From the NCBI GenBank assembly GCA_027366525.1, contig DAHXKG010000002.1, positions 199,605 to 263,604 on the forward strand: a DNA stretch of 64,000 bases, given 5' to 3'. The notes beneath the pieces are model-generated. The model ran no database searches. It had not been told where the DNA came from and saw nothing but the letters and a program-made list of their open reading frames with translations. Position numbers and translations under genes: made by a program. Shown piece after piece: positions 1 through 64,000 of this stretch. The stretch's first letter is position 1. Each line of letters starts with the position of its first letter. This DNA comes from a candidate division FCPU426 bacterium. GTDB lineage: Bacteria; Oederibacteriota; Muellerivitia; Muellerivitales; DAHXKG01.

Positions 1-867
1 AAAAAACTTTCGCAGCCTCATGATCTTTCCGATAGTATTAAGATTTATTTTAATGAAATCTCAAAAGTTAAATTATTAAATTCCAAAGAGGAAATTGATC
101 TTGCTATTAAAATTGAAAATGGCGATCTTCAAGCAAAACAATTATTAATTTCATCTAATTTACGGTTGGTTATAAAAATTGCTAAAAAATATATGAATCA
201 AGGCTTGTCTTTTCAAGATTTAATTGAAGAAGGTAACTTAGGTTTAATTAAAGCAGTAGAAAAATTTTCGTGGAGAAAAGGCTTTAAGTTTAGCACTTAT
301 GCAACTTGGTGGATTCGACAAACAATTACGAGAGCTTTATCTAATTTTTCTAGAACTATACGTATTCCAGTTCATATTTCTGAAGATATTTTTTATTTAA
401 AAAAAATCGAGAGGAACCTATTAAAAAAATTCGGACGTACACCCTCTGAAGTCGAACTTTCAAAAGCATCCAAAATAAGTTTAAAAAAAATTAGGCAACT
501 ACAAATTATTAATCAAAAAAACATTTCACTGGAAACCCCGATTTCTGATGAACCTAATTCAAAGCTAATCTTAGAATCGTTAAAAGATGTGTCCATTAAG
601 ACACCAGAATATCATCTGTTTCTTTTGCTCCGAAATGAAAAGCTTAAAAAAATAATGAACATTTTAACGGAAAAAGAAAAAAATGTACTCGAGTTAAGGT
701 TCGGATTTAATGATCAACCTCCAATGACACTCGAAGAAATTGGATTAACGCTTTCAGTTACTCGTGAACGTGTTCGTCAAATAGAATCGGGGGCACTGAA
801 AAAAATCCGAAGTTTTATTCATAAACAATCCAAGGAATATCACGAATTACTAGATGACTTTATCTAA
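1..867 (+). CDS. RNA polymerase sigma factor, sigma-70 family (RpoD-like), 5' end outside the window
   Basis: The reading frame is open from base 1, so the gene starts upstream of the window. An internal TTG at 166 is not the start, because codons before it encode conserved sigma region 1.2 ([11 protein letters not shown] and later [13 protein letters not shown]). Region 2.4 shows [15 protein letters not shown], followed by [11 protein letters not shown], close to the primary-sigma sequence. Region 3 follows, and region 4 has [20 protein letters not shown], the helix-turn-helix that reads the -35 element. The protein directs core polymerase to promoters. Group 1 or 2 sigma factors fit best. 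Without the N-terminus I cannot separate the housekeeping RpoD from an RpoS-like paralogue. The apt gene follows 23 bases downstream and may be cotranscribed. Confidence 0.93.
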
Positions 868-890
868 ACTATTTTTAAAAAGAGGTATTT

Positions 891-1436
891 ATGATTAAAA
901 AAAGCCATTCAACTATTAAACCTATTAATTTGAAAGAATTTATTCGAGATGTTCCAGATTTTCCAAAAAAAGGCGTCGTTTTTAAAGATATTAATCCTTT
1001 ATTACGTCATCCAGATGCATTTCATTATCTAATCAATCTTTGGTATTCAAGATATGAAAAGAAAAATATTGAAGCTATTTTAGCTGTTGAATCACGTGGA
1101 TTTATCTTTTCAAGTGCCTTGGCTTTAATTCTTAAAGTTCCTTTGGTTTTAATCCGGAAGCCTGGGAAATTACCTTCAAATACAATACAAGAAAAATACG
1201 ACTTAGAATATGGAACTGACGCTTTAGAAATACAAGTAGATGCCCTACCAAAGAAGGCAAACGTTTTAATTTTAGACGATGTACTAGCTACAGGCGGAAC
1301 GGCTGCCGGCGTTGTAAGATTAGCGAATCGAGTCGGTGCGCATGTTTTTGAAGTAACTTTTTTAATAGAATTGACTTTTTTGAATGGAAGACAAAAATTG
1401 CAAACTAGCTCAGTATACTCTATACTACAATACTAG
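891..1436 (+). CDS. apt: Adenine phosphoribosyltransferase
   Basis: A cytosolic purine-salvage enzyme that joins adenine and PRPP to give AMP and pyrophosphate. The 181-residue length is typical. The N-terminal signature DFPKKGVVFKDI is at residues 23-34, ESRGF at 67-71, and the PRPP-binding loop VLILDDVLATGGTA at 125-138. The ATG at 891 has an AGAGG ribosome-binding sequence about 8 bases upstream. It follows the sigma factor gene by 23 bp on the same strand and is followed 18 bp later by a tRNA gene, so the mature tRNA may be cut from a shared transcript. Family assignment is secure. Confidence 0.96.
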   Translation: MIKKSHSTIKPINLKEFIRDVPDFPKKGVVFKDINPLLRHPDAFHYLINLWYSRYEKKNIEAILAVESRGFIFSSALALILKVPLVLIRKPGKLPSNTIQEKYDLEYGTDALEIQVDALPKKANVLILDDVLATGGTAAGVVRLANRVGAHVFEVTFLIELTFLNGRQKLQTSSVYSILQY

Positions 1437-1454
1437 TGATTCTATTTAAATTTA

Positions 1455-1531
1455 GCCCTCGTAGCTCAGTTGGATAGAGCAACCCTTTCCTAAAGGGTAG
1501 GTCACGCGTTCGAATCGCGTCGAGGGTACCA
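1455..1531 (+). tRNA. tRNA-Arg (anticodon CCT)
   Basis: A 77-nt cloverleaf. The acceptor GCCCTCG pairs with CGAGGGT (1521-1527) with a G-U first pair. The D arm is closed by GCTC/GAGC, the anticodon stem is ACCCT/AGGGT with loop TTCCTAA, and the T arm is ACGCG-TTCGAAT-CGCGT. CCA is encoded at 1529-1531. The anticodon CCT reads AGG arginine codons. The encoded CCA runs directly into the AGGA ribosome-binding sequence of the next gene. Confidence 0.97.
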
Positions 1532-1542
1532 GGAATTAAACG

Positions 1543-2961
1543 TTGTTCAAAAAGAATATAAAAACATATTTCTTCCAAAATTTAAGCATTGTTTTTATCC
1601 TTTTCGGTTTCCCGTTACTCTCATTTGCAGCAACATGGGTTAATCCTGTTTTATCTGGAACACATGTGTGGACCTCAAAAGGGAACCCTTATTTTATTAA
1701 TCAGGATACGCGACTTTTACCAGGCGCCACTTTGATCATTGAACCTGGTGTTAAAGTAGAGGTGTCTAATGCATATGATACGAGTATTCCTCAAGGAACT
1801 GACAAAATAGATTTTTTCATTCAAGGACAATTAATTGTTAATGGCTCTTCTTTCGCTCCAGTTGTCTTTGATTGCCAATCAAAACAAAGTACATGGGGAG
1901 CCCTATATGTCGTATCCTCACAAACCAAAAGTTGGAAGCATATAATTATTAAACGAGGAAGAGTAATTATATGGAATGCACGTCTCAATCTCATCCATTC
2001 TCGAATTGCCAATGGACTTGGAATTACGGTTGGTGGTAGATCAAAAGTTACTTTTTATCACACTCAAATTGATAAAAACCATATTGGTTTATATTTAATT
2101 TCATCCAAATCAAAAATTAATCTGATCTGGAGTAGACTTTATAAAAATGATGTCGGTATTTACTTTCAAGCAAAGCCTCAAATTTTTTCTGAAAATTCAA
2201 GTATTCTATTAAATCAAAAATTTCAAGTCATCAATAGAACCAAAGATAACATTATACTACCCCCATTTTGGTGGGGCACGACTAACCAAGAAAAAATTGA
2301 GGAAGGTATTTATGATTATAAAAACAATTCTGCGTTAGGCTCAATACAATTTTCTGCCATATTAGGGTATGATCCAACCGTCTCTGAAGTTCATGGATTT
2401 GTTCCTGCTCAAAGTCCAAGGCAATTATTTTGGAAGGGCCCACATTATTTGGTTGGAGTTTTTTTGCCTGTTTCTTTCGCTCAATTAAAATTACCAAATC
2501 ATTATTCATCTTCTTTAGGGAAGGGATTATTATTTGGACTTATTATGAATAAATTTTTGGAAACAAGAATTATGTTTGAAAATATTAACTTTTCATACTC
2601 AAATGCATTATTAAATCAATCAAGTAATCTTACCTTTTGGGAATTAGGTGTTTTTGAAAGATACCATCTTCCCATTTTACCCAAAAACACTGTATCTATT
2701 TTTGGCGAAGCGGGAGCATTTTTAAATTACTCAAATTTAACCGAGTATCATCCTGAAAATTTAAGCAATATTAGTACACCTATTATTAATAATTCATTTT
2801 ATCAAACAAATATAGATCCAGCATTGTTATTAGGAATTTCAGTTATGATAACTCCAAAATATTTTTGGGAAATTGAGGGACAATATGAAATTATTTCATT
2901 GGGCGAAAATGCTGGTGGCAGCATCTTAGGTGCTCAAACTGGAATAAATTTTTACTTTTAA
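1543..2961 (+). CDS. Secreted protein with predicted right-handed beta-helix and C-terminal outer-membrane beta-barrel
   Basis: The TTG start at 1543 is chosen because AGGA (1531-1534) precedes it by 8 bases and the frame then gives a clear signal peptide (hydrophobic residues about 13-29 ending LLSFAA). Residues about 50-240 look like a parallel beta-helix: LLPGATLIIEPGVKVEV and later short beta-rich turns such as SKINLIWSRLYKNDVGIYF. From about residue 290 the sequence alternates aromatic and polar residues, as in a small outer-membrane barrel, and it ends in NFYF, the C-terminal phenylalanine typical of BAM substrates. The architecture resembles an autotransporter with a short barrel. Function and ligand are unknown. 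It could also be an outer-membrane protein with a periplasmic helix domain. Confidence 0.72.
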   Translation: MFKKNIKTYFFQNLSIVFILFGFPLLSFAATWVNPVLSGTHVWTSKGNPYFINQDTRLLPGATLIIEPGVKVEVSNAYDTSIPQGTDKIDFFIQGQLIVNGSSFAPVVFDCQSKQSTWGALYVVSSQTKSWKHIIIKRGRVIIWNARLNLIHSRIANGLGITVGGRSKVTFYHTQIDKNHIGLYLISSKSKINLIWSRLYKNDVGIYFQAKPQIFSENSSILLNQKFQVINRTKDNIILPPFWWGTTNQEKIEEGIYDYKNNSALGSIQFSAILGYDPTVSEVHGFVPAQSPRQLFWKGPHYLVGVFLPVSFAQLKLPNHYSSSLGKGLLFGLIMNKFLETRIMFENINFSYSNALLNQSSNLTFWELGVFERYHLPILPKNTVSIFGEAGAFLNYSNLTEYHPENLSNISTPIINNSFYQTNIDPALLLGISVMITPKYFWEIEGQYEIISLGENAGGSILGAQTGINFYF

Positions 2962-3027
2962 ATTGACTCCAATTTAAAAATGGATATAGTAGTCGTCATT
3001 TAAATATTTATTAAATGGTAGGCAAGT

Positions 3028-3708
3028 ATGTCAAACTGGAAAATAAGCGTTCAAAAAGATAAAAATAATTTTGAGAGCTTTAAAAATTGGGCAAAGTTGC
3101 ACCAAGAATTTATTGCGATCTTAATAATCGTAATTCTTATCATCGGAATTGGATTACCCTATTATTTAAACTCTGTAGCAACAAACAATAAAAAATCAAT
3201 GGCCATGCTAAATATGGGTATCTATTACTTAAATGCTCCCGTAGGCCCTCAAAGTGCATTCAAAACCGAGGTTGAAAAATATCAAGAGTGTTCAACTTTT
3301 TTTAATAAAGTCAAAAATCTTTATCCTGGAACCCAAGCCTATAATATAGCTTATTATTATCTTGGTAAATGTGATTTGTTTTTACAAAATTATATGTTAG
3401 CAAGTAAATATTTCAAATTAGCTTATAAAAAACTAAAAAATACTCCGTTAGGTCAAGAAGCTTTTATTGGAGTAGGGATGTGTTATATTTCACAATCTCA
3501 ATGGAATCCAGCAATTTTGATATTTGAAAAATATTTAAAAATTTATCCTAACGGATTTTTACGCGAAGAAGCTCGGTTTAATTTGGCTAAAATTGATAAG
3601 TTGGTACATAATTTAGCCATGGCAAAAATAGAGCTTAAAAAAATTATCCATTCACATCCAAACTCAGATTGGGCCAAACAAGCAAGTTTTGAACTTCAAA
3701 CGTTGTGA
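3028..3708 (+). CDS. Membrane-anchored tetratricopeptide-repeat protein
   Basis: A 226-residue protein with a short cytoplasmic N-terminus, one transmembrane segment at about residues 31-51 (ILIIVILIIGIGLPYY) and TPR-like helices from about residue 55 to the end. These include AYYYLGKCDLFLQNYMLASKYF and WNPAILIFEKYLKIYPNG. The layout matches YfgM/YbgF-like scaffold proteins that project TPRs into the periplasm, but I see nothing that fixes a partner. GGTAGG lies 6-11 bases before the ATG. It is the last plus-strand protein gene before the strand switch, and its TGA abuts the stop codon of the convergent aminotransferase gene with no spacer. Confidence 0.78.
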   Translation: MSNWKISVQKDKNNFESFKNWAKLHQEFIAILIIVILIIGIGLPYYLNSVATNNKKSMAMLNMGIYYLNAPVGPQSAFKTEVEKYQECSTFFNKVKNLYPGTQAYNIAYYYLGKCDLFLQNYMLASKYFKLAYKKLKNTPLGQEAFIGVGMCYISQSQWNPAILIFEKYLKIYPNGFLREEARFNLAKIDKLVHNLAMAKIELKKIIHSHPNSDWAKQASFELQTL

Positions 3709-4902
3709 TCAAAGTAATTCATATAATAAGCTAGTAAGTAGGCTTATTGCTTTATCAAATTGATCCTCCTGAATTAAAAGGCTGAATACTAAAAAATTTC
3801 CAGAAAAAAAATTATAAAAATCCCCCGGATGTATTAATATCTTGTGTTTTTGGTATAACTCCCAACATATTTTTACATCAAAATAAGGCTGCATGCCGTG
3901 AATTTCAATTATTCCATACCAGCCGCCTTGCGGATCCAAAATTGAAATTTTTTTTTCCTGTGCTAAGTTCAACAATATTTTTTTTAACCGCTGATAATTA
4001 TTGTTAGTCCTTATTGAAACTTCATCTTGAAATTTATTAGCAACTGTTAACAGCTTTGGTAAATGAATTTGAATTGGAATATTTACAGAAAGGAACGTGT
4101 CAGCAATAAACTCCAATCGAATTTTTGCTTGATCAACTAATTCTCTTGGACCTTCAAGGATAATCCAAGAAATTTTCAACTGAGGAAGTCCACATAGTTT
4201 TGATAATCCACCTAAACGAAAAATTAAAGTGTTTTTCGATGAAAAATAGTTCGGTTTCACTCCACGTGCATATTCATAAAAAACTTCATCAATAATTATT
4301 GGGATATTTTTGTTAGCTGTCGTAAAAATTTTTTCAAGTTCTACAAACTCATCGTAGTTTAAGTAATTTCCAGTTGGATTATTTGGTGAAACATAAATCA
4401 GACCTTTAATGTCATTAGAAAGCAATAGCTGTGTGAAATAATCTAAATCAATTTTCCAACCTTGATTTGGATCTAATTTATAAAAAACAGGAATGTTTGA
4501 TTCTAGTTGTAATAAATATTCTAATAATGGATAAGAAGGAATTGGAACCATAAATTTGTCCATCGGATTGGCTAACAGCTTAAAAATAAATGAATATGCT
4601 TCACTCGTACCTGAAGTAAAAAAAATATTTTCAGCTTGGGTTATTCTTCCTTGATGGGTTAAATAATTTGCAAGACTTTCACGGGCAATTTTGTTTCCTT
4701 GGGGGTTAGGATGATACGGAAAAATATTTGAAAAATTAAAATCTTTTAAATTGAAATAGGAATAGCTTTTAAAATCACATTTTGTGGGATTGGATTCAGT
4801 TAAGTCAATCTGGGGGAGTCCGCTTTTATCGACAAGATCTCCAAGAAAGTTTGGTGTAAAATCATCAGGTAATCGATTGGAAAACATTCTCTTTAATTTC
4901 AA
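3709..4902 (-). CDS. Pyridoxal-phosphate aminotransferase, class I/II
   Basis: A fold-type I PLP enzyme of 397 residues. Visible family landmarks are TSGTSEAYSFIF (phosphate loop), SPNNPTGNY, IIIDEVFYEYARG (aspartate for the pyridine nitrogen) and LSKLCGLPQLKISW, which holds the Schiff-base lysine. Such enzymes move amino groups between amino acids and 2-oxoacids. The substrate cannot be read from the sequence. An aspartate, alanine or aromatic aminotransferase is possible. The annotated start is a TTG. An ATG five codons later (4887) is an alternative, and neither has an ideal ribosome-binding site. The gene is convergent with the TPR gene, with stops back to back at 3706-3711, and lies downstream of the Xer recombinase gene. 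Confidence 0.88.
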   Translation of the reverse strand: MKLKRMFSNRLPDDFTPNFLGDLVDKSGLPQIDLTESNPTKCDFKSYSYFNLKDFNFSNIFPYHPNPQGNKIARESLANYLTHQGRITQAENIFFTSGTSEAYSFIFKLLANPMDKFMVPIPSYPLLEYLLQLESNIPVFYKLDPNQGWKIDLDYFTQLLLSNDIKGLIYVSPNNPTGNYLNYDEFVELEKIFTTANKNIPIIIDEVFYEYARGVKPNYFSSKNTLIFRLGGLSKLCGLPQLKISWIILEGPRELVDQAKIRLEFIADTFLSVNIPIQIHLPKLLTVANKFQDEVSIRTNNNYQRLKKILLNLAQEKKISILDPQGGWYGIIEIHGMQPYFDVKICWELYQKHKILIHPGDFYNFFSGNFLVFSLLIQEDQFDKAISLLTSLLYELL

Positions 4903-4923
4903 TAAGTTAATTTATTTAATTAT

Positions 4924-4951
4924 ATTATATTTTTAAAAAAATATATGAAAA
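4924..4951 (-). promoter_or_regulatory. Possible sigma-70 promoter for the aminotransferase gene
   Basis: On the minus strand, TTTTCA (4946-4951) and a perfect TATAAT (4924-4929) are separated by 16 bp. The -10 element ends 21 bp before the TTG start, which would give a very short leader. The region is extremely AT-rich, so a chance match is quite possible. Confidence 0.3.
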
Positions 4952-4981
4952 ACAATAACTTAGAGTGGACTTTTTAAAAAC

Positions 4982-6007
4982 TTAATGTTTTAGATTGTGA
5001 TTTCTATATAGTTCTAGAACTTCAGTAATTGTTGATTTTTTATCTAAATTTAAATTAACAACTTTAGCTTGAAATCCGCTCCCAAAAGCCTTTTCATACG
5101 CATTGAGTTTGCTTTGTTGGGCAATTTTCACATAATTCTCACTTACAGAAATACTTGAATGCCCCATTAAATCCCGGATTTCATAAGCGCTTGCTCCAGA
5201 TTCTGCTAAAATACTTCCAAACGTGTGTCTTAAAACATGTACTGTAAGTTCTTTAGAATTCTCTAATTTGGCCCAATTGGCAGCCTGCTTTACGTTTAAT
5301 TCTAAAAAATGTGGATGAATTGGCTTTTCCCGACTCCTAGGACTTGGAAAAAGGAATATGCTTTGAGAAGCTCTTGAATTTTCTAATGCACGATATAATA
5401 AGCTTTTTAATCCACTTGTAATCGGTAAAATCCTTTCTTTATTACCTTTACCTGTAACTAAAATATAGTTTTGGCTTAAATTAATATTTTGAATACGTAA
5501 TTTCGAAATTTCAGACACACGTAAGCCACACTCATACCCCAATAAAACAGTTAACGTAATATTTAATTCGTCTATAGTTTCGGTGCGTAACGAACTTAAA
5601 AGGGAGGTACGATCCGTTAAAGAAAGTGGGCGAGGATTTTTTTGTGGTGAATTCATTGCTAGATAATGAAAAACAGCCGTTGGATCCTGAGAAATTTGTT
5701 GAGTGGCAGCCAAATATCGATAAAACGAGCGTAGAGATGCTAAAATTCTTTTAATTGAACGCGTTGAATACTTCATGCGTAATTTTCCAGAAGGAGTACT
5801 ACCAGATTGATTTAAAAAACTAATAAATTCAGTTAATTGATGAGAATTAACCTCCAATGGAGTTTTAATGTTTTCACGATCAAGGAAAAACTTAAAAACA
5901 CGAAGATCTTGTTGATAATTCGATATCGTATGAATTGAGTTAAAAAGTTTTAAAAAATCACCATACGGTTTGATCAAACTTAAATTATCCGGCCTTGTAA
6001 ATGACAT
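4982..6007 (-). CDS. Xer-family tyrosine recombinase
   Basis: A site-specific recombinase likely to resolve chromosome dimers. The N-terminal SAM-like DNA-binding domain spans about residues 15-105 and the catalytic domain about 125-300. All catalytic positions are present: R163 in CGLRVSE, K187 or K190 in GKGNKER, H257 and R260 in HVLRHTFGS, H283 in MGHSSIS, and the nucleophile Y292. At 341 residues it is longer than typical XerC/XerD (about 300) because 49 residues follow the tyrosine. AGGT lies 6 bases before the ATG. A perfect palindrome with dif geometry lies 28 bp upstream of the start. XerC, XerD, XerA, XerH or XerS identity cannot be decided here, and only one Xer gene is in the window. 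A mobile-element integrase is less likely, as no element boundaries or excision genes are nearby. Confidence 0.9.
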   Translation of the reverse strand: MSFTRPDNLSLIKPYGDFLKLFNSIHTISNYQQDLRVFKFFLDRENIKTPLEVNSHQLTEFISFLNQSGSTPSGKLRMKYSTRSIKRILASLRSFYRYLAATQQISQDPTAVFHYLAMNSPQKNPRPLSLTDRTSLLSSLRTETIDELNITLTVLLGYECGLRVSEISKLRIQNINLSQNYILVTGKGNKERILPITSGLKSLLYRALENSRASQSIFLFPSPRSREKPIHPHFLELNVKQAANWAKLENSKELTVHVLRHTFGSILAESGASAYEIRDLMGHSSISVSENYVKIAQQSKLNAYEKAFGSGFQAKVVNLNLDKKSTITEVLELYRNHNLKH

Positions 6008-6035
6008 GGTTGACCTAATTTTATAGTTTCATGCT

Positions 6036-6069
6036 TTAAACTTCTATAACTGTAATTATAGAAGTTTAA
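6036..6069. other. dif-like Xer recombination site (perfect 14-bp inverted repeat, 6-bp spacer)
   Basis: Left arm TTAAACTTCTATAA (6036-6049), spacer CTGTAA (6050-6055), right arm TTATAGAAGTTTAA (6056-6069). The arms are perfect reverse complements. The inner 11+6+11 bp match the known organisation of dif sites, including the TTAT beside the spacer on the right arm. The site lies between the alpha/beta hydrolase stop and the Xer start and has no U-tract on either side, so a terminator is unlikely. The position next to a Xer gene and near the switch in gene orientation supports dif. The identity is inferred. Confidence 0.65.
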
Positions 6070-6122
6070 TTTGGGTTTGTAAAGGTTTTAAAAATAGATT
6101 TAAAATAATTGAAATTTCAAAT

Positions 6123-6935
6123 CTAATAGGCTTTTTTTGAAAGTTTTTTTTCAGCTAAATAGGTAGAACCTTTGTAGAAATTCAAAAATTCTCTCAAAAG
6201 TAATTGAAAAATTTTAGGCTGTTCCAGTGGAATCAAATGACCAGCATGCGGAATAAACTCTAACCTAGATAATTTAATCCTTTTATGCATTTTTTGCATT
6301 ATTTCAGGTTGCAGGACCTTATCTTCAGAACCTACTAATAATAGTGTTGGAATGCTAATTTTATTTAATAATGCTGTCCTTGAAGGTCGATTTGCCATAG
6401 CTTTTTCACTGTAAATTATAGATTTAGTACTAGTTTTTTGAATCTTAGCTTTAATTTTTTGAACCATAAATTTTCTCTTATGTTGTGTTGTAACACCAAG
6501 CAATAGTCTAGACAACGAATCAGCCAAAAAAGAAATGCCTTCTTTGGAAATTTTTTTAATAATTCCCTGACGATTTTCCTTATTAATTTTAGAATCACCC
6601 TGTTCATGCGTTGATATCAACACCATTCCTGAAATTTGTCGTGAAATTAATTTAAAGATTTCGAAACTTAAATAGCCACCCATTGAAATTCCAACTAAAA
6701 TATACTTACCATTATTAATTTCCTTAATAATTGGAACAATTTTTTCGGCCACACGAGGTAATGATTGAGCCCACGAATATAAAGGACTTTTCCCAAAACC
6801 TGGATAATCAATGAAAATATACTGGAAATTCTTAACCGGCTTCAATCCATCCCATATAAAGCTAGATAGAGGGAATGCATGCAAAAAAATGACTGGCTGC
6901 CCTTTGCCGATTATTTTTATGTGTAATGTTTTCAT
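6123..6935 (-). CDS. Alpha/beta hydrolase
   Basis: A 270-residue alpha/beta-hydrolase-fold protein. FLHAFPLSSFIWDGL (about residues 18-32) forms the oxyanion-loop region. The nucleophile elbow is GISMGG with its serine near residue 102. The acid is in LLVGSEDKVLQP, and the catalytic histidine is in IPHAGHLIPLEQP. The layout resembles the esterase/BioH/MhpC-type branch. The substrate is unknown. It lies upstream of the Xer gene on the same strand, with the dif-like palindrome between them. It has no signal peptide, so it should be cytosolic. Confidence 0.87.
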   Translation of the reverse strand: MKTLHIKIIGKGQPVIFLHAFPLSSFIWDGLKPVKNFQYIFIDYPGFGKSPLYSWAQSLPRVAEKIVPIIKEINNGKYILVGISMGGYLSFEIFKLISRQISGMVLISTHEQGDSKINKENRQGIIKKISKEGISFLADSLSRLLLGVTTQHKRKFMVQKIKAKIQKTSTKSIIYSEKAMANRPSRTALLNKISIPTLLLVGSEDKVLQPEIMQKMHKRIKLSRLEFIPHAGHLIPLEQPKIFQLLLREFLNFYKGSTYLAEKKLSKKAY

Positions 6936-6984
6936 AATTTATTATAAAAATATTAAAGTATTTCATTATATTTATCAATATGAT

Positions 6985-8229
6985 TCAAAACTCGACCTCT
7001 AAATTAACCAAATATGATAAATTTTTATAAGAATTACTTGATAAATATATATCTAAGTTCTTAATTTCATTTGAATAACCTACCGAATTTACAAGCAAGG
7101 TATCAATGGGTGAAAATGCGTTTCCTTCATTTAATCGTGAGAATGTATAATCCCCTTGTGAATTAGTTAAGCAAACTATTAAATCAGCAAAATTCAACTT
7201 GCTTTTTATCTCGAAAAAAAAACTAGTTTGTGGCATTTGAGCTTTTGAAAGCAGTAATCCATTGCCACCAGTAAAACTATTGTCCAAAGTTAACCCTAAG
7301 GGGCTTTGAATTTCAAAAATAATTTTTTTAAATAAAAAATCATTTACTACTGGAATCATTTTTTTGAAATTTAAGCCATATGTTATTACACTTGAATTAA
7401 CCCAATGTGATGTATCTTGCGATCCATATTCGACATCGAATGAGAATTGCTTTGTTAAATTAAAATTAATTGCAGATGAAATATTCCAATGGCCACTCAT
7501 TATTGAATATGCATAAAATTGATTTATGGATTTTCCAAAATTAACTCTTAGAATTGATGATTTATTAATTAAATTTACTCTGATTTGACCTAAAAAGTAA
7601 TCTTGTACTCCATTTTCATTGACATAAATATTTTTGAAAACACTTGGAAAATAAAAAAAAGAAATGGAACTTGATAAAGTTTCCATTCTTTTGTAATTCG
7701 TGATCCCCATTTTAAAATTTACTGGAATGGTTATCTGAAGTCCGTCTAGATGTCGAATCCCCATGGTACTATAATCTCCAAAAAAACACGATGGGCTTAA
7801 AATGTCCCCAATATCCAGTCTTCCAATTGATAAACTTATCCACGCGTTGTTATATGATAATTGTTCACTAATAACATTAAAGAAATCAATTGAAGAAGAA
7901 CTTGAAAAATTTTTTTCAAGTTCAAATTGACCAGAAATATTTAGACTGGAGCTTGAAATCCATTTTTCAAATTTAACAATTAAAGTAGAATCAATTTGAG
8001 AACCCAGTTCCGAATTTATATCATTAAAACTCAATGCATAATTAACTTTTAATGGATTTTGAAATCCTGGAAAATTATTGTCCGACAAATTAATTTCAGG
8101 TAAAATACCACAATTATCTTTTGAATTTTTTATTTTTTGTGCCCATACAACATGATTCAATACAAAAAAAAAGAAATAATAAAATAAGATATTTTTTTTA
8201 ATTTTCTTTAATAAGAGGCATTTAAGCAT
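6985..8229 (-). CDS. Predicted outer-membrane beta-barrel protein, unknown function
   Basis: I do not recognise a named family. The 414-residue product begins with a basic stretch, a hydrophobic phenylalanine-rich segment (about residues 14-29) and VVWAQ, consistent with a signal peptide. The rest is rich in Ser, Asn and Phe and has alternating beta-strand patterns such as NLTKQFSFDVEYGSQ. It ends in NLEVEF, with a C-terminal phenylalanine as in outer-membrane barrels. Its first 22 bases overlap the end of the upstream lipoprotein gene, so the two are probably translationally coupled and may act together at the outer membrane. No homologue-based function can be offered. Confidence 0.65.
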   Translation of the reverse strand: MLKCLLLKKIKKNILFYYFFFFVLNHVVWAQKIKNSKDNCGILPEINLSDNNFPGFQNPLKVNYALSFNDINSELGSQIDSTLIVKFEKWISSSSLNISGQFELEKNFSSSSSIDFFNVISEQLSYNNAWISLSIGRLDIGDILSPSCFFGDYSTMGIRHLDGLQITIPVNFKMGITNYKRMETLSSSISFFYFPSVFKNIYVNENGVQDYFLGQIRVNLINKSSILRVNFGKSINQFYAYSIMSGHWNISSAINFNLTKQFSFDVEYGSQDTSHWVNSSVITYGLNFKKMIPVVNDFLFKKIIFEIQSPLGLTLDNSFTGGNGLLLSKAQMPQTSFFFEIKSKLNFADLIVCLTNSQGDYTFSRLNEGNAFSPIDTLLVNSVGYSNEIKNLDIYLSSNSYKNLSYLVNLEVEF

Positions 8230-9314
8230 ATTGTCGACCCGTTAAGTGCTAAGGCAACGGTATTTGAGGGTTTTGTTGGCGATGAATTCAACGTACAAAT
8301 AAGCAATGGACTCCACCCGGTATAAAAAGTTACATTGTACGTTCCACAAGATAAATTAATTGATCCTCCCCCTGTTTGTATATTTGAAATATTCCCATAA
8401 GGTGTTTCCAAATAATCAGATGAACAACTACCTCCAGACCACTGAATATTCACGGATACATTTGATGAACAAGCATTTTGGGCACTAATTTTTAATGTGC
8501 CTGACAAAATTAATTGAATTCCAGAAGAACATGTATAAAATCCATTGGTTAAACTAGTAGATTGCCATGTCACGCTGACTGTGGAATTAAAATCTTTGAC
8601 GATGCTAGGCAAAATACTTTCTGTGCGATAATTTGATGTATTTGAAACTGAATCAATTGCAAATATTGTAACTGAAACACTTGGATCATCTACACATTGC
8701 TGTCCACTAACGGTGACATATGCATTGGAATCATTATTTATGCCCATCGTGGTTGGAGCTGCTGTTGCCTTCCAATTTGTTGCGAGTGTTGGAATATATA
8801 GATGTACTGGAACTAATAAGTTTCCAGGCTGAACATATAAAATTTTATAAACAAAAACTCCACCACTAGTTCCTGTATATGACAGGATACTTGGTGGCGT
8901 TACTACAATCGATGTAGGGGCCGTTGAAAATTGCAATAATTGATTGTTTTCGGTAACAGCAAAATTGGCTACGCTGGGTGCATATAATGGATTAGGAGTT
9001 AGTGCTGCAATAACAGTCCAATTCCCCATTTGAAGTTCGCCACTATTTGGAATAAATTGACAAAATCCAGTGTTATTAATTTCTCGAACCATCGTTGCAC
9101 TATCATCCGGAGGTATGAAATTTAATGACATTCCATTAATATTTGAAAAAGATGCATTATTTGGATCAACAATTTGCACATTAATATCTCCATCTTTTAT
9201 AGGCTGCAAATTTTTAGGGATTTCATTTAATAACGGTAATGAAATTTGAGCGTTCTTGCATCCTGCATTCACGATCAAGAAAAACAAAATGATAATAATT
9301 AATTTTTTATACAT
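8208..9314 (-). CDS. Predicted lipoprotein, unknown function
   Basis: A 368-residue protein. Its N-terminus MYKKLIIIILFFLIVNAGC is a signal peptide with a candidate lipidation cysteine at residue 19. The lipobox is imperfect because Asn stands three residues before the Cys. The mature part is rich in Ser, Thr, Asn, Gly and Pro and looks all-beta, possibly Ig-like modules. Several further cysteines (in SGQQCVDD, NACSSN, GGSCSSD and LSCGTYN) could form disulfides outside the cytoplasm. The gene overlaps the following outer-membrane protein gene by 22 bp. It is preceded by a 577-bp gene-poor stretch, so it may be the first gene of this two-gene unit. Confidence 0.62.
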   Translation of the reverse strand: MYKKLIIIILFFLIVNAGCKNAQISLPLLNEIPKNLQPIKDGDINVQIVDPNNASFSNINGMSLNFIPPDDSATMVREINNTGFCQFIPNSGELQMGNWTVIAALTPNPLYAPSVANFAVTENNQLLQFSTAPTSIVVTPPSILSYTGTSGGVFVYKILYVQPGNLLVPVHLYIPTLATNWKATAAPTTMGINNDSNAYVTVSGQQCVDDPSVSVTIFAIDSVSNTSNYRTESILPSIVKDFNSTVSVTWQSTSLTNGFYTCSSGIQLILSGTLKISAQNACSSNVSVNIQWSGGSCSSDYLETPYGNISNIQTGGGSINLSCGTYNVTFYTGWSPLLICTLNSSPTKPSNTVALALNGSTICLNASY

Positions 9315-9891
9315 ACTTTCTCAATAATTAAATTTTTTACTATTTTTACTCCATACAAGCGATTAACATTACAAAAATATTTATTTTTATTTGTAAAAGA
9401 AAAAATTTGTGCAGGAAAAATATATTTTTAAAAAAACAAAAGTTTTTTTTGTTGTGATAACTTGCTAAGTTTAATAAAAATATTTATATCAGACACTTTT
9501 AATGCCAATTTAAATTGATCAAATAAGTTTAAAATAAATGATTCATTACTGAATGAAACAATACTATTTTCATTTTGGAGATTTAGAAAATTTTTGAATT
9601 TATCAGAAGATGTCAATCGCAAAACCAGAACATCATTTCATTGAACGACCATAAAAATTTAATAATCATTTATTATTTTTTAAGCTTATACCTTTGTCAC
9701 AATTGATTCTTAAGATGGCCTTTGAATTAAAGATATATCGCCCTATTTGCACTCAATTTAAAAACAATAAATATTCGTTATATAACGCAGTCTGACAGAT
9801 TTTTAAATCATCGATAAAATTCTAAATAATTATTGATCTATTTTTTTATACCGATAATAATATCAGCTATGCATTTAATATTGAGAAATAT
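9315..9891. other. 577-bp intergenic region, no convincing gene
   Basis: This stretch separates the divergent lipoprotein gene (minus) and glutaredoxin gene (plus). One minus-strand frame (9428-9622, 64 codons, TTG start) is open and reads protein-like. It has no ribosome-binding sequence and no ATG, and a stop codon lies shortly upstream. I treat it as unproven, possibly a gene remnant. AAAAAAC and GTTTTTT arms near 9430-9448 could form a weak hairpin. By hand count, 9661-9890 has 22 G and 31 C on the plus strand. I see no RNA gene. Confidence 0.5.
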
Positions 9892-10131
9892 GTGAAAAAC
9901 AAACTTATTATATACACAACTTCTTGGTGCGGTGACTGCTTTCAATTAAAAAAATTCTTAAATGAAAACAATATTCTTTATGATGAAAAAAACATTGAAG
10001 AAAATGAAGAGGATTTTAAAACTATGTTGTCATATACCAATGGCAAGCGAATTATCCCAACCGTAAATATCAATGGAACCATTTTGATCAATCCTAAACC
10101 CACGGAATTAAAAAACCTTTTAAATCAATGA
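9892..10131 (+). CDS. Glutaredoxin-family thiol oxidoreductase
   Basis: A 79-residue thioredoxin-fold protein. The redox motif CGDC follows TTSW near residues 10-16, and the cis-proline TVP-type segment is IIPTVNING (residues about 54-62). Length and motifs fit small NrdH/Grx-like proteins that reduce disulfides, but glutathione dependence cannot be inferred. The start is a GTG with only a weak GAGAAA upstream. It is one of just two plus-strand protein genes right of the strand switch and ends 6 bp before the stop of the convergent 10138-10749 gene. No partner reductase is nearby. Confidence 0.82.
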   Translation: MKNKLIIYTTSWCGDCFQLKKFLNENNILYDEKNIEENEEDFKTMLSYTNGKRIIPTVNINGTILINPKPTELKNLLNQ

Positions 10132-10137
10132 GTTAAC

Positions 10138-10749
10138 TTAGCTTGGTGTTACCGTCGGTGTCGGAGTAGCCGTAGGTGGATGAAGATGATTTAAAATTCT
10201 TTGCCACAAGGATGGTCCTGGCGTAGGTGTAACCGTACATGTCGGAGTTGGAGTAAGTGGAAGACGAAAATCTAATAATTTTTTACGATTGTTCCCACCA
10301 TTCTGAAAAGTCTCAATGACATCAACTAAAATTGCATATTCTGAATCCGGTAAATTATAAAATTTCCCATATACTGTAATTCCCTCTTTGGGTTTTAACT
10401 TTCTTAATTGATGAAGGTGACCCATCGCGGAATTAAACATTAAAATTGGAAAATAATAACGAAGGCCACGAATTGAATTTTTGAGAACCATTTGAATAAA
10501 ATTGAAATTTTCTGCATCCATATGAAAGACTTTTAGTCGTTCAATATATTTAAAGGGTTGTTCCCAATGGTATGAATGAAAATAGGCATTAAATTGTATG
10601 GAAGTTCCATGAGGAATTTTTTCATAATTTCGATTGAGTAATGGAAGTGGAAATATCGCATAATCATCTACATATATTTTGGGTGGCATTGTTTGGGCTG
10701 ATACGAATCCCGATAAAGCTAATAGCATAACGCAGAAAAAATATTTCAT
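10138..10749 (-). CDS. Secreted protein with Thr-Pro-rich C-terminal tail, unknown function
   Basis: I do not recognise this 203-residue protein. It has a signal peptide with likely cleavage after VSA (about residue 18). A compact central region follows, containing IPHGTSIQFNAYFHSYHWE and FNSAMGHLHQLRKLKPKEG. The last about 40 residues are low-complexity Pro/Thr repeats (LTPTPTCTVTPTPGPS, then TATPTPTVTPS), resembling extracellular linkers or glycosylatable stalks. The start codon overlaps the upstream gene stop by 4 bp (ATGA type), so the two are coupled. The tail could be a linker to something lost or simply a surface stalk. Confidence 0.68.
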   Translation of the reverse strand: MKYFFCVMLLALSGFVSAQTMPPKIYVDDYAIFPLPLLNRNYEKIPHGTSIQFNAYFHSYHWEQPFKYIERLKVFHMDAENFNFIQMVLKNSIRGLRYYFPILMFNSAMGHLHQLRKLKPKEGITVYGKFYNLPDSEYAILVDVIETFQNGGNNRKKLLDFRLPLTPTPTCTVTPTPGPSLWQRILNHLHPPTATPTPTVTPS

Positions 10750-11432
10750 TGTTGATCCTCTACCTTCAGATAAGTTAATTGAAAATCACTCTGATTTGTT
10801 TTCCTCGTTTTATTCTTTTCTTTTTCCAAAAAATATTTTAAATCATTGGGGCAGATCAATTGTGGATAAATATCAAGTATTGTTTTAGCTGACAATTTTA
10901 AGTCATTACGAATAATGCTCAATATTTCATTGCATTCATCAATCGAAAATGAATACTGGGGTGAATTTAAAAAATTTTGATCTTTTTCAAGTTGAATAAT
11001 TGAAAGACATCGATAAACAATTGTATAACACTTCTCAAAACGACGAAAATAGACATATTCACAATTTTCTTCTAATTGATTACTAGATATTGCCGGTGCA
11101 ACAGATAAAAAATGAGAGCCGTTATTAATTGCTAATTCAAGCCATTGTTCATGTTGTGAAATTAATTGTCCAGAAGTAATTTGAGATGGTGGAACGAGAA
11201 TATTATAAATCGAATAAAAAATATTTTCCGAGTTTTGATTCTCTTTCGAATACATTTCTCGCATTTTTTTTGAAAGCAAAATCATTGATTCAACAGAAAG
11301 TGGATTGGAAAGAAGAAATAACTCCTTTGCATCACAAACACCACATTTAAATAAGAATAACTGCATTTTGGAGTTTTTTAAAATATCCGAAGTTAATGTC
11401 GGTTCATTTTTAATTTTAGTATGTAATAACAT
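10746..11432 (-). CDS. Hypothetical protein, cytoplasmic, unknown function
   Basis: A 228-residue protein with no family I can name. It is largely helical in composition, has no signal peptide or membrane segment, and contains one CxxC pair (KCGVCDAKE, residues about 29-37) that might bind a metal or be redox active. A GGAG ribosome-binding sequence precedes the ATG by about 6 bases. It overlaps the secreted Thr-Pro-tail protein gene by 4 bp and is separated from the beta-propeller membrane protein gene upstream by 160 bp, so transcription probably starts in that gap. Confidence 0.6.
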   Translation of the reverse strand: MLLHTKIKNEPTLTSDILKNSKMQLFLFKCGVCDAKELFLLSNPLSVESMILLSKKMREMYSKENQNSENIFYSIYNILVPPSQITSGQLISQHEQWLELAINNGSHFLSVAPAISSNQLEENCEYVYFRRFEKCYTIVYRCLSIIQLEKDQNFLNSPQYSFSIDECNEILSIIRNDLKLSAKTILDIYPQLICPNDLKYFLEKEKNKTRKTNQSDFQLTYLKVEDQQ

Positions 11433-11592
11433 AAGGAACTCCAGATTTAAAATGATAGACGATATTATACATGATTGTTAATAATAACATACATATTATA
11501 ATCGTTTTCATTCTCTGTATTTTCAACGTTAAAACATCCAGCCTAAAACTAAATTGTGATATAAAAATTTGAAATACCCATTCTTGATTCAA

Positions 11593-13521
11593 TCAATGAA
11601 GTGCAACTGCGCAAATACTTTGGCGCCCACCTAAGGGGTACCAAAGTCCTTGTTGAGAAGCAAACGCGACTTTAAATCCATCAGGTGATAACGCCGGTGC
11701 TGAACTTGGTAACTGTGAAGGAACTATCATTTTAACAGTTGATAAATTCAAATTTAAAATTCCAACATATTTTTTTTTGAAAAAACCTTGGGTGGAGGCT
11801 TGAAAAACAGCTTTTTGGGTGTCAGGAAATAGTTGCACCGCGGTTACTTTCATAGGTATTTCTTTTACTTTTCTTGCACTAGACTTTAGTGGATTAAAAA
11901 TCCAAAAAGAAGTTGAATTTTTTGAAGCTACTAAAAATAAATATCGATTCACATTTTGGGATGGAATCACTTCAGATATTTGAAAGAACTTATGTTTTTT
12001 CTTGTTAACAGTAGCCCAGTGTTTTAACTGCGCTCCCCATTCCTGCTGATGCACATAATAAACATGGTGTATTTTCAAATGATGAAAAAAACTTGTTAAA
12101 AGAACCGCATAAGTTTGGAATTGCGGATTGAATTTTTCAATAGTAGAAATAGATTGATAATTAGCAACAAATAAAATTTGTTTCCCATTTTGAATCCAAG
12201 CGGGACTTTTTAAATTTGCAAATGACCTTGAAATTAATTTTTTTCGAAAAGAATTCAAATTAATTGAATTTAAATATGAAAAACCATAATTCCGAGTAAT
12301 ATATAAAAACTTGTTTTTATGTGGAAAATAGGACTGTTGCCCTTGAAAGGGTAAAACATTTTTATGGACTAAAACATGCTCCATTCCATTTTTAACATTG
12401 ATTAATAATAACTGACGATCATTACTAACTCCTGGATCAACAAGTATTGCTCGACCTTCATCAACAAAAATGGGATGCATCATCATTGGGCTCTTGATTT
12501 TAAATGCTCGAATATGTTTGGAATGACTTTTAATTAAATTCAAACCCCAAGTTTTTCGATTCTTTTGGACAAAAGCTAATTCATGCCCGTCAGGTGCATA
12601 CGTAATATATCCAATTTTTCCTGATAATCCTTTCAATACTTGACCTATATTTGATATCGGAACCTGATTAGAGGATGATGGAAAATTTTCAACAGCAATG
12701 GGGAAAAGAAAAATCATTGAACCAAAAAGGCAAATCATTCTTAATAAGTTAACATGTGTTGATTCTTCTTCAATTGGTGTGAAGGCACTAATCACTCCTG
12801 TAAGTACAGCATATAAACCAATAATTAAACTTATAATTGGAATACTCAGTAAAGAATTTGAAAAAAAAGCGATTGCGGATAAAACTAAAGCTAATGCAGC
12901 AATACGATAAGCTCCATGACCTCCAAAACGATTTTTAAAATATGAAATTAAATACCACACGGTATAGGCTAAAAATAAAATCAAAAAGCCAACCATCAAC
13001 CCTAAATTCTGAATTCTAAACCACAAACTCAACCCAACACCCATAGCGTATATTGCAATTAAAAATAATAATAACTCTTGAAAAGAAATTAATGGGATTT
13101 TCCATGCATTCAACGAATTAGATTTTTGTTGTCGTTTCTGGATTTCATATGTGCGTCGAGTTCTGCCACGACTTATTCCTAAACCAAAAAAACCAATGGC
13201 GGTTAATAAATATGGAAATTTCAATGATAAAAATTGTTTGGCAACAGATCGAATATCAAATTCTCTAAAAGAAATAAAATGGAAAATAAGACTTAAAAAA
13301 ATAAAAAAAAATCCGAAAATCGTTATAATCCAAGTTACCATAAGATTAGGTGTTTCATAAACGCGTGACAATGCGGCCGTTGTATAAATTGAGTCAAAAG
13401 CAGCAGAACGACGCCGTGGACCAGATCCTACTCCCGTTGCAATTTTAGGTGCTTCTGCTTTTGCATTTCCAAGCTCAGCTAAAGACTCGAGTTCTTTCAT
13501 TTTTTCATTATCGTCTGCCAC
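11593..13521 (-). CDS. Polytopic membrane protein with C-terminal WD40/TolB-like beta-propeller
   Basis: A 642-residue protein. Residues 1-60 are soluble and polar. About seven or eight hydrophobic segments follow to about residue 285 (for example VTWIITIFGFFFIFLSLIF). The remainder shows propeller-like repeats: KIGYITYAPDGHELAFVQKN, SPAWIQNGKQILFVANYQ, VTAVQLFPDTQKAVFQAS and APALSPDGFKVAFASQQGLW, as in PD40/TolB propellers. The start is GTG, supported by AGGAG 7 bases upstream. The propeller probably faces the periplasm and may sense or scaffold. No catalytic domain is visible. It lies 25 bp downstream of sppA and may share its transcript. Confidence 0.72.
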   Translation of the reverse strand: MADDNEKMKELESLAELGNAKAEAPKIATGVGSGPRRRSAAFDSIYTTAALSRVYETPNLMVTWIITIFGFFFIFLSLIFHFISFREFDIRSVAKQFLSLKFPYLLTAIGFFGLGISRGRTRRTYEIQKRQQKSNSLNAWKIPLISFQELLLFLIAIYAMGVGLSLWFRIQNLGLMVGFLILFLAYTVWYLISYFKNRFGGHGAYRIAALALVLSAIAFFSNSLLSIPIISLIIGLYAVLTGVISAFTPIEEESTHVNLLRMICLFGSMIFLFPIAVENFPSSSNQVPISNIGQVLKGLSGKIGYITYAPDGHELAFVQKNRKTWGLNLIKSHSKHIRAFKIKSPMMMHPIFVDEGRAILVDPGVSNDRQLLLINVKNGMEHVLVHKNVLPFQGQQSYFPHKNKFLYITRNYGFSYLNSINLNSFRKKLISRSFANLKSPAWIQNGKQILFVANYQSISTIEKFNPQFQTYAVLLTSFFHHLKIHHVYYVHQQEWGAQLKHWATVNKKKHKFFQISEVIPSQNVNRYLFLVASKNSTSFWIFNPLKSSARKVKEIPMKVTAVQLFPDTQKAVFQASTQGFFKKKYVGILNLNLSTVKMIVPSQLPSSAPALSPDGFKVAFASQQGLWYPLGGRQSICAVALH

Positions 13522-13546
13522 TTAATTTCTCCTAGTTGAAATTTAA

Positions 13547-14521
13547 TTAAAATAAACGATATTCTAAGTTGAAATTTCCAACAGATGAAACATAATGCCA
13601 TGGAACTAATGATTCAATCATATGCCCCCACCGCATTGGATTTTCTGAGCGTAAAATCGGATGCCCTTTTATACCTGCCAGTTTAGCTCCCAGATCTACT
13701 GCATCATAAAAATTTCCAAGTTGATCGACAAATCCAAGTTGATATGCTTTTTGTCCATTTAAAATTCGTCCATCTGCAAATTGTAAAACATAGTGTTTAA
13801 TTTCTTGTTGCGTAATTTCATGAATTGGTACTTTAAAATCTTGTGCTAATTTTTGCGCAAAATCCTTTTTGCGACAATGAATTACCGCATTGAGAAACTG
13901 GTGAAAAACTTGATTAATCGTCTTTTGTAAATATATGCGTTCTGCGGGCGTTAAATTTCGGTCAAAATTACCTGTATCCTTAAATTTACCGCTTTTAATA
14001 TCAACAAATTTAATTCCTAATTTATTCAATAAATTAGTTGCATCTGGAAATTCCGCAATAACGCCAATGGATGCTGTAATTGTTCCAGGATCTGCAACAA
14101 TTTTATTGCAAGCAGAAGCAATGTAATAGGCTCCCGAGGCTGCAACACTTGACATACTTGCAATAATAATTTTGTGATTTTTCTTTCGTGCTTTTAGAAT
14201 TTCAGAATAAATTTCTTGTGAAGGAGCAACCGCACCACCTGGACTATTCAATCTAAGAATTAATACTTTTAGATGGCTATATCGAAACGCATGTATTTTT
14301 TCTAAAATAGGTTCACTAGATACAATCGGCCCACGAATACTAAGCAAGGCAATTTGATTAGATGAATTTAAAATAAAATTACCAGATCCTCCAACCACCT
14401 GTTGAAAAGCACTGATCACTAATATAAAACAAATAAATAAAACTAGGACAACAACCCCTAAGAAGATTCCAAAAACCCATTTTTTATTTGCATGAGGCTG
14501 TTTTAGCATGCTTTCAGACAT
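13547..14521 (-). CDS. sppA: Signal peptide peptidase SppA-type serine protease
   Basis: A 324-residue membrane-anchored S49 peptidase. One transmembrane segment lies at about residues 15-38, with the catalytic domain behind it. The Ser/Lys dyad is probably S129 in VAASGAYYIA and K181 in KSGKFKD, and LNSPGGAV (residues 91-98) forms the oxyanion region. The short single-domain form matches Gram-positive-type and many Gram-negative SppA. It degrades leftover signal peptides in the membrane. GGGAG precedes the ATG closely. The beta-propeller membrane protein gene follows after 25 bp. Confidence 0.9.
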   Translation of the reverse strand: MSESMLKQPHANKKWVFGIFLGVVVLVLFICFILVISAFQQVVGGSGNFILNSSNQIALLSIRGPIVSSEPILEKIHAFRYSHLKVLILRLNSPGGAVAPSQEIYSEILKARKKNHKIIIASMSSVAASGAYYIASACNKIVADPGTITASIGVIAEFPDATNLLNKLGIKFVDIKSGKFKDTGNFDRNLTPAERIYLQKTINQVFHQFLNAVIHCRKKDFAQKLAQDFKVPIHEITQQEIKHYVLQFADGRILNGQKAYQLGFVDQLGNFYDAVDLGAKLAGIKGHPILRSENPMRWGHMIESLVPWHYVSSVGNFNLEYRLF

Positions 14522-14570
14522 ATACTCCCTTACGTAAAAATATGATTAAAATGAAAATAAATTTAAAACA

Positions 14571-14864
14571 TCATGGGCCTGTTTTTCGTGGTGCGCTGAC
14601 TTGTTTGTTAAAAACAGGCGAGGAGTTTGCTTTAGGCATCGTCGTTCCTCGGGATTTGTGCTGCTTGCCATAAGCATTTTCTTGCTTTAAATTGCTATCT
14701 TGAATGGCGCTGTTTTTCGCAAAATCAGCATTCTGTTTCACTAATTGTTGCTCTTTTTCTTCATCTGCAAGTAAATGACATTTTTTATATTTTTTACCAG
14801 AACCACACGTACAGAGATCATTTCTACCTAAAGTTTTTAATCGATTTAAGTATTCTTCAGCCAT
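14571..14864 (-). CDS. Small SEC-C motif protein
   Basis: A 97-residue protein whose N-terminal third carries the SEC-C zinc motif: [18 protein letters not shown] (residues about 14-31) with CxC and a closing C-H pair, as at the end of SecA. The rest is a polar, probably disordered tail rich in Lys, Gln, Ser and Pro. Stand-alone SEC-C proteins are common and mostly uncharacterised; the motif binds zinc and can contact ribosomes or SecB. A strong AAGGAG lies before the ATG. It stands between the ABC-F gene and sppA on the same strand, about 50-70 bp from each. Confidence 0.82.
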
Positions 14865-14932
14865 GGCTTCTCCTTAGCCCATTATTATAATCAAGATTAG
14901 ATAATTTTTCCAAATATCTTTTACTTGGAATA

Positions 14933-16579
14933 TTACTTTTTATTTCTTCTATTTTGGTTTTCAGTAAAAGCTAAATAATCAGAATAAGTTCCTTTAAAAT
15001 CAACAAAATTGCCATTGGGTTTCAATTCTAAAATTCGAGTGGCCACCTTTGCGATTAAATCTTGATCATGACTAGAAAAAATAACTGTATAAGGGAAATC
15101 AGCTAAAGCCTTACCTAAACTAACAATTGATTCAAGATCCATATGATTGGTTGGTTCATCGAGAACTATAACATTCCCGCCCTCTAACATGATTCGGGCT
15201 AAAAACATTCGTTGTCTTTCTCCACCGGATAAAACGCTTATTTTTTTTTCTTGCTGATCACCTGAAAATAGCATTTTACCCAGTGTTCCACGTAATATTT
15301 GAGAATCTTCTAGCGGTGCAAATTTTCGAAGCCATTCCAATGCCGTAATATCTTCATAAAGCTCTTCATTTACATCTTGGGGCATGCTATTCAACCGCAC
15401 AGTTTCTCCCCATTTCACACTCCCGTAATCTTGTTTGATTCCTAAATACGGATTCGAATTTTTTTCTGGTGAATAATTTGATAATAAGGTTTTAATTAAT
15501 GTGGTTTTCCCAATCCCATTTGATCCTAAAACAGCCAATTTTTCATCATTTCCTAAAATAATATTGAAATTATTTAAAACTAAAAGTTTATCATAACTTT
15601 TACAAAGCCCTTTAACCGTTAATATATCCTTGCCAGGCTCAACTTGAGCTTTAAATTTCAATTTGGGATATTGACGAGAGGAAGGTATGATTGGTTCTAA
15701 TTCAATTTTTTCTAACAACTTTGCACGACTAGTTGCTTGAGCACTTTTACTAGCGTTTGCAGAAAATCGAGCAATAAATTCTTTTAATTCACTAATACGT
15801 TTTTCTTTTTGTGCATTTTCAGACAATTTGGCATCAAGTATTTGTTTACTATTTTCTTCAAAAAAATCATAATTTCCAGTATAAATAGTTACTTTTTGTC
15901 GATCCACATCACAAATATGTGTACAAACATGATTTAAAAAATGGCGATCATGACTAATAACAATAATTGTTCCATCATAAGCATTAAGATAATCTTCCAG
16001 CCAATCAATTGTTTTTATATCCAAATGATTAGTGGGTTCATCCAGTAGTAATACGTCTGGCTGGGCATAAAGAACTTGAGCTAAAAGCACTCGAAATTTC
16101 CACCCACCAGTAAGTTGCTTCATGCTCCAATTATGCTTAGTCGTTTCAATACCTAATCCTTCCAATAATTCACCTGCACTTGCAATAATGGTATATCCGT
16201 TTTTATCAATAAATTCTGTTTCCAATTCAGAAACACGCAATCCCTCTTCATCCGTTAAATTAGCTTTGGCATACAAAGCGTCTTTTTCTTGTTGAATTTT
16301 CCAAAGTTGAGTATTACCAATAAGAACAGTATCTAAGACTGTGTATTGGTCATATGCATATTGATCTTGTTGAAGCACCCCAATTTGAATTCCTTTATCC
16401 CACGTTACTTCACCTTCATCTGGTTGGATTTGTTTAGCTAGAAGTTTTAAAAAAGTTGACTTCCCAGCTCCATTAGCCCCGATTAATCCGTAACAATATC
16501 CGGGTTTAAATCGAAGATCAACTTTATCAAAAAGAATCTGTTTACCAAATTTTAGCGTTAAATCATAAACTGAAATCAT
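14933..16579 (-). CDS. ABC-F family ATPase (YbiT-like)
   Basis: A 548-residue soluble protein with two ABC domains and no membrane segments. Walker A motifs are GANGAGKST (about residues 34-42) and GSNGIGKTT. Signatures are LTGGWKFRVLLAQ and LSGGERQRMFLAR, and Walker B motifs are LLLDEPTNHLD and IVLDEPTNHMD. The ABC-F linker between the domains is present. ABC-F proteins bind the ribosomal E site and relieve stalled or difficult translation, and some give antibiotic resistance. The N-terminus and length look closest to YbiT, not to the acquired resistance types. AGGAG lies before the ATG. A 152-bp gap upstream probably holds its promoter. Confidence 0.92.
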   Translation of the reverse strand: MISVYDLTLKFGKQILFDKVDLRFKPGYCYGLIGANGAGKSTFLKLLAKQIQPDEGEVTWDKGIQIGVLQQDQYAYDQYTVLDTVLIGNTQLWKIQQEKDALYAKANLTDEEGLRVSELETEFIDKNGYTIIASAGELLEGLGIETTKHNWSMKQLTGGWKFRVLLAQVLYAQPDVLLLDEPTNHLDIKTIDWLEDYLNAYDGTIIVISHDRHFLNHVCTHICDVDRQKVTIYTGNYDFFEENSKQILDAKLSENAQKEKRISELKEFIARFSANASKSAQATSRAKLLEKIELEPIIPSSRQYPKLKFKAQVEPGKDILTVKGLCKSYDKLLVLNNFNIILGNDEKLAVLGSNGIGKTTLIKTLLSNYSPEKNSNPYLGIKQDYGSVKWGETVRLNSMPQDVNEELYEDITALEWLRKFAPLEDSQILRGTLGKMLFSGDQQEKKISVLSGGERQRMFLARIMLEGGNVIVLDEPTNHMDLESIVSLGKALADFPYTVIFSSHDQDLIAKVATRILELKPNGNFVDFKGTYSDYLAFTENQNRRNKK

Positions 16580-16731
16580 AGTTTCTCCTAAATATCCGAA
16601 TCATATAAATCTTGATTATCACAAATAAAAATAATTTTTAACTACCAGAATCAACTTAATTTACTTTGCTAGACTAGTGTAATACTCAATTTAATTTTAT
16701 TCCTACACGATGCTGGACAAAAAATCTTTCT

Positions 16732-17172
16732 TTAATTTTTCCATTGATTACCTAGATATATTGACGATAGTGGCATTGAGTTAATAATTTGTAAAAGCTC
16801 GGATCTTACATCCGGAAATAAAATAATATTCTTAAAATCTGTCAATGAAAAAAATTGTGATTCTTTTAAAATAGAATCTGGTTTGGTTTCTACCTTAATA
16901 TCAGCCGAAGTAACCCAATAATAAATATTTAATCCGTGACGATGCTTATCCATGGGAATGGAGTCATGAATTAATACTAAATTCTTTATTTCAATTTTCA
17001 AACCAACTTCTTCCTGAAATTCACGAACCAAAGCCTCGGACAATGTCTCCCCATATTCCACACCGCCCCCCGGTAATAACCAATAGCTTTTTTTGTTTTT
17101 TTCATGACGCACTAAAAGTATTTTGTTATCTTTTATTAATATTCCGGCCACTCTAATGCGAATGGAATTCAT
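16732..17172 (-). CDS. NUDIX hydrolase
   Basis: A 146-residue NUDIX protein. The box is complete: G37-type start GGGVEYGETLSEALVREF followed by QEEVGL, matching GX5EX7REUXEEXGU. NUDIX enzymes cleave nucleoside diphosphates linked to another group; the substrate here is open (oxidised nucleotides, nucleotide sugars or others). The start overlaps the miaA stop by 4 bp (ATGA), placing it in the mutL-miaA-nudix transcript. Association with mutL makes a nucleotide-pool cleaning role plausible, but this is inference. Confidence 0.87.
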   Translation of the reverse strand: MNSIRIRVAGILIKDNKILLVRHEKNKKSYWLLPGGGVEYGETLSEALVREFQEEVGLKIEIKNLVLIHDSIPMDKHRHGLNIYYWVTSADIKVETKPDSILKESQFFSLTDFKNIILFPDVRSELLQIINSMPLSSIYLGNQWKN

Positions 17173-18095
17173 GTTTTCACCCCAAGTATTTTCAAAACGA
17201 ACGGAATTAAATCCTTCACATTTTCTTGAGAAGGAACATCCAGCCAGTTTATCGCGGAATGTTGATGCCTAAACCAAGTTTGTTGACGTTTAGAATATTG
17301 ATGTGTTCTAGTATAGATAAGATTCAACGCTTCTGCTTCATTAATCTCTCTCTTCAAATACATTTCCGTTTCACGATATCCAATGGCTTTCCATATCATA
17401 TGATCTCGTGGAATATTTGAGTTGATTAAATTTTGAGTTTCTAAAATCAACCCATTTTTCCACATCCACAAAATACGATCTTTTATATCCAAGTCAAGCT
17501 GTTTCTGCTTTTTTTTCAATCCAATAAAAATCACATTTTCACTTCCAAGCTTTTCAACCGGTTCTTGTATAGAAGTAGATCCAAAATATTTTTCTAATGC
17601 TCGGGAAATACGATAAGCATCATTGGGATGGATTTTCAATGCCGTGGTTTGATTAAGAGCCCGAAGCCAATCATGCGCTCGAGAAGACCCTAACCGCAGC
17701 ACTTCTTGATGAATCCAATATCGGATGTTGGAATTGGATAAACTGGTTGGATCAACACCTTCAATTAGTGATTTTAAATAAAAACCTGCCCCTCCTACTA
17801 AAATTACCTTTTGATTTTGTTGCTGTAACTGACGAATACGGTGCAGAGCTTGAGAAACAAATAAACCTGCACTCCAATTTTCGGGTAATGAAACAGAAGC
17901 AATAAAGTGATGTGAAACTTTTTCTTTCCATAACAGTGGTGGTTGACCGGTTCCAATTTCAACACCCTTATAAATTTGGAAGGCATCCACGGAAACAATA
18001 TGCGTGTTTAAGCGTTGACTTAATTCATACGCAAGTGCCGATTTTCCTGTACCCGTTGCTCCAATTAAAACTGGAATTTTGTATGAAAAAATCAC
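17169..18095 (-). CDS. miaA: tRNA dimethylallyltransferase
   Basis: MiaA transfers a dimethylallyl group to A37 of tRNAs reading UNN codons. It is 308 residues with a P-loop GATGTGKSALA (residues 13-23), VDAFQIYKGVEIGTGQP (about 35-51) in place of the common VDSxQxYRGxDIGTAKP, GGAGFYLKSL, and a C-terminal QTWFRHQ segment typical of the family. Usual family length is about 300. The start is GTG (18093-18095), two bases after the mutL stop, so translation is likely coupled. The downstream NUDIX gene overlaps by 4 bp. The mutL-miaA order is conserved in many bacteria. Confidence 0.94.
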   Translation of the reverse strand: MIFSYKIPVLIGATGTGKSALAYELSQRLNTHIVSVDAFQIYKGVEIGTGQPPLLWKEKVSHHFIASVSLPENWSAGLFVSQALHRIRQLQQQNQKVILVGGAGFYLKSLIEGVDPTSLSNSNIRYWIHQEVLRLGSSRAHDWLRALNQTTALKIHPNDAYRISRALEKYFGSTSIQEPVEKLGSENVIFIGLKKKQKQLDLDIKDRILWMWKNGLILETQNLINSNIPRDHMIWKAIGYRETEMYLKREINEAEALNLIYTRTHQYSKRQQTWFRHQHSAINWLDVPSQENVKDLIPFVLKILGVKT

Positions 18096-18097
18096 TT

Positions 18098-19924
18098 TTA
18101 GTGCCGATCAAACCTTCTATAAAGTTCCGAGAGTGAAATTGAAATTATAGTTGGCCTTCCATGTGGACATGCAAAAGGGATGGATTCTCGCCGCATTTGA
18201 TCGATTAATTGTTTCATTTGATTTTCATTAAGATGCTCGCCTGCCATAACGGCACTCCGACAAGATAAAAAAGTAATGGCTCTTTCTCGCAATTCCTCAA
18301 ACCGATTCTTTTCTTTAACTTCTATGGTCTCCGATTGGCTTAATTTATCTATAAAATCCTTTACCAATTGTTTTACATTTTTGTCTTTAAAATCCGCAGG
18401 AACCGAATTAATCAAAAATGTGTTTCGACCAAACTCCGTGATTTCCATTCCTAGTTCTTTTAAAAAAGCACTATGTTCAATTAAAAAACGACTTTCCTTA
18501 AGAGTAAGATCCAGCTGTTCTGGAATCAGCAGTGGCTGTATTTCCAATTGTTGATTTTGAAGTTTTTTTAGCCAGTGTTCAAAATTCAATCGTTCATGAA
18601 CCGTATGCTGATCAGCAATAAATAATTCAGTATCTGATTGAAAGACAATAAAAGTATTAAAAATTTGAGTAAAATTATACAATACAATGTTAGGATCAAT
18701 TTTCCGCGCTGCAGAACTTGATTTTAGGATTTTAACGTCATTAAGCACCGTAGTCATGGTTAGGTTGGTCAATGAATTTTTAAAAAGATCGTTTGAAAAT
18801 TGGCTAATAGAATCTTGAGTGGATTGTGGTACCATTTTTTCTTCGGTACTTTTATTAACATCGCCCCCCCATTCTACATGCGTTTTTTCAAATGAATTTA
18901 CCATGGGGTTACTTTCTAGCGTTGGCTGATTTGAAATATTCGATTTTAATAATTGTTCTCGTATGACATGAACAACCATTTGATAAATTTCATGTTCATT
19001 CGTAAATTTCACTTCGCGTTTAGTTGGATGAACATTTACGTCAACTTGACCAGGCGGAATCTGCAAAAACAAAACAACCATTGGGAATCTTTTGGTTGGA
19101 AGTAATGTTTGATAAGCCGTTAAAACAGCATAATTCAATGATGAATTCATTATCCAACGATTATTGACAAAATAGATCATATTCTCTCGAGTTGAACGAG
19201 TAACGGTTGGAATACTTATGACTCCTTTTACGCCGATTAAATTATAAGCGGCCTCAAAGGGTAACATATTTTCACAAATATTTTTTCCAAATACTTGTTC
19301 TAATCGTTGATTAAACGTCGAGTGACTCATTTGAAATATAATAGTGGAGTTTACTTTTATTTGAAATGCAACACTAGGAAATGCTAATGCATACGTTAGA
19401 ATGGTTGTTAAGATATGCCGTTCTTCCGTGGTCTTTTTTTTCATAAATTTCAATCGAGCGGGGGTCGATGAAAACAACTTAGAAATGGAAACCGTTGTTC
19501 CTGGATTCCGTGCAACATCGCGGGTTTCCATAACAGATTCCAAGTTGATTTTTAAATATGTTCCCACTTCTTGATCAACTTTTCGGGTAGTGATAGTAAA
19601 ATCAGAAACTGAAGCAATGCTGGCTAGTGCTTCGCCTCGAAATCCAAATGACTGAATGGTAAATAAATCTTCGACGTTTTTAATTTTACTTGTAGCATGT
19701 TTATGAATCGACAAAAGTGCATCATCTTTTGACATCCCTTCACCATTATCACTCACTTGAATTAATTGAAAACCAGCGTCTTGAATTTCAACATCGATTC
19801 TAGTGGCATTTGCATCTAACGCATTTTCAATGAGTTCTTTTACAACCGACGCGGGTCTCTCAACAACTTCACCGGCTGCAATTTGATTGACAACTTGGGG
19901 TGGCAAGACCTGAATTCTATTCAT
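18098..19924 (-). CDS. mutL: DNA mismatch repair protein MutL
   Basis: A 608-residue GHKL ATPase. N-terminal motifs are complete: ELIENALDAN, VSDNGEGM, and GFRGEALASIASV, followed by NVHPTKREVKF. The C-terminal dimerisation domain carries DQHTVHERLNFE (from D438), fitting the MutL endonuclease motif DQHAx2Ex4E with Thr for Ala. It also has CRSAVMAGEHL and FACPHGRPT. This suggests a nicking MutL, as in bacteria lacking MutH. It works with MutS, which is not in the window. It heads the mutL-miaA-nudix set, 28 bp downstream of the cyclase gene. Confidence 0.96.
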   Translation of the reverse strand: MNRIQVLPPQVVNQIAAGEVVERPASVVKELIENALDANATRIDVEIQDAGFQLIQVSDNGEGMSKDDALLSIHKHATSKIKNVEDLFTIQSFGFRGEALASIASVSDFTITTRKVDQEVGTYLKINLESVMETRDVARNPGTTVSISKLFSSTPARLKFMKKKTTEERHILTTILTYALAFPSVAFQIKVNSTIIFQMSHSTFNQRLEQVFGKNICENMLPFEAAYNLIGVKGVISIPTVTRSTRENMIYFVNNRWIMNSSLNYAVLTAYQTLLPTKRFPMVVLFLQIPPGQVDVNVHPTKREVKFTNEHEIYQMVVHVIREQLLKSNISNQPTLESNPMVNSFEKTHVEWGGDVNKSTEEKMVPQSTQDSISQFSNDLFKNSLTNLTMTTVLNDVKILKSSSAARKIDPNIVLYNFTQIFNTFIVFQSDTELFIADQHTVHERLNFEHWLKKLQNQQLEIQPLLIPEQLDLTLKESRFLIEHSAFLKELGMEITEFGRNTFLINSVPADFKDKNVKQLVKDFIDKLSQSETIEVKEKNRFEELRERAITFLSCRSAVMAGEHLNENQMKQLIDQMRRESIPFACPHGRPTIISISLSELYRRFDRH

Positions 19925-19952
19925 ATTCCATTTTCATATCAAACAAGATATT

Positions 19953-21554
19953 TCACGAATTTTGATCGATTGGAAGCGAAGAAATCGCTTCATAAATCTG
20001 AATTTTTTCTTTTTTACCACGAATTGTTTTAATCGGTAATTTATTAAAATTAAAATTATTTTTGGATAGATTCCATGTTTTTTCAGAAACTAAGATTTGA
20101 TTACTTTGGGATTCACCCTCTAAACGCGAGGCCACATTGACCACATCACCAATGGCGGTGTACTCCATCCGGCGTTCACTTCCAATGTTACCTACAATTG
20201 CTTCCCCAGAATTGATTCCAATACCTATTTCAATTTGAATTGAAAAACGTTTCTGCCAATCGGAATTTAATTCAAAAATTCTTTCTCGCATTTTTAATGC
20301 CGTTTGAATACAACGAAATGCATGATCCGTCATTGAAATTGGAGCACCATAAATAGCCATAATGGCATCCCCGATAAATTTATCCAACGTCCCTGAGTAC
20401 GAAAAAATTATTTCGGACATGGAACTGAAATACTCATTGAGTATTTTGACAATGGTCTCCACCGGTTGCTGTTCCGTTAAACTTGTAAATCCTCGAATAT
20501 CGCAAAATAAAACACTAATTTCCTTTTTCCCCCCACCCAGTTTTATTGATTGAGGGTTTTTTAAAAAATCTTCGACAATATTTGGGGATAAATATCGTTG
20601 AAGTGAAGTTCTAAGCCGTTCCTCTTTGCGAGCATTATCAAATAGTTTTGCATTACTAATTGCAATTGCAGCTTGATTAGCAAATGCAGATAAAAAATAC
20701 ATATCCTCTTCATTAAAGGTTGAAGTCCCTTCTACTTTATCAACATAAATAACTCCAATAATTTTCTCGCGTTCCCAAATTGGAACACAAATGATTGAAG
20801 AAAGAGGAAGCGCCTTTAAACTATCACGTCCGGAAAACCGAATGTCATGTATGGGATCCAAAACGAGAGCTGGAAGCCGTTCCCGCAAAACCGTTTCGAC
20901 TATTGTTTTGCTATATGGTGCTTGCGCTTCATTCCAGCTAATTAAGTGAGTCGAAACAGGATCTAGTGTACCAGCTTCATTTTGTAATAATAAAAAGCCG
21001 CGATTGGCTTGCATTACTTTAATAGCCATCGTCATAATAATGTTCAAAAGAGTCTTGAGTTCCAATATTGAATTAACAATATTTCCCACTTCATATAGTG
21101 TTAAAAGTTTTTTGTGCGCCAATTCATTGATATTGGATAATTTTGAATCGGATTTATCTGTGGAAACTTCAACAGCAAATCTTAATCGGGTATTTCCGAT
21201 TGCAATAATATCTTGAGTTCGAATTGGACTTTCTGAAATTTTTGCTCCATTAATAAATGTTCCATTCGTGCTTCCTAAATCTTTTACATGGACACCACTC
21301 ATTCCCAAAATGATCTGACAATGCTGACGAGAAATAAGTGGATCTGTTAAAACAATGTCGCAGGTACTCGACCGGCCGATTGAAGTGGTGGGTCGTGTAA
21401 TTTTGTAGCTTTGTCCTTGTTCAATACCGGCTAAAACAGTAATGGTAATTTGAGGTTGTTTCCCAGATTTTGCGGGTGTTAATACAATACGACCTTGTGG
21501 AATTTCAAAATTACTTCTTGGTTTCTCTGAATTTGATGAATTACTAATGTTCAT
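19953..21554 (-). CDS. FHA-GAF-class III adenylate cyclase
   Basis: A 533-residue soluble signalling protein. The FHA domain spans residues about 36-130 (SIGRSSTCDIVL, SRQHC, DLGSTNGTFING), binding phosphothreonine. The GAF domain spans about 150-305, and the class III cyclase domain about 340-525. Metal aspartates are D352 (FCDIRGFT) and D396 (KFIGDAIMA). K392 and T466 in MEYTAIGD occupy the positions that select adenine in class IIIb enzymes, and N473 and R477 lie in NVASRLE. So it should make cAMP. Its start overlaps the stop of the upstream Ser/Thr kinase gene by 4 bp. The FHA domain next to a kinase suggests the kinase phosphorylates it or a protein that it binds. Confidence 0.93.
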   Translation of the reverse strand: MNISNSSNSEKPRSNFEIPQGRIVLTPAKSGKQPQITITVLAGIEQGQSYKITRPTTSIGRSSTCDIVLTDPLISRQHCQIILGMSGVHVKDLGSTNGTFINGAKISESPIRTQDIIAIGNTRLRFAVEVSTDKSDSKLSNINELAHKKLLTLYEVGNIVNSILELKTLLNIIMTMAIKVMQANRGFLLLQNEAGTLDPVSTHLISWNEAQAPYSKTIVETVLRERLPALVLDPIHDIRFSGRDSLKALPLSSIICVPIWEREKIIGVIYVDKVEGTSTFNEEDMYFLSAFANQAAIAISNAKLFDNARKEERLRTSLQRYLSPNIVEDFLKNPQSIKLGGGKKEISVLFCDIRGFTSLTEQQPVETIVKILNEYFSSMSEIIFSYSGTLDKFIGDAIMAIYGAPISMTDHAFRCIQTALKMRERIFELNSDWQKRFSIQIEIGIGINSGEAIVGNIGSERRMEYTAIGDVVNVASRLEGESQSNQILVSEKTWNLSKNNFNFNKLPIKTIRGKKEKIQIYEAISSLPIDQNS

Positions 21555-23359
21555 TTTTTTAATCCAAAAATGCTAATTGAAAAATTGGCTATATCTGTCA
21601 AATACACCGTATTTTCATTATCAATATAAATAGAATAATATCTTGGTGCAATCTTATAATTTCCCGGTGGTGTTCCAAAATCTGTCAAAAAATAGCCATC
21701 AGGATCAAAGATCTGCACCCTTAAATTACGGTCGGTAACAAAAATATTATTTTTAGAATCAGTTGCAATACCAAACGGAGAGGAAAATTCGCTATTGCCT
21801 GTTCCCCGTTTCCCAAATTTATATTTAAATACGCCTTTTTGGTTAAAAATTTGAATTCGAAAATTATGTTCATCCACTACAAGAATATTTGATTCCGTAT
21901 TAATGCATAGGCCAACAGGATTGTTAAATTCTCCAAATCGAGTTCCTTGATTGCCAAATTTATTTATCGCACGACCCGCAGTGTTAAAAACGCGTATTCG
22001 GTGATTCCCAGTATCAGACACATAAACATTTTCTTTTTTATCCAGCGCTAAGGCTTGAGGATGAAAAAATCCACCAAATCCGACTTCAATTTTTCCCATA
22101 TTTGGAGAAGCCGTTTCTCCAAATTTTGTTAAAACCTTGCCGTTTTTCTCAATGATTTGTACCGTACACGATTTTGAATCCAAAACAATGAGATTTCCCG
22201 CCGCATCTAAAGCTACTGAAACAGGCATTAAAAATACAGCTTCTTGTGTTTCAGTTTCTTTTCCGAATTTTCCAATAGAATAAAGATATTTACCTTCATT
22301 ATCAAAAACAAGAATTTGGCATTTTAACGAGTCCACAACATAAATTCGTTTTTGAGCATCTACGCTAATCGAAACCGGAGACATAAAATTACTTTCATCT
22401 TTTCCACGCGAACCAAATGTTCGAATGAGCTTATAATGAAATCCTCGATAGCGTAAGGTGTTGATATCCCCAACTTCTTTGATGACTTCTTGTTTTTCTA
22501 CATGAACCAAGGTCTGGTTCATTGCATTAAATGTAGTTTTATTTTCGGATGATATAATTTGATCAAAATATTTTTCTGGCACTGCTTCTAACATTTGCCT
22601 CATTTCCAGTGCAGATTGGAATCTTTTGGCTGGATCTTTCTGCAAGGCCTTTAAAATAATGGTTTGAATTTCTGCAGGAATATTGGGGCGAAGAATTCGA
22701 GGTTCAATAGGATCATCTTTTAAAATTTTATTTAAAACAACCATTGGAACTTCATCAAAAAATGGGAGTTGACCGGTTACTATTTCATATAAAATAACAC
22801 CTAATGAATACAGGTCAGAAACAGGTACGGGATGACCCAAAACTTGTTCTTTGGACATATAATAAAGCGTCCCTCCTATTCCAGATCCATGTTGATTGGA
22901 TTGAACCAGTGTGGCAGTTCCAAAATCAGTTATTTTCACTTTTCGATCAGAAGTTAGAAGAATATTCCCAGGTTTTAAATCACGATGAATAATATTTTTC
23001 TCATGGGCATAATTTAACGCTGATAATATTTGAATTAAGATTTCACGTATCTCTCTTATCGTTAATGAAGTGTCTTTCATTAACTGCGCCAAATTATTGC
23101 CATCTACATATTCCATTACCATAAAAAAAATATTTTCTGCTTTATCAACTGTTAACAATTGAACAATATTTGGGTGGTCTAAAGAAGCTAGCAGTTTAGG
23201 TTCAGCAACTAAAGTCGTAAAATTTTCCTTTTGATTATGTGGAATTTTCAAAGCAACTTTTTTCCCAATCCATGTATCCTCAGCTAACCACACAGTGCCA
23301 AAAGTTCCACTACCCTTAATCTCAATCAATTTATACTTATCAATATGCCCTTGAAGCAT
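21551..23359 (-). CDS. Ser/Thr protein kinase with C-terminal NHL beta-propeller
   Basis: A 602-residue protein. The Hanks-type kinase domain is at residues about 8-270: glycine loop GSGTFGTVW (17-25), K38 in VALKIP, HRDLKPGNILL with D127, and DFGTATL with D145. It appears catalytically complete. Residues about 310-600 form NHL repeats such as FMSPVSISVDAQKRIYVVDS, FFHPQALALDKKENVYVSDT and FSSPFGIATDSKNNIFVTDR. M. tuberculosis PknD has kinase and NHL parts joined by a transmembrane helix. Here I see no membrane segment in the linker, so the whole protein may be cytosolic. The FHA-cyclase gene follows with a 4-bp overlap. AAAGGA precedes the ATG. Confidence 0.93.
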   Translation of the reverse strand: MLQGHIDKYKLIEIKGSGTFGTVWLAEDTWIGKKVALKIPHNQKENFTTLVAEPKLLASLDHPNIVQLLTVDKAENIFFMVMEYVDGNNLAQLMKDTSLTIREIREILIQILSALNYAHEKNIIHRDLKPGNILLTSDRKVKITDFGTATLVQSNQHGSGIGGTLYYMSKEQVLGHPVPVSDLYSLGVILYEIVTGQLPFFDEVPMVVLNKILKDDPIEPRILRPNIPAEIQTIILKALQKDPAKRFQSALEMRQMLEAVPEKYFDQIISSENKTTFNAMNQTLVHVEKQEVIKEVGDINTLRYRGFHYKLIRTFGSRGKDESNFMSPVSISVDAQKRIYVVDSLKCQILVFDNEGKYLYSIGKFGKETETQEAVFLMPVSVALDAAGNLIVLDSKSCTVQIIEKNGKVLTKFGETASPNMGKIEVGFGGFFHPQALALDKKENVYVSDTGNHRIRVFNTAGRAINKFGNQGTRFGEFNNPVGLCINTESNILVVDEHNFRIQIFNQKGVFKYKFGKRGTGNSEFSSPFGIATDSKNNIFVTDRNLRVQIFDPDGYFLTDFGTPPGNYKIAPRYYSIYIDNENTVYLTDIANFSISIFGLKK

Positions 23360-23416
23360 CCTAATCCTTTGAACTTAATTTGCTACTCATCTATTCTAAC
23401 AAATGGACCGCTTGAC

Positions 23417-23941
23417 TCAAAGAAGGAACTTATTCATTTTTTCTTTTTTAAGTAGTTCCCACTTAGCCTTATGCCCATATCTAAATCCACCCAAATTATG
23501 ATTTTTCAAAACAACCCGATGACATGGAATTAAAAGAGGAATGGGATTTTTATTAAGGGCGTTTCCTACCGCCCGGGATGAATTCGGAAATCCTGCGTGA
23601 TCTGCAATCCATGAATATGAACATGTGTTTCCAATCAAAATATTCTTTGTAATCTCTAATATTTTTTTTTGAAAATCAGGTAATCCATTTAAATCCAGAA
23701 TAATCTTATCATTTAATCGACCGGTCCAAGCTTTTTGAACCCATAAATAATACTGCCGAGGAATCGGCCGGAGAAATAAAACATAGGGATACCGATGTTG
23801 AATTTTGTCTTCTAGTTTTCTTCTTATCCACAATTTTTTTCTTTGTGGATAAGTTAAAGCAACAATTCCAACCTCTGACCACGCTATTGCTGAATAGTGC
23901 TTTTGGATATTAATGATGTTATAAAATAAAACCGATTCCAT
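23417..23941 (-). CDS. ogt: Methylated-DNA--protein-cysteine methyltransferase
   Basis: A DNA repair protein that removes O6-alkyl groups from guanine onto its own cysteine. The C-terminal domain has SYSWIADHAGFP, RAVGNALNKNPIPLLIPCHRVV with the acceptor Cys of PCHR (residue 140 from this start), and LGGFRYGHKAKWELL. The frame extends upstream to an ATG at 23995, but that would overlap murJ by 50 bp and add 18 unrelated residues. The ATG at 23941, five bases past the murJ stop with AGAAG upstream, is preferred. Start uncertain, identity good. Confidence 0.87.
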   Translation of the reverse strand: MESVLFYNIINIQKHYSAIAWSEVGIVALTYPQRKKLWIRRKLEDKIQHRYPYVLFLRPIPRQYYLWVQKAWTGRLNDKIILDLNGLPDFQKKILEITKNILIGNTCSYSWIADHAGFPNSSRAVGNALNKNPIPLLIPCHRVVLKNHNLGGFRYGHKAKWELLKKEKMNKFLL

Positions 23942-23945
23942 ATTA

Positions 23946-25559
23946 TTAAAACTTCTTTTTTGGGGTTCTAAAAATCCATGATAAGCTTTCAACATGCAAA
24001 ATTTTTAATAAAGAGTAATAAACGCCACTCCCCACTGCAATAGGAATAAACACACTTACAATTGAATTGCCCCATCCATGATATTGATTGCAAATTCTTA
24101 ATGCTTCCCAAGCCAAAAAAGCCATTACCACTGTAGCAAAAGTAATTTTAAATATTTCCAGTTTGATTTTTGTCCATTTAATTTTCAAATTGATTTTTTT
24201 CAAGCCAATTATTAAAAAAATCACGTTAGCCAAGGCGCCTAAAGCAGTTGATAATGCAAGTATTAAAAACTTTGTATGTTCATTTGAGATATATAAAAAT
24301 GCGAGTAAGTTAATAATTAAATTAACAGACACCGAACTTATGCTTGCATACAATGGCCATCTGGTAAAATGGAATGAATAGTAAGCTGGAACAAGCAACT
24401 TAATCATCGTATAGAAAAGAAGACCTGAGGCATATAAGCAGGTGGCTTCCGCAACATAGAGCGTGGCTTGTTGATTAAATTGTCCATGATGAAATGCCAG
24501 ATTACAAACGGGATAACTCATAATCCATAAACCAGCAATGGATGGGAGCATAATCGCAATACTCGATTCCACTGCATCCGTTAAGGTATCACTGGTTGCC
24601 ACTGTGGCATTGGCTGCAGCTTGATGCGCCAAAAGTGGAAAAACCACTTGTGCAATTGAAACTCCAAAAACACCTAAAGGTAATTGCATCCATCGGTTTG
24701 CATAATACAAATCTGAAACATATCCGTTTTTCAAATATGATGCAAAAAACTGGTTAATTATGAAATTAATTTGAAAAATAGATGAACTAATTACTGCTGG
24801 TATCATCATTTGGATCATTTTGAAAACACCGGGATGTTTGGGAGGCCATGAAAATTTTATTTTTACTCCATATTTTCGAACTTGAGGAACTTGAATGATC
24901 CATTGCAAAAGAAGTCCAGCTACAGTGGCCATGGACCAAATAAAAATTAAATTAACGTTGCCCGATTGTATGTTTTTTTTAAAAAAAATCCAAAAACATA
25001 CACCGGTTCCAATCAACACTAAGTTCATCATTACCGGAGCATATGCTGAAACTTTAAAATCATAATGTGCATTTAAAAAACTCATCCATAATGCTGCAAA
25101 AGAAACAAATAAAATAATCGGAAAAAGAATTCGAGTTAATGCAATTGTTAATTGATATTTTTTCGGATTTAACATAAATCCACGAGCCAACACTTGAACT
25201 ATTAGTGGAGCAAAAATAATACCGAGAATAACGATAATTAACACTAAAACCAATAATAATGAAAAAACCTGATTTAACAATTCAATTGCATCTTCGTTTC
25301 CTTTTTCTCGTAAACTTTTTGAAAGAGTTGGTAAAAAGGCTGAATTTAATGATCCTTCACCTAAAAAATCGCGAAAAAGATTAGGAATTCTAAATGCAGT
25401 AAAGTAGGCATCCGAAAAAATTCCGGACCCGAAAATAGAAGCATTTAAGGCATCGCGAATAAAGCCTGTAATGCGACTCGTCCCGGTTGCTTGCGCAAGG
25501 GTTCGAAAATAATGGCCTAACGTTTTTATGGAAGATTCTTTCTTCCGCTTTTTTTTCAT
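23946..25559 (-). CDS. murJ: Lipid II flippase MurJ (MviN)
   Basis: A 537-residue polytopic MOP-superfamily protein that moves lipid II across the inner membrane for peptidoglycan synthesis. The N-terminus has TSRITGFIRDALNASIFG and AYFTAFRIPNLFRDFLGEGS, a signature of the family. About 14 hydrophobic segments follow. Length is typical. A basic stretch precedes the first helix. It is divergent from rpsT across a 114-bp promoter region, a neighbourhood seen in other bacteria. The ogt gene follows directly. Confidence 0.95.
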   Translation of the reverse strand: MKKKRKKESSIKTLGHYFRTLAQATGTSRITGFIRDALNASIFGSGIFSDAYFTAFRIPNLFRDFLGEGSLNSAFLPTLSKSLREKGNEDAIELLNQVFSLLLVLVLIIVILGIIFAPLIVQVLARGFMLNPKKYQLTIALTRILFPIILFVSFAALWMSFLNAHYDFKVSAYAPVMMNLVLIGTGVCFWIFFKKNIQSGNVNLIFIWSMATVAGLLLQWIIQVPQVRKYGVKIKFSWPPKHPGVFKMIQMMIPAVISSSIFQINFIINQFFASYLKNGYVSDLYYANRWMQLPLGVFGVSIAQVVFPLLAHQAAANATVATSDTLTDAVESSIAIMLPSIAGLWIMSYPVCNLAFHHGQFNQQATLYVAEATCLYASGLLFYTMIKLLVPAYYSFHFTRWPLYASISSVSVNLIINLLAFLYISNEHTKFLILALSTALGALANVIFLIIGLKKINLKIKWTKIKLEIFKITFATVVMAFLAWEALRICNQYHGWGNSIVSVFIPIAVGSGVYYSLLKILHVESLSWIFRTPKKKF

Positions 25560-25572
25560 AGTTTCTCAAATC

Positions 25573-25601
25573 TTGACACAATTCTAACATTGGTTTAGGA
25601 T
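25573..25601 (+). promoter_or_regulatory. Sigma-70 promoter of rpsT
   Basis: A perfect TTGACA (25573-25578), a 17-bp spacer and TAGGAT (25596-25601) lie on the plus strand in the gap between divergent murJ and rpsT. Transcription would begin near 25608, giving a leader of about 66 nt before the rpsT ATG. The spacing and exact -35 make this the best-supported promoter in the window. Confidence 0.6.
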
Positions 25602-25673
25602 AACTCAATATTTTGTTAACGATTTAACCATTTGAATCAAATTTTTAAACTATAACTATAGGAGCCTATTTAT

Positions 25674-25928
25674 ATGCCGATTATTAAGTCTTCAATTAAA
25701 GATGTCCGACGAATACAACGCCGAACTGTAAGAAACCGAGCAATCAAAGGCCGGCTTCGTACCGTTATTAAATCTGTTCTCAATGCAACAACTCGTGAAG
25801 AGGCACAAAATAAGCTCAAACTTGCTAATAAAGTTATTTTTCAAGCTAAATCCAAGGGCATCCTCAAAAAAAATACCGCCTCTCGTAAAATGTCACGATT
25901 ATCCATTCAAGTTCAAAAAATCAAATAA
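25674..25928 (+). CDS. rpsT: 30S ribosomal protein S20
   Basis: An 84-residue basic, helical protein of the small subunit that binds 16S rRNA. KSSIKDVRRIQRRTVRNRAIK (shown here as the N-terminal segment, residues 5-25) and the C-terminal KGILKKNTASRKMSRLS are family signatures. AGGAG lies 9 bases before the ATG. It is one of only two plus-strand protein genes after the strand switch. Its own strand has more C than G (56 versus 38 by hand count), unlike a typical leading-strand gene, so it probably lies against the replication fork. It converges with holA 16 bp downstream. Confidence 0.96.
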   Translation: MPIIKSSIKDVRRIQRRTVRNRAIKGRLRTVIKSVLNATTREEAQNKLKLANKVIFQAKSKGILKKNTASRKMSRLSIQVQKIK

Positions 25929-25944
25929 GCCGTTGGTTGCGTAT

Positions 25945-26958
25945 TTAAAAAATCGTTGAATTGGGAATTAATTTTAGAATACATAATTCTAGGGCAGGAA
26001 GTACCGAAGATGATGTCACTCGTCCGGAAACTATCCCCATTTGAATATGAATGAGATCCAACAACATCAATTCCAATTCTTGAACTGAAAATAATTTTGC
26101 TTCTTCTAACAACTTTTTAACTCGGAATGGATGCATACCTAAAGTCGAACATAAACTTGGAGAAGTTTCATTGCGTTCGGAAATTTGGATACACCATAAA
26201 TCACGAATTCGCTGATAAAGGATACTTACTATTTCCCTGTTTTCTTGCTGATAAATATTTGTTAACTGATTTAAAGCACTTAATGTTTGACGGCGAGCCA
26301 GCAACCCTAAGAATTCATAAATGGAAAATTCCGAACTAGGCGTTGGCAAATTTAAAATATCATGCTTATCAATATTTTTTTGTGGAGTAATCATGAGACT
26401 TAAAGTTATTGCAGCATCGCGTAAATAGCCTAAATTAGTTCCAACTTTCTGAATCAAAAATTTACAATTGTCAGATGAAATATTTATGTCTTCACTTTTA
26501 AAAATTTTCATCAGCCATGGAATAATTTTCCAATCTTGCAATGGATAACATTGTACCGTCCATAGACTCAAAAATTCTTTTGTTTGAGATAAAAGTTTTG
26601 AATTCTTTTTTAATTGAGGTGCCACCCAAAGATTGCAATTGGAATTAGCAGTCAAACAATCTTTAAATACTGCTAGATCTTCTTCATCCATTTTTAAAAA
26701 AAATTTTTCAGCGTTGTACACAACTGTTAATTGTTGATTCGAAAACAGCTCTTGTGTCTGCGTGGCCACTAATACATTTTCAAACTTTAGTTGTCCCGCA
26801 TCAACATAATTGATTTTCCCTGCAGGAAATTGTGTTTTGAATGCATTTTTAATTTTAAAAACACATTCAAAAATCAAGTCTTCGGCTGCTCCCCAAAGAA
26901 TTATCGAATTGGGCAATTGACTGTTTTGAACTTTTTTTTCGAACTCTTCAAAAAACAT
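25945..26958 (-). CDS. holA: DNA polymerase III delta subunit
   Basis: A 337-residue clamp-loader subunit that opens the beta sliding clamp. The sequence fits HolA over its length: an AAA+-like N-terminal domain without a functional Walker motif (SIILWGAAEDLIFECVFKI), VDAGQLKFENVL, QELFSNQQLTVVYNAEKF and the C-terminal helical domain with GRVTSSSVLPALELCILKL. It lies downstream of leuS and lptE as in many diderm bacteria. One extra gene (26970-27677) sits between lptE and holA. The stop converges with rpsT. Confidence 0.9.
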   Translation of the reverse strand: MFFEEFEKKVQNSQLPNSIILWGAAEDLIFECVFKIKNAFKTQFPAGKINYVDAGQLKFENVLVATQTQELFSNQQLTVVYNAEKFFLKMDEEDLAVFKDCLTANSNCNLWVAPQLKKNSKLLSQTKEFLSLWTVQCYPLQDWKIIPWLMKIFKSEDINISSDNCKFLIQKVGTNLGYLRDAAITLSLMITPQKNIDKHDILNLPTPSSEFSIYEFLGLLARRQTLSALNQLTNIYQQENREIVSILYQRIRDLWCIQISERNETSPSLCSTLGMHPFRVKKLLEEAKLFSVQELELMLLDLIHIQMGIVSGRVTSSSVLPALELCILKLIPNSTIF

Positions 26959-26969
26959 AAAAACTCATT

Positions 26970-27677
26970 TTAAAATGTTTTGGGAATATGATTGGATGGC
27001 GTAAACATCGGTAATGCATTCCCAAATTTCCCTTGTTTATTTAAAATCATGGAAGGCCTGGCTCGCAACGTCATGTTTTTTTCATGAAGTTTTTTGATAT
27101 AAAAAAAAGTAATTCCCACCAAATTTCCATCCACGCGCAAATGAATCGTATATAATCCTCGCGTTTCAGGAAGTCCTGTTTGATTTGAATTACTATTAAA
27201 TGACCTTAAATTAATTTGTGAGGTAACTAACATCCATTGATACGTTTTATTTTCCAAAGTTAATAAATGATTTGTAAACTCCAATTGAATAGTTCGAACT
27301 TGGTGTGCGATTTTCATTCCCGATGGATTATACCAACTCACATCAATTGTATGAACTTTCGTCTGAGGCTGAATCAAAAAATATGCAAAATAACATATCC
27401 TTTTATTTTTGTTTAAATAAAAATAATTGTTACTGTCAATCGGGTAATTATTTACTATTTTGGTACACGTAGTTAAATGACAAACAATTATTTTTTGAGT
27501 TAAATAGGAGTGTTTTGAGGTTAAAGAAATTGGTGCATCCGAAATAAACGGTTCCGCTGAAATTGAAAAAGCTTTTGAAGTTGGGTTACTTCCATTGTTA
27601 CCAGTAATCCAATGCACCCCTGCAAAACAAGGAGATGCACTCAACATAAATACCAGAATTAATGTTTTCTTTTTCAT
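26970..27677 (-). CDS. Secreted protein of unknown function inserted between lptE and holA
   Basis: I recognise no family. The 235-residue product has a signal peptide with likely cleavage after CFA (about residue 19). The mature protein looks beta-rich, with a cysteine pair in VCHLTTCTK and a further Cys in RICYFAYFLI. It may be a periplasmic or surface protein. One stretch (TKVHTIDVSWYNPSGMKIAHQ) recalls periplasmic Ig-like modules, but that is only an impression. It lies 15 bp after lptE and 11 bp before holA, so it is almost surely cotranscribed. A role in envelope assembly is only a guess from position. Confidence 0.68.
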   Translation of the reverse strand: MKKKTLILVFMLSASPCFAGVHWITGNNGSNPTSKAFSISAEPFISDAPISLTSKHSYLTQKIIVCHLTTCTKIVNNYPIDSNNYFYLNKNKRICYFAYFLIQPQTKVHTIDVSWYNPSGMKIAHQVRTIQLEFTNHLLTLENKTYQWMLVTSQINLRSFNSNSNQTGLPETRGLYTIHLRVDGNLVGITFFYIKKLHEKNMTLRARPSMILNKQGKFGNALPMFTPSNHIPKTF

Positions 27678-27692
27678 ACCTACCAGCCTAAA

Positions 27693-28217
27693 TTAGTACC
27701 CAAGCAATATTTTATGAACAATGATTTGCGCTGTTTCTTGCATTAGCTGATTCTCCGCTTGGTCTTGAGTTTGCGTAATTGCTCCAGGTTCATTATTGGT
27801 ATAATAAAAAATTGTCCCCATTTGGTTTTTTTCTTCAAATAAAGATCGTCCATCAGTTTGATCAATGGCTTCTACGTCATAAGTAAATACAAGACGATAC
27901 TGTAATACTAAATTATTGGTAGTATTGTAAAGAATGGGGTCTCTAGAATAGTAAAGAATCCTTCCCTTAACCAATAAATCGGCTTTGGAGGGTGAAACTA
28001 CAGATAATCTTCCATCAACTTGAAATTGCTGAATAATATCACTCGTTAATTCAGTTTCGAGTCCATAGCGACTTGTTTGATTTTGAAAAACAGCTACTCC
28101 AACAGTATGAATATGCGATGGTAGGGCCAAGATTTGAGGCGAACAACCAATAATTCCTAAAACAAAAAATATTGGAATCAAAACCCATATTCTAAAAGGC
28201 ATTTGTAGTTTTTTCAT
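27693..28217 (-). CDS. lptE: LPS-assembly lipoprotein LptE-like
   Basis: A 174-residue outer-membrane lipoprotein. The signal peptide ends in LGIIGC (lipid Cys near residue 25). The mature region has VGVAVFQNQTSRYGLETELTSDIIQQF and RLSVVSPSKADLLVKGRI, the LptE fold pattern in which an N-terminal beta strand precedes LTxxIxxxF. LptE plugs the LptD barrel during LPS insertion. The position right after leuS and near holA is the classic leuS-lptE-holA order, which supports the call. LptD is not in the window. Confidence 0.88.
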   Translation of the reverse strand: MKKLQMPFRIWVLIPIFFVLGIIGCSPQILALPSHIHTVGVAVFQNQTSRYGLETELTSDIIQQFQVDGRLSVVSPSKADLLVKGRILYYSRDPILYNTTNNLVLQYRLVFTYDVEAIDQTDGRSLFEEKNQMGTIFYYTNNEPGAITQTQDQAENQLMQETAQIIVHKILLGY

Positions 28218-28227
28218 AGTTGTACTC

Positions 28228-30699
28228 CTAATTTTTTAAAACAATATTAAGTAATCGATTTTGAACCCAAATTATTTTTTTAATATTATTTGATTCAAAA
28301 ACCATCTTTAGTTTACTTTTCTCTTTAGCAAAATTCACCACTTCTTCTTGAGATAATCCCATCGGTAGCTGAAGATGATCACGATTTTTGCCATTAATTT
28401 GAAGAACAATTTCAACTTGATCTTGTAAAATCAATTTTGCGTCATACTGTGGCCATGGAGTTTTTAAAAGGCTCTGAGAATGCCCGAGTTGATTCCACAT
28501 TTCTTCAGCTACATGAGGAATAAAAGGGCCTGATAAAACAATAAAAGTTTCAAAACACTGGCGCAATATGATCGTGCTTTTGAGATTGAACTTTTGTTGG
28601 TATTCTGAAAATGCATTTAGAAGTTCCATTAAGGCACTCACTGCCGTATTGAACTTAAACGAGCCTGTCATATCTTGAGTAACTTTTAAAATGGTTTGAT
28701 GAGTTTTCCGAATAATGATGCGATCCCCTTCAGGATTTTCAAGTGATTTATTTGAATTTGAGGCAAGTTTAATATCCTGAAATAATCTCCAAATCCTATT
28801 AATAAAACGGAAAACTCCCTCAACTGCACGATCGTCCCATTCTGCATCACGTTCTGGAGGACCAATAAACAAGGTATAGAGTCGAAATGTATCCGCCCCA
28901 TATTTTTGAATTAACTGGTCGGGCTGAATCGCATTCCCTTTACTTTTAGACATCTTCACTCCACCTTTAGTTATCATCCCCTGAGTAAATAAACGCGTAA
29001 AAGGCTCATTAAAATTAATAAGTTGGCAATCATTTAAAAATTTCGTAATAAATCTTGCATATAATAAATGCAAGATGGCATGTTCAACACCCCCAATATA
29101 CTGATCTACCGGTAACCATGCATTGGCCGTTTGAGGATCAAAAGCTTTCGTTGTATCCTGCGATGATATATATCTTAAAAAATACCAGCTCGAGTCAACA
29201 AATGTATCCATCGTATCGGTTTCGCGTTTAGCCATTTCATGACATTTGGGACAAGGAATTTGAGTAAAATTCTCAATGGACTTCAGCGGTGAATCCCCTG
29301 TAGGTTTAAATTCAACATTTGAAGGTAATATGACTGGAAGCTCTGATTCAGCAACTGGGATCCATCCACAATTCGAACAATGAATCATCGGTATTGGAGC
29401 TCCCCAATACCTTTGACGCGAGACTAGCCAATCGCGCAATCGATATTGAGTACTCCGTTTCCCAATTTTTTGATTTTCTAGCCAATCCATCATTTTTTCT
29501 TTTGCATCTGCTACCGACAATCCATTTAGAAATCCTGAATTAATTAAAATTCCATCACCTTCAAATGCCTTCTTAAGTTCCGGATTAAAGTCGTTATCTT
29601 GAAAATCTCGTATAACGGGAATAATCGGTAGCTGATATTGCTGCGCAAATTCAAAATCTCTTTGATCATGTGCGGGAACAGCCATAATGGCTCCAGTTCC
29701 ATATCCCGTGAGAATATAGTTTGCGCTATAAACAGGTATTTGAATTCCATTAACTGGATTAATGGCTTGAATTTTTAAATCAATACCGAGTTTGGGTATT
29801 GATTCGCTTAAGCGTTCTAGCGGGGTTTGTTTTCGAATCAAATCGATAAATTCTTGAACTCTTTTTTTATGAGATGCATCAGCAATCAGTTCCATAATAT
29901 CCGGATGTTCCGGCGCTAAAACTAGATAGGTTGCTCCAAACAAAGTATCAGGACGCGTTGTAAAAACACGAATGGTTTTATTGGAATTTACAATTTTAAA
30001 ATCGAACTCGGCACCAAGACTCTTCCCAATCCAATTTTTTTGCATGGTTTTTACACGTTCAGGCCAGTATTTTAAATGGTCTAAGTCATTTAAAAGTCTT
30101 TCCGCATATTGTGTAATTTTAAAAAACCATTGTTCTAATTCCCTTTGTTCAACTAAAGTATCGCATCGTTCACAACACCCATCTACTACTTGTTCATTTG
30201 CTAAGACAGTCATACAAGACGAACACCAGTTAACGGATGCTTTTTTTCGATATGCCAATCCATTTTCATATAATTTGAGAAAAAGCCACTGTGTCCATCG
30301 ATAATATTGAGGCAAACATGAAATAACTTCTTTTTCCCAGTCATATCCCATGCCCCATTCTCTAAACTGAGATTTCATCCGCTTAATATTGCTAATCGTC
30401 CATTGCTCTGGATGAATTCCTTTTTGAATGGCCGCATTTTCTGCAGGTAATCCAAAAGCATCAAAACCCATTGGATTCAAAACATTTAATCCTTGAGATC
30501 GGAGATACCGATAAACTGCATCGCCAATAATATAAGTTCTTCCATGGCCTGCATGCAGGTAATCCCCTGAAGGATAAGGAAACATAACTAAAACGTAGTA
30601 TTTTTTATTCGTGTCATTTAAATTGCAAAAAAAGGAACTGTTTTGTTCCCAAATATTTTTCCATTTTTGTTCAATATTTAAAAAGTTATATGTGTCCAT
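28228..30699 (-). CDS. leuS: Leucyl-tRNA synthetase
   Basis: An 823-residue class I synthetase, the usual bacterial LeuS size. The HIGH-type motif HAGHG follows PYPSGDYL (residues about 38-50). Zinc-like Cys pairs occur in NWCSSCMTVL/CCERCDTL and HCSNCGW/IPCPKCHEM. The editing domain contains TRPDTLFGATYL, and KMSKSKGN is the second ATP-binding motif. It charges tRNA-Leu. lptE begins 10 bp downstream on the same strand. Confidence 0.98.
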   Translation of the reverse strand: MDTYNFLNIEQKWKNIWEQNSSFFCNLNDTNKKYYVLVMFPYPSGDYLHAGHGRTYIIGDAVYRYLRSQGLNVLNPMGFDAFGLPAENAAIQKGIHPEQWTISNIKRMKSQFREWGMGYDWEKEVISCLPQYYRWTQWLFLKLYENGLAYRKKASVNWCSSCMTVLANEQVVDGCCERCDTLVEQRELEQWFFKITQYAERLLNDLDHLKYWPERVKTMQKNWIGKSLGAEFDFKIVNSNKTIRVFTTRPDTLFGATYLVLAPEHPDIMELIADASHKKRVQEFIDLIRKQTPLERLSESIPKLGIDLKIQAINPVNGIQIPVYSANYILTGYGTGAIMAVPAHDQRDFEFAQQYQLPIIPVIRDFQDNDFNPELKKAFEGDGILINSGFLNGLSVADAKEKMMDWLENQKIGKRSTQYRLRDWLVSRQRYWGAPIPMIHCSNCGWIPVAESELPVILPSNVEFKPTGDSPLKSIENFTQIPCPKCHEMAKRETDTMDTFVDSSWYFLRYISSQDTTKAFDPQTANAWLPVDQYIGGVEHAILHLLYARFITKFLNDCQLINFNEPFTRLFTQGMITKGGVKMSKSKGNAIQPDQLIQKYGADTFRLYTLFIGPPERDAEWDDRAVEGVFRFINRIWRLFQDIKLASNSNKSLENPEGDRIIIRKTHQTILKVTQDMTGSFKFNTAVSALMELLNAFSEYQQKFNLKSTIILRQCFETFIVLSGPFIPHVAEEMWNQLGHSQSLLKTPWPQYDAKLILQDQVEIVLQINGKNRDHLQLPMGLSQEEVVNFAKEKSKLKMVFESNNIKKIIWVQNRLLNIVLKN

Positions 30700-30744
30700 A
30701 AAATCACCGATAAAGATTATATATTTAAATAAAATTAAAACAAA

Positions 30745-31473
30745 TTAAGAATTAATTAATTGTCGTTTGGAAATTAAGATTCCAAGGATTAAAATTAAAG
30801 ACCAGATCCCAAAAATGATAACAAATATTTCAAAAATGTTTGGATAATGACTCAATAAATGAGGCCACCGCTTCAACGATAAGTGATTAGCGTGAAAAAT
30901 CAAATGCCATTTTAAAAGCACAATTAAAAACAATAAAAAATCGAATAAATGAATCAGTGGGATCAAAACAATGGTTAATTTCAATCCACTCCACAAATAA
31001 ACACTGGAGAGGAAAAAAAGGATACCTTCTCCGATCCAAAATGTAATCGAAATTGAATTTGAAAACACATAATTTCCAAGTAATATTTGATGGAAAAATG
31101 TCCAACCACTAAAAAATAAAACCGAAAAAGTAAATTCAAGGGATCCCGCAATTATTAAGAACGGATTCAACATCAATTTCGGATGAATAATTTGGATATC
31201 GGCGACTACTTGTTTTGAACTCGAGGTTAAATAGCGAATTCCAACACAAAATTCACCGATGGTGGTCCATAATTGAAGTTTGCAAAAAATAATTTCAACT
31301 AAATAGAATACAAGGCTCAACTCTAAAACCCAATGAAAATGGTCTGAAACATTGGCAATAATCCATGAACTAAAAAAACATAATACGCCATCAATGTATA
31401 TGCTTAAAAATCTTCTCAGACTATTTGGACGAATAGGTTTTCGTTGAGGATTAAGTTCCGACGTGGTTGTCAA
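30745..31473 (-). CDS. RDD-family membrane protein
   Basis: A 242-residue polytopic protein with five or six hydrophobic segments. The RDD features are visible as RRFLSIYIDGVLCFF near residue 19-33 and TTIGEFCVGIRYLTSS, corresponding to the conserved R-D and G-x-x-x-x-G-x-R positions. Some RDD proteins transport ions, but most are uncharacterised. The start is TTG at 31473, supported by GGAG seven bases upstream, placed two bases after the acetyltransferase stop. It is followed 45 bp later by leuS. No partner is clear. Confidence 0.72.
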   Translation of the reverse strand: MTTTSELNPQRKPIRPNSLRRFLSIYIDGVLCFFSSWIIANVSDHFHWVLELSLVFYLVEIIFCKLQLWTTIGEFCVGIRYLTSSSKQVVADIQIIHPKLMLNPFLIIAGSLEFTFSVLFFSGWTFFHQILLGNYVFSNSISITFWIGEGILFFLSSVYLWSGLKLTIVLIPLIHLFDFLLFLIVLLKWHLIFHANHLSLKRWPHLLSHYPNIFEIFVIIFGIWSLILILGILISKRQLINS

Positions 31474-31474
31474 A

Positions 31475-31942
31475 TTAAAGCTCCAAGTGTCTGATCATAG
31501 CAACTTCATCACAATCAGAAAATTTCGCACAGTGAATACAATCCGCCCATATTTTTTGTGGCAATGTTAATCTTTCAACTTGATTAAATTGAAGTTTTTT
31601 AAAAAAATCAATTTGATACGTTAAAGTAAATACTCGGTTTAGTTCTAATGAAATTGAATCTTTTATGCAATATTCAATTAATTTTTTTCCAATGCCATGT
31701 CGCTGATGGGTACTCAAGACTGCTAAGGATCTAATTTCTCCCATTTCCTCAGAAACTGGATGAAGCGCAACGACGCCAACTATCTGTCCATCGTTGATTC
31801 CAACTGTAAAATCTCTGATTTTTTCCACTATCTGAGTATAAGAGCGCGGTAACATTAAGCCTTTCATCGAATAATGATTAATTAATTCCAAAATTGATTT
31901 GGAATCGTTTGGCTTAGCTTTCCGATAAACGATTTCTGTCAT
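31475..31942 (-). CDS. GNAT acetyltransferase, short ArgA-like N-acetylglutamate synthase
   Basis: A 155-residue GNAT protein. The acetyl-CoA loop is QRHGIGKKLIEY (about residues 81-92), preceded by GEIRSLAVLS. The C-terminal PQKIWADCIHCAKFSDCDEVAM, given here as the segment near residues 126-147, is the cysteine-containing tail typical of short single-domain N-acetylglutamate synthases. Such enzymes start arginine biosynthesis. That fits the argD-F-G-H cluster at 56-61 kb, although this gene is 25 kb away and argB, argC and argJ are not in the window. A general GNAT of other specificity remains possible. Confidence 0.8.
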   Translation of the reverse strand: MTEIVYRKAKPNDSKSILELINHYSMKGLMLPRSYTQIVEKIRDFTVGINDGQIVGVVALHPVSEEMGEIRSLAVLSTHQRHGIGKKLIEYCIKDSISLELNRVFTLTYQIDFFKKLQFNQVERLTLPQKIWADCIHCAKFSDCDEVAMIRHLEL

Positions 31943-31995
31943 TATAACCTTTAAACAAGTTTAATTGAGTATTAAAAAATCCAATTTCTTAAAAT

Positions 31996-32035
31996 TAAAT
32001 AAAAATAGGGAAAGCTCATATTGAGATTTCCCTAT
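31996..32035 (-). terminator. Intrinsic terminator after the 32055-32882 gene
   Basis: Read on the minus strand, ATAGGGAAA (32035-32027) pairs perfectly with TTTCCCTAT (32013-32005). The inner arms CTCA and TGAG pair around a 3-nt loop, with one G-A mismatch between the two stem parts. A T-rich tract, TTTTTATTT, follows directly. It begins 20 bp after the stop codon of the beta-barrel gene and should separate it from the acetyltransferase gene. Confidence 0.85.
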
Positions 32036-32054
32036 CGATTTGTAAAATTTAATT

Positions 32055-32882
32055 TCAAAGCGGGAAAATAACGCTACCGCCAACAATAATTCCAGGCGCG
32101 TTGCTGGCAAGTCCCAATCCAATCACGCCTTCATAAACTAATTGATTATTTCCTCCACGAAGACCAATATCAAAAATGGATCCATTAGTACCATACTCAT
32201 TAATGCTAAATTCAGCAATACCGTTTAAGCTACGTTGAAGTGGAATGCCTGTTCCCAATTTCAACTGAACAAACGTAGAACTTGCACTTCCATTTGCTCC
32301 GCCTTGATAAGTTATTCCAAATTCACCGTTTAATAATATATTATTTTTTAAGATATACGTTGTTACTCCATCAATATCAAAACCCACGGCTCCATTTCCA
32401 AGAGAACTACTTAATGGTCCGTAAAATAATTTGCCTAAAACCGCGAAATTCAAAAGTCGATTTTCTGAAGGAATGCGAACTTTGACGCCACCCAATAAAT
32501 CATCTAATCCATTTATCGAATTTATCGGTACATTAAAATTATCTGAGAAAAAATTAAATTCGTAGTTAAGCGCAAGATTAACTTCCACATCTTGAGCAAC
32601 ACCTAAATCTGCGGTAGCAAAAATTGGAATAGCGTTATCCGTTACCGTCACCCCGTTACCGCCGGTTTGGAAATTTTGCCAATCAGCATCCAATGCGAAA
32701 TTCCCGTGATTTATTCGTGGTGTTTGAGCCGTTTCAGAGAAAAACAAACCTAATTGCCCAGAACTATCTGGTGCTGATATAAATTGATTTCCACCATAGG
32801 ATGCCGCTTGAGCTAAATTTAACAATCCCACTGCAGAAATAAAGCCTATCATCGAAAAAAGCAACACTAGTTTTTTCAACAT
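32055..32882 (-). CDS. Predicted outer-membrane beta-barrel protein, unknown function
   Basis: A 275-residue protein with a signal peptide (MLKKLVLLFSMIGFISAVGL, cleavage near AQA-AS at about residue 27). The mature part shows alternating beta strands with glycine-rich turns, such as DVEVNLALNYEFNFFSDNF and KVRIPSENRLLNFAVLGKLF. I infer an outer-membrane barrel of about 10-12 strands. The last residue is Leu, not Phe, which slightly weakens this. GGGGAG lies three bases before the ATG. The gene is monocistronic by appearance: recN is 24 bp upstream and a strong terminator follows. No function can be assigned. Confidence 0.72.
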   Translation of the reverse strand: MLKKLVLLFSMIGFISAVGLLNLAQAASYGGNQFISAPDSSGQLGLFFSETAQTPRINHGNFALDADWQNFQTGGNGVTVTDNAIPIFATADLGVAQDVEVNLALNYEFNFFSDNFNVPINSINGLDDLLGGVKVRIPSENRLLNFAVLGKLFYGPLSSSLGNGAVGFDIDGVTTYILKNNILLNGEFGITYQGGANGSASSTFVQLKLGTGIPLQRSLNGIAEFSINEYGTNGSIFDIGLRGGNNQLVYEGVIGLGLASNAPGIIVGGSVIFPL

Positions 32883-32905
32883 ATGCTCCCCTTTAAAATA
32901 TTGAT

Positions 32906-34618
32906 CTACAGACGTTGCATTTTATCATAAAGTTCTTTCGCATGTGAAATGGAAATTTCCGTGATCGGCTCCCCCGCAATCATGTGAGCTATTTCTTGAA
33001 TACGTTCTTCGGGATTTAACCGTCGAACCATAATTTTTGTTTGATTATCAATAATTCTTTTATAAATTTGATAGTGAGTAACTCCTAAAGCTGCAATAGA
33101 CGGCAAGTGAGTAATACAAATTAATTGTTTAAATTTAGAAATTTGGCTTAAAACTTCACCGACAACTACGGAGGAGCGCCCTCCAATGCCTGTATCAATT
33201 TCATCAAAAACGATCGTTGGAATATCATCACTTTCTGCCAGTACACTTTTAATGGCTAACATAATTCTTGACGCTTCACCTCCAGAAGCGATTTTGGTTA
33301 ACACCTTAGGCTCTTCATCAATATTAGCTGAAAATAAAAACTCAATCTTATCCCATCCATTTTGTGTGGCAGGCCAACTCGAGTTATTAAATTCAATTTG
33401 ATATTCACAGTTATTTATTTTTGAACAGCTTACTTGGAATTGAACACGGGGCATACCCAACTTACTCAAAATTTCATGCGTTTTAGTTGAAAGACTCCGA
33501 GCCATTTCTGCTCGATGTTGACTTAATTCAAAAGCCGATAAATAATATTGCTGTGATATTTTTAAAATTTCAGTAGCGATATTCGATAATCGCTCTGATC
33601 GCGTTTCCAATTGCTTTAATGTATTTTGATATTCGAGATAATTTTCTTTAATTTCAGAAACCGTATTCCCATACTTTTTCTTCAATCGATTAAGTAGATC
33701 TAATATTTCAGAAATTTCATTTAATCGGCCATCTTCAATCGAGAGCACATCAATTTTTTGGGATATCGTCAAGGCAATATCCTTCAATTCATCATTCAAA
33801 GTTTCCACTCGATCATGAGTGACCGAAAAATCCGCATCAAACTTTGTCAATTCTTTTAAAAAATCAATTAATTTTCCGATTACAAAAAAAACCCCACCGG
33901 TCATTTCATCCTGAAAAAGATTCTGTGATTGATGTAGCAATTCAAGAATTTTTTCTTTTTTTTTCAAAACCAAAAACTCACTTTTAAGATTTTCTTCATT
34001 CAGTGTTGATAAATTAATGGATTCGATTTCATTAATTTGAAATTTCAAATACTCCATTTCTTTTTCAAATGATTTTTCATCATTCATTAAATAGTTTTGC
34101 TCAGAAAAAATGGTTTTCAATTGAACAAATACAGAATTATTTTTTTCAACTAATTTTTCCAAATGGCCAAATCGATCTAAGATTTTTCGATGATTTTCGA
34201 TATTAAAAATGGCTTGATGTTCATGCTGACTATGAATATCGAGCAAATCCATCCCGAGTTCATTAATCATTAAAATTGTTGCCAACTGGCCATTAATAAA
34301 ACTGCGCGTTTTTGAACTGCTAAGTAAATATTCACGTTTAACAATGATTTCATTGTGCCAAGGTATGCCCCATTGTTGCAATTTTGCCGTAACGCCATGG
34401 TCTGCGTTAATCTCAAAGAGTGCTTCAACACTCATTTGATCCCGCCCTGATTTTAGCAATTCAGCTGCATTGCCATGTCCGAATACAAATTCTAACGCAT
34501 CAATAATTAAGGATTTTCCCGCACCGGTTTCTCCTGTTAAAACATTGATCCCGTTAGTAAAATTAATCGTAAGTTCATCGACAATGGCGAAATTTTTTAT
34601 TTGGAGATCGCGTAACAT
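32906..34618 (-). CDS. recN: DNA repair protein RecN
   Basis: A 570-residue SMC-like ATPase for double-strand break repair. The N-terminal Walker A is TGETGAGKSL (about residues 31-40), and a long central coiled coil spans roughly residues 150-370. The C-terminal signature and Walker B are KIASGGEASRIMLAIKSVL and TIVFDEIDTGIGG, followed by ICITHLPSIAAL. The length is typical. It starts 76 bp downstream of the indolepyruvate oxidoreductase gene. Confidence 0.96.
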   Translation of the reverse strand: MLRDLQIKNFAIVDELTINFTNGINVLTGETGAGKSLIIDALEFVFGHGNAAELLKSGRDQMSVEALFEINADHGVTAKLQQWGIPWHNEIIVKREYLLSSSKTRSFINGQLATILMINELGMDLLDIHSQHEHQAIFNIENHRKILDRFGHLEKLVEKNNSVFVQLKTIFSEQNYLMNDEKSFEKEMEYLKFQINEIESINLSTLNEENLKSEFLVLKKKEKILELLHQSQNLFQDEMTGGVFFVIGKLIDFLKELTKFDADFSVTHDRVETLNDELKDIALTISQKIDVLSIEDGRLNEISEILDLLNRLKKKYGNTVSEIKENYLEYQNTLKQLETRSERLSNIATEILKISQQYYLSAFELSQHRAEMARSLSTKTHEILSKLGMPRVQFQVSCSKINNCEYQIEFNNSSWPATQNGWDKIEFLFSANIDEEPKVLTKIASGGEASRIMLAIKSVLAESDDIPTIVFDEIDTGIGGRSSVVVGEVLSQISKFKQLICITHLPSIAALGVTHYQIYKRIIDNQTKIMVRRLNPEERIQEIAHMIAGEPITEISISHAKELYDKMQRL

Positions 34619-34694
34619 GGCCTTCCTTGCGATTGCTCATGAAATACAAACATTATTTTGAATTGACAAGCCGAGACTCATCAACCTCATTTAA

Positions 34695-37600
34695 CTACTT
34701 AGCTATCGTTGTTTCATTTAAAATGTTTTTTGCGCTTTGAATTGCCGCATCGATTTTAGGATATCGGATCTTTCGATATCCTCGAACTGTATTTGGAAGC
34801 GCAAAAACTTCATTCCATTTTTCATATTCTAATTGAGTGTTATACTGGAACTTTTCAATTAGTGAAATATACCAACTTCTAAATTTTTTTTCTTGAGCAT
34901 GCCACTGAATTAAAATTTTTCGAAGAAATTTAAAATGTTTCATTATTTTCAGCATCCAATCTCGGCTTATCAAATCAAACTCTATTTTCAATCCCAGTAT
35001 ATCAAATTGAGGTCGATTGAAATGCTTATATGTGACTCGATCTCCATTTTTAAAATTAACTTTAAATCTTTGCGAGTCGGCCTCATATTTTTCCGGACTA
35101 CTCAATAAGTGGGCCACATAAACTTCATCCTTAATAACCATCACATTGTAAAGATATTGCATCGTTGTCTTGGTTGCTTGGTAATTGTATTTGATGCTAT
35201 CCTTTTTATAAACTGACTGAATCAGATTTAAATATTGATGAGCATAGTGATAGTTTTCATATTGAATTAATTCGTAGAATCGATCCACTAATTGAAATTG
35301 TTGATGATTTGTTAATTGCAGATCAGGGCAATCTTGAAAAAACTTCTCTAACCTGCTCTTGAATTTTTTATCCGAATGTAAATATTTTGCTTTTTGATTA
35401 ATAAATTCGTCTACTGAGTTCGTTTTTAAATCCAAATACAAATCCGGTTGATATGCAATGTTGCGTCCCAAATGAAATGCTTTAATATTTTCATTAGCCT
35501 CTTCTAATCGGAACGTTTGCTGAATTGCAGTGATGAGAGACTCCATTTGAATTGGAAGCAATCCGAGTTGAGAAGCCAATCCTAAAAGCATGGCATTAAC
35601 ATATAATTTGTTGCCCAACTGGTCTTCACTGATTTTAGCTAAATCTGCCCCAAAATATTTTTTGGTATATTTTTCAATTGTTTGTATTAGATTTTCACTG
35701 GAAAAAGAATCTTTACCCATTAACGTTAATATCGTCGGTGCTTTATGCGTATTCACCACTGCATAAGTCTTTTCTGGCGATGCAATGCGAAAATTAGCTT
35801 TGGGGTCCAAACCTCGAACAGCTTCGAGACTATCTAATCCCAACAGTAAATCCGCCTCTCCATGTGGAAATAGTGGAGAAACAAATTTCGGTGCTTTTGT
35901 TAAGGTGATTTGAGAATAAACACCTCCGTTTCGAATAGCGATCCCCTTTTTGTCGCAAAAATTGACGTAAAACCCATCTATTTTGGCGGCTTCCACTAAA
36001 ATTGCAGTGGAACTTCCGATTCCCATGCCACCCACACCAGCAATATGTACACGCCATATTGCATTGTTTGTTGGAAAAATATTAGGTTTGGGAATGGAAT
36101 TGATATCCAATTGACGTACCGCAGTCGATTTTTCTCGGAAAATAGTTATTTCTTCAAAAGCAGGGCACGCTTTGATTCGAACACATGCCATATCTGAAAC
36201 ACACCATGAAAGATCTGTTGACATTTTTGTTCCATACAATGTTTCGGTCAATGTTAATCCTGGACATCCCGTTAATCGCGTACATTCCAAACAAAATTCA
36301 CAAGCCTTCTCATTAATGTTAATACGCGTTTCTTTGGAGATGTACCCCTTTTGAATTTTTTCTATATTTAAAGCCCTTTTTTTCCTTCGTTGGAATGTAA
36401 TACCACATTCTTTATCTGCAATAACAAATTTGACTCCATCTTCCATGATTAGGCTTTCAAGAAGCTTGCGGTACTCGCTCCGATTCTCGGGATTGATTCT
36501 CACAAGGGAAATTTCTTCGCCTTCAGTCAAACCCATTAAGACTTTTTCAATGTCTTGCGCAACGGTTTTTTGTCCGACTAAATTAACATCTACCCCAGGG
36601 TGAGGTTGATGTCCTGTCATTGCCGTTGTTTTGTTATCAAGAATAATATAAAGGATATCCTGATTATTCTTAATGGAATCCGATATCCCGGCCCATCCTG
36701 AATGAAAAAATGTTGAATCGCCCAAAAAATTGATGGATTTATTTGTGGAAAAGGGAGATAAACCTGCACCCGTCCCGCCTCCCAAACCCATTCCAGAATA
36801 ATTATGCATCAAAGGACCATTGGGAGGCATAAACAACATTGAATAACAACCGGCATCACCATGAAATACAATATCAATTGGGTTGGTTTTATAATGTTTC
36901 TTCATATAGTGGTCATTTTTAAAATCATTGACCAATTCCAAAAGAACGGACGAAGAATCGCGATGTGGACATCCAGGACAAAATGTTGGCGTTCGCAGAG
37001 GGATTTTGACATCGTACATACTTAATTCATCTAAATGAATTACCAGTTCTTTTATTGGCTTTTTGTCTTCCACCAAACCATTCATTTCTTCTAATAACGG
37101 TGCGAGTGTTTTAATAATAATTGTTGGATTTAATCCATGATCTTCTGGAAATCCTTTGAAATTCCCTGGAAATATTTTTCCATAAATTTTTGGAATTTCT
37201 TTAATTTTATGATTCTGAAATAAATCTATTGCAATGTTTCGGATTTGAAGTTCAATAAATTTTCTTTTCTCTTCAACGACAATAATCGTAGAATACTGGT
37301 CAAATAGCTCTTCCATAATTTGTGGATCAATGGGATAAGTCATCCCAAGTTTTAAAATAGTAAAATAGTCCGTGAGTTGCATTTGATTTAAAGCTTCTTG
37401 CAAATAAAGAAATGATTCTCCGGCTGCAACAAAAGCTAAAGGCAACTTTTGCTTTCCTGAAAAAATTTGATTAATTTGTTTTTTTCTAACGGATTCAAAT
37501 AATAGAGGAAATTTTATTTTAAGCGTTTCTTCCTCAAGGCAAGCTGTATATGGCGGTAATAAAATTGTATGCTCTGTAGGAATTTGATCCGTATTAATGG

Positions 37601-38210
37601 TGATTTTATTTATTGTTGAAACCCGAGACGGAGGACGATTTGGAAAAACTTGAACACTTCCACCTCCTTCTGATAAATATGTGGTTAAAAGATAAGTGAT
37701 ATATAAATCCGACTCTTCAGAAATTTCAAAACCAATCTTGATCCAATCCTTTATTTCTTGAAATGTTGATGGTTCTAGCACTGGAATAAATAAATGGTCT
37801 GAAAGTCTCCGCGAATCGACTGGAACTTGAGTCGTATCACTCCAAGGATCATCCCCTACGACAATCAAAACTCCACCCAAGTGTTTGGATTTTGCCATAT
37901 TTCCAGTAGCTAATGCATCCGCTGCTACATGAAATCCGACAGATTTCATTACTGCAATTGACCTTAGCCCAGCTAGTTGCGAGCCATTTAAACGAGCAGC
38001 AGCTAATGCTTCATTATTGGCGATTTGAGCTAAAATCCCATTTTGTATTAAATAGGGTGCGATATTTTGCACTGAGTCAAAAATATCAGAAACTGGCGAT
38101 CCAGGATATCCGGTTAGTAAGTGAAAACCACTCTCTAGTGCACCCTTTAGAACCAATTCCGTGCCTGTATAAACCTCTAAACCTGATTCTTGTAAAAATC
38201 GTTTATCCAT
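34695..38210 (-). CDS. Indolepyruvate ferredoxin oxidoreductase, fused alpha/beta
   Basis: A 1171-residue single-chain 2-oxoacid oxidoreductase that decarboxylates arylpyruvates (indole-, phenyl-, hydroxyphenylpyruvate) to acyl-CoA. In order: PP domain with TGYPGSPVSDIFDS near residue 34; TPP domain with FCPGCPHRDSS, GDAGCYSM and ILDNKTTAMTGHQPHPG; iron-sulfur region with CEFCLECTRLTGC and CVSDMACVRIKAC; gamma domain from about residue 720 with GVGGMGIGSSTA. The cysteine spacing and fusion resemble the long IorAB proteins of aerobic proteobacteria rather than the separate archaeal IorA and IorB. It could have another branched or aryl 2-oxoacid as substrate. Confidence 0.9.
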   Translation of the reverse strand: MDKRFLQESGLEVYTGTELVLKGALESGFHLLTGYPGSPVSDIFDSVQNIAPYLIQNGILAQIANNEALAAARLNGSQLAGLRSIAVMKSVGFHVAADALATGNMAKSKHLGGVLIVVGDDPWSDTTQVPVDSRRLSDHLFIPVLEPSTFQEIKDWIKIGFEISEESDLYITYLLTTYLSEGGGSVQVFPNRPPSRVSTINKITINTDQIPTEHTILLPPYTACLEEETLKIKFPLLFESVRKKQINQIFSGKQKLPLAFVAAGESFLYLQEALNQMQLTDYFTILKLGMTYPIDPQIMEELFDQYSTIIVVEEKRKFIELQIRNIAIDLFQNHKIKEIPKIYGKIFPGNFKGFPEDHGLNPTIIIKTLAPLLEEMNGLVEDKKPIKELVIHLDELSMYDVKIPLRTPTFCPGCPHRDSSSVLLELVNDFKNDHYMKKHYKTNPIDIVFHGDAGCYSMLFMPPNGPLMHNYSGMGLGGGTGAGLSPFSTNKSINFLGDSTFFHSGWAGISDSIKNNQDILYIILDNKTTAMTGHQPHPGVDVNLVGQKTVAQDIEKVLMGLTEGEEISLVRINPENRSEYRKLLESLIMEDGVKFVIADKECGITFQRRKKRALNIEKIQKGYISKETRININEKACEFCLECTRLTGCPGLTLTETLYGTKMSTDLSWCVSDMACVRIKACPAFEEITIFREKSTAVRQLDINSIPKPNIFPTNNAIWRVHIAGVGGMGIGSSTAILVEAAKIDGFYVNFCDKKGIAIRNGGVYSQITLTKAPKFVSPLFPHGEADLLLGLDSLEAVRGLDPKANFRIASPEKTYAVVNTHKAPTILTLMGKDSFSSENLIQTIEKYTKKYFGADLAKISEDQLGNKLYVNAMLLGLASQLGLLPIQMESLITAIQQTFRLEEANENIKAFHLGRNIAYQPDLYLDLKTNSVDEFINQKAKYLHSDKKFKSRLEKFFQDCPDLQLTNHQQFQLVDRFYELIQYENYHYAHQYLNLIQSVYKKDSIKYNYQATKTTMQYLYNVMVIKDEVYVAHLLSSPEKYEADSQRFKVNFKNGDRVTYKHFNRPQFDILGLKIEFDLISRDWMLKIMKHFKFLRKILIQWHAQEKKFRSWYISLIEKFQYNTQLEYEKWNEVFALPNTVRGYRKIRYPKIDAAIQSAKNILNETTIAK

Positions 38211-38230
38211 TTTAGCCTTTTATTTAATCA

Positions 38231-39184
38231 TTAAAGAAGTGGCAGCGGATTAATGGGAACATTATGGTATCGTATTTCAAAATGTAAATGAGGACCTGTG
38301 GATATTCCCGTCATTCCAACACGACCAATCATTGCTCCACGTCCAACACGTTCTCCAACATGAACTAAAAATTTTGACAAGTGGGCATAGTAGGTGTCAT
38401 AGCCCCGACCATTATTCATAACAATTAAATTTCCATACCCCCCCGCAGGACCCGTAAAAATAATTCTTCCCGGTGCTGCAGAATACACGGGAGAACCATA
38501 CGGAGCTGGAAAATCCATTCCAGTGTGAAATTCCCTTTTCCCCGTAAATGGATCATGCCTCCATCCAAATGGAGAACTGCATCCCCTTAGCCAGTCGCCT
38601 AATGGAAAAGCAAAAAAGCCTCTTTTAGCAAAATAGGATCGCCAGTGAGAATTCATCACAATCGGTTTTACATTCGGAATATATATAACTTCTCCGGCTT
38701 GTAAACCCCATAGCCAAGAAATTTTATTATCTTTTTCAATAATACTAGGTGAAACTTTGTACATTTTGGCAATGCTGGATAATGTTTGATTTTTTTGAAC
38801 TCGGCAAAGAATTCCTGTATGCGGAAGAATAATAAGTTTTTCATTCACTTGAGCAACAAAGGGCATATTGGGATTCGCACCTAAAACCGTATCAACATTA
38901 ATATGGTAATGCTTGGCAATATTCCAATAATTTTCATGCATTTTGACAGTGTGGATTACAATTTTTAAATGTCGTGCAATTAATTTTTTTAAATTGAGTG
39001 GAGCAATCTGATTTTGTATATCCTTTACCGGTATTTCTAATAATTTTTTATTAAAATACTTTGAGGTGGAAATTTTTTTACTTACAAAAGCATGATTTTT
39101 CGAAACAAACAAGATAATTAAAATTAAAAAAAATGCCGCTGTAATTCCAAACCACTTAAATCTTTGAATGTTTTCCTTGGTCAT
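38231..39184 (-). CDS. LysM-domain M23 metallopeptidase
   Basis: A 317-residue envelope protein. A single N-terminal hydrophobic segment (about residues 12-28) anchors or exports it. Two LysM-like modules follow (HTVKMHENYWNIAKHYHINVD and VQKNQTLSSIAKMYKVSP), then the M23 domain from about residue 205 with HTGMD and HLHFE as the zinc ligands and FGWRHDPFTGKREFHTGMD around the first. It would bind and cut peptidoglycan, or activate amidases as NlpD/EnvC-like factors do. The zinc residues are intact, which favours an active enzyme. The start overlaps the dxs stop by 4 bp. Confidence 0.9.
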   Translation of the reverse strand: MTKENIQRFKWFGITAAFFLILIILFVSKNHAFVSKKISTSKYFNKKLLEIPVKDIQNQIAPLNLKKLIARHLKIVIHTVKMHENYWNIAKHYHINVDTVLGANPNMPFVAQVNEKLIILPHTGILCRVQKNQTLSSIAKMYKVSPSIIEKDNKISWLWGLQAGEVIYIPNVKPIVMNSHWRSYFAKRGFFAFPLGDWLRGCSSPFGWRHDPFTGKREFHTGMDFPAPYGSPVYSAAPGRIIFTGPAGGYGNLIVMNNGRGYDTYYAHLSKFLVHVGERVGRGAMIGRVGMTGISTGPHLHFEIRYHNVPINPLPLL

Positions 39185-41091
39185 CGGTCATTACCCTTTC
39201 TCAAATCTCTAACTTGATTAACAAATTTCTTCACTTCTCCTGCAATTGATGTAGCATCTAATCCATAATTATCACGAAGTGTTTGGGGATTTCCATGCGG
39301 TACATATACATCTGGAATACCAATTAATTTTACAGCCGCATTAAAAACAGCTAATTTTTGTAATGATTCTAATACTGCACTTCCAAAGCCACCTAATATA
39401 CTACTTTCTTCGATAGTAATTATAGGTAAGTTTAATTGAGCAAGTTCAAAAATCAAATCTTCATCCAGGGGTTTTACAAATCGCATATTGACAATATATC
39501 CATCCATAGTCTGCTGTTTCAAAAGTTGATGCACTTGCTTGGCGACACCTACCATTTTCCCGATGGCCAGTATTACATATTGATTTCCTTTTTCAAGGAT
39601 AACCCCTTTACCTATTTCAATTTTTTGCATTGGATTATCAAGTAAAACGCCTTCTCCACTCCCACGTGGATATCGAATAGAAACGGGACTCGACATTGTT
39701 AGAGCTGTATACAACATATTTCGCAATTCATTTTCATCAGCTGGAGCCATAATTGTCATATGGGGAATACATCTTAAGTATGTTAAGTCAAAGGCGCCCT
39801 GATGGGTTTCGCCATCTTCACCTACTATTCCTGAACGATCCAATGCAAAAACAACTGGAAGTTTTTGCAGACAAACATCATGTATAATCTGATCATAGGC
39901 TCGCTGTAAAAATGTCGAATATATAGCGACCACCGGTTTCATACCCTCACATGCTAAGCCCGCTGCCATACATACGGCATGACCTTCTGCAATACCAACA
40001 TCAATATAATTCTTTGGAAATTGCTCACTTAATTTTTTAAGCCCAGTTCCTTCGGGCATGGCTGCAGTAATACCAATAATACGATTATCCGCTTGAATCA
40101 ACTCAAGAAGTGTCTCACCAAAAACCTGCGTGTAAGTCGTCGTTGTCGGAGATGTTTTAACTGGAGTTCCAGTGGTTTTATCAAATGTTGATACGCCATG
40201 AAATTTTTCTGGATTTTCTTCTGCCGGAGCATATCCCTTCCCTTTTTGAGTAATCATGTGTAGAAAAATAGGCCCTGATAATTGTTGAATACGTTGAAAT
40301 GTTTCAATAATAGAAAAAATATTATGTCCATCAAACGGACCATAGTATCGAAATCCAAGTTCCTCAAATAAGGCTCCTGGCGTCACAAAACCTTTAATCG
40401 CCTCTTGCGCATGCTGGGCAATCTTTAACATGCGAGGTCCAACATTGGGGATACCTTCAATCAATGATTCCAATCGATTTTTGGCAACATTAAAAGAATG
40501 CCCCATAAGAATTTTATTTAAATAAGTAGTCATCGCCCCAACCGAAGGGGATATGGACATTTCATTATCATTCAAAATGACGGTTAGATTCACATCGGAA
40601 TGGTTGCCAATATTATTCATGGCTTCCATTGATAACCCATTGGAAATAGCAGCATCGCCCACAATTGCCACCACTTGAAAAGTTTCATTTTTACGATTGC
40701 GAGCTACCGCCATTCCAAAAGCGGCTGATAACGCCGTTCCAGCATGACCAACTGCAAAGGTATCATAAATACTTTCAGATCGCTTGGGAAACCCACATAA
40801 ACCCTGAAATTGCCTTAACGAATGGAACGCTTGTTTTCGTCCAGTTATTATCTTATGGCCATACGCTTGATGGCCAACATCCCAAACAATTTTATCGATC
40901 GGCGTATTATAGCAATAATGCAAGGCAATCGTTAATTCGACCACACCTAGGCTTGCGCCTAAATGTCCACCGGTTTTTGAAACCGATGAAATTAGAAAAT
41001 CGCGCAGTTCTGCAGAAACTTTGGGTAAGACTTCTAGGGGTAATGCGCGCAAATCTTTAGGATCTTGAATTGAATCTAAATATTGATACAT
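39181..41091 (-). CDS. dxs: 1-deoxy-D-xylulose-5-phosphate synthase
   Basis: A 636-residue thiamine-diphosphate enzyme that condenses pyruvate and glyceraldehyde 3-phosphate, the first step of the MEP isoprenoid pathway. Motifs are GHQAYGHKIITGR, VGDAAISNGLSMEAMNN (TPP and metal binding), DGHN, and DRSGIVGEDGETHQGAFDLTYL in the second domain. It lies in an isoprenoid neighbourhood with ispA (two genes upstream) and exonuclease VII genes, the same grouping as in E. coli. A peptidase gene follows with a 4-bp overlap. Confidence 0.96.
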   Translation of the reverse strand: MYQYLDSIQDPKDLRALPLEVLPKVSAELRDFLISSVSKTGGHLGASLGVVELTIALHYCYNTPIDKIVWDVGHQAYGHKIITGRKQAFHSLRQFQGLCGFPKRSESIYDTFAVGHAGTALSAAFGMAVARNRKNETFQVVAIVGDAAISNGLSMEAMNNIGNHSDVNLTVILNDNEMSISPSVGAMTTYLNKILMGHSFNVAKNRLESLIEGIPNVGPRMLKIAQHAQEAIKGFVTPGALFEELGFRYYGPFDGHNIFSIIETFQRIQQLSGPIFLHMITQKGKGYAPAEENPEKFHGVSTFDKTTGTPVKTSPTTTTYTQVFGETLLELIQADNRIIGITAAMPEGTGLKKLSEQFPKNYIDVGIAEGHAVCMAAGLACEGMKPVVAIYSTFLQRAYDQIIHDVCLQKLPVVFALDRSGIVGEDGETHQGAFDLTYLRCIPHMTIMAPADENELRNMLYTALTMSSPVSIRYPRGSGEGVLLDNPMQKIEIGKGVILEKGNQYVILAIGKMVGVAKQVHQLLKQQTMDGYIVNMRFVKPLDEDLIFELAQLNLPIITIEESSILGGFGSAVLESLQKLAVFNAAVKLIGIPDVYVPHGNPQTLRDNYGLDATSIAGEVKKFVNQVRDLRKGNDR

Positions 41092-41106
41092 ATGCTCCTT
41101 GTTTGA

Positions 41107-41562
41107 TTAAAATATCACACGATAAAATAATATAGCGATTGCAACACCAATCACCGCCCCGACTAGAACCTGTACCGGAGTATGTCCCAGCAATTCTTTG
41201 AGTCGCTGAGGTGGAATTGGCCTCGACTGATAAAGATCCTCCATAATTAAGTTTAAAATTTTAGCTTGTTGTCCTGCGGCTCGTCTTACACCTGCAGCAT
41301 CACTCATAATAATTAGTGCCATCCCTAGCGCTAGCAAAAACACAGGGGAATTCCAAGAAGTTTCAAGTCCAATTGTGGTTGCAAGACATGAAACAAATGC
41401 CGAATGTGAACTCGGCATTCCCCCACTTCCGACTAATCGCCGAAAATCAATCTTATGATAATTAATATAATAAATCAACACTTTGATACCTTGCGCTAAC
41501 GCCCAAGCAGTAAACGTCGCACAAAAGATTTTTGATAAAATAATTGCCTTGAGTACTTTCAT
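41107..41562 (-). CDS. DUF212 / divergent PAP2-family membrane protein
   Basis: A 151-residue protein of the DUF212 type with about four hydrophobic segments. The family signatures are GSGGMPSSHSAFVS (residues about 46-59) and DAAGVRRAAGQQAKILN (about 88-104). These resemble the acid phosphatase/vanadium haloperoxidase motif, hence a possible lipid-pyrophosphate phosphatase role. Its position between ispA and dxs suggests polyprenyl pyrophosphate metabolism, but that is only inferred from context. It lies 15 bp upstream of dxs. Confidence 0.83.
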   Translation of the reverse strand: MKVLKAIILSKIFCATFTAWALAQGIKVLIYYINYHKIDFRRLVGSGGMPSSHSAFVSCLATTIGLETSWNSPVFLLALGMALIIMSDAAGVRRAAGQQAKILNLIMEDLYQSRPIPPQRLKELLGHTPVQVLVGAVIGVAIAILFYRVIF

Positions 41563-41632
41563 TCAAATCCACAATGAGCTATTTTAAAAAAACAACTGTT
41601 GTCTTTCATTCTCACTCCCCGCCTGTGTTTCA

Positions 41633-42547
41633 TTAAAAACTTCGATTGGCCATATAGAGCGCCAGTGTTTTTAAAAAAGCCGTTTTTTCACCCAGGGGTT
41701 CTAGTGCTTGAATAGCCTCTTGAGTTAATTGCTTCACTTTTTCCCTAGATCGTTCAATTCCGATTACCTTCGGGAAGGTTAATTTCCCCTTTTTAAGATC
41801 ACTGCCCGTTTTTTTTCCTATAATTTTGACATTTCCAACTTCATTTAAAATATCATCGATAATTTGAAAAGCAAGACCGGATTTTTCTCCAAATAGTGTT
41901 AGCGATTTTAAGATTGGAGACGTCTTCCCTTTCAAAATTGCAGGTATACGGACAGAAGCCAAAAACAGAGCTCCAGTTTTTCCTCGATGAATATTGATCA
42001 CTTTTTGAAAGGAAGGCTTGACATGTTCGGAAAGAATATCTTCAACTTGACCACCTACCATTCCCGTATATCCCGCTTGCTTGGCCAATTCATACAAAAT
42101 GGCTGGGATATTTTTCTGATACGCACTTGGATAGTGTTTATAATCGGCAAGTATTTGAAAAGCCAAGGTTAATAAAGCATCTCCTGATAAAATTGCCAAG
42201 GCTTCACCAAAAACAACATGATTAGTTCTTCTCCCCCTTCTAAAATCATCGTCATCCAAAGCAGGCAAATCATCATGAATAAGGCTATAGGTGTGAATCA
42301 ACTCCAGTGCACAAGCTAATCGCAAAGCGATTGATTCTTGAAGTTGGATGGTTTCTGCAACCGCAAGACATAAAATGGGTCGAAGTCGTTTTCCACCCGA
42401 AAAAATACTATACTCCATGCTGCGGTGTAATTTTACGGGAACATAATCCTGTTTTTTTAAAAAAAAATGAAGCGCTTTATCAACCAATTGTTGTTTAGAT
42501 TTTAGCTTCTTCTGAAATTGATTACTTTTAAAATCAAGTAAACTCAT
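41633..42547 (-). CDS. ispA: Polyprenyl (farnesyl/geranylgeranyl) diphosphate synthase
   Basis: A 304-residue class I trans-prenyltransferase that builds farnesyl or geranylgeranyl diphosphate from IPP and DMAPP. GGKRLRP (residues 51-57) and the first aspartate motif DDLPALDDDD (D92, D93 to D98) are intact. The second motif reads DDILN (231-235), with Asn at the usual third Asp. Activity may still remain, as the first two aspartates carry most metal binding. GKKTGSDLKKGKLTFP follows as in IspA. The xseB stop and ispA start overlap by 4 bp. Confidence 0.92.
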   Translation of the reverse strand: MSLLDFKSNQFQKKLKSKQQLVDKALHFFLKKQDYVPVKLHRSMEYSIFSGGKRLRPILCLAVAETIQLQESIALRLACALELIHTYSLIHDDLPALDDDDFRRGRRTNHVVFGEALAILSGDALLTLAFQILADYKHYPSAYQKNIPAILYELAKQAGYTGMVGGQVEDILSEHVKPSFQKVINIHRGKTGALFLASVRIPAILKGKTSPILKSLTLFGEKSGLAFQIIDDILNEVGNVKIIGKKTGSDLKKGKLTFPKVIGIERSREKVKQLTQEAIQALEPLGEKTAFLKTLALYMANRSF

Positions 42548-42762
42548 TGCGCTTCCAAATGATTCGGAGTGTTCAGATTTTTCAAAAGATTTTTCATTTT
42601 TTTTTCAATTTCATCCAGTTTTTCGTTACAAACCTTAGTTAGCTTTACTCCCTCTTCAAATAATTTTAACGAATCATCCAACTTTAATTTATCCGACTCC
42701 ATTTGGGAAACAATTTTTTCGAGTTTTTCAAAAGCTTCTTCAAACGAAAGTGAATTAGCCAC
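42544..42762 (-). CDS. xseB: Exodeoxyribonuclease VII small subunit
   Basis: A 72-residue helical protein that partners XseA. FEEAFEKLEKIVSQMES (residues about 7-23), LDDSLKLFEEGVKL and CNEKLDEIEKKM are family marks. It stands between xseA (42 bp upstream) and ispA (ATGA overlap), the classic xseB-ispA-dxs grouping. Confidence 0.94.
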   Translation of the reverse strand: MANSLSFEEAFEKLEKIVSQMESDKLKLDDSLKLFEEGVKLTKVCNEKLDEIEKKMKNLLKNLNTPNHLEAQ

Positions 42763-42804
42763 TTATTTTTTCCTTGTTTTGAAATATTAAAAAATTAGCT
42801 TATT

Positions 42805-44157
42805 TTACTCTTTTTTTTCATCAATGGAAATAACTTCTGCATCAAATTGGCCATCAAAAACTTGCACAGAAATAATATCTTTTTTATTTATTTTTTTAGT
42901 AGAACTAATAATTTTATGAGTCCGTTTCATTTTAACAAATGCGTACCCCCGTTTTAAGGGTTTAAACGGATGAAAATTGTTAATCTGTTTACTCATTGAA
43001 TGAAGTAGAAGGTGTTTTTCTTTTAATAAATTCTGAAAAGATTTTTGACAACTTTTTTGAAAATCATTTAATTTATTTTTCATAATCTCAAAATGCAAAC
43101 GTGGACTACATATATTTAAATTATTACGATGGGCTGAAATTTTTTCACGAAAATCTTCGATGCGGCTCTTAAATAAATCGATTAATTCCTCGGCGGTTTC
43201 ATCCGTGGATTGACGCAACAAATCAAATTTTGATGGAAGATTAATTTGTTTAAATCTTTTTTCTAAATCCAAAAAATTTTGATGTGCAGTTTGGACCGCC
43301 GTTTCGGAAAAATACTTGATTTTCTGAAATTGGGTGTGAATATCCTTCCGAACCTGCTGTCGTGCGGGAATTATTCCAGCAGCAGCTGTTGGAGTTGCCA
43401 CACGCAAATCAGCCACATAGTCGCAAAGTGTTTTATCTACCTCATGTCCAATTGCACTAACCGTAGGAATGGAACAATTTGCAAGAGTCCGAACCAATTT
43501 TTCATCATTAAAGATTGATAATTCCTCTGCACTACCTCCCCCGCGTGTTAAAAATAACACATCATATTTTTTATCGTTTGAAATGGTTTCGATCGCATGA
43601 ATAATTTCCGGTATAGCGTCTTGCCCTTGAACATTTACAAATTTGAAATCCACGGTTTCAATCATTCGGGATTCAATGGTGGTTATAAAATCATGCCTGG
43701 CCGCACCCGATGGCGAAGTCACAACAACAATTTTTTGGGGGAACTTTGGAATGGTTCTTTTTCGATCGGCAGAAAACAAACCTTCTTCATTCAATTTTTT
43801 CCACAATTGTTCAAAAGCAATTTGGAGACTCCCAATTCCAACCGGTTCAATCGTGTACACATTCAATTGGAAATTTCCTTTAGCCGGGTAAAGACTCAAT
43901 GAGCCCATTGCGATAATGTTCATTCCATTGTTCAATTTAAATGGCAAAGCCTGATTATAGGTTCTAAAAAATGTACATCGAAGGACACTCTTAGCATCTT
44001 TAAGGCTAAAGTATATGTGTCCGCTCGGATGAAATTTGTAGTCGCTAATTTCTCCCATTACTGCAATCGAGCTAAATTGATGCTCTAATAATTCTTTAGC
44101 TTTCTGAAGAGCAACCGATACTGATAAAATTTCCTTATTTAATTCTGAGGATGACAT
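42805..44157 (-). CDS. xseA: Exodeoxyribonuclease VII large subunit
   Basis: A 450-residue nuclease subunit that degrades single-stranded DNA from either end. The N-terminal OB fold has VMGEISDYKFHPSGHIYFSL (residues about 33-52). The catalytic region has VVVTSPSGAARHDF, ILFLTRGGGSAEELSIFNDE in equivalent form (here DVLFLTRGGGSAEEL), SAIGHEVDKTLCDYVADLRVA and PTAAAGI. Coiled coil follows and the C-terminus has LKRGYAFV. The start overlaps the upstream PfkB kinase gene by 19 bp. Confidence 0.96.
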   Translation of the reverse strand: MSSSELNKEILSVSVALQKAKELLEHQFSSIAVMGEISDYKFHPSGHIYFSLKDAKSVLRCTFFRTYNQALPFKLNNGMNIIAMGSLSLYPAKGNFQLNVYTIEPVGIGSLQIAFEQLWKKLNEEGLFSADRKRTIPKFPQKIVVVTSPSGAARHDFITTIESRMIETVDFKFVNVQGQDAIPEIIHAIETISNDKKYDVLFLTRGGGSAEELSIFNDEKLVRTLANCSIPTVSAIGHEVDKTLCDYVADLRVATPTAAAGIIPARQQVRKDIHTQFQKIKYFSETAVQTAHQNFLDLEKRFKQINLPSKFDLLRQSTDETAEELIDLFKSRIEDFREKISAHRNNLNICSPRLHFEIMKNKLNDFQKSCQKSFQNLLKEKHLLLHSMSKQINNFHPFKPLKRGYAFVKMKRTHKIISSTKKINKKDIISVQVFDGQFDAEVISIDEKKE

Positions 44158-45083
44158 AGTTTGATGTGAATTGAATTTTCAATTTTCAACTTTTTATTTT
44201 TGAAAAACCCATCGATTCCATTTCGTGCTACTTTAGTCGCCATGGTGGTTGCATAGCGTATACGTTGATTAAGATTCCACTTGCGATAAAGTCCAAATAA
44301 ATATCCAGCCAAAAATGCATCGCCTGCGCCAAGCGTATGAGAATATTGTATTCTTTTCTCAAAGGCCACGCGAATCATTTTATGATTTTCCCATAACAAA
44401 GCTCCTTGGGGCCCCTCCGTAATAGCTCCTGAAACTATATGATGGGTTAAAAACCAACCATGCAATTTTTTGACTTGATCCAGCGAATGAATTTTTCCCT
44501 TTAAAATTTCCGATAATTCAAATCGATTAATTTTCAAGAAATCCGGTCCTGCATCACATGCATATTTTAAGGCAAGCCCGGATGAATCTAAAAAAACTTT
44601 TATTTTTTTTAAATGTAACTTTTGAATCCAATGATAATACGTTCGTGCATTCTCACGCGGAAGCCGGCCATTCAAAACAACCCAATCACCTGATTTCATT
44701 TCGGAAAGAGCCACCGACTCTATTTTGGAAAGCATCTTTGGATCCATGGAAGCACTTTCCTGATTGAATTTCCCTAAAGACTTTGAATTTAGTTGAATGG
44801 AAAAATTGCTGCGAAGGATTCCTGTATGATTAAAAACTGTAGCATTAATAGAATTTTTTTTAAGAAATTGATTAAAAAAAATGGTTCCGGGATCTTTCAA
44901 ATCCCCTAAAACCACCCATAAATGATTAGGGACTTTTAAAAAAGATAAAAGGCAAGCCACATTCAATCCTTTTCCACCTGCCTTTACTGTATAGTTGAAA
45001 ACCGTGCCAATCTTCCCCAATTCAGGTTTTTGAATTGAAATATCATGGTCCAAGGATGGAAAGAAATTAATAATATGAATCAT
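44139..45083 (-). CDS. PfkB-family sugar kinase (1-phosphofructokinase/tagatose-6-phosphate kinase-like)
   Basis: A 314-residue ribokinase-fold kinase. The substrate-loop signature is KAGGKGLNVACLLSFL (residues about 33-48), and the catalytic signature is LGAGDAFLAGYLFG with its Asp as base. The N-terminus NFFPSLDHDI parallels the NPALD start of FruK/LacC. It phosphorylates a sugar phosphate, but which one is unclear, because no PTS or sugar operon is nearby. It is embedded between xseA (19-bp overlap) and the TPR/ABC exporter genes (4-bp overlap), an unusual place for a catabolic kinase. Confidence 0.85.
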   Translation of the reverse strand: MIHIINFFPSLDHDISIQKPELGKIGTVFNYTVKAGGKGLNVACLLSFLKVPNHLWVVLGDLKDPGTIFFNQFLKKNSINATVFNHTGILRSNFSIQLNSKSLGKFNQESASMDPKMLSKIESVALSEMKSGDWVVLNGRLPRENARTYYHWIQKLHLKKIKVFLDSSGLALKYACDAGPDFLKINRFELSEILKGKIHSLDQVKKLHGWFLTHHIVSGAITEGPQGALLWENHKMIRVAFEKRIQYSHTLGAGDAFLAGYLFGLYRKWNLNQRIRYATTMATKVARNGIDGFFKNKKLKIENSIHIKLCHPQN

Positions 45084-45799
45084 TCAATACCAGCACGTCG
45101 ATTATACTTTTTCTCATTTAAAAGTTTGTATATCGCTGCGAGCTTTCGAACCGCTTCTTCCCGCTCGGTAACCGAATGCGTCTTGTGTAAAATAACTTCC
45201 CACAAATGTTTTGCTTGAGAATATTTTTTTAGTTTTATATATGTATTAGCTAAAATATTTATTAGTCGTTGAGGAGCTTTGCCAGAATCAATATCATATT
45301 TTAAAAAAGCAACTACTTTATTTAATTGATGTAAATGCTGATAAACGATTGCAGCCATCATATATTTCAAGACAACATCTTTAGGATTATAATAGCTTCC
45401 AATTTTTAACAAGTTAATCGCCTGTCCCGACCTTCCTAATTCAAAAGCTAAAGCAGCGCCTCCAAACGTATAATTGATCTCAAAATATGGATTTAAACTT
45501 GCAATCACTCTACAATCTTGATACAAGTCAGGATACAATAGTTTTTGATTTTTAAAATCACCATAGTATTCCACTGTTTCAATCCAAAAAAAATCTGCCA
45601 TTATCGTACGAAAACCACTTAAATCCGCTGCCGCACGCAAAATTGACGGAACATGCTTAACTGAAAAGTGTTGATTAACTGTCGAAAAGAAATACTCATT
45701 TGAATTAAAATCCGACTTCAAATTTTTATTTGATAAGAACCCTTGCAAACCAAAGAAAAGAACAATTAAAAAAATTTTTCGAACATCGCTGCGAAGCAT
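45080..45799 (-). CDS. TPR-like protein next to an ABC-2 exporter
   Basis: A 239-residue protein with an N-terminal hydrophobic segment (about residues 8-20, signal or anchor). A segment SGFRTIMADFFWIETVEYYGD follows (shown to mark residues about 61-81), then helical repeats resembling TPRs, such as RLINILANTYIKLKKYSQAKHLW. Proteins of this sort are often encoded beside ABC-2 transport genes. Here the start overlaps the permease stop by one base, and the sugar kinase gene overlaps its end by 4 bp. A periplasmic scaffold for the transporter is plausible. I do not know the substrate. Confidence 0.65.
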   Translation of the reverse strand: MLRSDVRKIFLIVLFFGLQGFLSNKNLKSDFNSNEYFFSTVNQHFSVKHVPSILRAAADLSGFRTIMADFFWIETVEYYGDFKNQKLLYPDLYQDCRVIASLNPYFEINYTFGGAALAFELGRSGQAINLLKIGSYYNPKDVVLKYMMAAIVYQHLHQLNKVVAFLKYDIDSGKAPQRLINILANTYIKLKKYSQAKHLWEVILHKTHSVTEREEAVRKLAAIYKLLNEKKYNRRAGIE

Positions 45800-46572
45800 T
45801 ACTTGAATTCTCTCTTTTCAAATGCAATCCAACCAACCAAAAAAGCAAAGAATGAGTACGTAAATGTATATAAAAGAATAGATTCCCATTGTACTAGTGA
45901 TAGCACGTGGTGGGGTAAATACATTCGATCTTTTATGTTAAAAATTTCCAAATTGGGAAAAATATAATAGAAAATATTTAATATAATTTTCATAAAAGAG
46001 GAAATATGCTTATGTAAAAGCCATTTTAAATTTGCCAATAAATGCCCTAAAATAATCGTAAACAGTGTATACAAAACCACTCCCGCCATGGATGTCCCTA
46101 TCATTTGAAATGTTAGTCCAACAACATTTAAAATAATCATTTCCAATAGCAAGCCAATAACTGCTTCCCAATACATTATGTTAACTGAAGCCCCATAGAA
46201 CCATAATATCCCTGCTATCAAGAATGACATTCCCAGTACGATCGTCCAATTAATGCCTATAAATCCCAAAATACGACCTAATAAATACTCTCCTTTGGTG
46301 AGAGGTTTGACAATCTGCAAGTAAATAGCTCGCTGATCAAATTCAGTGACATACGTAACTGCTAAACTGAGCAATAGCGTTAAAACCCCAGCAAATTCAA
46401 TTCCCCCTAGTCCCAAATCAATAAAAACTTGTTTTTGATAGCCATAGCTAAGCATCGACAATAAATAATCCAATGCCGCAATTGCAATGGCAAAAATGAC
46501 CCAAACAATGGCAATGTGATTGCGGATTAATTCTCGATAGGTGAATTTTGCTATTTTAAAAATGCTTTTCAT
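45799..46572 (-). CDS. ABC-2 type transporter permease
   Basis: A 257-residue integral membrane protein with about six hydrophobic segments. It has the ABC-2/NosY-like layout with IYLQIVKPLTKGEYLLGRILGF after the second helix, corresponding to the conserved coupling region. It forms the membrane part of an exporter with the adjacent ATPase. Its start overlaps the ATPase gene by 17 bp. Cargo is unknown. A Gld- or Nos-like ABC exporter for lipids, proteins or peptides is possible. Confidence 0.82.
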   Translation of the reverse strand: MKSIFKIAKFTYRELIRNHIAIVWVIFAIAIAALDYLLSMLSYGYQKQVFIDLGLGGIEFAGVLTLLLSLAVTYVTEFDQRAIYLQIVKPLTKGEYLLGRILGFIGINWTIVLGMSFLIAGILWFYGASVNIMYWEAVIGLLLEMIILNVVGLTFQMIGTSMAGVVLYTLFTIILGHLLANLKWLLHKHISSFMKIILNIFYYIFPNLEIFNIKDRMYLPHHVLSLVQWESILLYTFTYSFFAFLVGWIAFEKREFK

Positions 46573-47500
46573 GATCTTTTGCCTCGTTAAAATCTTGAAT
46601 TGCTTTTAAAAAAAAGGCTTCTAACGTTGATGATAATGGTCGAATACTTTTCGGATAAATTTTTTGACTCGCCAACCGATTTAAAGCCTCCGGAAGTTGA
46701 TCTCCCTCTATTTGAATCCCGTCTTGATTTTTAATCCATGGTACTGGCCAATTTTGGATTTGCTCAAAATCCATTTGATCGAGTTCAATCCAATATTTAA
46801 GTAAATGTGTCGAACCTAAAACATGACTCATTTCTTCAGTTTTTAAAAGTCTACCTTTATAAATAATTCCAATGCGATCACAAATGCGTTCAACTTCATT
46901 AAGATCATGGGTATTCAAGAACACAGTTGTTCCACGATGTTTGAGCTCAAGAAAAATGTCTCGCATTTCTTTATAACCAACAGGATCCAGACCGCTCATT
47001 GGTTCATCGCAAATCAAAAGCTTGGGATGCGCAATTAATGCTTGGCCGATACCTATGCGTTGAAGCATGCCTTTGGAATAGGTGAAAATTTTTTCCGATG
47101 CCGCATGTCGCATTTGAACTACATCTAAAATTTCATCCACTCGATTTCTTAATTTTTTACCCGTGAGTTCATACAAAGAGCCAAAAAAATTTAGTAATTC
47201 ACGTCCCGAATGTTGTCGAGAGAAATACGGGGCTTCCGGTAAATATCCAATTTGATTACGGATCTGACGATTTTCAACCGATCCATTTAAGATGGTACAA
47301 TGTCCCGTTGTTGGTTTTAATAATCCTAAGATAATTTTAATTGTCGTTGTCTTGCCGGCACCATTTAAACCAATCAGCCCAAATACTTCGTTTTCAAAAA
47401 CCTTTAAATTGATGTTTTCAATGATTTTTTTTTGCTTTTGAAATCCGTAAACACCCGTCCAAAACGTTTTTGAAATATTGTCAAGAATCAAAGCCGGCAT
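46556..47500 (-). CDS. ABC transporter ATP-binding protein
   Basis: A 314-residue ABC ATPase. Walker A is GLNGAGKTTTIK (about residues 44-55), the Q loop lies in IGYLPEAPYF, the signature is TYSKGMLQRIGIGQAL, Walker B is LLICDEPMSGLDPVG, and the switch histidine is in FLNTHDLNEVERIC. The signature has SKG for SGG, common in ABC-2 exporters. A C-terminal extension of about 90 residues follows the core domain. It drives the permease encoded next. The nadX gene ends 2 bp upstream. Confidence 0.93.
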   Translation of the reverse strand: MPALILDNISKTFWTGVYGFQKQKKIIENINLKVFENEVFGLIGLNGAGKTTTIKIILGLLKPTTGHCTILNGSVENRQIRNQIGYLPEAPYFSRQHSGRELLNFFGSLYELTGKKLRNRVDEILDVVQMRHAASEKIFTYSKGMLQRIGIGQALIAHPKLLICDEPMSGLDPVGYKEMRDIFLELKHRGTTVFLNTHDLNEVERICDRIGIIYKGRLLKTEEMSHVLGSTHLLKYWIELDQMDFEQIQNWPVPWIKNQDGIQIEGDQLPEALNRLASQKIYPKSIRPLSSTLEAFFLKAIQDFNEAKDHEKHF

Positions 47501-47502
47501 AA

Positions 47503-48336
47503 TCAGTTTCCAATCTCAACATAGCTTTCTAATCGTTCAAAAAGGGCCAAGACAGATTGAATCGCCAAAGCACTGGTTTTAGGATTGAGCGTTGAGGGAA
47601 CATTTTGTGTCACGGAATGTAATTTCCCAAAACTACCCTCAATTCGAATTTCATGTTGATTCACTTTGATTTTAGGATCCAAGACTACTTTCACCTTAGC
47701 TTGTTTAGTAAATTTAGCAGCGGAGGCTAACGTTGCGGCAACATTGACATTTTTAGGAAATCGGTCAATAGCTTGTTTAACCCCACCTTGGAATATATAG
47801 CAAGGTTTTTTACGAATTTCAAGATTTCTTAAATATTTTGGAGAAAAACCTGGAGCCCCCTTCAATCCATTTTCATTTTTTGTTGAAATAATTTCCACTT
47901 TAGTGATGCGCCCAATTTGTTGTGCAGATCGAACACCATCAATGCCCGCCAAGGCTCCCGAAGGAATATAAACTTTAGTTTGATATTGATTGGCCAGCTT
48001 TATAATTTGTGTCCGATTTAAAAAAAACCCACCCACGCTCATGACAATGAGCGGAATATGATTTTTTAATGCCACCCGAGCAGTTGGCAATACTGCTGAA
48101 ACTGCAGCTGCTTCTAAAATCCATTCACAATTGTCAACTAGGTCGTTTAAAGAATTGCAAACTCGGGGAACTGATTTTAACGAATTGGCTAATTGGTAAG
48201 CTGCTTGAAAATTTTGATCAAACAAAGCGACTACTTTAAATGCGGAACTTTTTTGGATTAAGTGTTTTGTTACCATCGTCCCAATAGCACCGCAACCGAC
48301 AATACCCAATCGTTTGGTTTTCAAATAATTTTTCAT
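47503..48336 (-). CDS. nadX: L-aspartate dehydrogenase
   Basis: A 277-residue NAD(P)-dependent enzyme that oxidises aspartate to iminoaspartate, the NadA substrate. The dinucleotide loop is GIVGCGAIGTMVTK (residues about 11-24). Later conserved parts are PSGALAGIDGVRSA, FPKNVNVAATLASAAK and NQHEIRIEGSFG, with the catalytic His in NQHE, then NPKTSALAIQSVLA. It replaces flavin-dependent L-aspartate oxidase NadB. Its start overlaps the nadA stop by 4 bp (ATGA), which confirms the pathway link. NadC is not in the window. Confidence 0.92.
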   Translation of the reverse strand: MKNYLKTKRLGIVGCGAIGTMVTKHLIQKSSAFKVVALFDQNFQAAYQLANSLKSVPRVCNSLNDLVDNCEWILEAAAVSAVLPTARVALKNHIPLIVMSVGGFFLNRTQIIKLANQYQTKVYIPSGALAGIDGVRSAQQIGRITKVEIISTKNENGLKGAPGFSPKYLRNLEIRKKPCYIFQGGVKQAIDRFPKNVNVAATLASAAKFTKQAKVKVVLDPKIKVNQHEIRIEGSFGKLHSVTQNVPSTLNPKTSALAIQSVLALFERLESYVEIGN

Positions 48337-49268
48337 TTTACAGGTATTACCGACAACATACCTTCAAGGGATTTTTTGGCTTGAATGCGAATATGTTCTG
48401 GAATTTCAATTGGGTATTTTAATTCAAGCAGCGATTCGTAAACATCTTCCAATTGAGTCATTTTCATATTCGGGCAAATTAATCCTTTAGAAGGTTGAAA
48501 AAATATTTTATTCGGCATGGCTGTCCGTAATCGATGGAGCATTCCCATTTCTGTCCCAATAATAAATTTTTGAGCCGTTGAATTCTGGCAAAAGCGAAGC
48601 ATTTGAGAAGTTGATAAAACGGCGTCTGCCAATTGACAAAGCTCTTCGCTCGCTTCAGGATGCATTAATACCAAAGCATCGGGATGTTCTTCTTTTATTT
48701 GAAATATATCACGCGCTTTCATTCGTTGATGGGTTGGACATCCGCCCGCCCAGAGTATAATTTTTTTATTGCTATGCTTTTGAACCCATCGACCTAAGTG
48801 TTGATCTGGAACAAATAAAATTTGATCTTGTGGCATTGCATTAACCACCTGAATCGCATTAGCCGAAGTACAACAAACATCTGCCATTGCTTTGATTTCA
48901 GCGGAGCAATTTACATATGCAACTACGCCGGCATCCGGATATTTTGATTTTTCAATCGTGAGTTGCTCGGGAGTAATCATGTCGGCTAAAGGGCAACCGG
49001 CTTCAATGGCTGGAAGAAGAACCAATTTTTGAGGCGAAAGGATTTTGGCAGTTTCTGCCATGAAATGGACACTACAAAAGACAATAATATCGGCATCCGT
49101 TTTGGCAGCAAGGCGAGAAAGTTCTAAAGAATCCCCAACCTCATCTGCAATATCTTGAATTTCAGGGCGTTCATAGCTATGGGCAATAATAAAAGCATTT
49201 TTTTCATTTTTTAATTTTTGAATTTTCTCAATTAACTCTGTGTCATCCCAAAACATATCCATGGCCAT
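48333..49268 (-). CDS. nadA: Quinolinate synthase
   Basis: A 311-residue [4Fe-4S] enzyme that joins iminoaspartate and dihydroxyacetone phosphate into quinolinate. Typical segments are AHSYERPEIQDIADEVGDS, VFCSVHFMAETAKIL, VAYVNCSAEIKAMADVCCTS, GGCPTHQRM and LICPNMKMTQL. Three of these cysteines (in VCCTS, GGCPTH and LICPN) fit the cluster ligands. It is coupled to nadX. A few ATGs cluster at the start (49268, 49262, 49256), so the exact N-terminus is uncertain. Confidence 0.95.
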   Translation of the reverse strand: MAMDMFWDDTELIEKIQKLKNEKNAFIIAHSYERPEIQDIADEVGDSLELSRLAAKTDADIIVFCSVHFMAETAKILSPQKLVLLPAIEAGCPLADMITPEQLTIEKSKYPDAGVVAYVNCSAEIKAMADVCCTSANAIQVVNAMPQDQILFVPDQHLGRWVQKHSNKKIILWAGGCPTHQRMKARDIFQIKEEHPDALVLMHPEASEELCQLADAVLSTSQMLRFCQNSTAQKFIIGTEMGMLHRLRTAMPNKIFFQPSKGLICPNMKMTQLEDVYESLLELKYPIEIPEHIRIQAKKSLEGMLSVIPVK

Positions 49269-49269
49269 A

Positions 49270-49635
49270 TTAGTTACCTTCTTTCACTTCTAAAATTTTA
49301 TTTTTACTATCAACAAAAACGACAATGGGATTATCATGATTTAAAAAAGGCTCATCTAATATTTGATAAGTTAAAATAATAATTTTATCACCGACTATTG
49401 CATTGCGTGCTGCGGCTCCATTTAAACAAACCATCCCTTTATCCTGCTCGCCTTCAATGGCATACGTTTCTAATCGAAACCCATTATTCAGATTAAGGAC
49501 ATGGACTTGTTCATACGGTAAAATATGAGCCGCTTTCATTAAAACGGGATCTAGCGTAATGCTGCCTTCATAATGAAGATTTGTTTCTTGAATAACCGCT
49601 CGATGAATCTTGGATTTTAAGAATATTCGACTCAA
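49270..49635 (-). CDS. panD: Aspartate 1-decarboxylase
   Basis: A 121-residue pyruvoyl-dependent enzyme that converts aspartate to beta-alanine. The self-cleavage site is between G24 and S25 in HYEGSITLD, generating the pyruvoyl group from Ser25. YAIEGEQDKGMVCLNGAAAR is a further family segment. It is followed directly by nadA, so two aspartate-consuming enzymes are adjacent. panC is 53 bp upstream. Confidence 0.97.
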   Translation of the reverse strand: MSRIFLKSKIHRAVIQETNLHYEGSITLDPVLMKAAHILPYEQVHVLNLNNGFRLETYAIEGEQDKGMVCLNGAAARNAIVGDKIIILTYQILDEPFLNHDNPIVVFVDSKNKILEVKEGN

Positions 49636-49688
49636 CTTTACCTCAATTCCAATCGTAAATATTAAAATACTTAGTGTAACTTATACAA

Positions 49689-50534
49689 TTACACTATTAT
49701 ATTATCAATCAGGCGGACATTGTCAATAGTTGCCGCTATTGCAATCATTGTTTTTTGAGGTTGGATTTTTTGAAGAGGTTGCAACGTATCTTTATGAACG
49801 ACTTCCAAATATTGAATATGAATTCTTGGTTCTTGCCGTATTTTATCACGAATTAAATTCAAAACCGTTAAAACGTTTTTTTCGCCTGATTGAGCACACT
49901 TTTTACCACAATACAACGATTCGAACAATTTTGAAGCAAATTTTCGCGATGACGCCGATAATCGCTTATTTCTAGAACTTAAGGCAAGCCCATCTGCCTC
50001 TCGTAGCGTAGGGCAAACAACTACCTGAGTATTCCAATTTAAATCTTGAAGAATTTTTTTTATTACTGCCACTTGCTGAGCATCTTTTTGCCCTAGAAAT
50101 AAATGCGTTGGATGGACAATGTGTAATAGCTTCAATACCACGGTCGCAACACCATTAAAATGATTTGGACGAAAAGGTGCGCATAACCCATGAACAATGG
50201 GGCCAGATATGTGGATCAGGGTTGAAAAACCATTTGGGTACATCTCCGCATAGGAAGGTGTAAATACAATATCAACTTTTTCTTTTTTTAAAAATTGAAG
50301 GTCGGCATTCATCATCCTCGGATATTCATTAAAATCTTCTTGCGGACCAAACTGTAATGGGTTAACAAAAATGGAAACAACCGTTATATCACACCGCTTT
50401 TGGGATCGTTGAATTAATGAACCATGTGCACAGTGTAAAGCTCCCATTGTAGGAACAAATCCAATTGTCTTTCCAAGTCGCTTTTTGTTTTTTAGCCAAG
50501 CACGTAATGAATTGATGTGATTAAAAACTTTCAT
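49689..50534 (-). CDS. panC: Pantothenate synthetase
   Basis: A 281-residue ATP-dependent ligase that joins pantoate and beta-alanine. VPTMGALHCAHGSLI (residues about 27-41) holds the HxGH-type nucleotide motif, VSIFVNPLQFGPQEDFNEYPR corresponds to the pantoate region, LFLGQKDAQQVAVI and GLALSSRNKRLS (KMSKS-like) follow. The panC start overlaps panB by 4 bp. The C-terminal domain is complete. Confidence 0.97.
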   Translation of the reverse strand: MKVFNHINSLRAWLKNKKRLGKTIGFVPTMGALHCAHGSLIQRSQKRCDITVVSIFVNPLQFGPQEDFNEYPRMMNADLQFLKKEKVDIVFTPSYAEMYPNGFSTLIHISGPIVHGLCAPFRPNHFNGVATVVLKLLHIVHPTHLFLGQKDAQQVAVIKKILQDLNWNTQVVVCPTLREADGLALSSRNKRLSASSRKFASKLFESLYCGKKCAQSGEKNVLTVLNLIRDKIRQEPRIHIQYLEVVHKDTLQPLQKIQPQKTMIAIAATIDNVRLIDNIIV

Positions 50535-51319
50535 AATTTTTGATGATATAATTTTTGTCGTCGAACATCCTGAACGTATTTTTGAATCGCATTTTGAATC
50601 AGTTCATACAAATTCAAATATTGCACGGCATGTTTCGGATGAAAATCCTTCAAAAGCCCAAGCAAATCATGTAACACTTGAACTTGCCCATCGCAATCTT
50701 CCCCAGCTCCAATTCCAATGGTGGGAATGTTAAGTTCCATCGTTATGGATTTAGACAATGCTGCGGGCATTAATTCCAAAACCACACTAAACGCTCCTGC
50801 TTTTTCAAAAAGTTTAGCTTGATGAAAAATTTGTCTAGCTGCTTTTTCAGTTTTCCCCTGAAGATGATAGCCACCCATTTGGTAAATACTTTGTGGAGTA
50901 AATCCAACATGACCCATAACGGGAATTCCATTTCCAGTTAAAAATTTTGTAATTTCAAAAGCATTTACACACCATTCCAACTTAACGGCTTGAACACCAG
51001 CTTCTTGTATAAATTTTCCAGCCGATTGTAACGCCCATTCTTTTCCTGCTTGATAGGAAAGAAATGGCATATCGCCAATAATAATTGTTTTTTGAGTTCC
51101 CCGAACTACGGCACGAGCATGATAAATCATTTGTTCCAACGAAATGGTTAATGTGTTCTCCATACCCAGAACGGTTGTGGCGACACTATCACCTACCAAA
51201 ATAGCATCCACACCTGCATTTTCTGCCATTTGTGCTGTCGGGGCATCATATGCCGTAATCATACAAAGTTTAGAACCAGATTTTTGCTTTTTAAAAAGAT
51301 CCAACACATTATTCCGCAT
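50531..51319 (-). CDS. panB: Ketopantoate hydroxymethyltransferase
   Basis: A 262-residue enzyme that adds a hydroxymethyl group to 2-oxoisovalerate, the first pantothenate step. MITAYDAPTAQMAENAGVD, LVGDSVATTVLG, MPFLSYQ, VKLEWCVNAFE, PVMGHVGFTPQS and IGIGAGEDCDGQVQVLHD are all family segments. The frame is open further upstream to 51403, but the ATG at 51319 follows an AAGGG sequence about 10 bases upstream and begins at the family-typical N-terminus MRNNVLDLF. The 28 extra residues are probably not translated. It overlaps the deoxynucleoside kinase gene by 11 bp. Confidence 0.94.
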   Translation of the reverse strand: MRNNVLDLFKKQKSGSKLCMITAYDAPTAQMAENAGVDAILVGDSVATTVLGMENTLTISLEQMIYHARAVVRGTQKTIIIGDMPFLSYQAGKEWALQSAGKFIQEAGVQAVKLEWCVNAFEITKFLTGNGIPVMGHVGFTPQSIYQMGGYHLQGKTEKAARQIFHQAKLFEKAGAFSVVLELMPAALSKSITMELNIPTIGIGAGEDCDGQVQVLHDLLGLLKDFHPKHAVQYLNLYELIQNAIQKYVQDVRRQKLYHQKL

Positions 51320-51974
51320 GAAGCTTCGACCCTTTTTGTAGACTGATCGGTTGATAATAAACGGTTCCCTTGCCCATTTTTTCCAGATGCAACAAGAGAT
51401 CATCTAAATCCGCATCCCGATGAACAAAATCAATATCACTCGTATTGATCACCATTAAAGGAGTATCTCGATAATGAAAAAAGTAATAATTGTACGCTTT
51501 GTTTAATTCATCCAAGTAATCTGCCTTAATTTTCTTTTCAAACTTTCTCCCCCGCAATTCGATTCTTTTTAAAAGAACGTCTGTAGAAGCTTGCAAAAAA
51601 ATTACTAAATCAGGTTTTAAAATCTGCACTTTTAAAATATTGTGAATTTGTTCATACAATTTTAATTCGGTATCCTCAAGTGTCAAATTCGCGAACAAGC
51701 GATCTTTATCAAAAATATAATCACTGATGATCCCTCTTTTAAAAATATCCATTTGCAACAAATCCTGTTGGTGATGATATCGAGAAAGCAAAAAAAACAA
51801 TTGGGTTTGAAAGGCATATTTTTTCATATCCCTATAAAAATCTGTTACAAAAGGATTTTCCTCGACCGATTCTAAAAACAGACCGGTTTCAAGTTTGGAA
51901 CTAAGAATTTCTGCCAAACTTGTTTTTCCAACACCGATAGGACCTTCAATCGCGATGTATTTATTTTTGAGCAT
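51309..51974 (-). CDS. Deoxynucleoside kinase (dGK/dAK-like)
   Basis: A 221-residue kinase that phosphorylates deoxynucleosides for salvage. The P loop is IEGPIGVGKTSLA (residues about 8-20). FLESVEENPFVTDFY, SDYIFDKDRLFA (ERS/DRx-type motif region) and LQASTDVLLKRIELRGRKFE (lid) match the deoxyadenosine/deoxyguanosine kinase family. It overlaps folK by 14 bp on one side and panB by 11 bp on the other, a folK-dNK-pan arrangement. Its product pool connects to the dGTPase encoded at 61-62 kb. Confidence 0.88.
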   Translation of the reverse strand: MLKNKYIAIEGPIGVGKTSLAEILSSKLETGLFLESVEENPFVTDFYRDMKKYAFQTQLFFLLSRYHHQQDLLQMDIFKRGIISDYIFDKDRLFANLTLEDTELKLYEQIHNILKVQILKPDLVIFLQASTDVLLKRIELRGRKFEKKIKADYLDELNKAYNYYFFHYRDTPLMVINTSDIDFVHRDADLDDLLLHLEKMGKGTVYYQPISLQKGSKLHAE

Positions 51975-52446
51975 ATCGATATACCCTTGACGAATCTTTA
52001 ACTGTTTCTAAAACTTCGGAAACGGTTTGACCGACAGTTTGAATTTTCAAATTAGGATTCAGCTCGGCCAACGGAACCAAAACATGTTTACGTGCCGCTA
52101 AACGCGGATGTGGAACACACAAAGTTGGCGTATTAAGAATGATATCATCATAAGTTAAAATATCCACGTCCAATGTTCGAGGTCCCTTAGGGAAAGTATA
52201 AACTCTTCCCATTTGATTTTCGAGTGTTTTACTCCAATTTAATAGTTCCAATGGCGATAATTCCGTTCCTAATTCGACCACTTGATTTAAAAACCAAGGT
52301 TGATCTAAATAATCCACAGGTTCTGTTTCATAAATTTCAGAAAATCGCACTTGATGAAATGCTTTTTGAAACGCAGCTTGCGCGCGTTCAAGAAAGCCCA
52401 CCCGGTTTCCTAAATTTGAACCCAAGGACAAGTACACTTGCGCCAT
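51961..52446 (-). CDS. folK: 2-amino-4-hydroxy-6-hydroxymethyldihydropteridine pyrophosphokinase
   Basis: A 161-residue folate-pathway enzyme that transfers pyrophosphate from ATP to the pterin alcohol. YLSLGSNLGNR (residues 5-15 from this start), SEIYETEPVDYLDQPWFLN, GPRTLDVDILTYDD and PHPRLAARKHVLVPLAEL are family signatures. The ATG at 52446 is preferred over upstream ATGs at 52473 and 52470 because GAGGA precedes it by about 5 bases and itself lies after those ATGs. It lies within the biosynthetic run between the FAH-family gene and the nucleoside kinase gene. Confidence 0.94.
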   Translation of the reverse strand: MAQVYLSLGSNLGNRVGFLERAQAAFQKAFHQVRFSEIYETEPVDYLDQPWFLNQVVELGTELSPLELLNWSKTLENQMGRVYTFPKGPRTLDVDILTYDDIILNTPTLCVPHPRLAARKHVLVPLAELNPNLKIQTVGQTVSEVLETVKDSSRVYRYAQK

Positions 52447-52479
52447 ACATTCCTCACCATTACTATACATCATCTAAGA

Positions 52480-53241
52480 TTAATGATGAACAATTGTATT
52501 CTGAAGTGTTCCAATTCCATCCACTGTGGCTTCAACAACATCGCCGACTTTCATGGGGCCAATACCAGAAGGCGTACCCGTAATAACAACATCCAGTGCA
52601 TTCAATGTCATCACGCTTGAAATAAATACCAACAATTCTACACCTTTCCAAATTCGATTCGAAATTTTTGAATTTTGCTTAATTTGATTATTGACTTTAC
52701 ATTGAATGGTTTGATTATTTTCAATGAATTCTGTTTCCAACCAAGGGCCTAAAGGACAAAACGTATCAAAACTTTTAGACCGAGTCCACTGTTGATCTTT
52801 TGACTGTAAATCTCGGGCAGTAACATCATTACATATGGTAAATCCCCAAATTGCATTTTGTGCCTCATCAAAAGTGTCATTTTTAATCGAACGTTTTAAT
52901 ATAATTGCTAATTCCGCCTCATAATCCAGTCGAGATACGCCGGAAGGATAAACGATTTCTCCTAAATGAGGCAAAAGCGCCGAGGAGGGTTTTAAAAATA
53001 AAATTGGCTCTTCCGCTCTTGTATTTCTCATTTCTTGAATATGATCTTGATAATTCAGCCCAACTGCAACAATTTTAGATGGAATGGTCGGAGGTAAAAA
53101 GGTAGTGTTTTGAAGTGAAAAAGATTCCGGATAAATATCCATATTTTCCCATGGACACAAAGATGTAATAACACGATACACATCTCCATCAATTAAGACC
53201 CATTTTTTTTCACCTTGATGAAGAACACGCGCAATTTTCAC
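52480..53241 (-). CDS. Fumarylacetoacetate hydrolase-family protein
   Basis: A 253-residue FAH-fold hydrolase or isomerase. VGLNYQDHIQEM, EPILFLKPSSALL, LDYEAELAIIL, GFTICNDVTARDLQ, KSFDTFCPLGPWL and TGTPSGIGPMKVGD are the metal-site and cap segments. Such proteins act on oxoacids (for example acylpyruvases or 2-hydroxyhepta-2,4-diene-1,7-dioate isomerase-like). The substrate is not predictable. The dapB stop overlaps its start by 4 bp, so it is probably cotranscribed with lysine genes. Confidence 0.88.
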   Translation of the reverse strand: MKIARVLHQGEKKWVLIDGDVYRVITSLCPWENMDIYPESFSLQNTTFLPPTIPSKIVAVGLNYQDHIQEMRNTRAEEPILFLKPSSALLPHLGEIVYPSGVSRLDYEAELAIILKRSIKNDTFDEAQNAIWGFTICNDVTARDLQSKDQQWTRSKSFDTFCPLGPWLETEFIENNQTIQCKVNNQIKQNSKISNRIWKGVELLVFISSVMTLNALDVVITGTPSGIGPMKVGDVVEATVDGIGTLQNTIVHH

Positions 53242-54059
53242 AATGTTGAATTCACATCAGAATTTAAAACATCGTTCATATCATACAATCCACTCTTCTT
53301 TTCTGAAACAAATTTTGCCGCTCGCAAAGCACCATGTCCAAAGGAATCCCTGCTTTGGGCTCGATGGGTTAATTCAATCCGCTCTCCATTCGAGGCTAAT
53401 AAAACAGTATGATCACCTATAATATCGCCTGCGCGAACGGCATGAAGCGCAAGAGTTCCCTTTTCACGAACTACATTTGACCCATTCCGATTGTTAACCA
53501 AAATTTGACTTAAATTTTTATTCCATACCTTTGCAATCAGTTCGCCCAGCCGAATCGCAGAACCAGAAGGTGCATCTTTTTTCAAATTGTGATGCATTTC
53601 AATAATTTCCACATCGTAATTTGTTCCCAACTTTTTTGCCGCTTCTTGAACCAAATTAAATAACACGTTCATGCCAAGACTCATATTTGGAGAAAAAACT
53701 ATTGGAATTTTCAAAGCAGCCTCTTGAATAATGGATTTCTCATGTTCGGAAAATCCGGTCGTACCAATAACCATGGCTGTTTTAAATTCAATTGCAGTAT
53801 TGATATACTGTAACGTTGCCACTGGACTGGTAAAGTCAATTAACACTTTGACCCCTTGCAAAGCCTCACTCGGATTCCCCGTTAAAATACAAGAAACGGG
53901 TATTTCAGGAAAAATTTCATTGAAAGATTTCCCCAAACAAGGATGTGATGGGGATTCCAATGCGGAAACAACTTTAAAATACTTCTCCTTATGAGCCAAG
54001 CCAACAATCGTTTTCCCCATTTTCCCAGTTATGCCGGATATACAAATCGGAATCGTCAT
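53238..54059 (-). CDS. dapB: 4-hydroxy-tetrahydrodipicolinate reductase
   Basis: A 273-residue NAD(P)H enzyme, second step of the diaminopimelate branch. GITGKMGKTIV (residues about 8-18), GTTGFSEHEK, SPNMSLGMNVLF, EIIEMHHNLKKDAPSGSA (catalytic His and Lys) and HRAQSRDSFGHGALRAA are family marks. It overlaps dapA by 4 bp upstream and the FAH gene by 4 bp downstream. Confidence 0.97.
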   Translation of the reverse strand: MTIPICISGITGKMGKTIVGLAHKEKYFKVVSALESPSHPCLGKSFNEIFPEIPVSCILTGNPSEALQGVKVLIDFTSPVATLQYINTAIEFKTAMVIGTTGFSEHEKSIIQEAALKIPIVFSPNMSLGMNVLFNLVQEAAKKLGTNYDVEIIEMHHNLKKDAPSGSAIRLGELIAKVWNKNLSQILVNNRNGSNVVREKGTLALHAVRAGDIIGDHTVLLASNGERIELTHRAQSRDSFGHGALRAAKFVSEKKSGLYDMNDVLNSDVNSTL

Positions 54060-54949
54060 TTGGGAATCTCAAGGGGTAATAATTGAGCCTGATTTAACAA
54101 TTTTTCCATTTTTTTTCGATCCTCCATTTGCGCTTCCACAAGTGGCAATCGCAACTCATTTTGAATTTGCCCACATAAAGATAAAGCTAATTTGATTCCA
54201 ACTGGATTGGCATCCGTGGTCATAATATTTTTTATAAGATCATAGTATTTCAAAAACAAATTTTGAGATTCCACAAATTGATTTTCAAGAAATAAATGAA
54301 CCATAGAAGTCATTTCTTTCGGTAGTAAATTTGAAAAAACTGATATCACTCCAACACCCCCAATTGATAGCACGGGTAATGTTAGCGTATCGTCACCTGA
54401 TAAAACATCAAATTCGGGAGAACACATCTTGCGAATTTTAATCATTTGTTCTAAATTTCCACTTGCTTCTTTTATACCGACAATTCGTGGATGTTTGGAT
54501 AATTCTAAAACTGTTTCAGGCAATAAATTAATGCCTGTACGGGACGGAATATTGTAAAGAATTTGTGGTATTGAAATTTCATCCGCAATTTTTAAAAAAT
54601 GAGCCCGTAATCCTCTCGCACTTGGCTTGTTATAATAAGGACATGTTAATAAAACTGCATCGGCTCCTAAATTTTGAGCCAATCTAGAATAATGCAATGC
54701 TTCAACGGTAGAATTAGATCCTGTTCCCGCAATAATTGGAATTCGCTTTGCAACTACTTTAACTGTAAATTCAATAATATCTCGATGTTCTTGTTCTGTT
54801 AATGTAGGCGCTTCCCCCGTTGTACCACAGGGAACTAATCCATCAATGCCGTTTGCAATTTGTCGTTCAATGAGTGCTTCCAAAGCCTCATAATCAATTT
54901 TATAATTATGAAAGGGAGTAATTAAAGCGGTAAAAACGCCACGAAACAT
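54056..54949 (-). CDS. dapA: 4-hydroxy-tetrahydrodipicolinate synthase
   Basis: A 297-residue aldolase that condenses pyruvate with aspartate semialdehyde. LVPCGTTGEAPTLTEQEH (residues about 38-55), the catalytic Tyr in QILYNIPSRTG and the Schiff-base Lys in VGIKEASGN are present. It sits between lysA and dapB, giving a lysine cassette lysA-dapA-dapB. A GGAGG ribosome-binding sequence lies before the ATG. Other lysine-pathway genes such as dapF and dapL/dapD are absent from the window. Confidence 0.97.
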   Translation of the reverse strand: MFRGVFTALITPFHNYKIDYEALEALIERQIANGIDGLVPCGTTGEAPTLTEQEHRDIIEFTVKVVAKRIPIIAGTGSNSTVEALHYSRLAQNLGADAVLLTCPYYNKPSARGLRAHFLKIADEISIPQILYNIPSRTGINLLPETVLELSKHPRIVGIKEASGNLEQMIKIRKMCSPEFDVLSGDDTLTLPVLSIGGVGVISVFSNLLPKEMTSMVHLFLENQFVESQNLFLKYYDLIKNIMTTDANPVGIKLALSLCGQIQNELRLPLVEAQMEDRKKMEKLLNQAQLLPLEIPK

Positions 54950-55011
54950 ACGATTGCCTCCACATTATTTTTAATAAGTTAAGTTACTTTAACATAAAAA
55001 TGAGCATGAAC

Positions 55012-56262
55012 CTATTTTTTAATCCATTGAATTTCATTCTGAATTAAATCATTCCACGTTTGACGCTTGCGAACAATTTTCCACATTTTTTTTCTGACGG
55101 CTACCTCGCAAGCATATGGGCGAACATTATAATTGCTTGCCATTGAACTTCCATAGGCTCCCGCTGAAAAAACGACTAATAAATCTCCTGATTTCAACAC
55201 TGGCATTGCTCTATTTTGAGCTAAAAAATCAGCTGATTCACAGATAGGACCAACAATATCAACGCGTTGTTGGGATTTTTGTGATTTATCCAAGGCAGTA
55301 ATCTGGTGGTAAGCACCATACAAAGCCGGTCGAATTAGATCCGTCATCCCGGCATCCACAATATAAAAAATTTTATTTAGCTTTTTCTTAACATATGAGA
55401 TACGAGTTAATAATACACCGGCATTCCCCACAATATAGCGACCTGGCTCAACAATAATATCAACATTTTGATCTTTCAGTAATTGAACAATTGGATTTGC
55501 ATAGGAACTAATTTTGGGAACTTGCTCTTTATATTGAATTCCATAGCCTCCACCTAAATTAACTGTTTGAATTGGGAACGCTTCTCCGCGCAATTGTGAA
55601 ACTAACTTGGATAAAATTTGTGCCGCACGAGTAAGTGATCGAGTTTGAGTCATCTGACTTCCAATATGAGCATGAACTCCGTTCCATTTCAAGTGTTTCG
55701 AATTACGCACCACCTTAATAATTTCATTTAAGTTATTTAAATCAATTCCAAATTTATTTTCTCTTTTGCCCGTAGAAATATAATGATGCGTATGAGCGTC
55801 GACATCTGGATTAAATCGAATGGCAATCGATACATATTGTTTGAACTGTTGAGCCATTTTATCAAGCAATAAAATTTCTTCAATGGATTCAACATTAAAA
55901 ATTCGAATTTTCATCTGAATCGCATATTTAATTTCTTCTGCAAGTTTTCCAACGCCTGAAAAAATTATTTTTTTAGGGGGGATGCCCGCCTTAATTGCCT
56001 TGAAAATTTCTCCGCCCGATACCACATCTGCTCCAGCTCCTAGTTTAGCCAACGTTTGAACAATCGTTAAATTGGAATTCGCCTTCATGGCATAAGCAAT
56101 CAAATGGGGTATGGATTGATAGGCTTGATCAATTTCAAAATAATTTTTTTCAATAGTAGATAAACTATACACATATGTTGGTGTTCCAACTTTTTGAGCA
56201 ATTTTTTTTAAAGATGTTTGCTCAACAATCCATTCATTTTTTTTAAATTGAAGTTGCTCCAT
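55012..56262 (-). CDS. lysA: Diaminopimelate decarboxylase
   Basis: A 416-residue PLP enzyme of the alanine-racemase fold that makes lysine. The PLP lysine is in AYAMKANSN (residues about 57-65). AGADVVSGGEIFKA, HAHIGSQ, VNLGGGYGI, EPGRYIVGNAG and GPICESADFLA (active-site Cys) follow. The gene overlaps the argH 3' end by 20 bp and precedes dapA by 62 bp. It fits the lysine branch; meso-diaminopimelate also serves peptidoglycan. Confidence 0.97.
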   Translation of the reverse strand: MEQLQFKKNEWIVEQTSLKKIAQKVGTPTYVYSLSTIEKNYFEIDQAYQSIPHLIAYAMKANSNLTIVQTLAKLGAGADVVSGGEIFKAIKAGIPPKKIIFSGVGKLAEEIKYAIQMKIRIFNVESIEEILLLDKMAQQFKQYVSIAIRFNPDVDAHTHHYISTGKRENKFGIDLNNLNEIIKVVRNSKHLKWNGVHAHIGSQMTQTRSLTRAAQILSKLVSQLRGEAFPIQTVNLGGGYGIQYKEQVPKISSYANPIVQLLKDQNVDIIVEPGRYIVGNAGVLLTRISYVKKKLNKIFYIVDAGMTDLIRPALYGAYHQITALDKSQKSQQRVDIVGPICESADFLAQNRAMPVLKSGDLLVVFSAGAYGSSMASNYNVRPYACEVAVRKKMWKIVRKRQTWNDLIQNEIQWIKK

Positions 56263-57679
56263 ATTTTGTCCCGATTTTAATTTGATTAACCCATTTTCGA
56301 GTCTTTTGAATAAAAAGCGTTAATTGTTGAATTTGTCGATCCACATTTGAGGGTGCTGTCCCCCCAATTGATTTTTTTTGATGAATCGATGTTCTCAAAT
56401 TTAATTTTTTGAATTTTTCAAAAGTAATTGATGTTGTGAATTTTTGAACCTCAGATGCTGAAAGATCCTGAATGCGTTTATCATATATTAAACAATACTG
56501 TATCATTTTTCCAACAATTTCATGTGCTTCGCGGAATGGAACTCGAGACTGTACCAGTAAATCGGCAACATCTGTCGCTAAAATTCCTCTATCGCTCTCA
56601 ACCGCCTCTTGCATCTTCGAACGATTAAATCGAAGTGTTTTGAAAAATCGAATCATCACTTCAAGCGACATGCTCACCGTATCGTATGAATCAAAAATAA
56701 ATTCCTTATCCTCTTGTAAATCTCGATTATATGACAAGGGAAGCCCCTTCATTACGGTAAGCAGCCCCAGCAAATTTCCATAAACTCTTCCAGACTTTCC
56801 GCGAACTAACTCTGGAACGTCAGGGTTCTTCTTTTGAGGCATTAAGCTGGAGCCGGTTGCAAAAGCATCATCCAATTGGATAAAATTAAATTCCGTTGAA
56901 TTCCAAAGTATCAGATCCTCGGACATTCTTGAAAGATGCATTTGAACTAACGAAAGACTCGATAAAAATTCAATAAAAACATCTCGATCAGAAACAGCAT
57001 CCAAGCTATTTTCAATAATTGAGCTAAATCCTAACCGTACTGCTTCTCGCGCTCGGTCCAGGGGAAAATTGGTACCAGCTAACGCACCCACGCCCAGCGG
57101 AAGTCTGTCTGCACGTGCATAGAGGTCTTTAAGCCGCTCGACATCCCGACCTAGCATAAATGCGTAACTTGCTAAATAGTGTCCCAAAGTTACGGGCATA
57201 GCCCTTTGCAAATGCGTATATCCGGGCATAATCGTTTCTCTTTCCTTGGATGCCCTATTTGCGAGTTCGGCAATCATTTTTAACAACAAATCCATTATGT
57301 TGTGTATCGCTAATTTTAAAAACAAATAAAAATCCGTAGCGACTTGATCATTTCTAGATCTTCCCGTATGTAATTGTTTTCCAATTTTCCCAATTAGTGA
57401 AACCAACTTTCCTTCAATTGCACTATGAATATCTTCATAACGATTTTTATCTGGAAATTTATTTTCTTGAATCAATTTTTGAATTTTTTTTAAGCCCCGA
57501 ATGATTTTTTTTTCATCTAATCTTGAAATAACCTTTGCCTGGGTCAAGGTTTGAACGTGAGCAATACTTCCTAAAATATCCATCTTCGATAATCGCTGAT
57601 CATAATTTAATGAATGCGTAAATTTTTCGACCCAAGGGTTTGTTGGTTTTTTAAATCTTCCACCCCAAACTTTGTTCAT
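56243..57679 (-). CDS. argH: Argininosuccinate lyase
   Basis: A 478-residue member of the fumarase/aspartase superfamily that splits argininosuccinate into arginine and fumarate. KVWGGRFKKPT (residues 3-13), HTGRSRNDQVATD, GYTHLQRAMPVT and the catalytic-loop signature GSSLMPQKKNPDVPE are present. Its start overlaps the argG stop by 4 bp, so argG and argH are translationally linked. The length is slightly above the usual 460. Confidence 0.97.
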   Translation of the reverse strand: MNKVWGGRFKKPTNPWVEKFTHSLNYDQRLSKMDILGSIAHVQTLTQAKVISRLDEKKIIRGLKKIQKLIQENKFPDKNRYEDIHSAIEGKLVSLIGKIGKQLHTGRSRNDQVATDFYLFLKLAIHNIMDLLLKMIAELANRASKERETIMPGYTHLQRAMPVTLGHYLASYAFMLGRDVERLKDLYARADRLPLGVGALAGTNFPLDRAREAVRLGFSSIIENSLDAVSDRDVFIEFLSSLSLVQMHLSRMSEDLILWNSTEFNFIQLDDAFATGSSLMPQKKNPDVPELVRGKSGRVYGNLLGLLTVMKGLPLSYNRDLQEDKEFIFDSYDTVSMSLEVMIRFFKTLRFNRSKMQEAVESDRGILATDVADLLVQSRVPFREAHEIVGKMIQYCLIYDKRIQDLSASEVQKFTTSITFEKFKKLNLRTSIHQKKSIGGTAPSNVDRQIQQLTLFIQKTRKWVNQIKIGTKYGATSI

Positions 57680-58905
57680 TTAGGTTCCTGACTACGATTT
57701 GGCCGGCGTTTTTTCATTAAGCCGACAACTTTTAGTGGAAGTCCAAATAAGTGGATAAAACCTTCTGCATCCCTTTGATGATAGACTTCATCAACCCCAA
57801 AAGTAGCTAATTCCTTACTATAAAGTGAAAATACTGAACGAATGCCTGTCACCATGATGAAATTCGGAGACAACTGCAATCGAACATCCCCCGTTACCGT
57901 TTCTTGCATTTTTTCCCAAAATGATTCTAAAGCCTCTCGTAAAGGCGAAAACCATTGACCGTTATAAATTAATTCTGCATATCGGTGTGAAAGATTTTGC
58001 GCATAATGCAACAATTCCTTTTCAATCGTTAAACTCTGTAGCGCTCGATGTGCTTCATATAGAAGCGTCGCACCCGGCGTTTCATAAATTCCTCTGCTTT
58101 TCATACCCACTAAACGGTTTTCAACCATATCGACCCGCCCAATTCCATACATCGATGCCCAATGGTTTAATTGCTCTACAAGTGGAACACCTTTTAATAT
58201 TTTTCCATTGATTTTTTTAGGAATTCCTTTTTCAAAACTCAATATCATCGTCAACGGTGTTTTCTTAGCCTGTTTATACGATTTAGTGATTTGAAAGACA
58301 TGATCCTGAGGTGCATTCCAAGGATCTTCCAAGTCTCCCCCTTCATGACTTAAATGCCATAGATTTTTATCCATGGAAAATGGTTGTTTTTTATTTACAG
58401 GGATTTCAATATTTCGAGCTTTTGCATAGTCAATGGCTTCCTCACGAGAACGAATGGTCCATTCACGCCAAGGTGCAATTATTTTCAATTCAGGGGCAAG
58501 CGCCATGGCTGTCAATTCAAATCGTACCTGATCATTGCCCTTTCCAGTGGCTCCATGCGCAATCGCTTGGGCTTTTTCTCGAATTGCACAATTCACTAAA
58601 CCTTTTGCAATAACTGGGCGCGCTAACGAAGTTCCCAAAAGGTATGCGTTCTCATACCGGGCTTGTGCTCGAAGAGCTTTGAAACAAAATTCTTCAATAA
58701 ACTCTTGCTTCAAATCATCAACAATAGCTTTAGATGCTCCCGTTTTTAATGCTTTAGAATAAACTTTCTGTATTTCATCGCCCTGCCCGACATCTGCAAT
58801 ATAAGCAATCACTTGACATTGATATTTTTCCTTGAGCCAAGGAATAATAATCGAAGTATCTAGTCCCCCTGAGTAGGCCAAGACAATTTTTTGAATTGAT
58901 GACAT
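57676..58905 (-). CDS. argG: Argininosuccinate synthase
   Basis: A 409-residue ATP-dependent ligase of citrulline and aspartate. VLAYSGGLDTSIIIPWL (residues about 8-24) is the PP-loop, and GATGKGNDQVRFELT, APWREWTIRSREEAI and ENRLVGMKSRGIYETPG complete the fingerprint. The frame extends to an ATG at 58929, but the ATG at 58905 is preceded by AGAGG six bases upstream and matches the family start MSSIQKIVLAYSGG. The argF stop lies 4 bp before this start. Confidence 0.96.
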   Translation of the reverse strand: MSSIQKIVLAYSGGLDTSIIIPWLKEKYQCQVIAYIADVGQGDEIQKVYSKALKTGASKAIVDDLKQEFIEEFCFKALRAQARYENAYLLGTSLARPVIAKGLVNCAIREKAQAIAHGATGKGNDQVRFELTAMALAPELKIIAPWREWTIRSREEAIDYAKARNIEIPVNKKQPFSMDKNLWHLSHEGGDLEDPWNAPQDHVFQITKSYKQAKKTPLTMILSFEKGIPKKINGKILKGVPLVEQLNHWASMYGIGRVDMVENRLVGMKSRGIYETPGATLLYEAHRALQSLTIEKELLHYAQNLSHRYAELIYNGQWFSPLREALESFWEKMQETVTGDVRLQLSPNFIMVTGIRSVFSLYSKELATFGVDEVYHQRDAEGFIHLFGLPLKVVGLMKKRRPNRSQEPK

Positions 58906-58909
58906 GTAT

Positions 58910-59872
58910 TTACCTCTTAAGTTTATCATTGTTTAAAAGATTAATTAAAAGCGCCTTTTGTACATGCAAACGATTTTCTGCCTGTTCCCATACCAATGAA
59001 CGATCCGACGCCATCACTTCGGCAGTTACCTCTTCGCCTCGATGTGCCGGCAAACAATGCATAAAAACAGCATTCGGAGTTTCTTTTAATAATTTTTGAT
59101 TGATCTGAAATGATTTAAATTCCTTAAGTCGTTTGCTGCGTTCCTGCTCTTGCCCCATACTAGTCCAGACATCCGTATAAACCACATCTGCACCGGCAAG
59201 TGCCCCCTTTATTCCGTGAGTCATTTGAATCAAAGACTTATTTTTAGAAGCTATGACCTGTGCCTCTTGAAAAATTTCTGTATTAGGTTTGTATTTTTTA
59301 GGGCAAATTACTTTGAAATTTATTGACATCATTGAAGCTGCAATTAGCCAACTATGTACCATATTATTTCCATCACCCACATAAACTACCTGTAGACCTT
59401 TTAATTTATGAAAACGCTCCCTTAACGTAAACAAATCTGCTAATAGTTGACAAGGATGATACATGTCTGTTAACCCATTAATAACCGGTATTGAAGCATA
59501 TTGAGCAAATTCTTCCACCATTTTTTGAGAAAAAGTTCGAATTACTATTCCATGAATCATTCTTGAAAAAACTCGAGCAGAATCTTCAATCGTTTCTCCC
59601 CGACCTAACTGTAAATCATTCCGATTTAAGAATAACGATTGCCCTCCTAACTGAAACATACCCACTTCAAAGGAAAGTCGAGTTCGAGTTGAACTTTTAT
59701 CAAAAATCAATGCCAAAGTTTTTCCACGCAATGCATCACTATATTTCGATGGAAATTTTTTCAGATGTGTTGCTACGTCTAAAAGTTCTATTATTTCAGT
59801 GGAAGTAAATTCTTTCAATGTTAATAGATGCCGCGGCGAACAGATCTTTAATTTGACGTTTTGAATACTCAT
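58910..59872 (-). CDS. argF: Ornithine carbamoyltransferase
   Basis: A 320-residue enzyme making citrulline from ornithine and carbamoyl phosphate. The carbamoyl phosphate loop is DKSSTRTRLSFE (residues about 58-69). MYHPCQLLADL, VYVGDGNNMVHSWL, VYTDVWTSMGQE and MHCLPAHRGEEV (ornithine loop) are family motifs. Its start overlaps the argD stop by 4 bp. Confidence 0.97.
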   Translation of the reverse strand: MSIQNVKLKICSPRHLLTLKEFTSTEIIELLDVATHLKKFPSKYSDALRGKTLALIFDKSSTRTRLSFEVGMFQLGGQSLFLNRNDLQLGRGETIEDSARVFSRMIHGIVIRTFSQKMVEEFAQYASIPVINGLTDMYHPCQLLADLFTLRERFHKLKGLQVVYVGDGNNMVHSWLIAASMMSINFKVICPKKYKPNTEIFQEAQVIASKNKSLIQMTHGIKGALAGADVVYTDVWTSMGQEQERSKRLKEFKSFQINQKLLKETPNAVFMHCLPAHRGEEVTAEVMASDRSLVWEQAENRLHVQKALLINLLNNDKLKR

Positions 59873-61056
59873 TCTGAAATCACCTTCATCAATTTCTCAA
59901 TCGCAAGATCAATCTCGCTTTTAGTTACTATAAGCGGCGGCAATAATCGAATTACATTGTCGCCTGCACTACTTATCAATAGTCCTTTTTGAAGACAGCC
60001 TTGAACTAAATCACGGGCAGAGACCGTGACTTCAATACCCCACATAAGTCCTTGTCCACGGATTTCAACTATTTTTTCAGGAAATTTACTCCGAAGATGC
60101 AATAGCTTTTCCTTTAAATAGTCACCTTGCTGGGTCACATTATCCAAAAATTGAGGTGCAGAGATAATTTCAAGCATTGCTAATGACGCCGCACTAACAA
60201 TGGGATTGCCCCCAAAAGTTGTTGCATGATCACCCGGATGAAAAGCCTCTGCCACTTGGTCCGTCACTAAAAGGGCCCCCATTGGAAGTCCTCCTCCCAG
60301 CGCTTTTGCTGAGGTTAATATATCTGGAGTAATTTTATAATGTTCATAGGCCCACATTTTTCCAGTACGACCTAACCCAGTCTGAATCTCATCCAATATC
60401 AACAAAATATTATTTTCCTGAGTTAATTTCCGTAACTCTTTTAAAAATTTTTCTTCACAAGGGAAAACACCACCTTCACCTTGAATGGGTTCAATAAGAA
60501 CGGCAGCTGTTTTAGGTGTTAAGACAGCCTTGACACTATTTAAATCGTTTAAGTGTGCAAAACGAATTCCAGGCAAAAGGGGTTCAAATCCTTTTTGATA
60601 TTTCGTTTGGCCAGTAACTGAAAGAGCACCTAACGTCCTCCCATGAAAGGATTGATGAAAACTAATAATCTCATATTGCTCTTTTTCTTGACGAGCAAAA
60701 TATTTGCGTGAAATTTTCATTGCGGATTCAATGGCTTCGGCACCTGAATTGCAAAAAAAAACTTTTTTTGCAAATGAAATATCACATAACCGTTTTGCTA
60801 AACGAATATTGGTTTCGGTATAAAAAAAATTGGAAACATGACTTATTTTTTGAGCTTCGGTTATAATCGCTTGAACTATTTGTGGATAAGCCATGCCTAA
60901 TGCATTTACTGCAATTCCGCTTAAAAAATCCAGATATTGAACTTGATTTTGATCTATTACATGTGTTCCCGTACCTTGCTGAAGCACTATGGGAAATCGA
61001 TTGTAAACATGCAATAAATGTTGAAGACCTTCTTGAACCATTTCTTGTTGGTCCAC
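59869..61056 (-). CDS. argD: Acetylornithine aminotransferase
   Basis: A 395-residue fold-type I PLP enzyme. FFCNSGAEAIESAMKISRKY, SFHGRTLGALSVTGQ, EPIQGEGGVFPCEE, LILDEIQTGLGRTG, TSAKALGGGLPMGALL (PLP lysine) and TTFGGNPIVSAASLA are class-III aminotransferase motifs. It converts acetylglutamate semialdehyde to acetylornithine and may also serve the DAP branch. The GTG at 61062 lies inside the AAGGAG sequence, so the GTG at 61056, five bases past it, is the likely start. A possible attenuator hairpin directly precedes the ribosome-binding site. argD heads the arg-lys-dap transcript. Confidence 0.94.
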   Translation of the reverse strand: MDQQEMVQEGLQHLLHVYNRFPIVLQQGTGTHVIDQNQVQYLDFLSGIAVNALGMAYPQIVQAIITEAQKISHVSNFFYTETNIRLAKRLCDISFAKKVFFCNSGAEAIESAMKISRKYFARQEKEQYEIISFHQSFHGRTLGALSVTGQTKYQKGFEPLLPGIRFAHLNDLNSVKAVLTPKTAAVLIEPIQGEGGVFPCEEKFLKELRKLTQENNILLILDEIQTGLGRTGKMWAYEHYKITPDILTSAKALGGGLPMGALLVTDQVAEAFHPGDHATTFGGNPIVSAASLAMLEIISAPQFLDNVTQQGDYLKEKLLHLRSKFPEKIVEIRGQGLMWGIEVTVSARDLVQGCLQKGLLISSAGDNVIRLLPPLIVTKSEIDLAIEKLMKVISE

Positions 61057-61067
61057 ATGCACTCCTT

Positions 61068-61108
61068 AAAAAATAGAAAAAGCCCTTTATCAAAGGATTC
61101 AGGACTTT
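61068..61108 (-). terminator. Hairpin and U-tract immediately upstream of argD (dgt terminator or arg leader attenuator)
   Basis: On the minus strand, TCCTTT and AAAGGG (61097-61092 and 61088-61083) enclose GAT and are followed by TTTTTCTATTTTTT, which runs up to the argD ribosome-binding site AAGGAG (61067-61062). A competing pairing joins AAAGTCCT (61108-61101) to AGGGCTTT (61086-61079). The site is 55 bp after the dgt stop and downstream of a possible promoter, so it could terminate dgt or act as an attenuator in the arg leader. Confidence 0.55.
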
Positions 61109-61139
61109 GACTTTAGACCTATAGTTTATGATGCGTTTC

Positions 61140-61167
61140 ATTATACATATAATTTATGAATTTTAAA
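61140..61167 (-). promoter_or_regulatory. Possible promoter of the arg-lys-dap operon
   Basis: Minus-strand TTTAAA (61162-61167), a 16-bp spacer and perfect TATAAT (61140-61145). Transcription would begin near 61133 and produce a leader of about 75 nt that contains the hairpin before argD. The -35 match is only 4 of 6 and overlaps the dgt stop codon. Confidence 0.38.
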
Positions 61168-62314
61168 CCCGTATTGATGGAATTGTTAACTTCTCATACT
61201 CTTCGATCGCAAACCGATCTGTCATACCTGCAATATAATCACAAATAATTCTCTTTTTTGAGGATGTTTTTTGTTTTTGAATTTTACTGAATGTATTTTC
61301 TGGAAGCACCTCTGGACGGGAATCATAAATTTTAAACAGTTCTTGAATAACCTTAATGGATTTTGTTTCGATACGAACCACTCGATGATGTTTATACATT
61401 TTTTGGGACAAAAATTTTTTTAAATCATGATGCTGTTGTTTTGCTTTACTAGAAAATGTTACTAATTCTTCATGAAAGTTTCTAACATTATCAACCGTTT
61501 TAATTTTAAATCGCACTATTCGATCCAACGTAATCGTTACTAAATCTGTAACTAAATAATCGATTATTTTTCTAACAATAATATGTTTAACTTTGCTTGA
61601 CTCCAAGTGGTTATATTTTTTATTAATTTCGTCCAGAAAACACTGACAAAGTTTAACTTCTTTTAAATCTTCCAGGGTTAATAAACCCGAAGTTATCCCA
61701 TCATCAATATCATGCGCCGTATACGCAATTTCATCTGCCAAATCTACCAGTTGAGCTTCAAGTGTATATTGAGTTCCAACATTTTTCAGTGATCGGTCAT
61801 ATCGCGTACGATGCTTATCAATACCTTCCAATACTTCATACGTTAAATTCAATCCACGAAAGTCGGGATATGGATCTTCTAATTCAGTAACTAACCGATA
61901 GCTTTGAGCATTGTGTTCAAATCCTCCATCCTTTTTCATTAAGTCATTCAAAACTTTTTCTCCACAATGCCCAAATGGGGTGTGCCCCAGATCATGCGCC
62001 AATGCAATCGATTCAGATAAGTCTTGATTTAATTTTAATACTCGAGCAATGGTTTGCGCTATTTTCGCAACTTCTAGCGTGTGCGTGATTCGAGTTCGAT
62101 AATAATCGCCTTCATGATTTACAAATACTTGAGTTTTGTATTGAAGTCGCCTAAAAGCCGTTGAATGTATAATACGATCTCTATCTCTTTGATACGCCAT
62201 TCGATATTCATGTTCGGGTTCTGAATAAAAGCGTCCTTTAGACTCTTGCGAACGCTGAGCATATGATGCTAAAACCTGATCTTCCAACAAATGCAAGTTT
62301 TCCAAATAACTCAT
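61163..62314 (-). CDS. dgt: Deoxyguanosinetriphosphate triphosphohydrolase-like protein
   Basis: A 383-residue HD-domain dNTP triphosphohydrolase that releases triphosphate from dNTPs, often dGTP. YQRDRDRIIHSTAFRRLQYK (residues about 41-60), RITHTLEVAKIAQ, ALAHDLGHTPFGHCGEKVL and LVDLADEIAYTAHDIDD hold the metal-binding His/Asp residues. The frame begins at a TTG (62326), but the ATG at 62314, with GGA eight bases upstream, is the better start. The protein matches the shorter (about 380 aa) class, not the E. coli-sized one. No operon partner upstream. Confidence 0.93.
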   Translation of the reverse strand: MSYLENLHLLEDQVLASYAQRSQESKGRFYSEPEHEYRMAYQRDRDRIIHSTAFRRLQYKTQVFVNHEGDYYRTRITHTLEVAKIAQTIARVLKLNQDLSESIALAHDLGHTPFGHCGEKVLNDLMKKDGGFEHNAQSYRLVTELEDPYPDFRGLNLTYEVLEGIDKHRTRYDRSLKNVGTQYTLEAQLVDLADEIAYTAHDIDDGITSGLLTLEDLKEVKLCQCFLDEINKKYNHLESSKVKHIIVRKIIDYLVTDLVTITLDRIVRFKIKTVDNVRNFHEELVTFSSKAKQQHHDLKKFLSQKMYKHHRVVRIETKSIKVIQELFKIYDSRPEVLPENTFSKIQKQKTSSKKRIICDYIAGMTDRFAIEEYEKLTIPSIRV

Positions 62315-62374
62315 AAATTTTTCCAAATTTTAGTTTTAAAATCAATACCGGCTTGCCCAGGGAATGTTTTTATC

Positions 62375-62404
62375 ATTATTTCCCACATTTTTAATCTGTA
62401 TCAA
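62375..62404 (-). promoter_or_regulatory. Possible promoter of dgt
   Basis: Minus-strand TTGATA (62399-62404), an 18-bp spacer and AATAAT (62375-62380); each hexamer matches five of six consensus bases. It lies in the gap between the aldo/keto reductase gene and dgt, about 60 bp before the dgt ATG. Confidence 0.42.
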
Positions 62405-62437
62405 TTTTAATTTAATCTTTTAAAAACGCATACTAAA

Positions 62438-63409
62438 TTAATTTTTAAAAATCCTTTTAATATATTGAAATTCATCTTCGGTTAATGGGCTGTCTGATAA
62501 TTGTAGATTTAACTTAACTTGATCCAAGGTTCTAAAGCCAGGAATTACACACGAAACACATTCATGATACAAATCAAATTGTAGCGCCGCACGAACCAAA
62601 TTTTGAATTTGAAATCCAAACTTTTTTTTCAAATCTTCAATTTGCGGTTGTATTTTGAGTAAATATTCAGGTGAAAATCGAATATCATTTTTTCGATGAT
62701 CTCCCGCTTCAAACGAAGGAATATTTTGAGGATTGAATTTTCCTAATAATATCCCTTGATTGAGTGGAGAAAAAGCAACAAAGCTTATTTTATAGTTATG
62801 CATCAAATTTCGAATTGGAGAATTTTCTTTAATAAACTGATCGTCCATTATATGAGCCCAACTTTGAAGAACATTGGGTTTAATCCGAGGAACTAACCGA
62901 ATAAAGTCTTCTGCGGAATATGCGGAAAGACCTATTAAACGTATCTTACCCTCCAAACGAAGGCGATTCATCATATCTATCGCTTCGTCAAGATATTGGT
63001 CATTTTCTCCAAAATCCCCATGATGAAAATAATAAACATCAATGGTATCTCGCTTGAGATTTTGAAGTGATTGTTCACACTGGTGTCGAATATGAATAGC
63101 CTCGTATGCATGAGCTGCCGTTCCTGGAAACCATCCTATTTTTGAGGCAAGAATAATCTTTTTATTATGCTTTTTTAAAATTTTTCCCAACATTCTTTCC
63201 GCACGACCATTACCATATACATCGGCATTATCAAAATGATTCACTCCTGAATCAATAGCAAAATCAATGGCATGTTCAATCTCTGTTTCATCAACATTAG
63301 CCCACCCATTTGGTACCCCATTAACCCAATTTAACCCTCCTAAAGTCCAACAGCCCAAACTAACTTCAGAAACTAAAATATTTGAAGAACCTAATTGTCT
63401 GTATTTCAT
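62438..63409 (-). CDS. Aldo/keto reductase
   Basis: A 323-residue TIM-barrel NADPH oxidoreductase. SEVSLGCWTLGG, the catalytic Asp and Tyr in FDNADVYGNGRAE (residues about 59-71), the catalytic Lys in LASKIGWFPG and the His in YYFHHGDF are present, with a nucleotide-binding C-terminal segment SCVIPGFRTLDQV. The tetrad appears complete. Physiological substrate is unknown. Resemblance is to general AKR of the YajO/Tas group. It appears to be transcribed alone, with a 111-bp gap before dgt. Confidence 0.88.
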   Translation of the reverse strand: MKYRQLGSSNILVSEVSLGCWTLGGLNWVNGVPNGWANVDETEIEHAIDFAIDSGVNHFDNADVYGNGRAERMLGKILKKHNKKIILASKIGWFPGTAAHAYEAIHIRHQCEQSLQNLKRDTIDVYYFHHGDFGENDQYLDEAIDMMNRLRLEGKIRLIGLSAYSAEDFIRLVPRIKPNVLQSWAHIMDDQFIKENSPIRNLMHNYKISFVAFSPLNQGILLGKFNPQNIPSFEAGDHRKNDIRFSPEYLLKIQPQIEDLKKKFGFQIQNLVRAALQFDLYHECVSCVIPGFRTLDQVKLNLQLSDSPLTEDEFQYIKRIFKN

Positions 63410-63556
63410 TTTACCCTCGTTTTATAAATCGCTCGTTTAACTGTTTTTATTCCTCAAAGGAATTCATTATGATATGCATAAAAATAATTTCAAAAAATAG
63501 TATTATGAAATTGTTTTTTTAAAAAAATAATATAAAATTCTATTTTACGATTGAAT

Positions 63557-63632
63557 GGGGGCGTAGCTCAGCTGGGAGAGCACTTCCATGGCATGGAAGG
63601 GGTCGTGGGTTCGATCCCCATCGCCTCCACCA
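63557..63632 (+). tRNA. tRNA-Ala (anticodon GGC)
   Basis: A 76-nt cloverleaf. Acceptor GGGGGCG pairs with CGCCTCC (63622-63628) with a G3-U70 wobble, the alanine identity element. The D arm is GCTC/GAGC, the anticodon stem CTTCC/GGAAG has loop ATGGCAT, and the T arm is GTGGG-TTCGATC-CCCAT. CCA is encoded. The anticodon GGC reads GCC and GCU. It is on the plus strand, against its neighbours. Confidence 0.97.
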
Positions 63633-64000
63633 TTTGTAAAATAATTTATCTACTTAGATAATTAGATAAAGTAAACCCATTGACTTGATTACCTATATTC
63701 TTTACACTTACTAATCATCCAGTTTTTCTCTTTTATACTTGCAAAGCAAAATAAACATTCTAAAAACTTATATCTAATTTTAAAGAAAATAAAAACAAAT
63801 TCAAGCGTATAAACTTTATCGCAATGTGAGATTTAACATATTGATATGGAATGTATGTAATAGATACTTCTCAAATTTTCTGAAACAGCAAAGAATATTC
63901 GATTCTTGTGACACTAGATAAAACCGAAACTTTGGTTCCAGATTTTTTTAGAAACTATTATTTGAATATTTGGATTTGTCAAGATGGTCCGCTAAGCAAC
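63633..64000. other. 368-bp stretch after tRNA-Ala, no complete gene
   Basis: An inverted repeat TTTATCTA (63645-63652) and TAGATAAA (63663-63670) lies close to the tRNA end but lacks a U-tract. A plus-strand frame opens after a TGA near 63882, offers a GTG at 63908 and stays open to the window end (31 codons from the GTG). It lacks a convincing ribosome-binding site and could be chance or the start of a gene that continues outside. No RNA gene or repeat array is visible. Confidence 0.4.

What the first reader, a model, noticed from the sequence alone, without database searches (positions are those of the whole stretch)
6036..6069. A dif-like site with perfectly symmetric arms beside a lone Xer recombinase, close to the gene-orientation switch
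Seen: arms of 14 bp that are exact reverse complements around a 6-bp spacer, 28 bp upstream of the start of a Xer-family recombinase gene with a full catalytic set. There is no U-tract on either strand. Genes left of 3708 are on plus and those right of it almost all on minus, as expected around a terminus. Known: dif is 11+6+11 bp, with TTAT common beside the spacer; streptococcal XerS acts alone at a dif site near its gene. Inference: this is the terminus, and identical arms would suit a single recombinase acting as a homotetramer rather than a XerC/XerD pair.
Basis: partly seen in the sequence, partly recalled or inferred. Interest (0 to 1): 0.75.

Follow-up and report, generated by a model that had tools for sequence, protein, structure and literature searches.

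The report
Symmetric dif beside a lone Xer
At the replication terminus of an unnamed bacterium a single Xer recombinase gene sits next to a perfectly mirror-symmetric recombination site that also appears to be part of its promoter; nine related genomes keep the arrangement while the site's two arms change together, pointing to a one-protein system for separating joined chromosomes whose enzyme may control its own expression.

Summary
The site lies on the cumulative GC-skew plateau and within 2.3 kb of the gene-orientation flip. The flip recurs at the site in four relatives; their GC skew is mixed. All nine genomes held of the order carry the orthologous Xer plus a TATAA-N6-TTATA site just upstream. 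Outer arm sequence changes between genera but mostly in step on both sides, as expected if one protein binds both arms. Outgroups in the phylum have two Xers, and several have a canonical asymmetric dif away from xer. Two additions. (1) On the xer strand the site supplies the -10 box of a sigma-70-type promoter whose -35 lies outside the site; -35 matches across nine genomes exceed all 5000 shuffles, so Xer binding should repress its own gene. (2) One relative carries symmetric sites with dif-type arms but other spacers on plasmid-like contigs. Closest known: Legionellales XerL, then XerS and XerH. A new variant of a known kind; recombination and autoregulation are untested.

The parts
6036..6069 (.). 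dif-like recombination site: 14-bp perfectly symmetric arms around a 6-bp asymmetric spacer; canonical 11+6+11 core is 6039-6066
6050..6055 (.). spacer CTGTAA (TTACAG on the xer strand): the only asymmetric part, so the likely source of site polarity
6055..6060 (-). predicted -10 box TATAAT of the xer promoter, made of the inner arm plus one spacer base
6078..6083 (-). predicted -35 box TTTACA, 17 bp from the -10 and outside the recombination site
4982..6007 (-). lone Xer-family tyrosine recombinase, 341 aa, full catalytic set
3709..4902 (-). aminotransferase-like gene (my reading of the sequence, no family scan): first minus-strand gene after the orientation flip
3028..3708 (+). last plus-strand gene before the flip (orientation marker of the terminus)

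Best explanation
This is the chromosome dimer-resolution locus of the bacterium: a dif-type site at the replication terminus with its dedicated recombinase gene beside it. One Xer protein would bind both identical arms, so two sites would be joined by four copies of the same protein, with polarity given only by the 6-bp spacer and activation probably by FtsK (a gamma domain is encoded). The site also contains the -10 box of the xer promoter, so Xer bound to dif should block RNA polymerase and keep Xer levels low. Shown here: anatomy, uniqueness, terminus position, conservation with arms changing in step, promoter-like sequence conservation, copies on plasmid-like contigs. Inferred: binding, recombination, FtsK dependence, promoter use and repression.
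For: Site on the cumulative GC-skew plateau. Gene orientation flips at the site in G000, G001, G003, G004, G006. One XerC/D-type gene in a 97.5% complete genome; the only other tyrosine-recombinase hit is a broken integrase on C27. FtsK gamma domain present. Nine of nine order genomes have the Xer ortholog with TATAA-N6-TTATA upstream. The two outer arms of a site match each other better than arms from other genomes (45 vs 29.1 expected, p = 0.0006); covariation score 0.353 vs 0.165 shuffled, 0/500, and 0.05-0.11 when slid. The phylum outgroups put in the tree contribute two Xers each, one of them three; several have a canonical asymmetric dif with no xer within the stretch held. Promoter: 11/12 match with 17-bp spacing; -35 match mean 4.56 of 6 over nine genomes vs 2.60 in shuffles, maximum 3.67 of 5000. 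G003 contigs with perfect symmetric sites that have dif-type arms and other spacers, one of them encoding ParA, ParB and a coupling protein.
Against: No experiment. GC skew is mixed in relatives: G001 peaks 21 kb from the site, G003 is uninformative, G004 has the wrong sign, although gene orientation flips at the site there. G002 has only 7/11 symmetric arm positions. The nine sites are related sequences, so shuffle statistics overstate independence. Any dif with TATAA inner arms resembles a -10 box, so only the -35 match is independent evidence for the promoter.
Confidence: 0.88

Rival explanations
1. The palindrome is only an operator (or promoter element) of the xer gene, bound by Xer or another regulator, and the true dif lies elsewhere.
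For: It overlaps a good sigma-70-type promoter and sits directly upstream of the gene.
Against: Terminus position in five genomes; 11+6+11 layout with TATAA/TTATA inner arms as in dif; no other copy in this genome and no canonical dif hit in any of the nine order genomes; copies with different spacers on plasmid-like contigs away from xer.
Confidence: 0.05
2. It is an RNA hairpin: a transcription terminator of the upstream hydrolase gene or an attenuator in the xer leader. Paired arm changes would then be RNA covariation.
For: Strong predicted hairpin on both strands, z -5.2 and -7.4; covarying arms.
Against: No T-run and no terminator-like hit; the inner five base pairs are invariant in letter, as protein-bound dif arms are; the start predicted from the promoter would lie inside the site, so the hairpin would not be in that transcript; same arms found on plasmid-like contigs in another context.
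Confidence: 0.03
3. A mobile-element attachment site with its integrase (an integrated element next to its att site).
For: A tyrosine recombinase next to a palindromic site is common in mobile elements.
Against: Orthologs with the site directly upstream in all nine genomes of the order, forming one clade; single copy, no second att; neighbours (aminotransferase- and hydrolase-like genes) look chromosomal.
Confidence: 0.02
4. A second recombinase exists in the roughly 2.5% of the genome that is missing, and the system is XerC/XerD after all.
For: The assembly has 33 contigs; completeness 97.5%.
Against: G006 (94% complete) and G007 (84%) also give one hit each at E 0.001; the extra tyrosine recombinases of other members that were scored match the Xer profile more weakly than outgroup XerC/D do, 28-82 vs 92-143 bits, apart from G002's phage-linked copy at 171 bits.
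Confidence: 0.04

Closest known systems
XerL/dif of Legionellales (PMC9765430)
   Same: Single recombinase; dif arms are uninterrupted inverted repeats of 10 and 12 bp; terminus position
   Different: In L. pneumophila dif and xerL are more than 400 kb apart; here they are 28 bp apart and the site overlaps the predicted xer promoter. The XerL sequence was not compared here.
XerS/difSL of streptococci and lactococci (PMC5357621)
   Same: Single recombinase, gene immediately adjacent to its site, terminus position
   Different: difSL is 31 bp with an 11-bp central region and unequal, imperfect arms; this protein scores 81.5 bits against the XerS model, cut-off 267
XerH/difH of Campylobacter and Helicobacter (PMC2731167, PMC3325230)
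   Same: Single recombinase linked to its site, 6-bp centre
   Different: difH has short repeats with a conserved slight asymmetry; the profile of this family matches solved XerH weakly (46 bits, XerD 120)
XerA/dif of archaea (PMC5357621)
   Same: Single recombinase, 11+6+11 site
   Different: Archaeal, described as FtsK-independent; here FtsK gamma is encoded; XerA model 128.8 bits, cut-off 220
XerCD/dif
   Same: 11+6+11 layout, similar A/T-rich inner arms, terminus, FtsK gamma
   Different: Needs two recombinases and has asymmetric arms; outgroups of this phylum have that form

Membership tests
dif-type chromosome dimer-resolution site | about 28 bp, two 11-bp arms, 6-bp centre, partial dyad | tested here: met
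dif-type chromosome dimer-resolution site | unique, non-coding, near the replication terminus | tested here: met
dif-type chromosome dimer-resolution site | recombination by Xer in cells | not testable with these tools
   needs experiment
XerCD/dif | two paralogous recombinases | tested here: not met
   one XerC/D-type gene
XerCD/dif | protein passes the XerC or XerD equivalog cut-off | tested here: not met
   157 bits (cut-off 335.15) and 150.1 bits (cut-off 329.6)
XerS/difSL | XerS family protein | tested here: not met
   81.5 bits, cut-off 267
XerS/difSL | 31-bp site with 11-bp centre | tested here: not met
   6-bp centre; difSL description from PMC5357621
XerH/difH | XerH family protein | tested here: inconclusive
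   family profile matches XerH at 46 bits and XerD at 120; no dedicated XerH model appeared
XerA (archaeal) | passes NF040815 | tested here: not met
   128.8 bits, cut-off 220
XerL/dif | uninterrupted symmetric arms with a single recombinase | tested here: met
   (this genome and three relatives over 11 bp)
XerL/dif | XerL clade by sequence | not tested
   no XerL sequence was fetched
FtsK-dependent Xer systems | FtsK with gamma domain | tested here: met
   96.5 bits, cut-off 30.6

The most novel reading that the evidence does not exclude
An order-wide, single-recombinase dimer-resolution system in which dif is built into the promoter of its own recombinase gene, so that the recombination site doubles as the operator setting recombinase dose; its two arms evolve in step and are borrowed by plasmids that rely on the host enzyme.
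Probability: 0.5. Interest if true: 0.65.

Novelty: new variant of a known kind. Interest (0 to 1): 0.52.

Why it matters
It gives a natural comparison of two-protein and one-protein Xer systems within one phylum: outgroups with two Xers and an asymmetric dif, and an order with one Xer and a symmetric dif. With identical arms and identical subunits, the usual answer to which strand is cut first (XerD, activated by FtsK) cannot apply, so what breaks the symmetry becomes directly testable, with the spacer as the only asymmetric element. If dif is also the xer operator, recombinase dose is tied to the occupancy of its own target. Symmetric sites on plasmid-like contigs of a relative suggest that plasmids use the same enzyme.

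Tried and rejected
Searching viral contigs with the Xer alignment found no relative. Strand-biased 7- and 8-mers (a search for KOPS-like words) were listed, but AT-rich words dominate and no clear motif emerged. I tried to test whether difSL also overlaps the xerS promoter; the class reached gave three pattern matches in 395 genomes that I did not take for difSL, so that comparison was not made. XerL was not compared by sequence; its Coxiella homolog lies on a virulence plasmid, which I did not fetch. An automatic alignment of five longer upstream regions was gapped and not used. A first attempt to scan G002's second Xer failed on coordinates. That phage-linked Xer-like gene was considered as a XerC/D partner and thought unlikely because it lies beside lysozyme- and exonuclease-like ORFs (identified by eye).

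Full report
Observation. The inverted repeat at 6036-6069 is exactly as described: TTAAACTTCTATAA - CTGTAA - TTATAGAAGTTTAA. It lies between an alpha/beta-hydrolase-like gene (6123-6935, minus; named by eye) and a 341-residue Xer-family tyrosine recombinase (4982-6007, minus), 28 bp before its ATG. The protein matches Phage_integrase and the N-terminal SAM-like domain, and the RKHRHY catalytic set is invariant among orthologs. Chance is a poor explanation: simulated contigs of the same dinucleotide make-up contain 0.017 such repeats each. No terminator-like element is present. In the 2.02-Mb genome no other place matches the arms within three mismatches.

Terminus. The window is part of a 273,637-bp contig. 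Cumulative GC skew rises to a plateau at about 187-213 kb and then falls; the site is at 205.6 kb. Gene orientation flips from plus to minus at the site, and the same flip occurs at the homologous site in G001, G003, G004 and G006. GC skew in relatives is less clear: G001 peaks 21 kb away, G003 is weakly negative on both sides, and G004 has the opposite sign. I weigh the orientation flip more, but the discrepancy is unexplained.

One recombinase. The only XerC/D-type gene found is this one. The other tyrosine recombinase hit is a broken integrase on contig 27. In a tree of 40 Xers the eight full-length order orthologs form one clade (support 100/99), apart from the Xer lines of the outgroups. 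The outgroup genomes put in the tree contribute two sequences each, G041 three. Long branches make the position of the order clade uncertain, and whether it descends from XerC or XerD was not resolved (157 vs 150 bits). FtsK with a gamma domain is encoded.

Conservation. All nine genomes of the order held carry TATAA-N6-TTATA directly upstream of the orthologous xer. With A/T at both ends of the 28-mer the same pattern occurs elsewhere only once in the window's genome (a site with poorly matching outer arms) and five times in G003 (see below). The outer arm differs between genera (AACTTC, ATTTCA, AATTAG, ACTTGG, ATTCGG types), yet the two arms of a site match each other better than arms of other sites (45 vs 29.1, permutation p = 0.0006). 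Pair counting gives covariation 0.353 against 0.165 for shuffles and at most 0.113 for slid versions. Over 11 bp the arms are perfectly symmetric in four genomes, 10/11 in three, 9/11 in G007 and 7/11 in G002. Several outgroups in the phylum have a canonical asymmetric dif such as ACTTCGCATAA TGTATC TTATGTTAACT, 7-8/11 symmetric, with no xer within the stretch held. The contrast is between two Xers with an asymmetric unlinked dif and one Xer with a symmetric linked dif.

Promoter overlap. On the xer strand TTTACA-17-TATAAT is the best promoter match in 5500-7000 (11/12). The -10 is the inner arm plus one spacer base; the -35 is outside the site. Because TATAA is fixed by the site, only the -35 is independent evidence: across nine genomes the best -35 at spacing 16-18 matches TTGACA at 4.56 of 6 positions on average, against 2.60 for shuffled flanks, with none of 5000 shuffles reaching it. 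In G002 and G008 an ATG directly abuts the right arm. If the promoter is used, transcription would start within the site, and bound Xer would block it. I found no description of this in the papers read, but only a few were read.

Plasmid-like copies. G003 carries further perfect 11+6+11 sites: contig 47, ATCTTCTATAA AAATTG TTATAGAAGAT, and contig 73, AACTTCTATAA AACTGT TTATAGAAGTT. Contig 73 has a third, less symmetric site of the CGG/TGG arm type, TTTCGGTATAA CCGTTT TTATACCAAAT. Contig 47 encodes ParA, ParB and a conjugative coupling protein. Contigs 73 and 47 end in nearly the same sequence. These look like plasmid resolution sites for the host Xer, comparable to cer or pdif. No xer gene was seen beside them, which argues against a mere xer operator or attenuator.

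Known systems. Single-recombinase systems are known: XerS, XerH, XerA and XerL. [quoted passage not shown] The present system combines both features: XerL-like symmetric arms and XerS/XerH-like linkage. It fails the curated cut-offs of XerC, XerD, XerS and XerA. I file it as a new variant of a known kind.

Verdict. A dif-type dimer-resolution locus with a single Xer: 0.88. The promoter-operator reading: about 0.5. Both need the experiments listed.

Noticed in passing
G003 contigs C47 (34633-34660; L210 about 9634-9661) and C73 (L209 855-882 and 1596-1623): Symmetric dif-like sites with dif-type arms but other spacers on plasmid-like contigs; C47 has ParA, ParB and a coupling protein.
   Followed up: partly
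L209 (G003 C73), e.g. near 270-290, 1648-1667 and 1980-2001: Repeated short palindrome TTCTACCCGGTAGAA and variants, perhaps a regulator or partition-protein site.
   Followed up: no
L085 4419-5354 (G002 C20): Xer-like recombinase, 34% identical to the window's Xer, beside phage-like ORFs (lysozyme- and exonuclease-like by eye), in the one genome whose dif arms have become clearly asymmetric (7/11).
   Followed up: partly
L213 5346-5371 (IMG/VR record IMGVR_UViG_3300050821_001649): A virus-classed contig holds one perfect site with ACTTCTATAA arms and spacer CTCTGA just before a possible gene start; no Phage_integrase match in the record. May be a dif mimic or chance.
   Followed up: partly
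L018 8744-9518 (G000 C27): Broken phage-type integrase split over two frames.
   Followed up: no
G003 C13 54988-55015: A partly symmetric TATAA-N6-TTATA sequence between mnmG-like and mnmE-like genes (by eye), a neighbourhood often near the origin; probably chance.
   Followed up: partly
G004 C101 around 40 kb: GC skew changes from negative to positive at the dif, opposite to a terminus, although gene orientation flips as at a terminus.
   Followed up: partly
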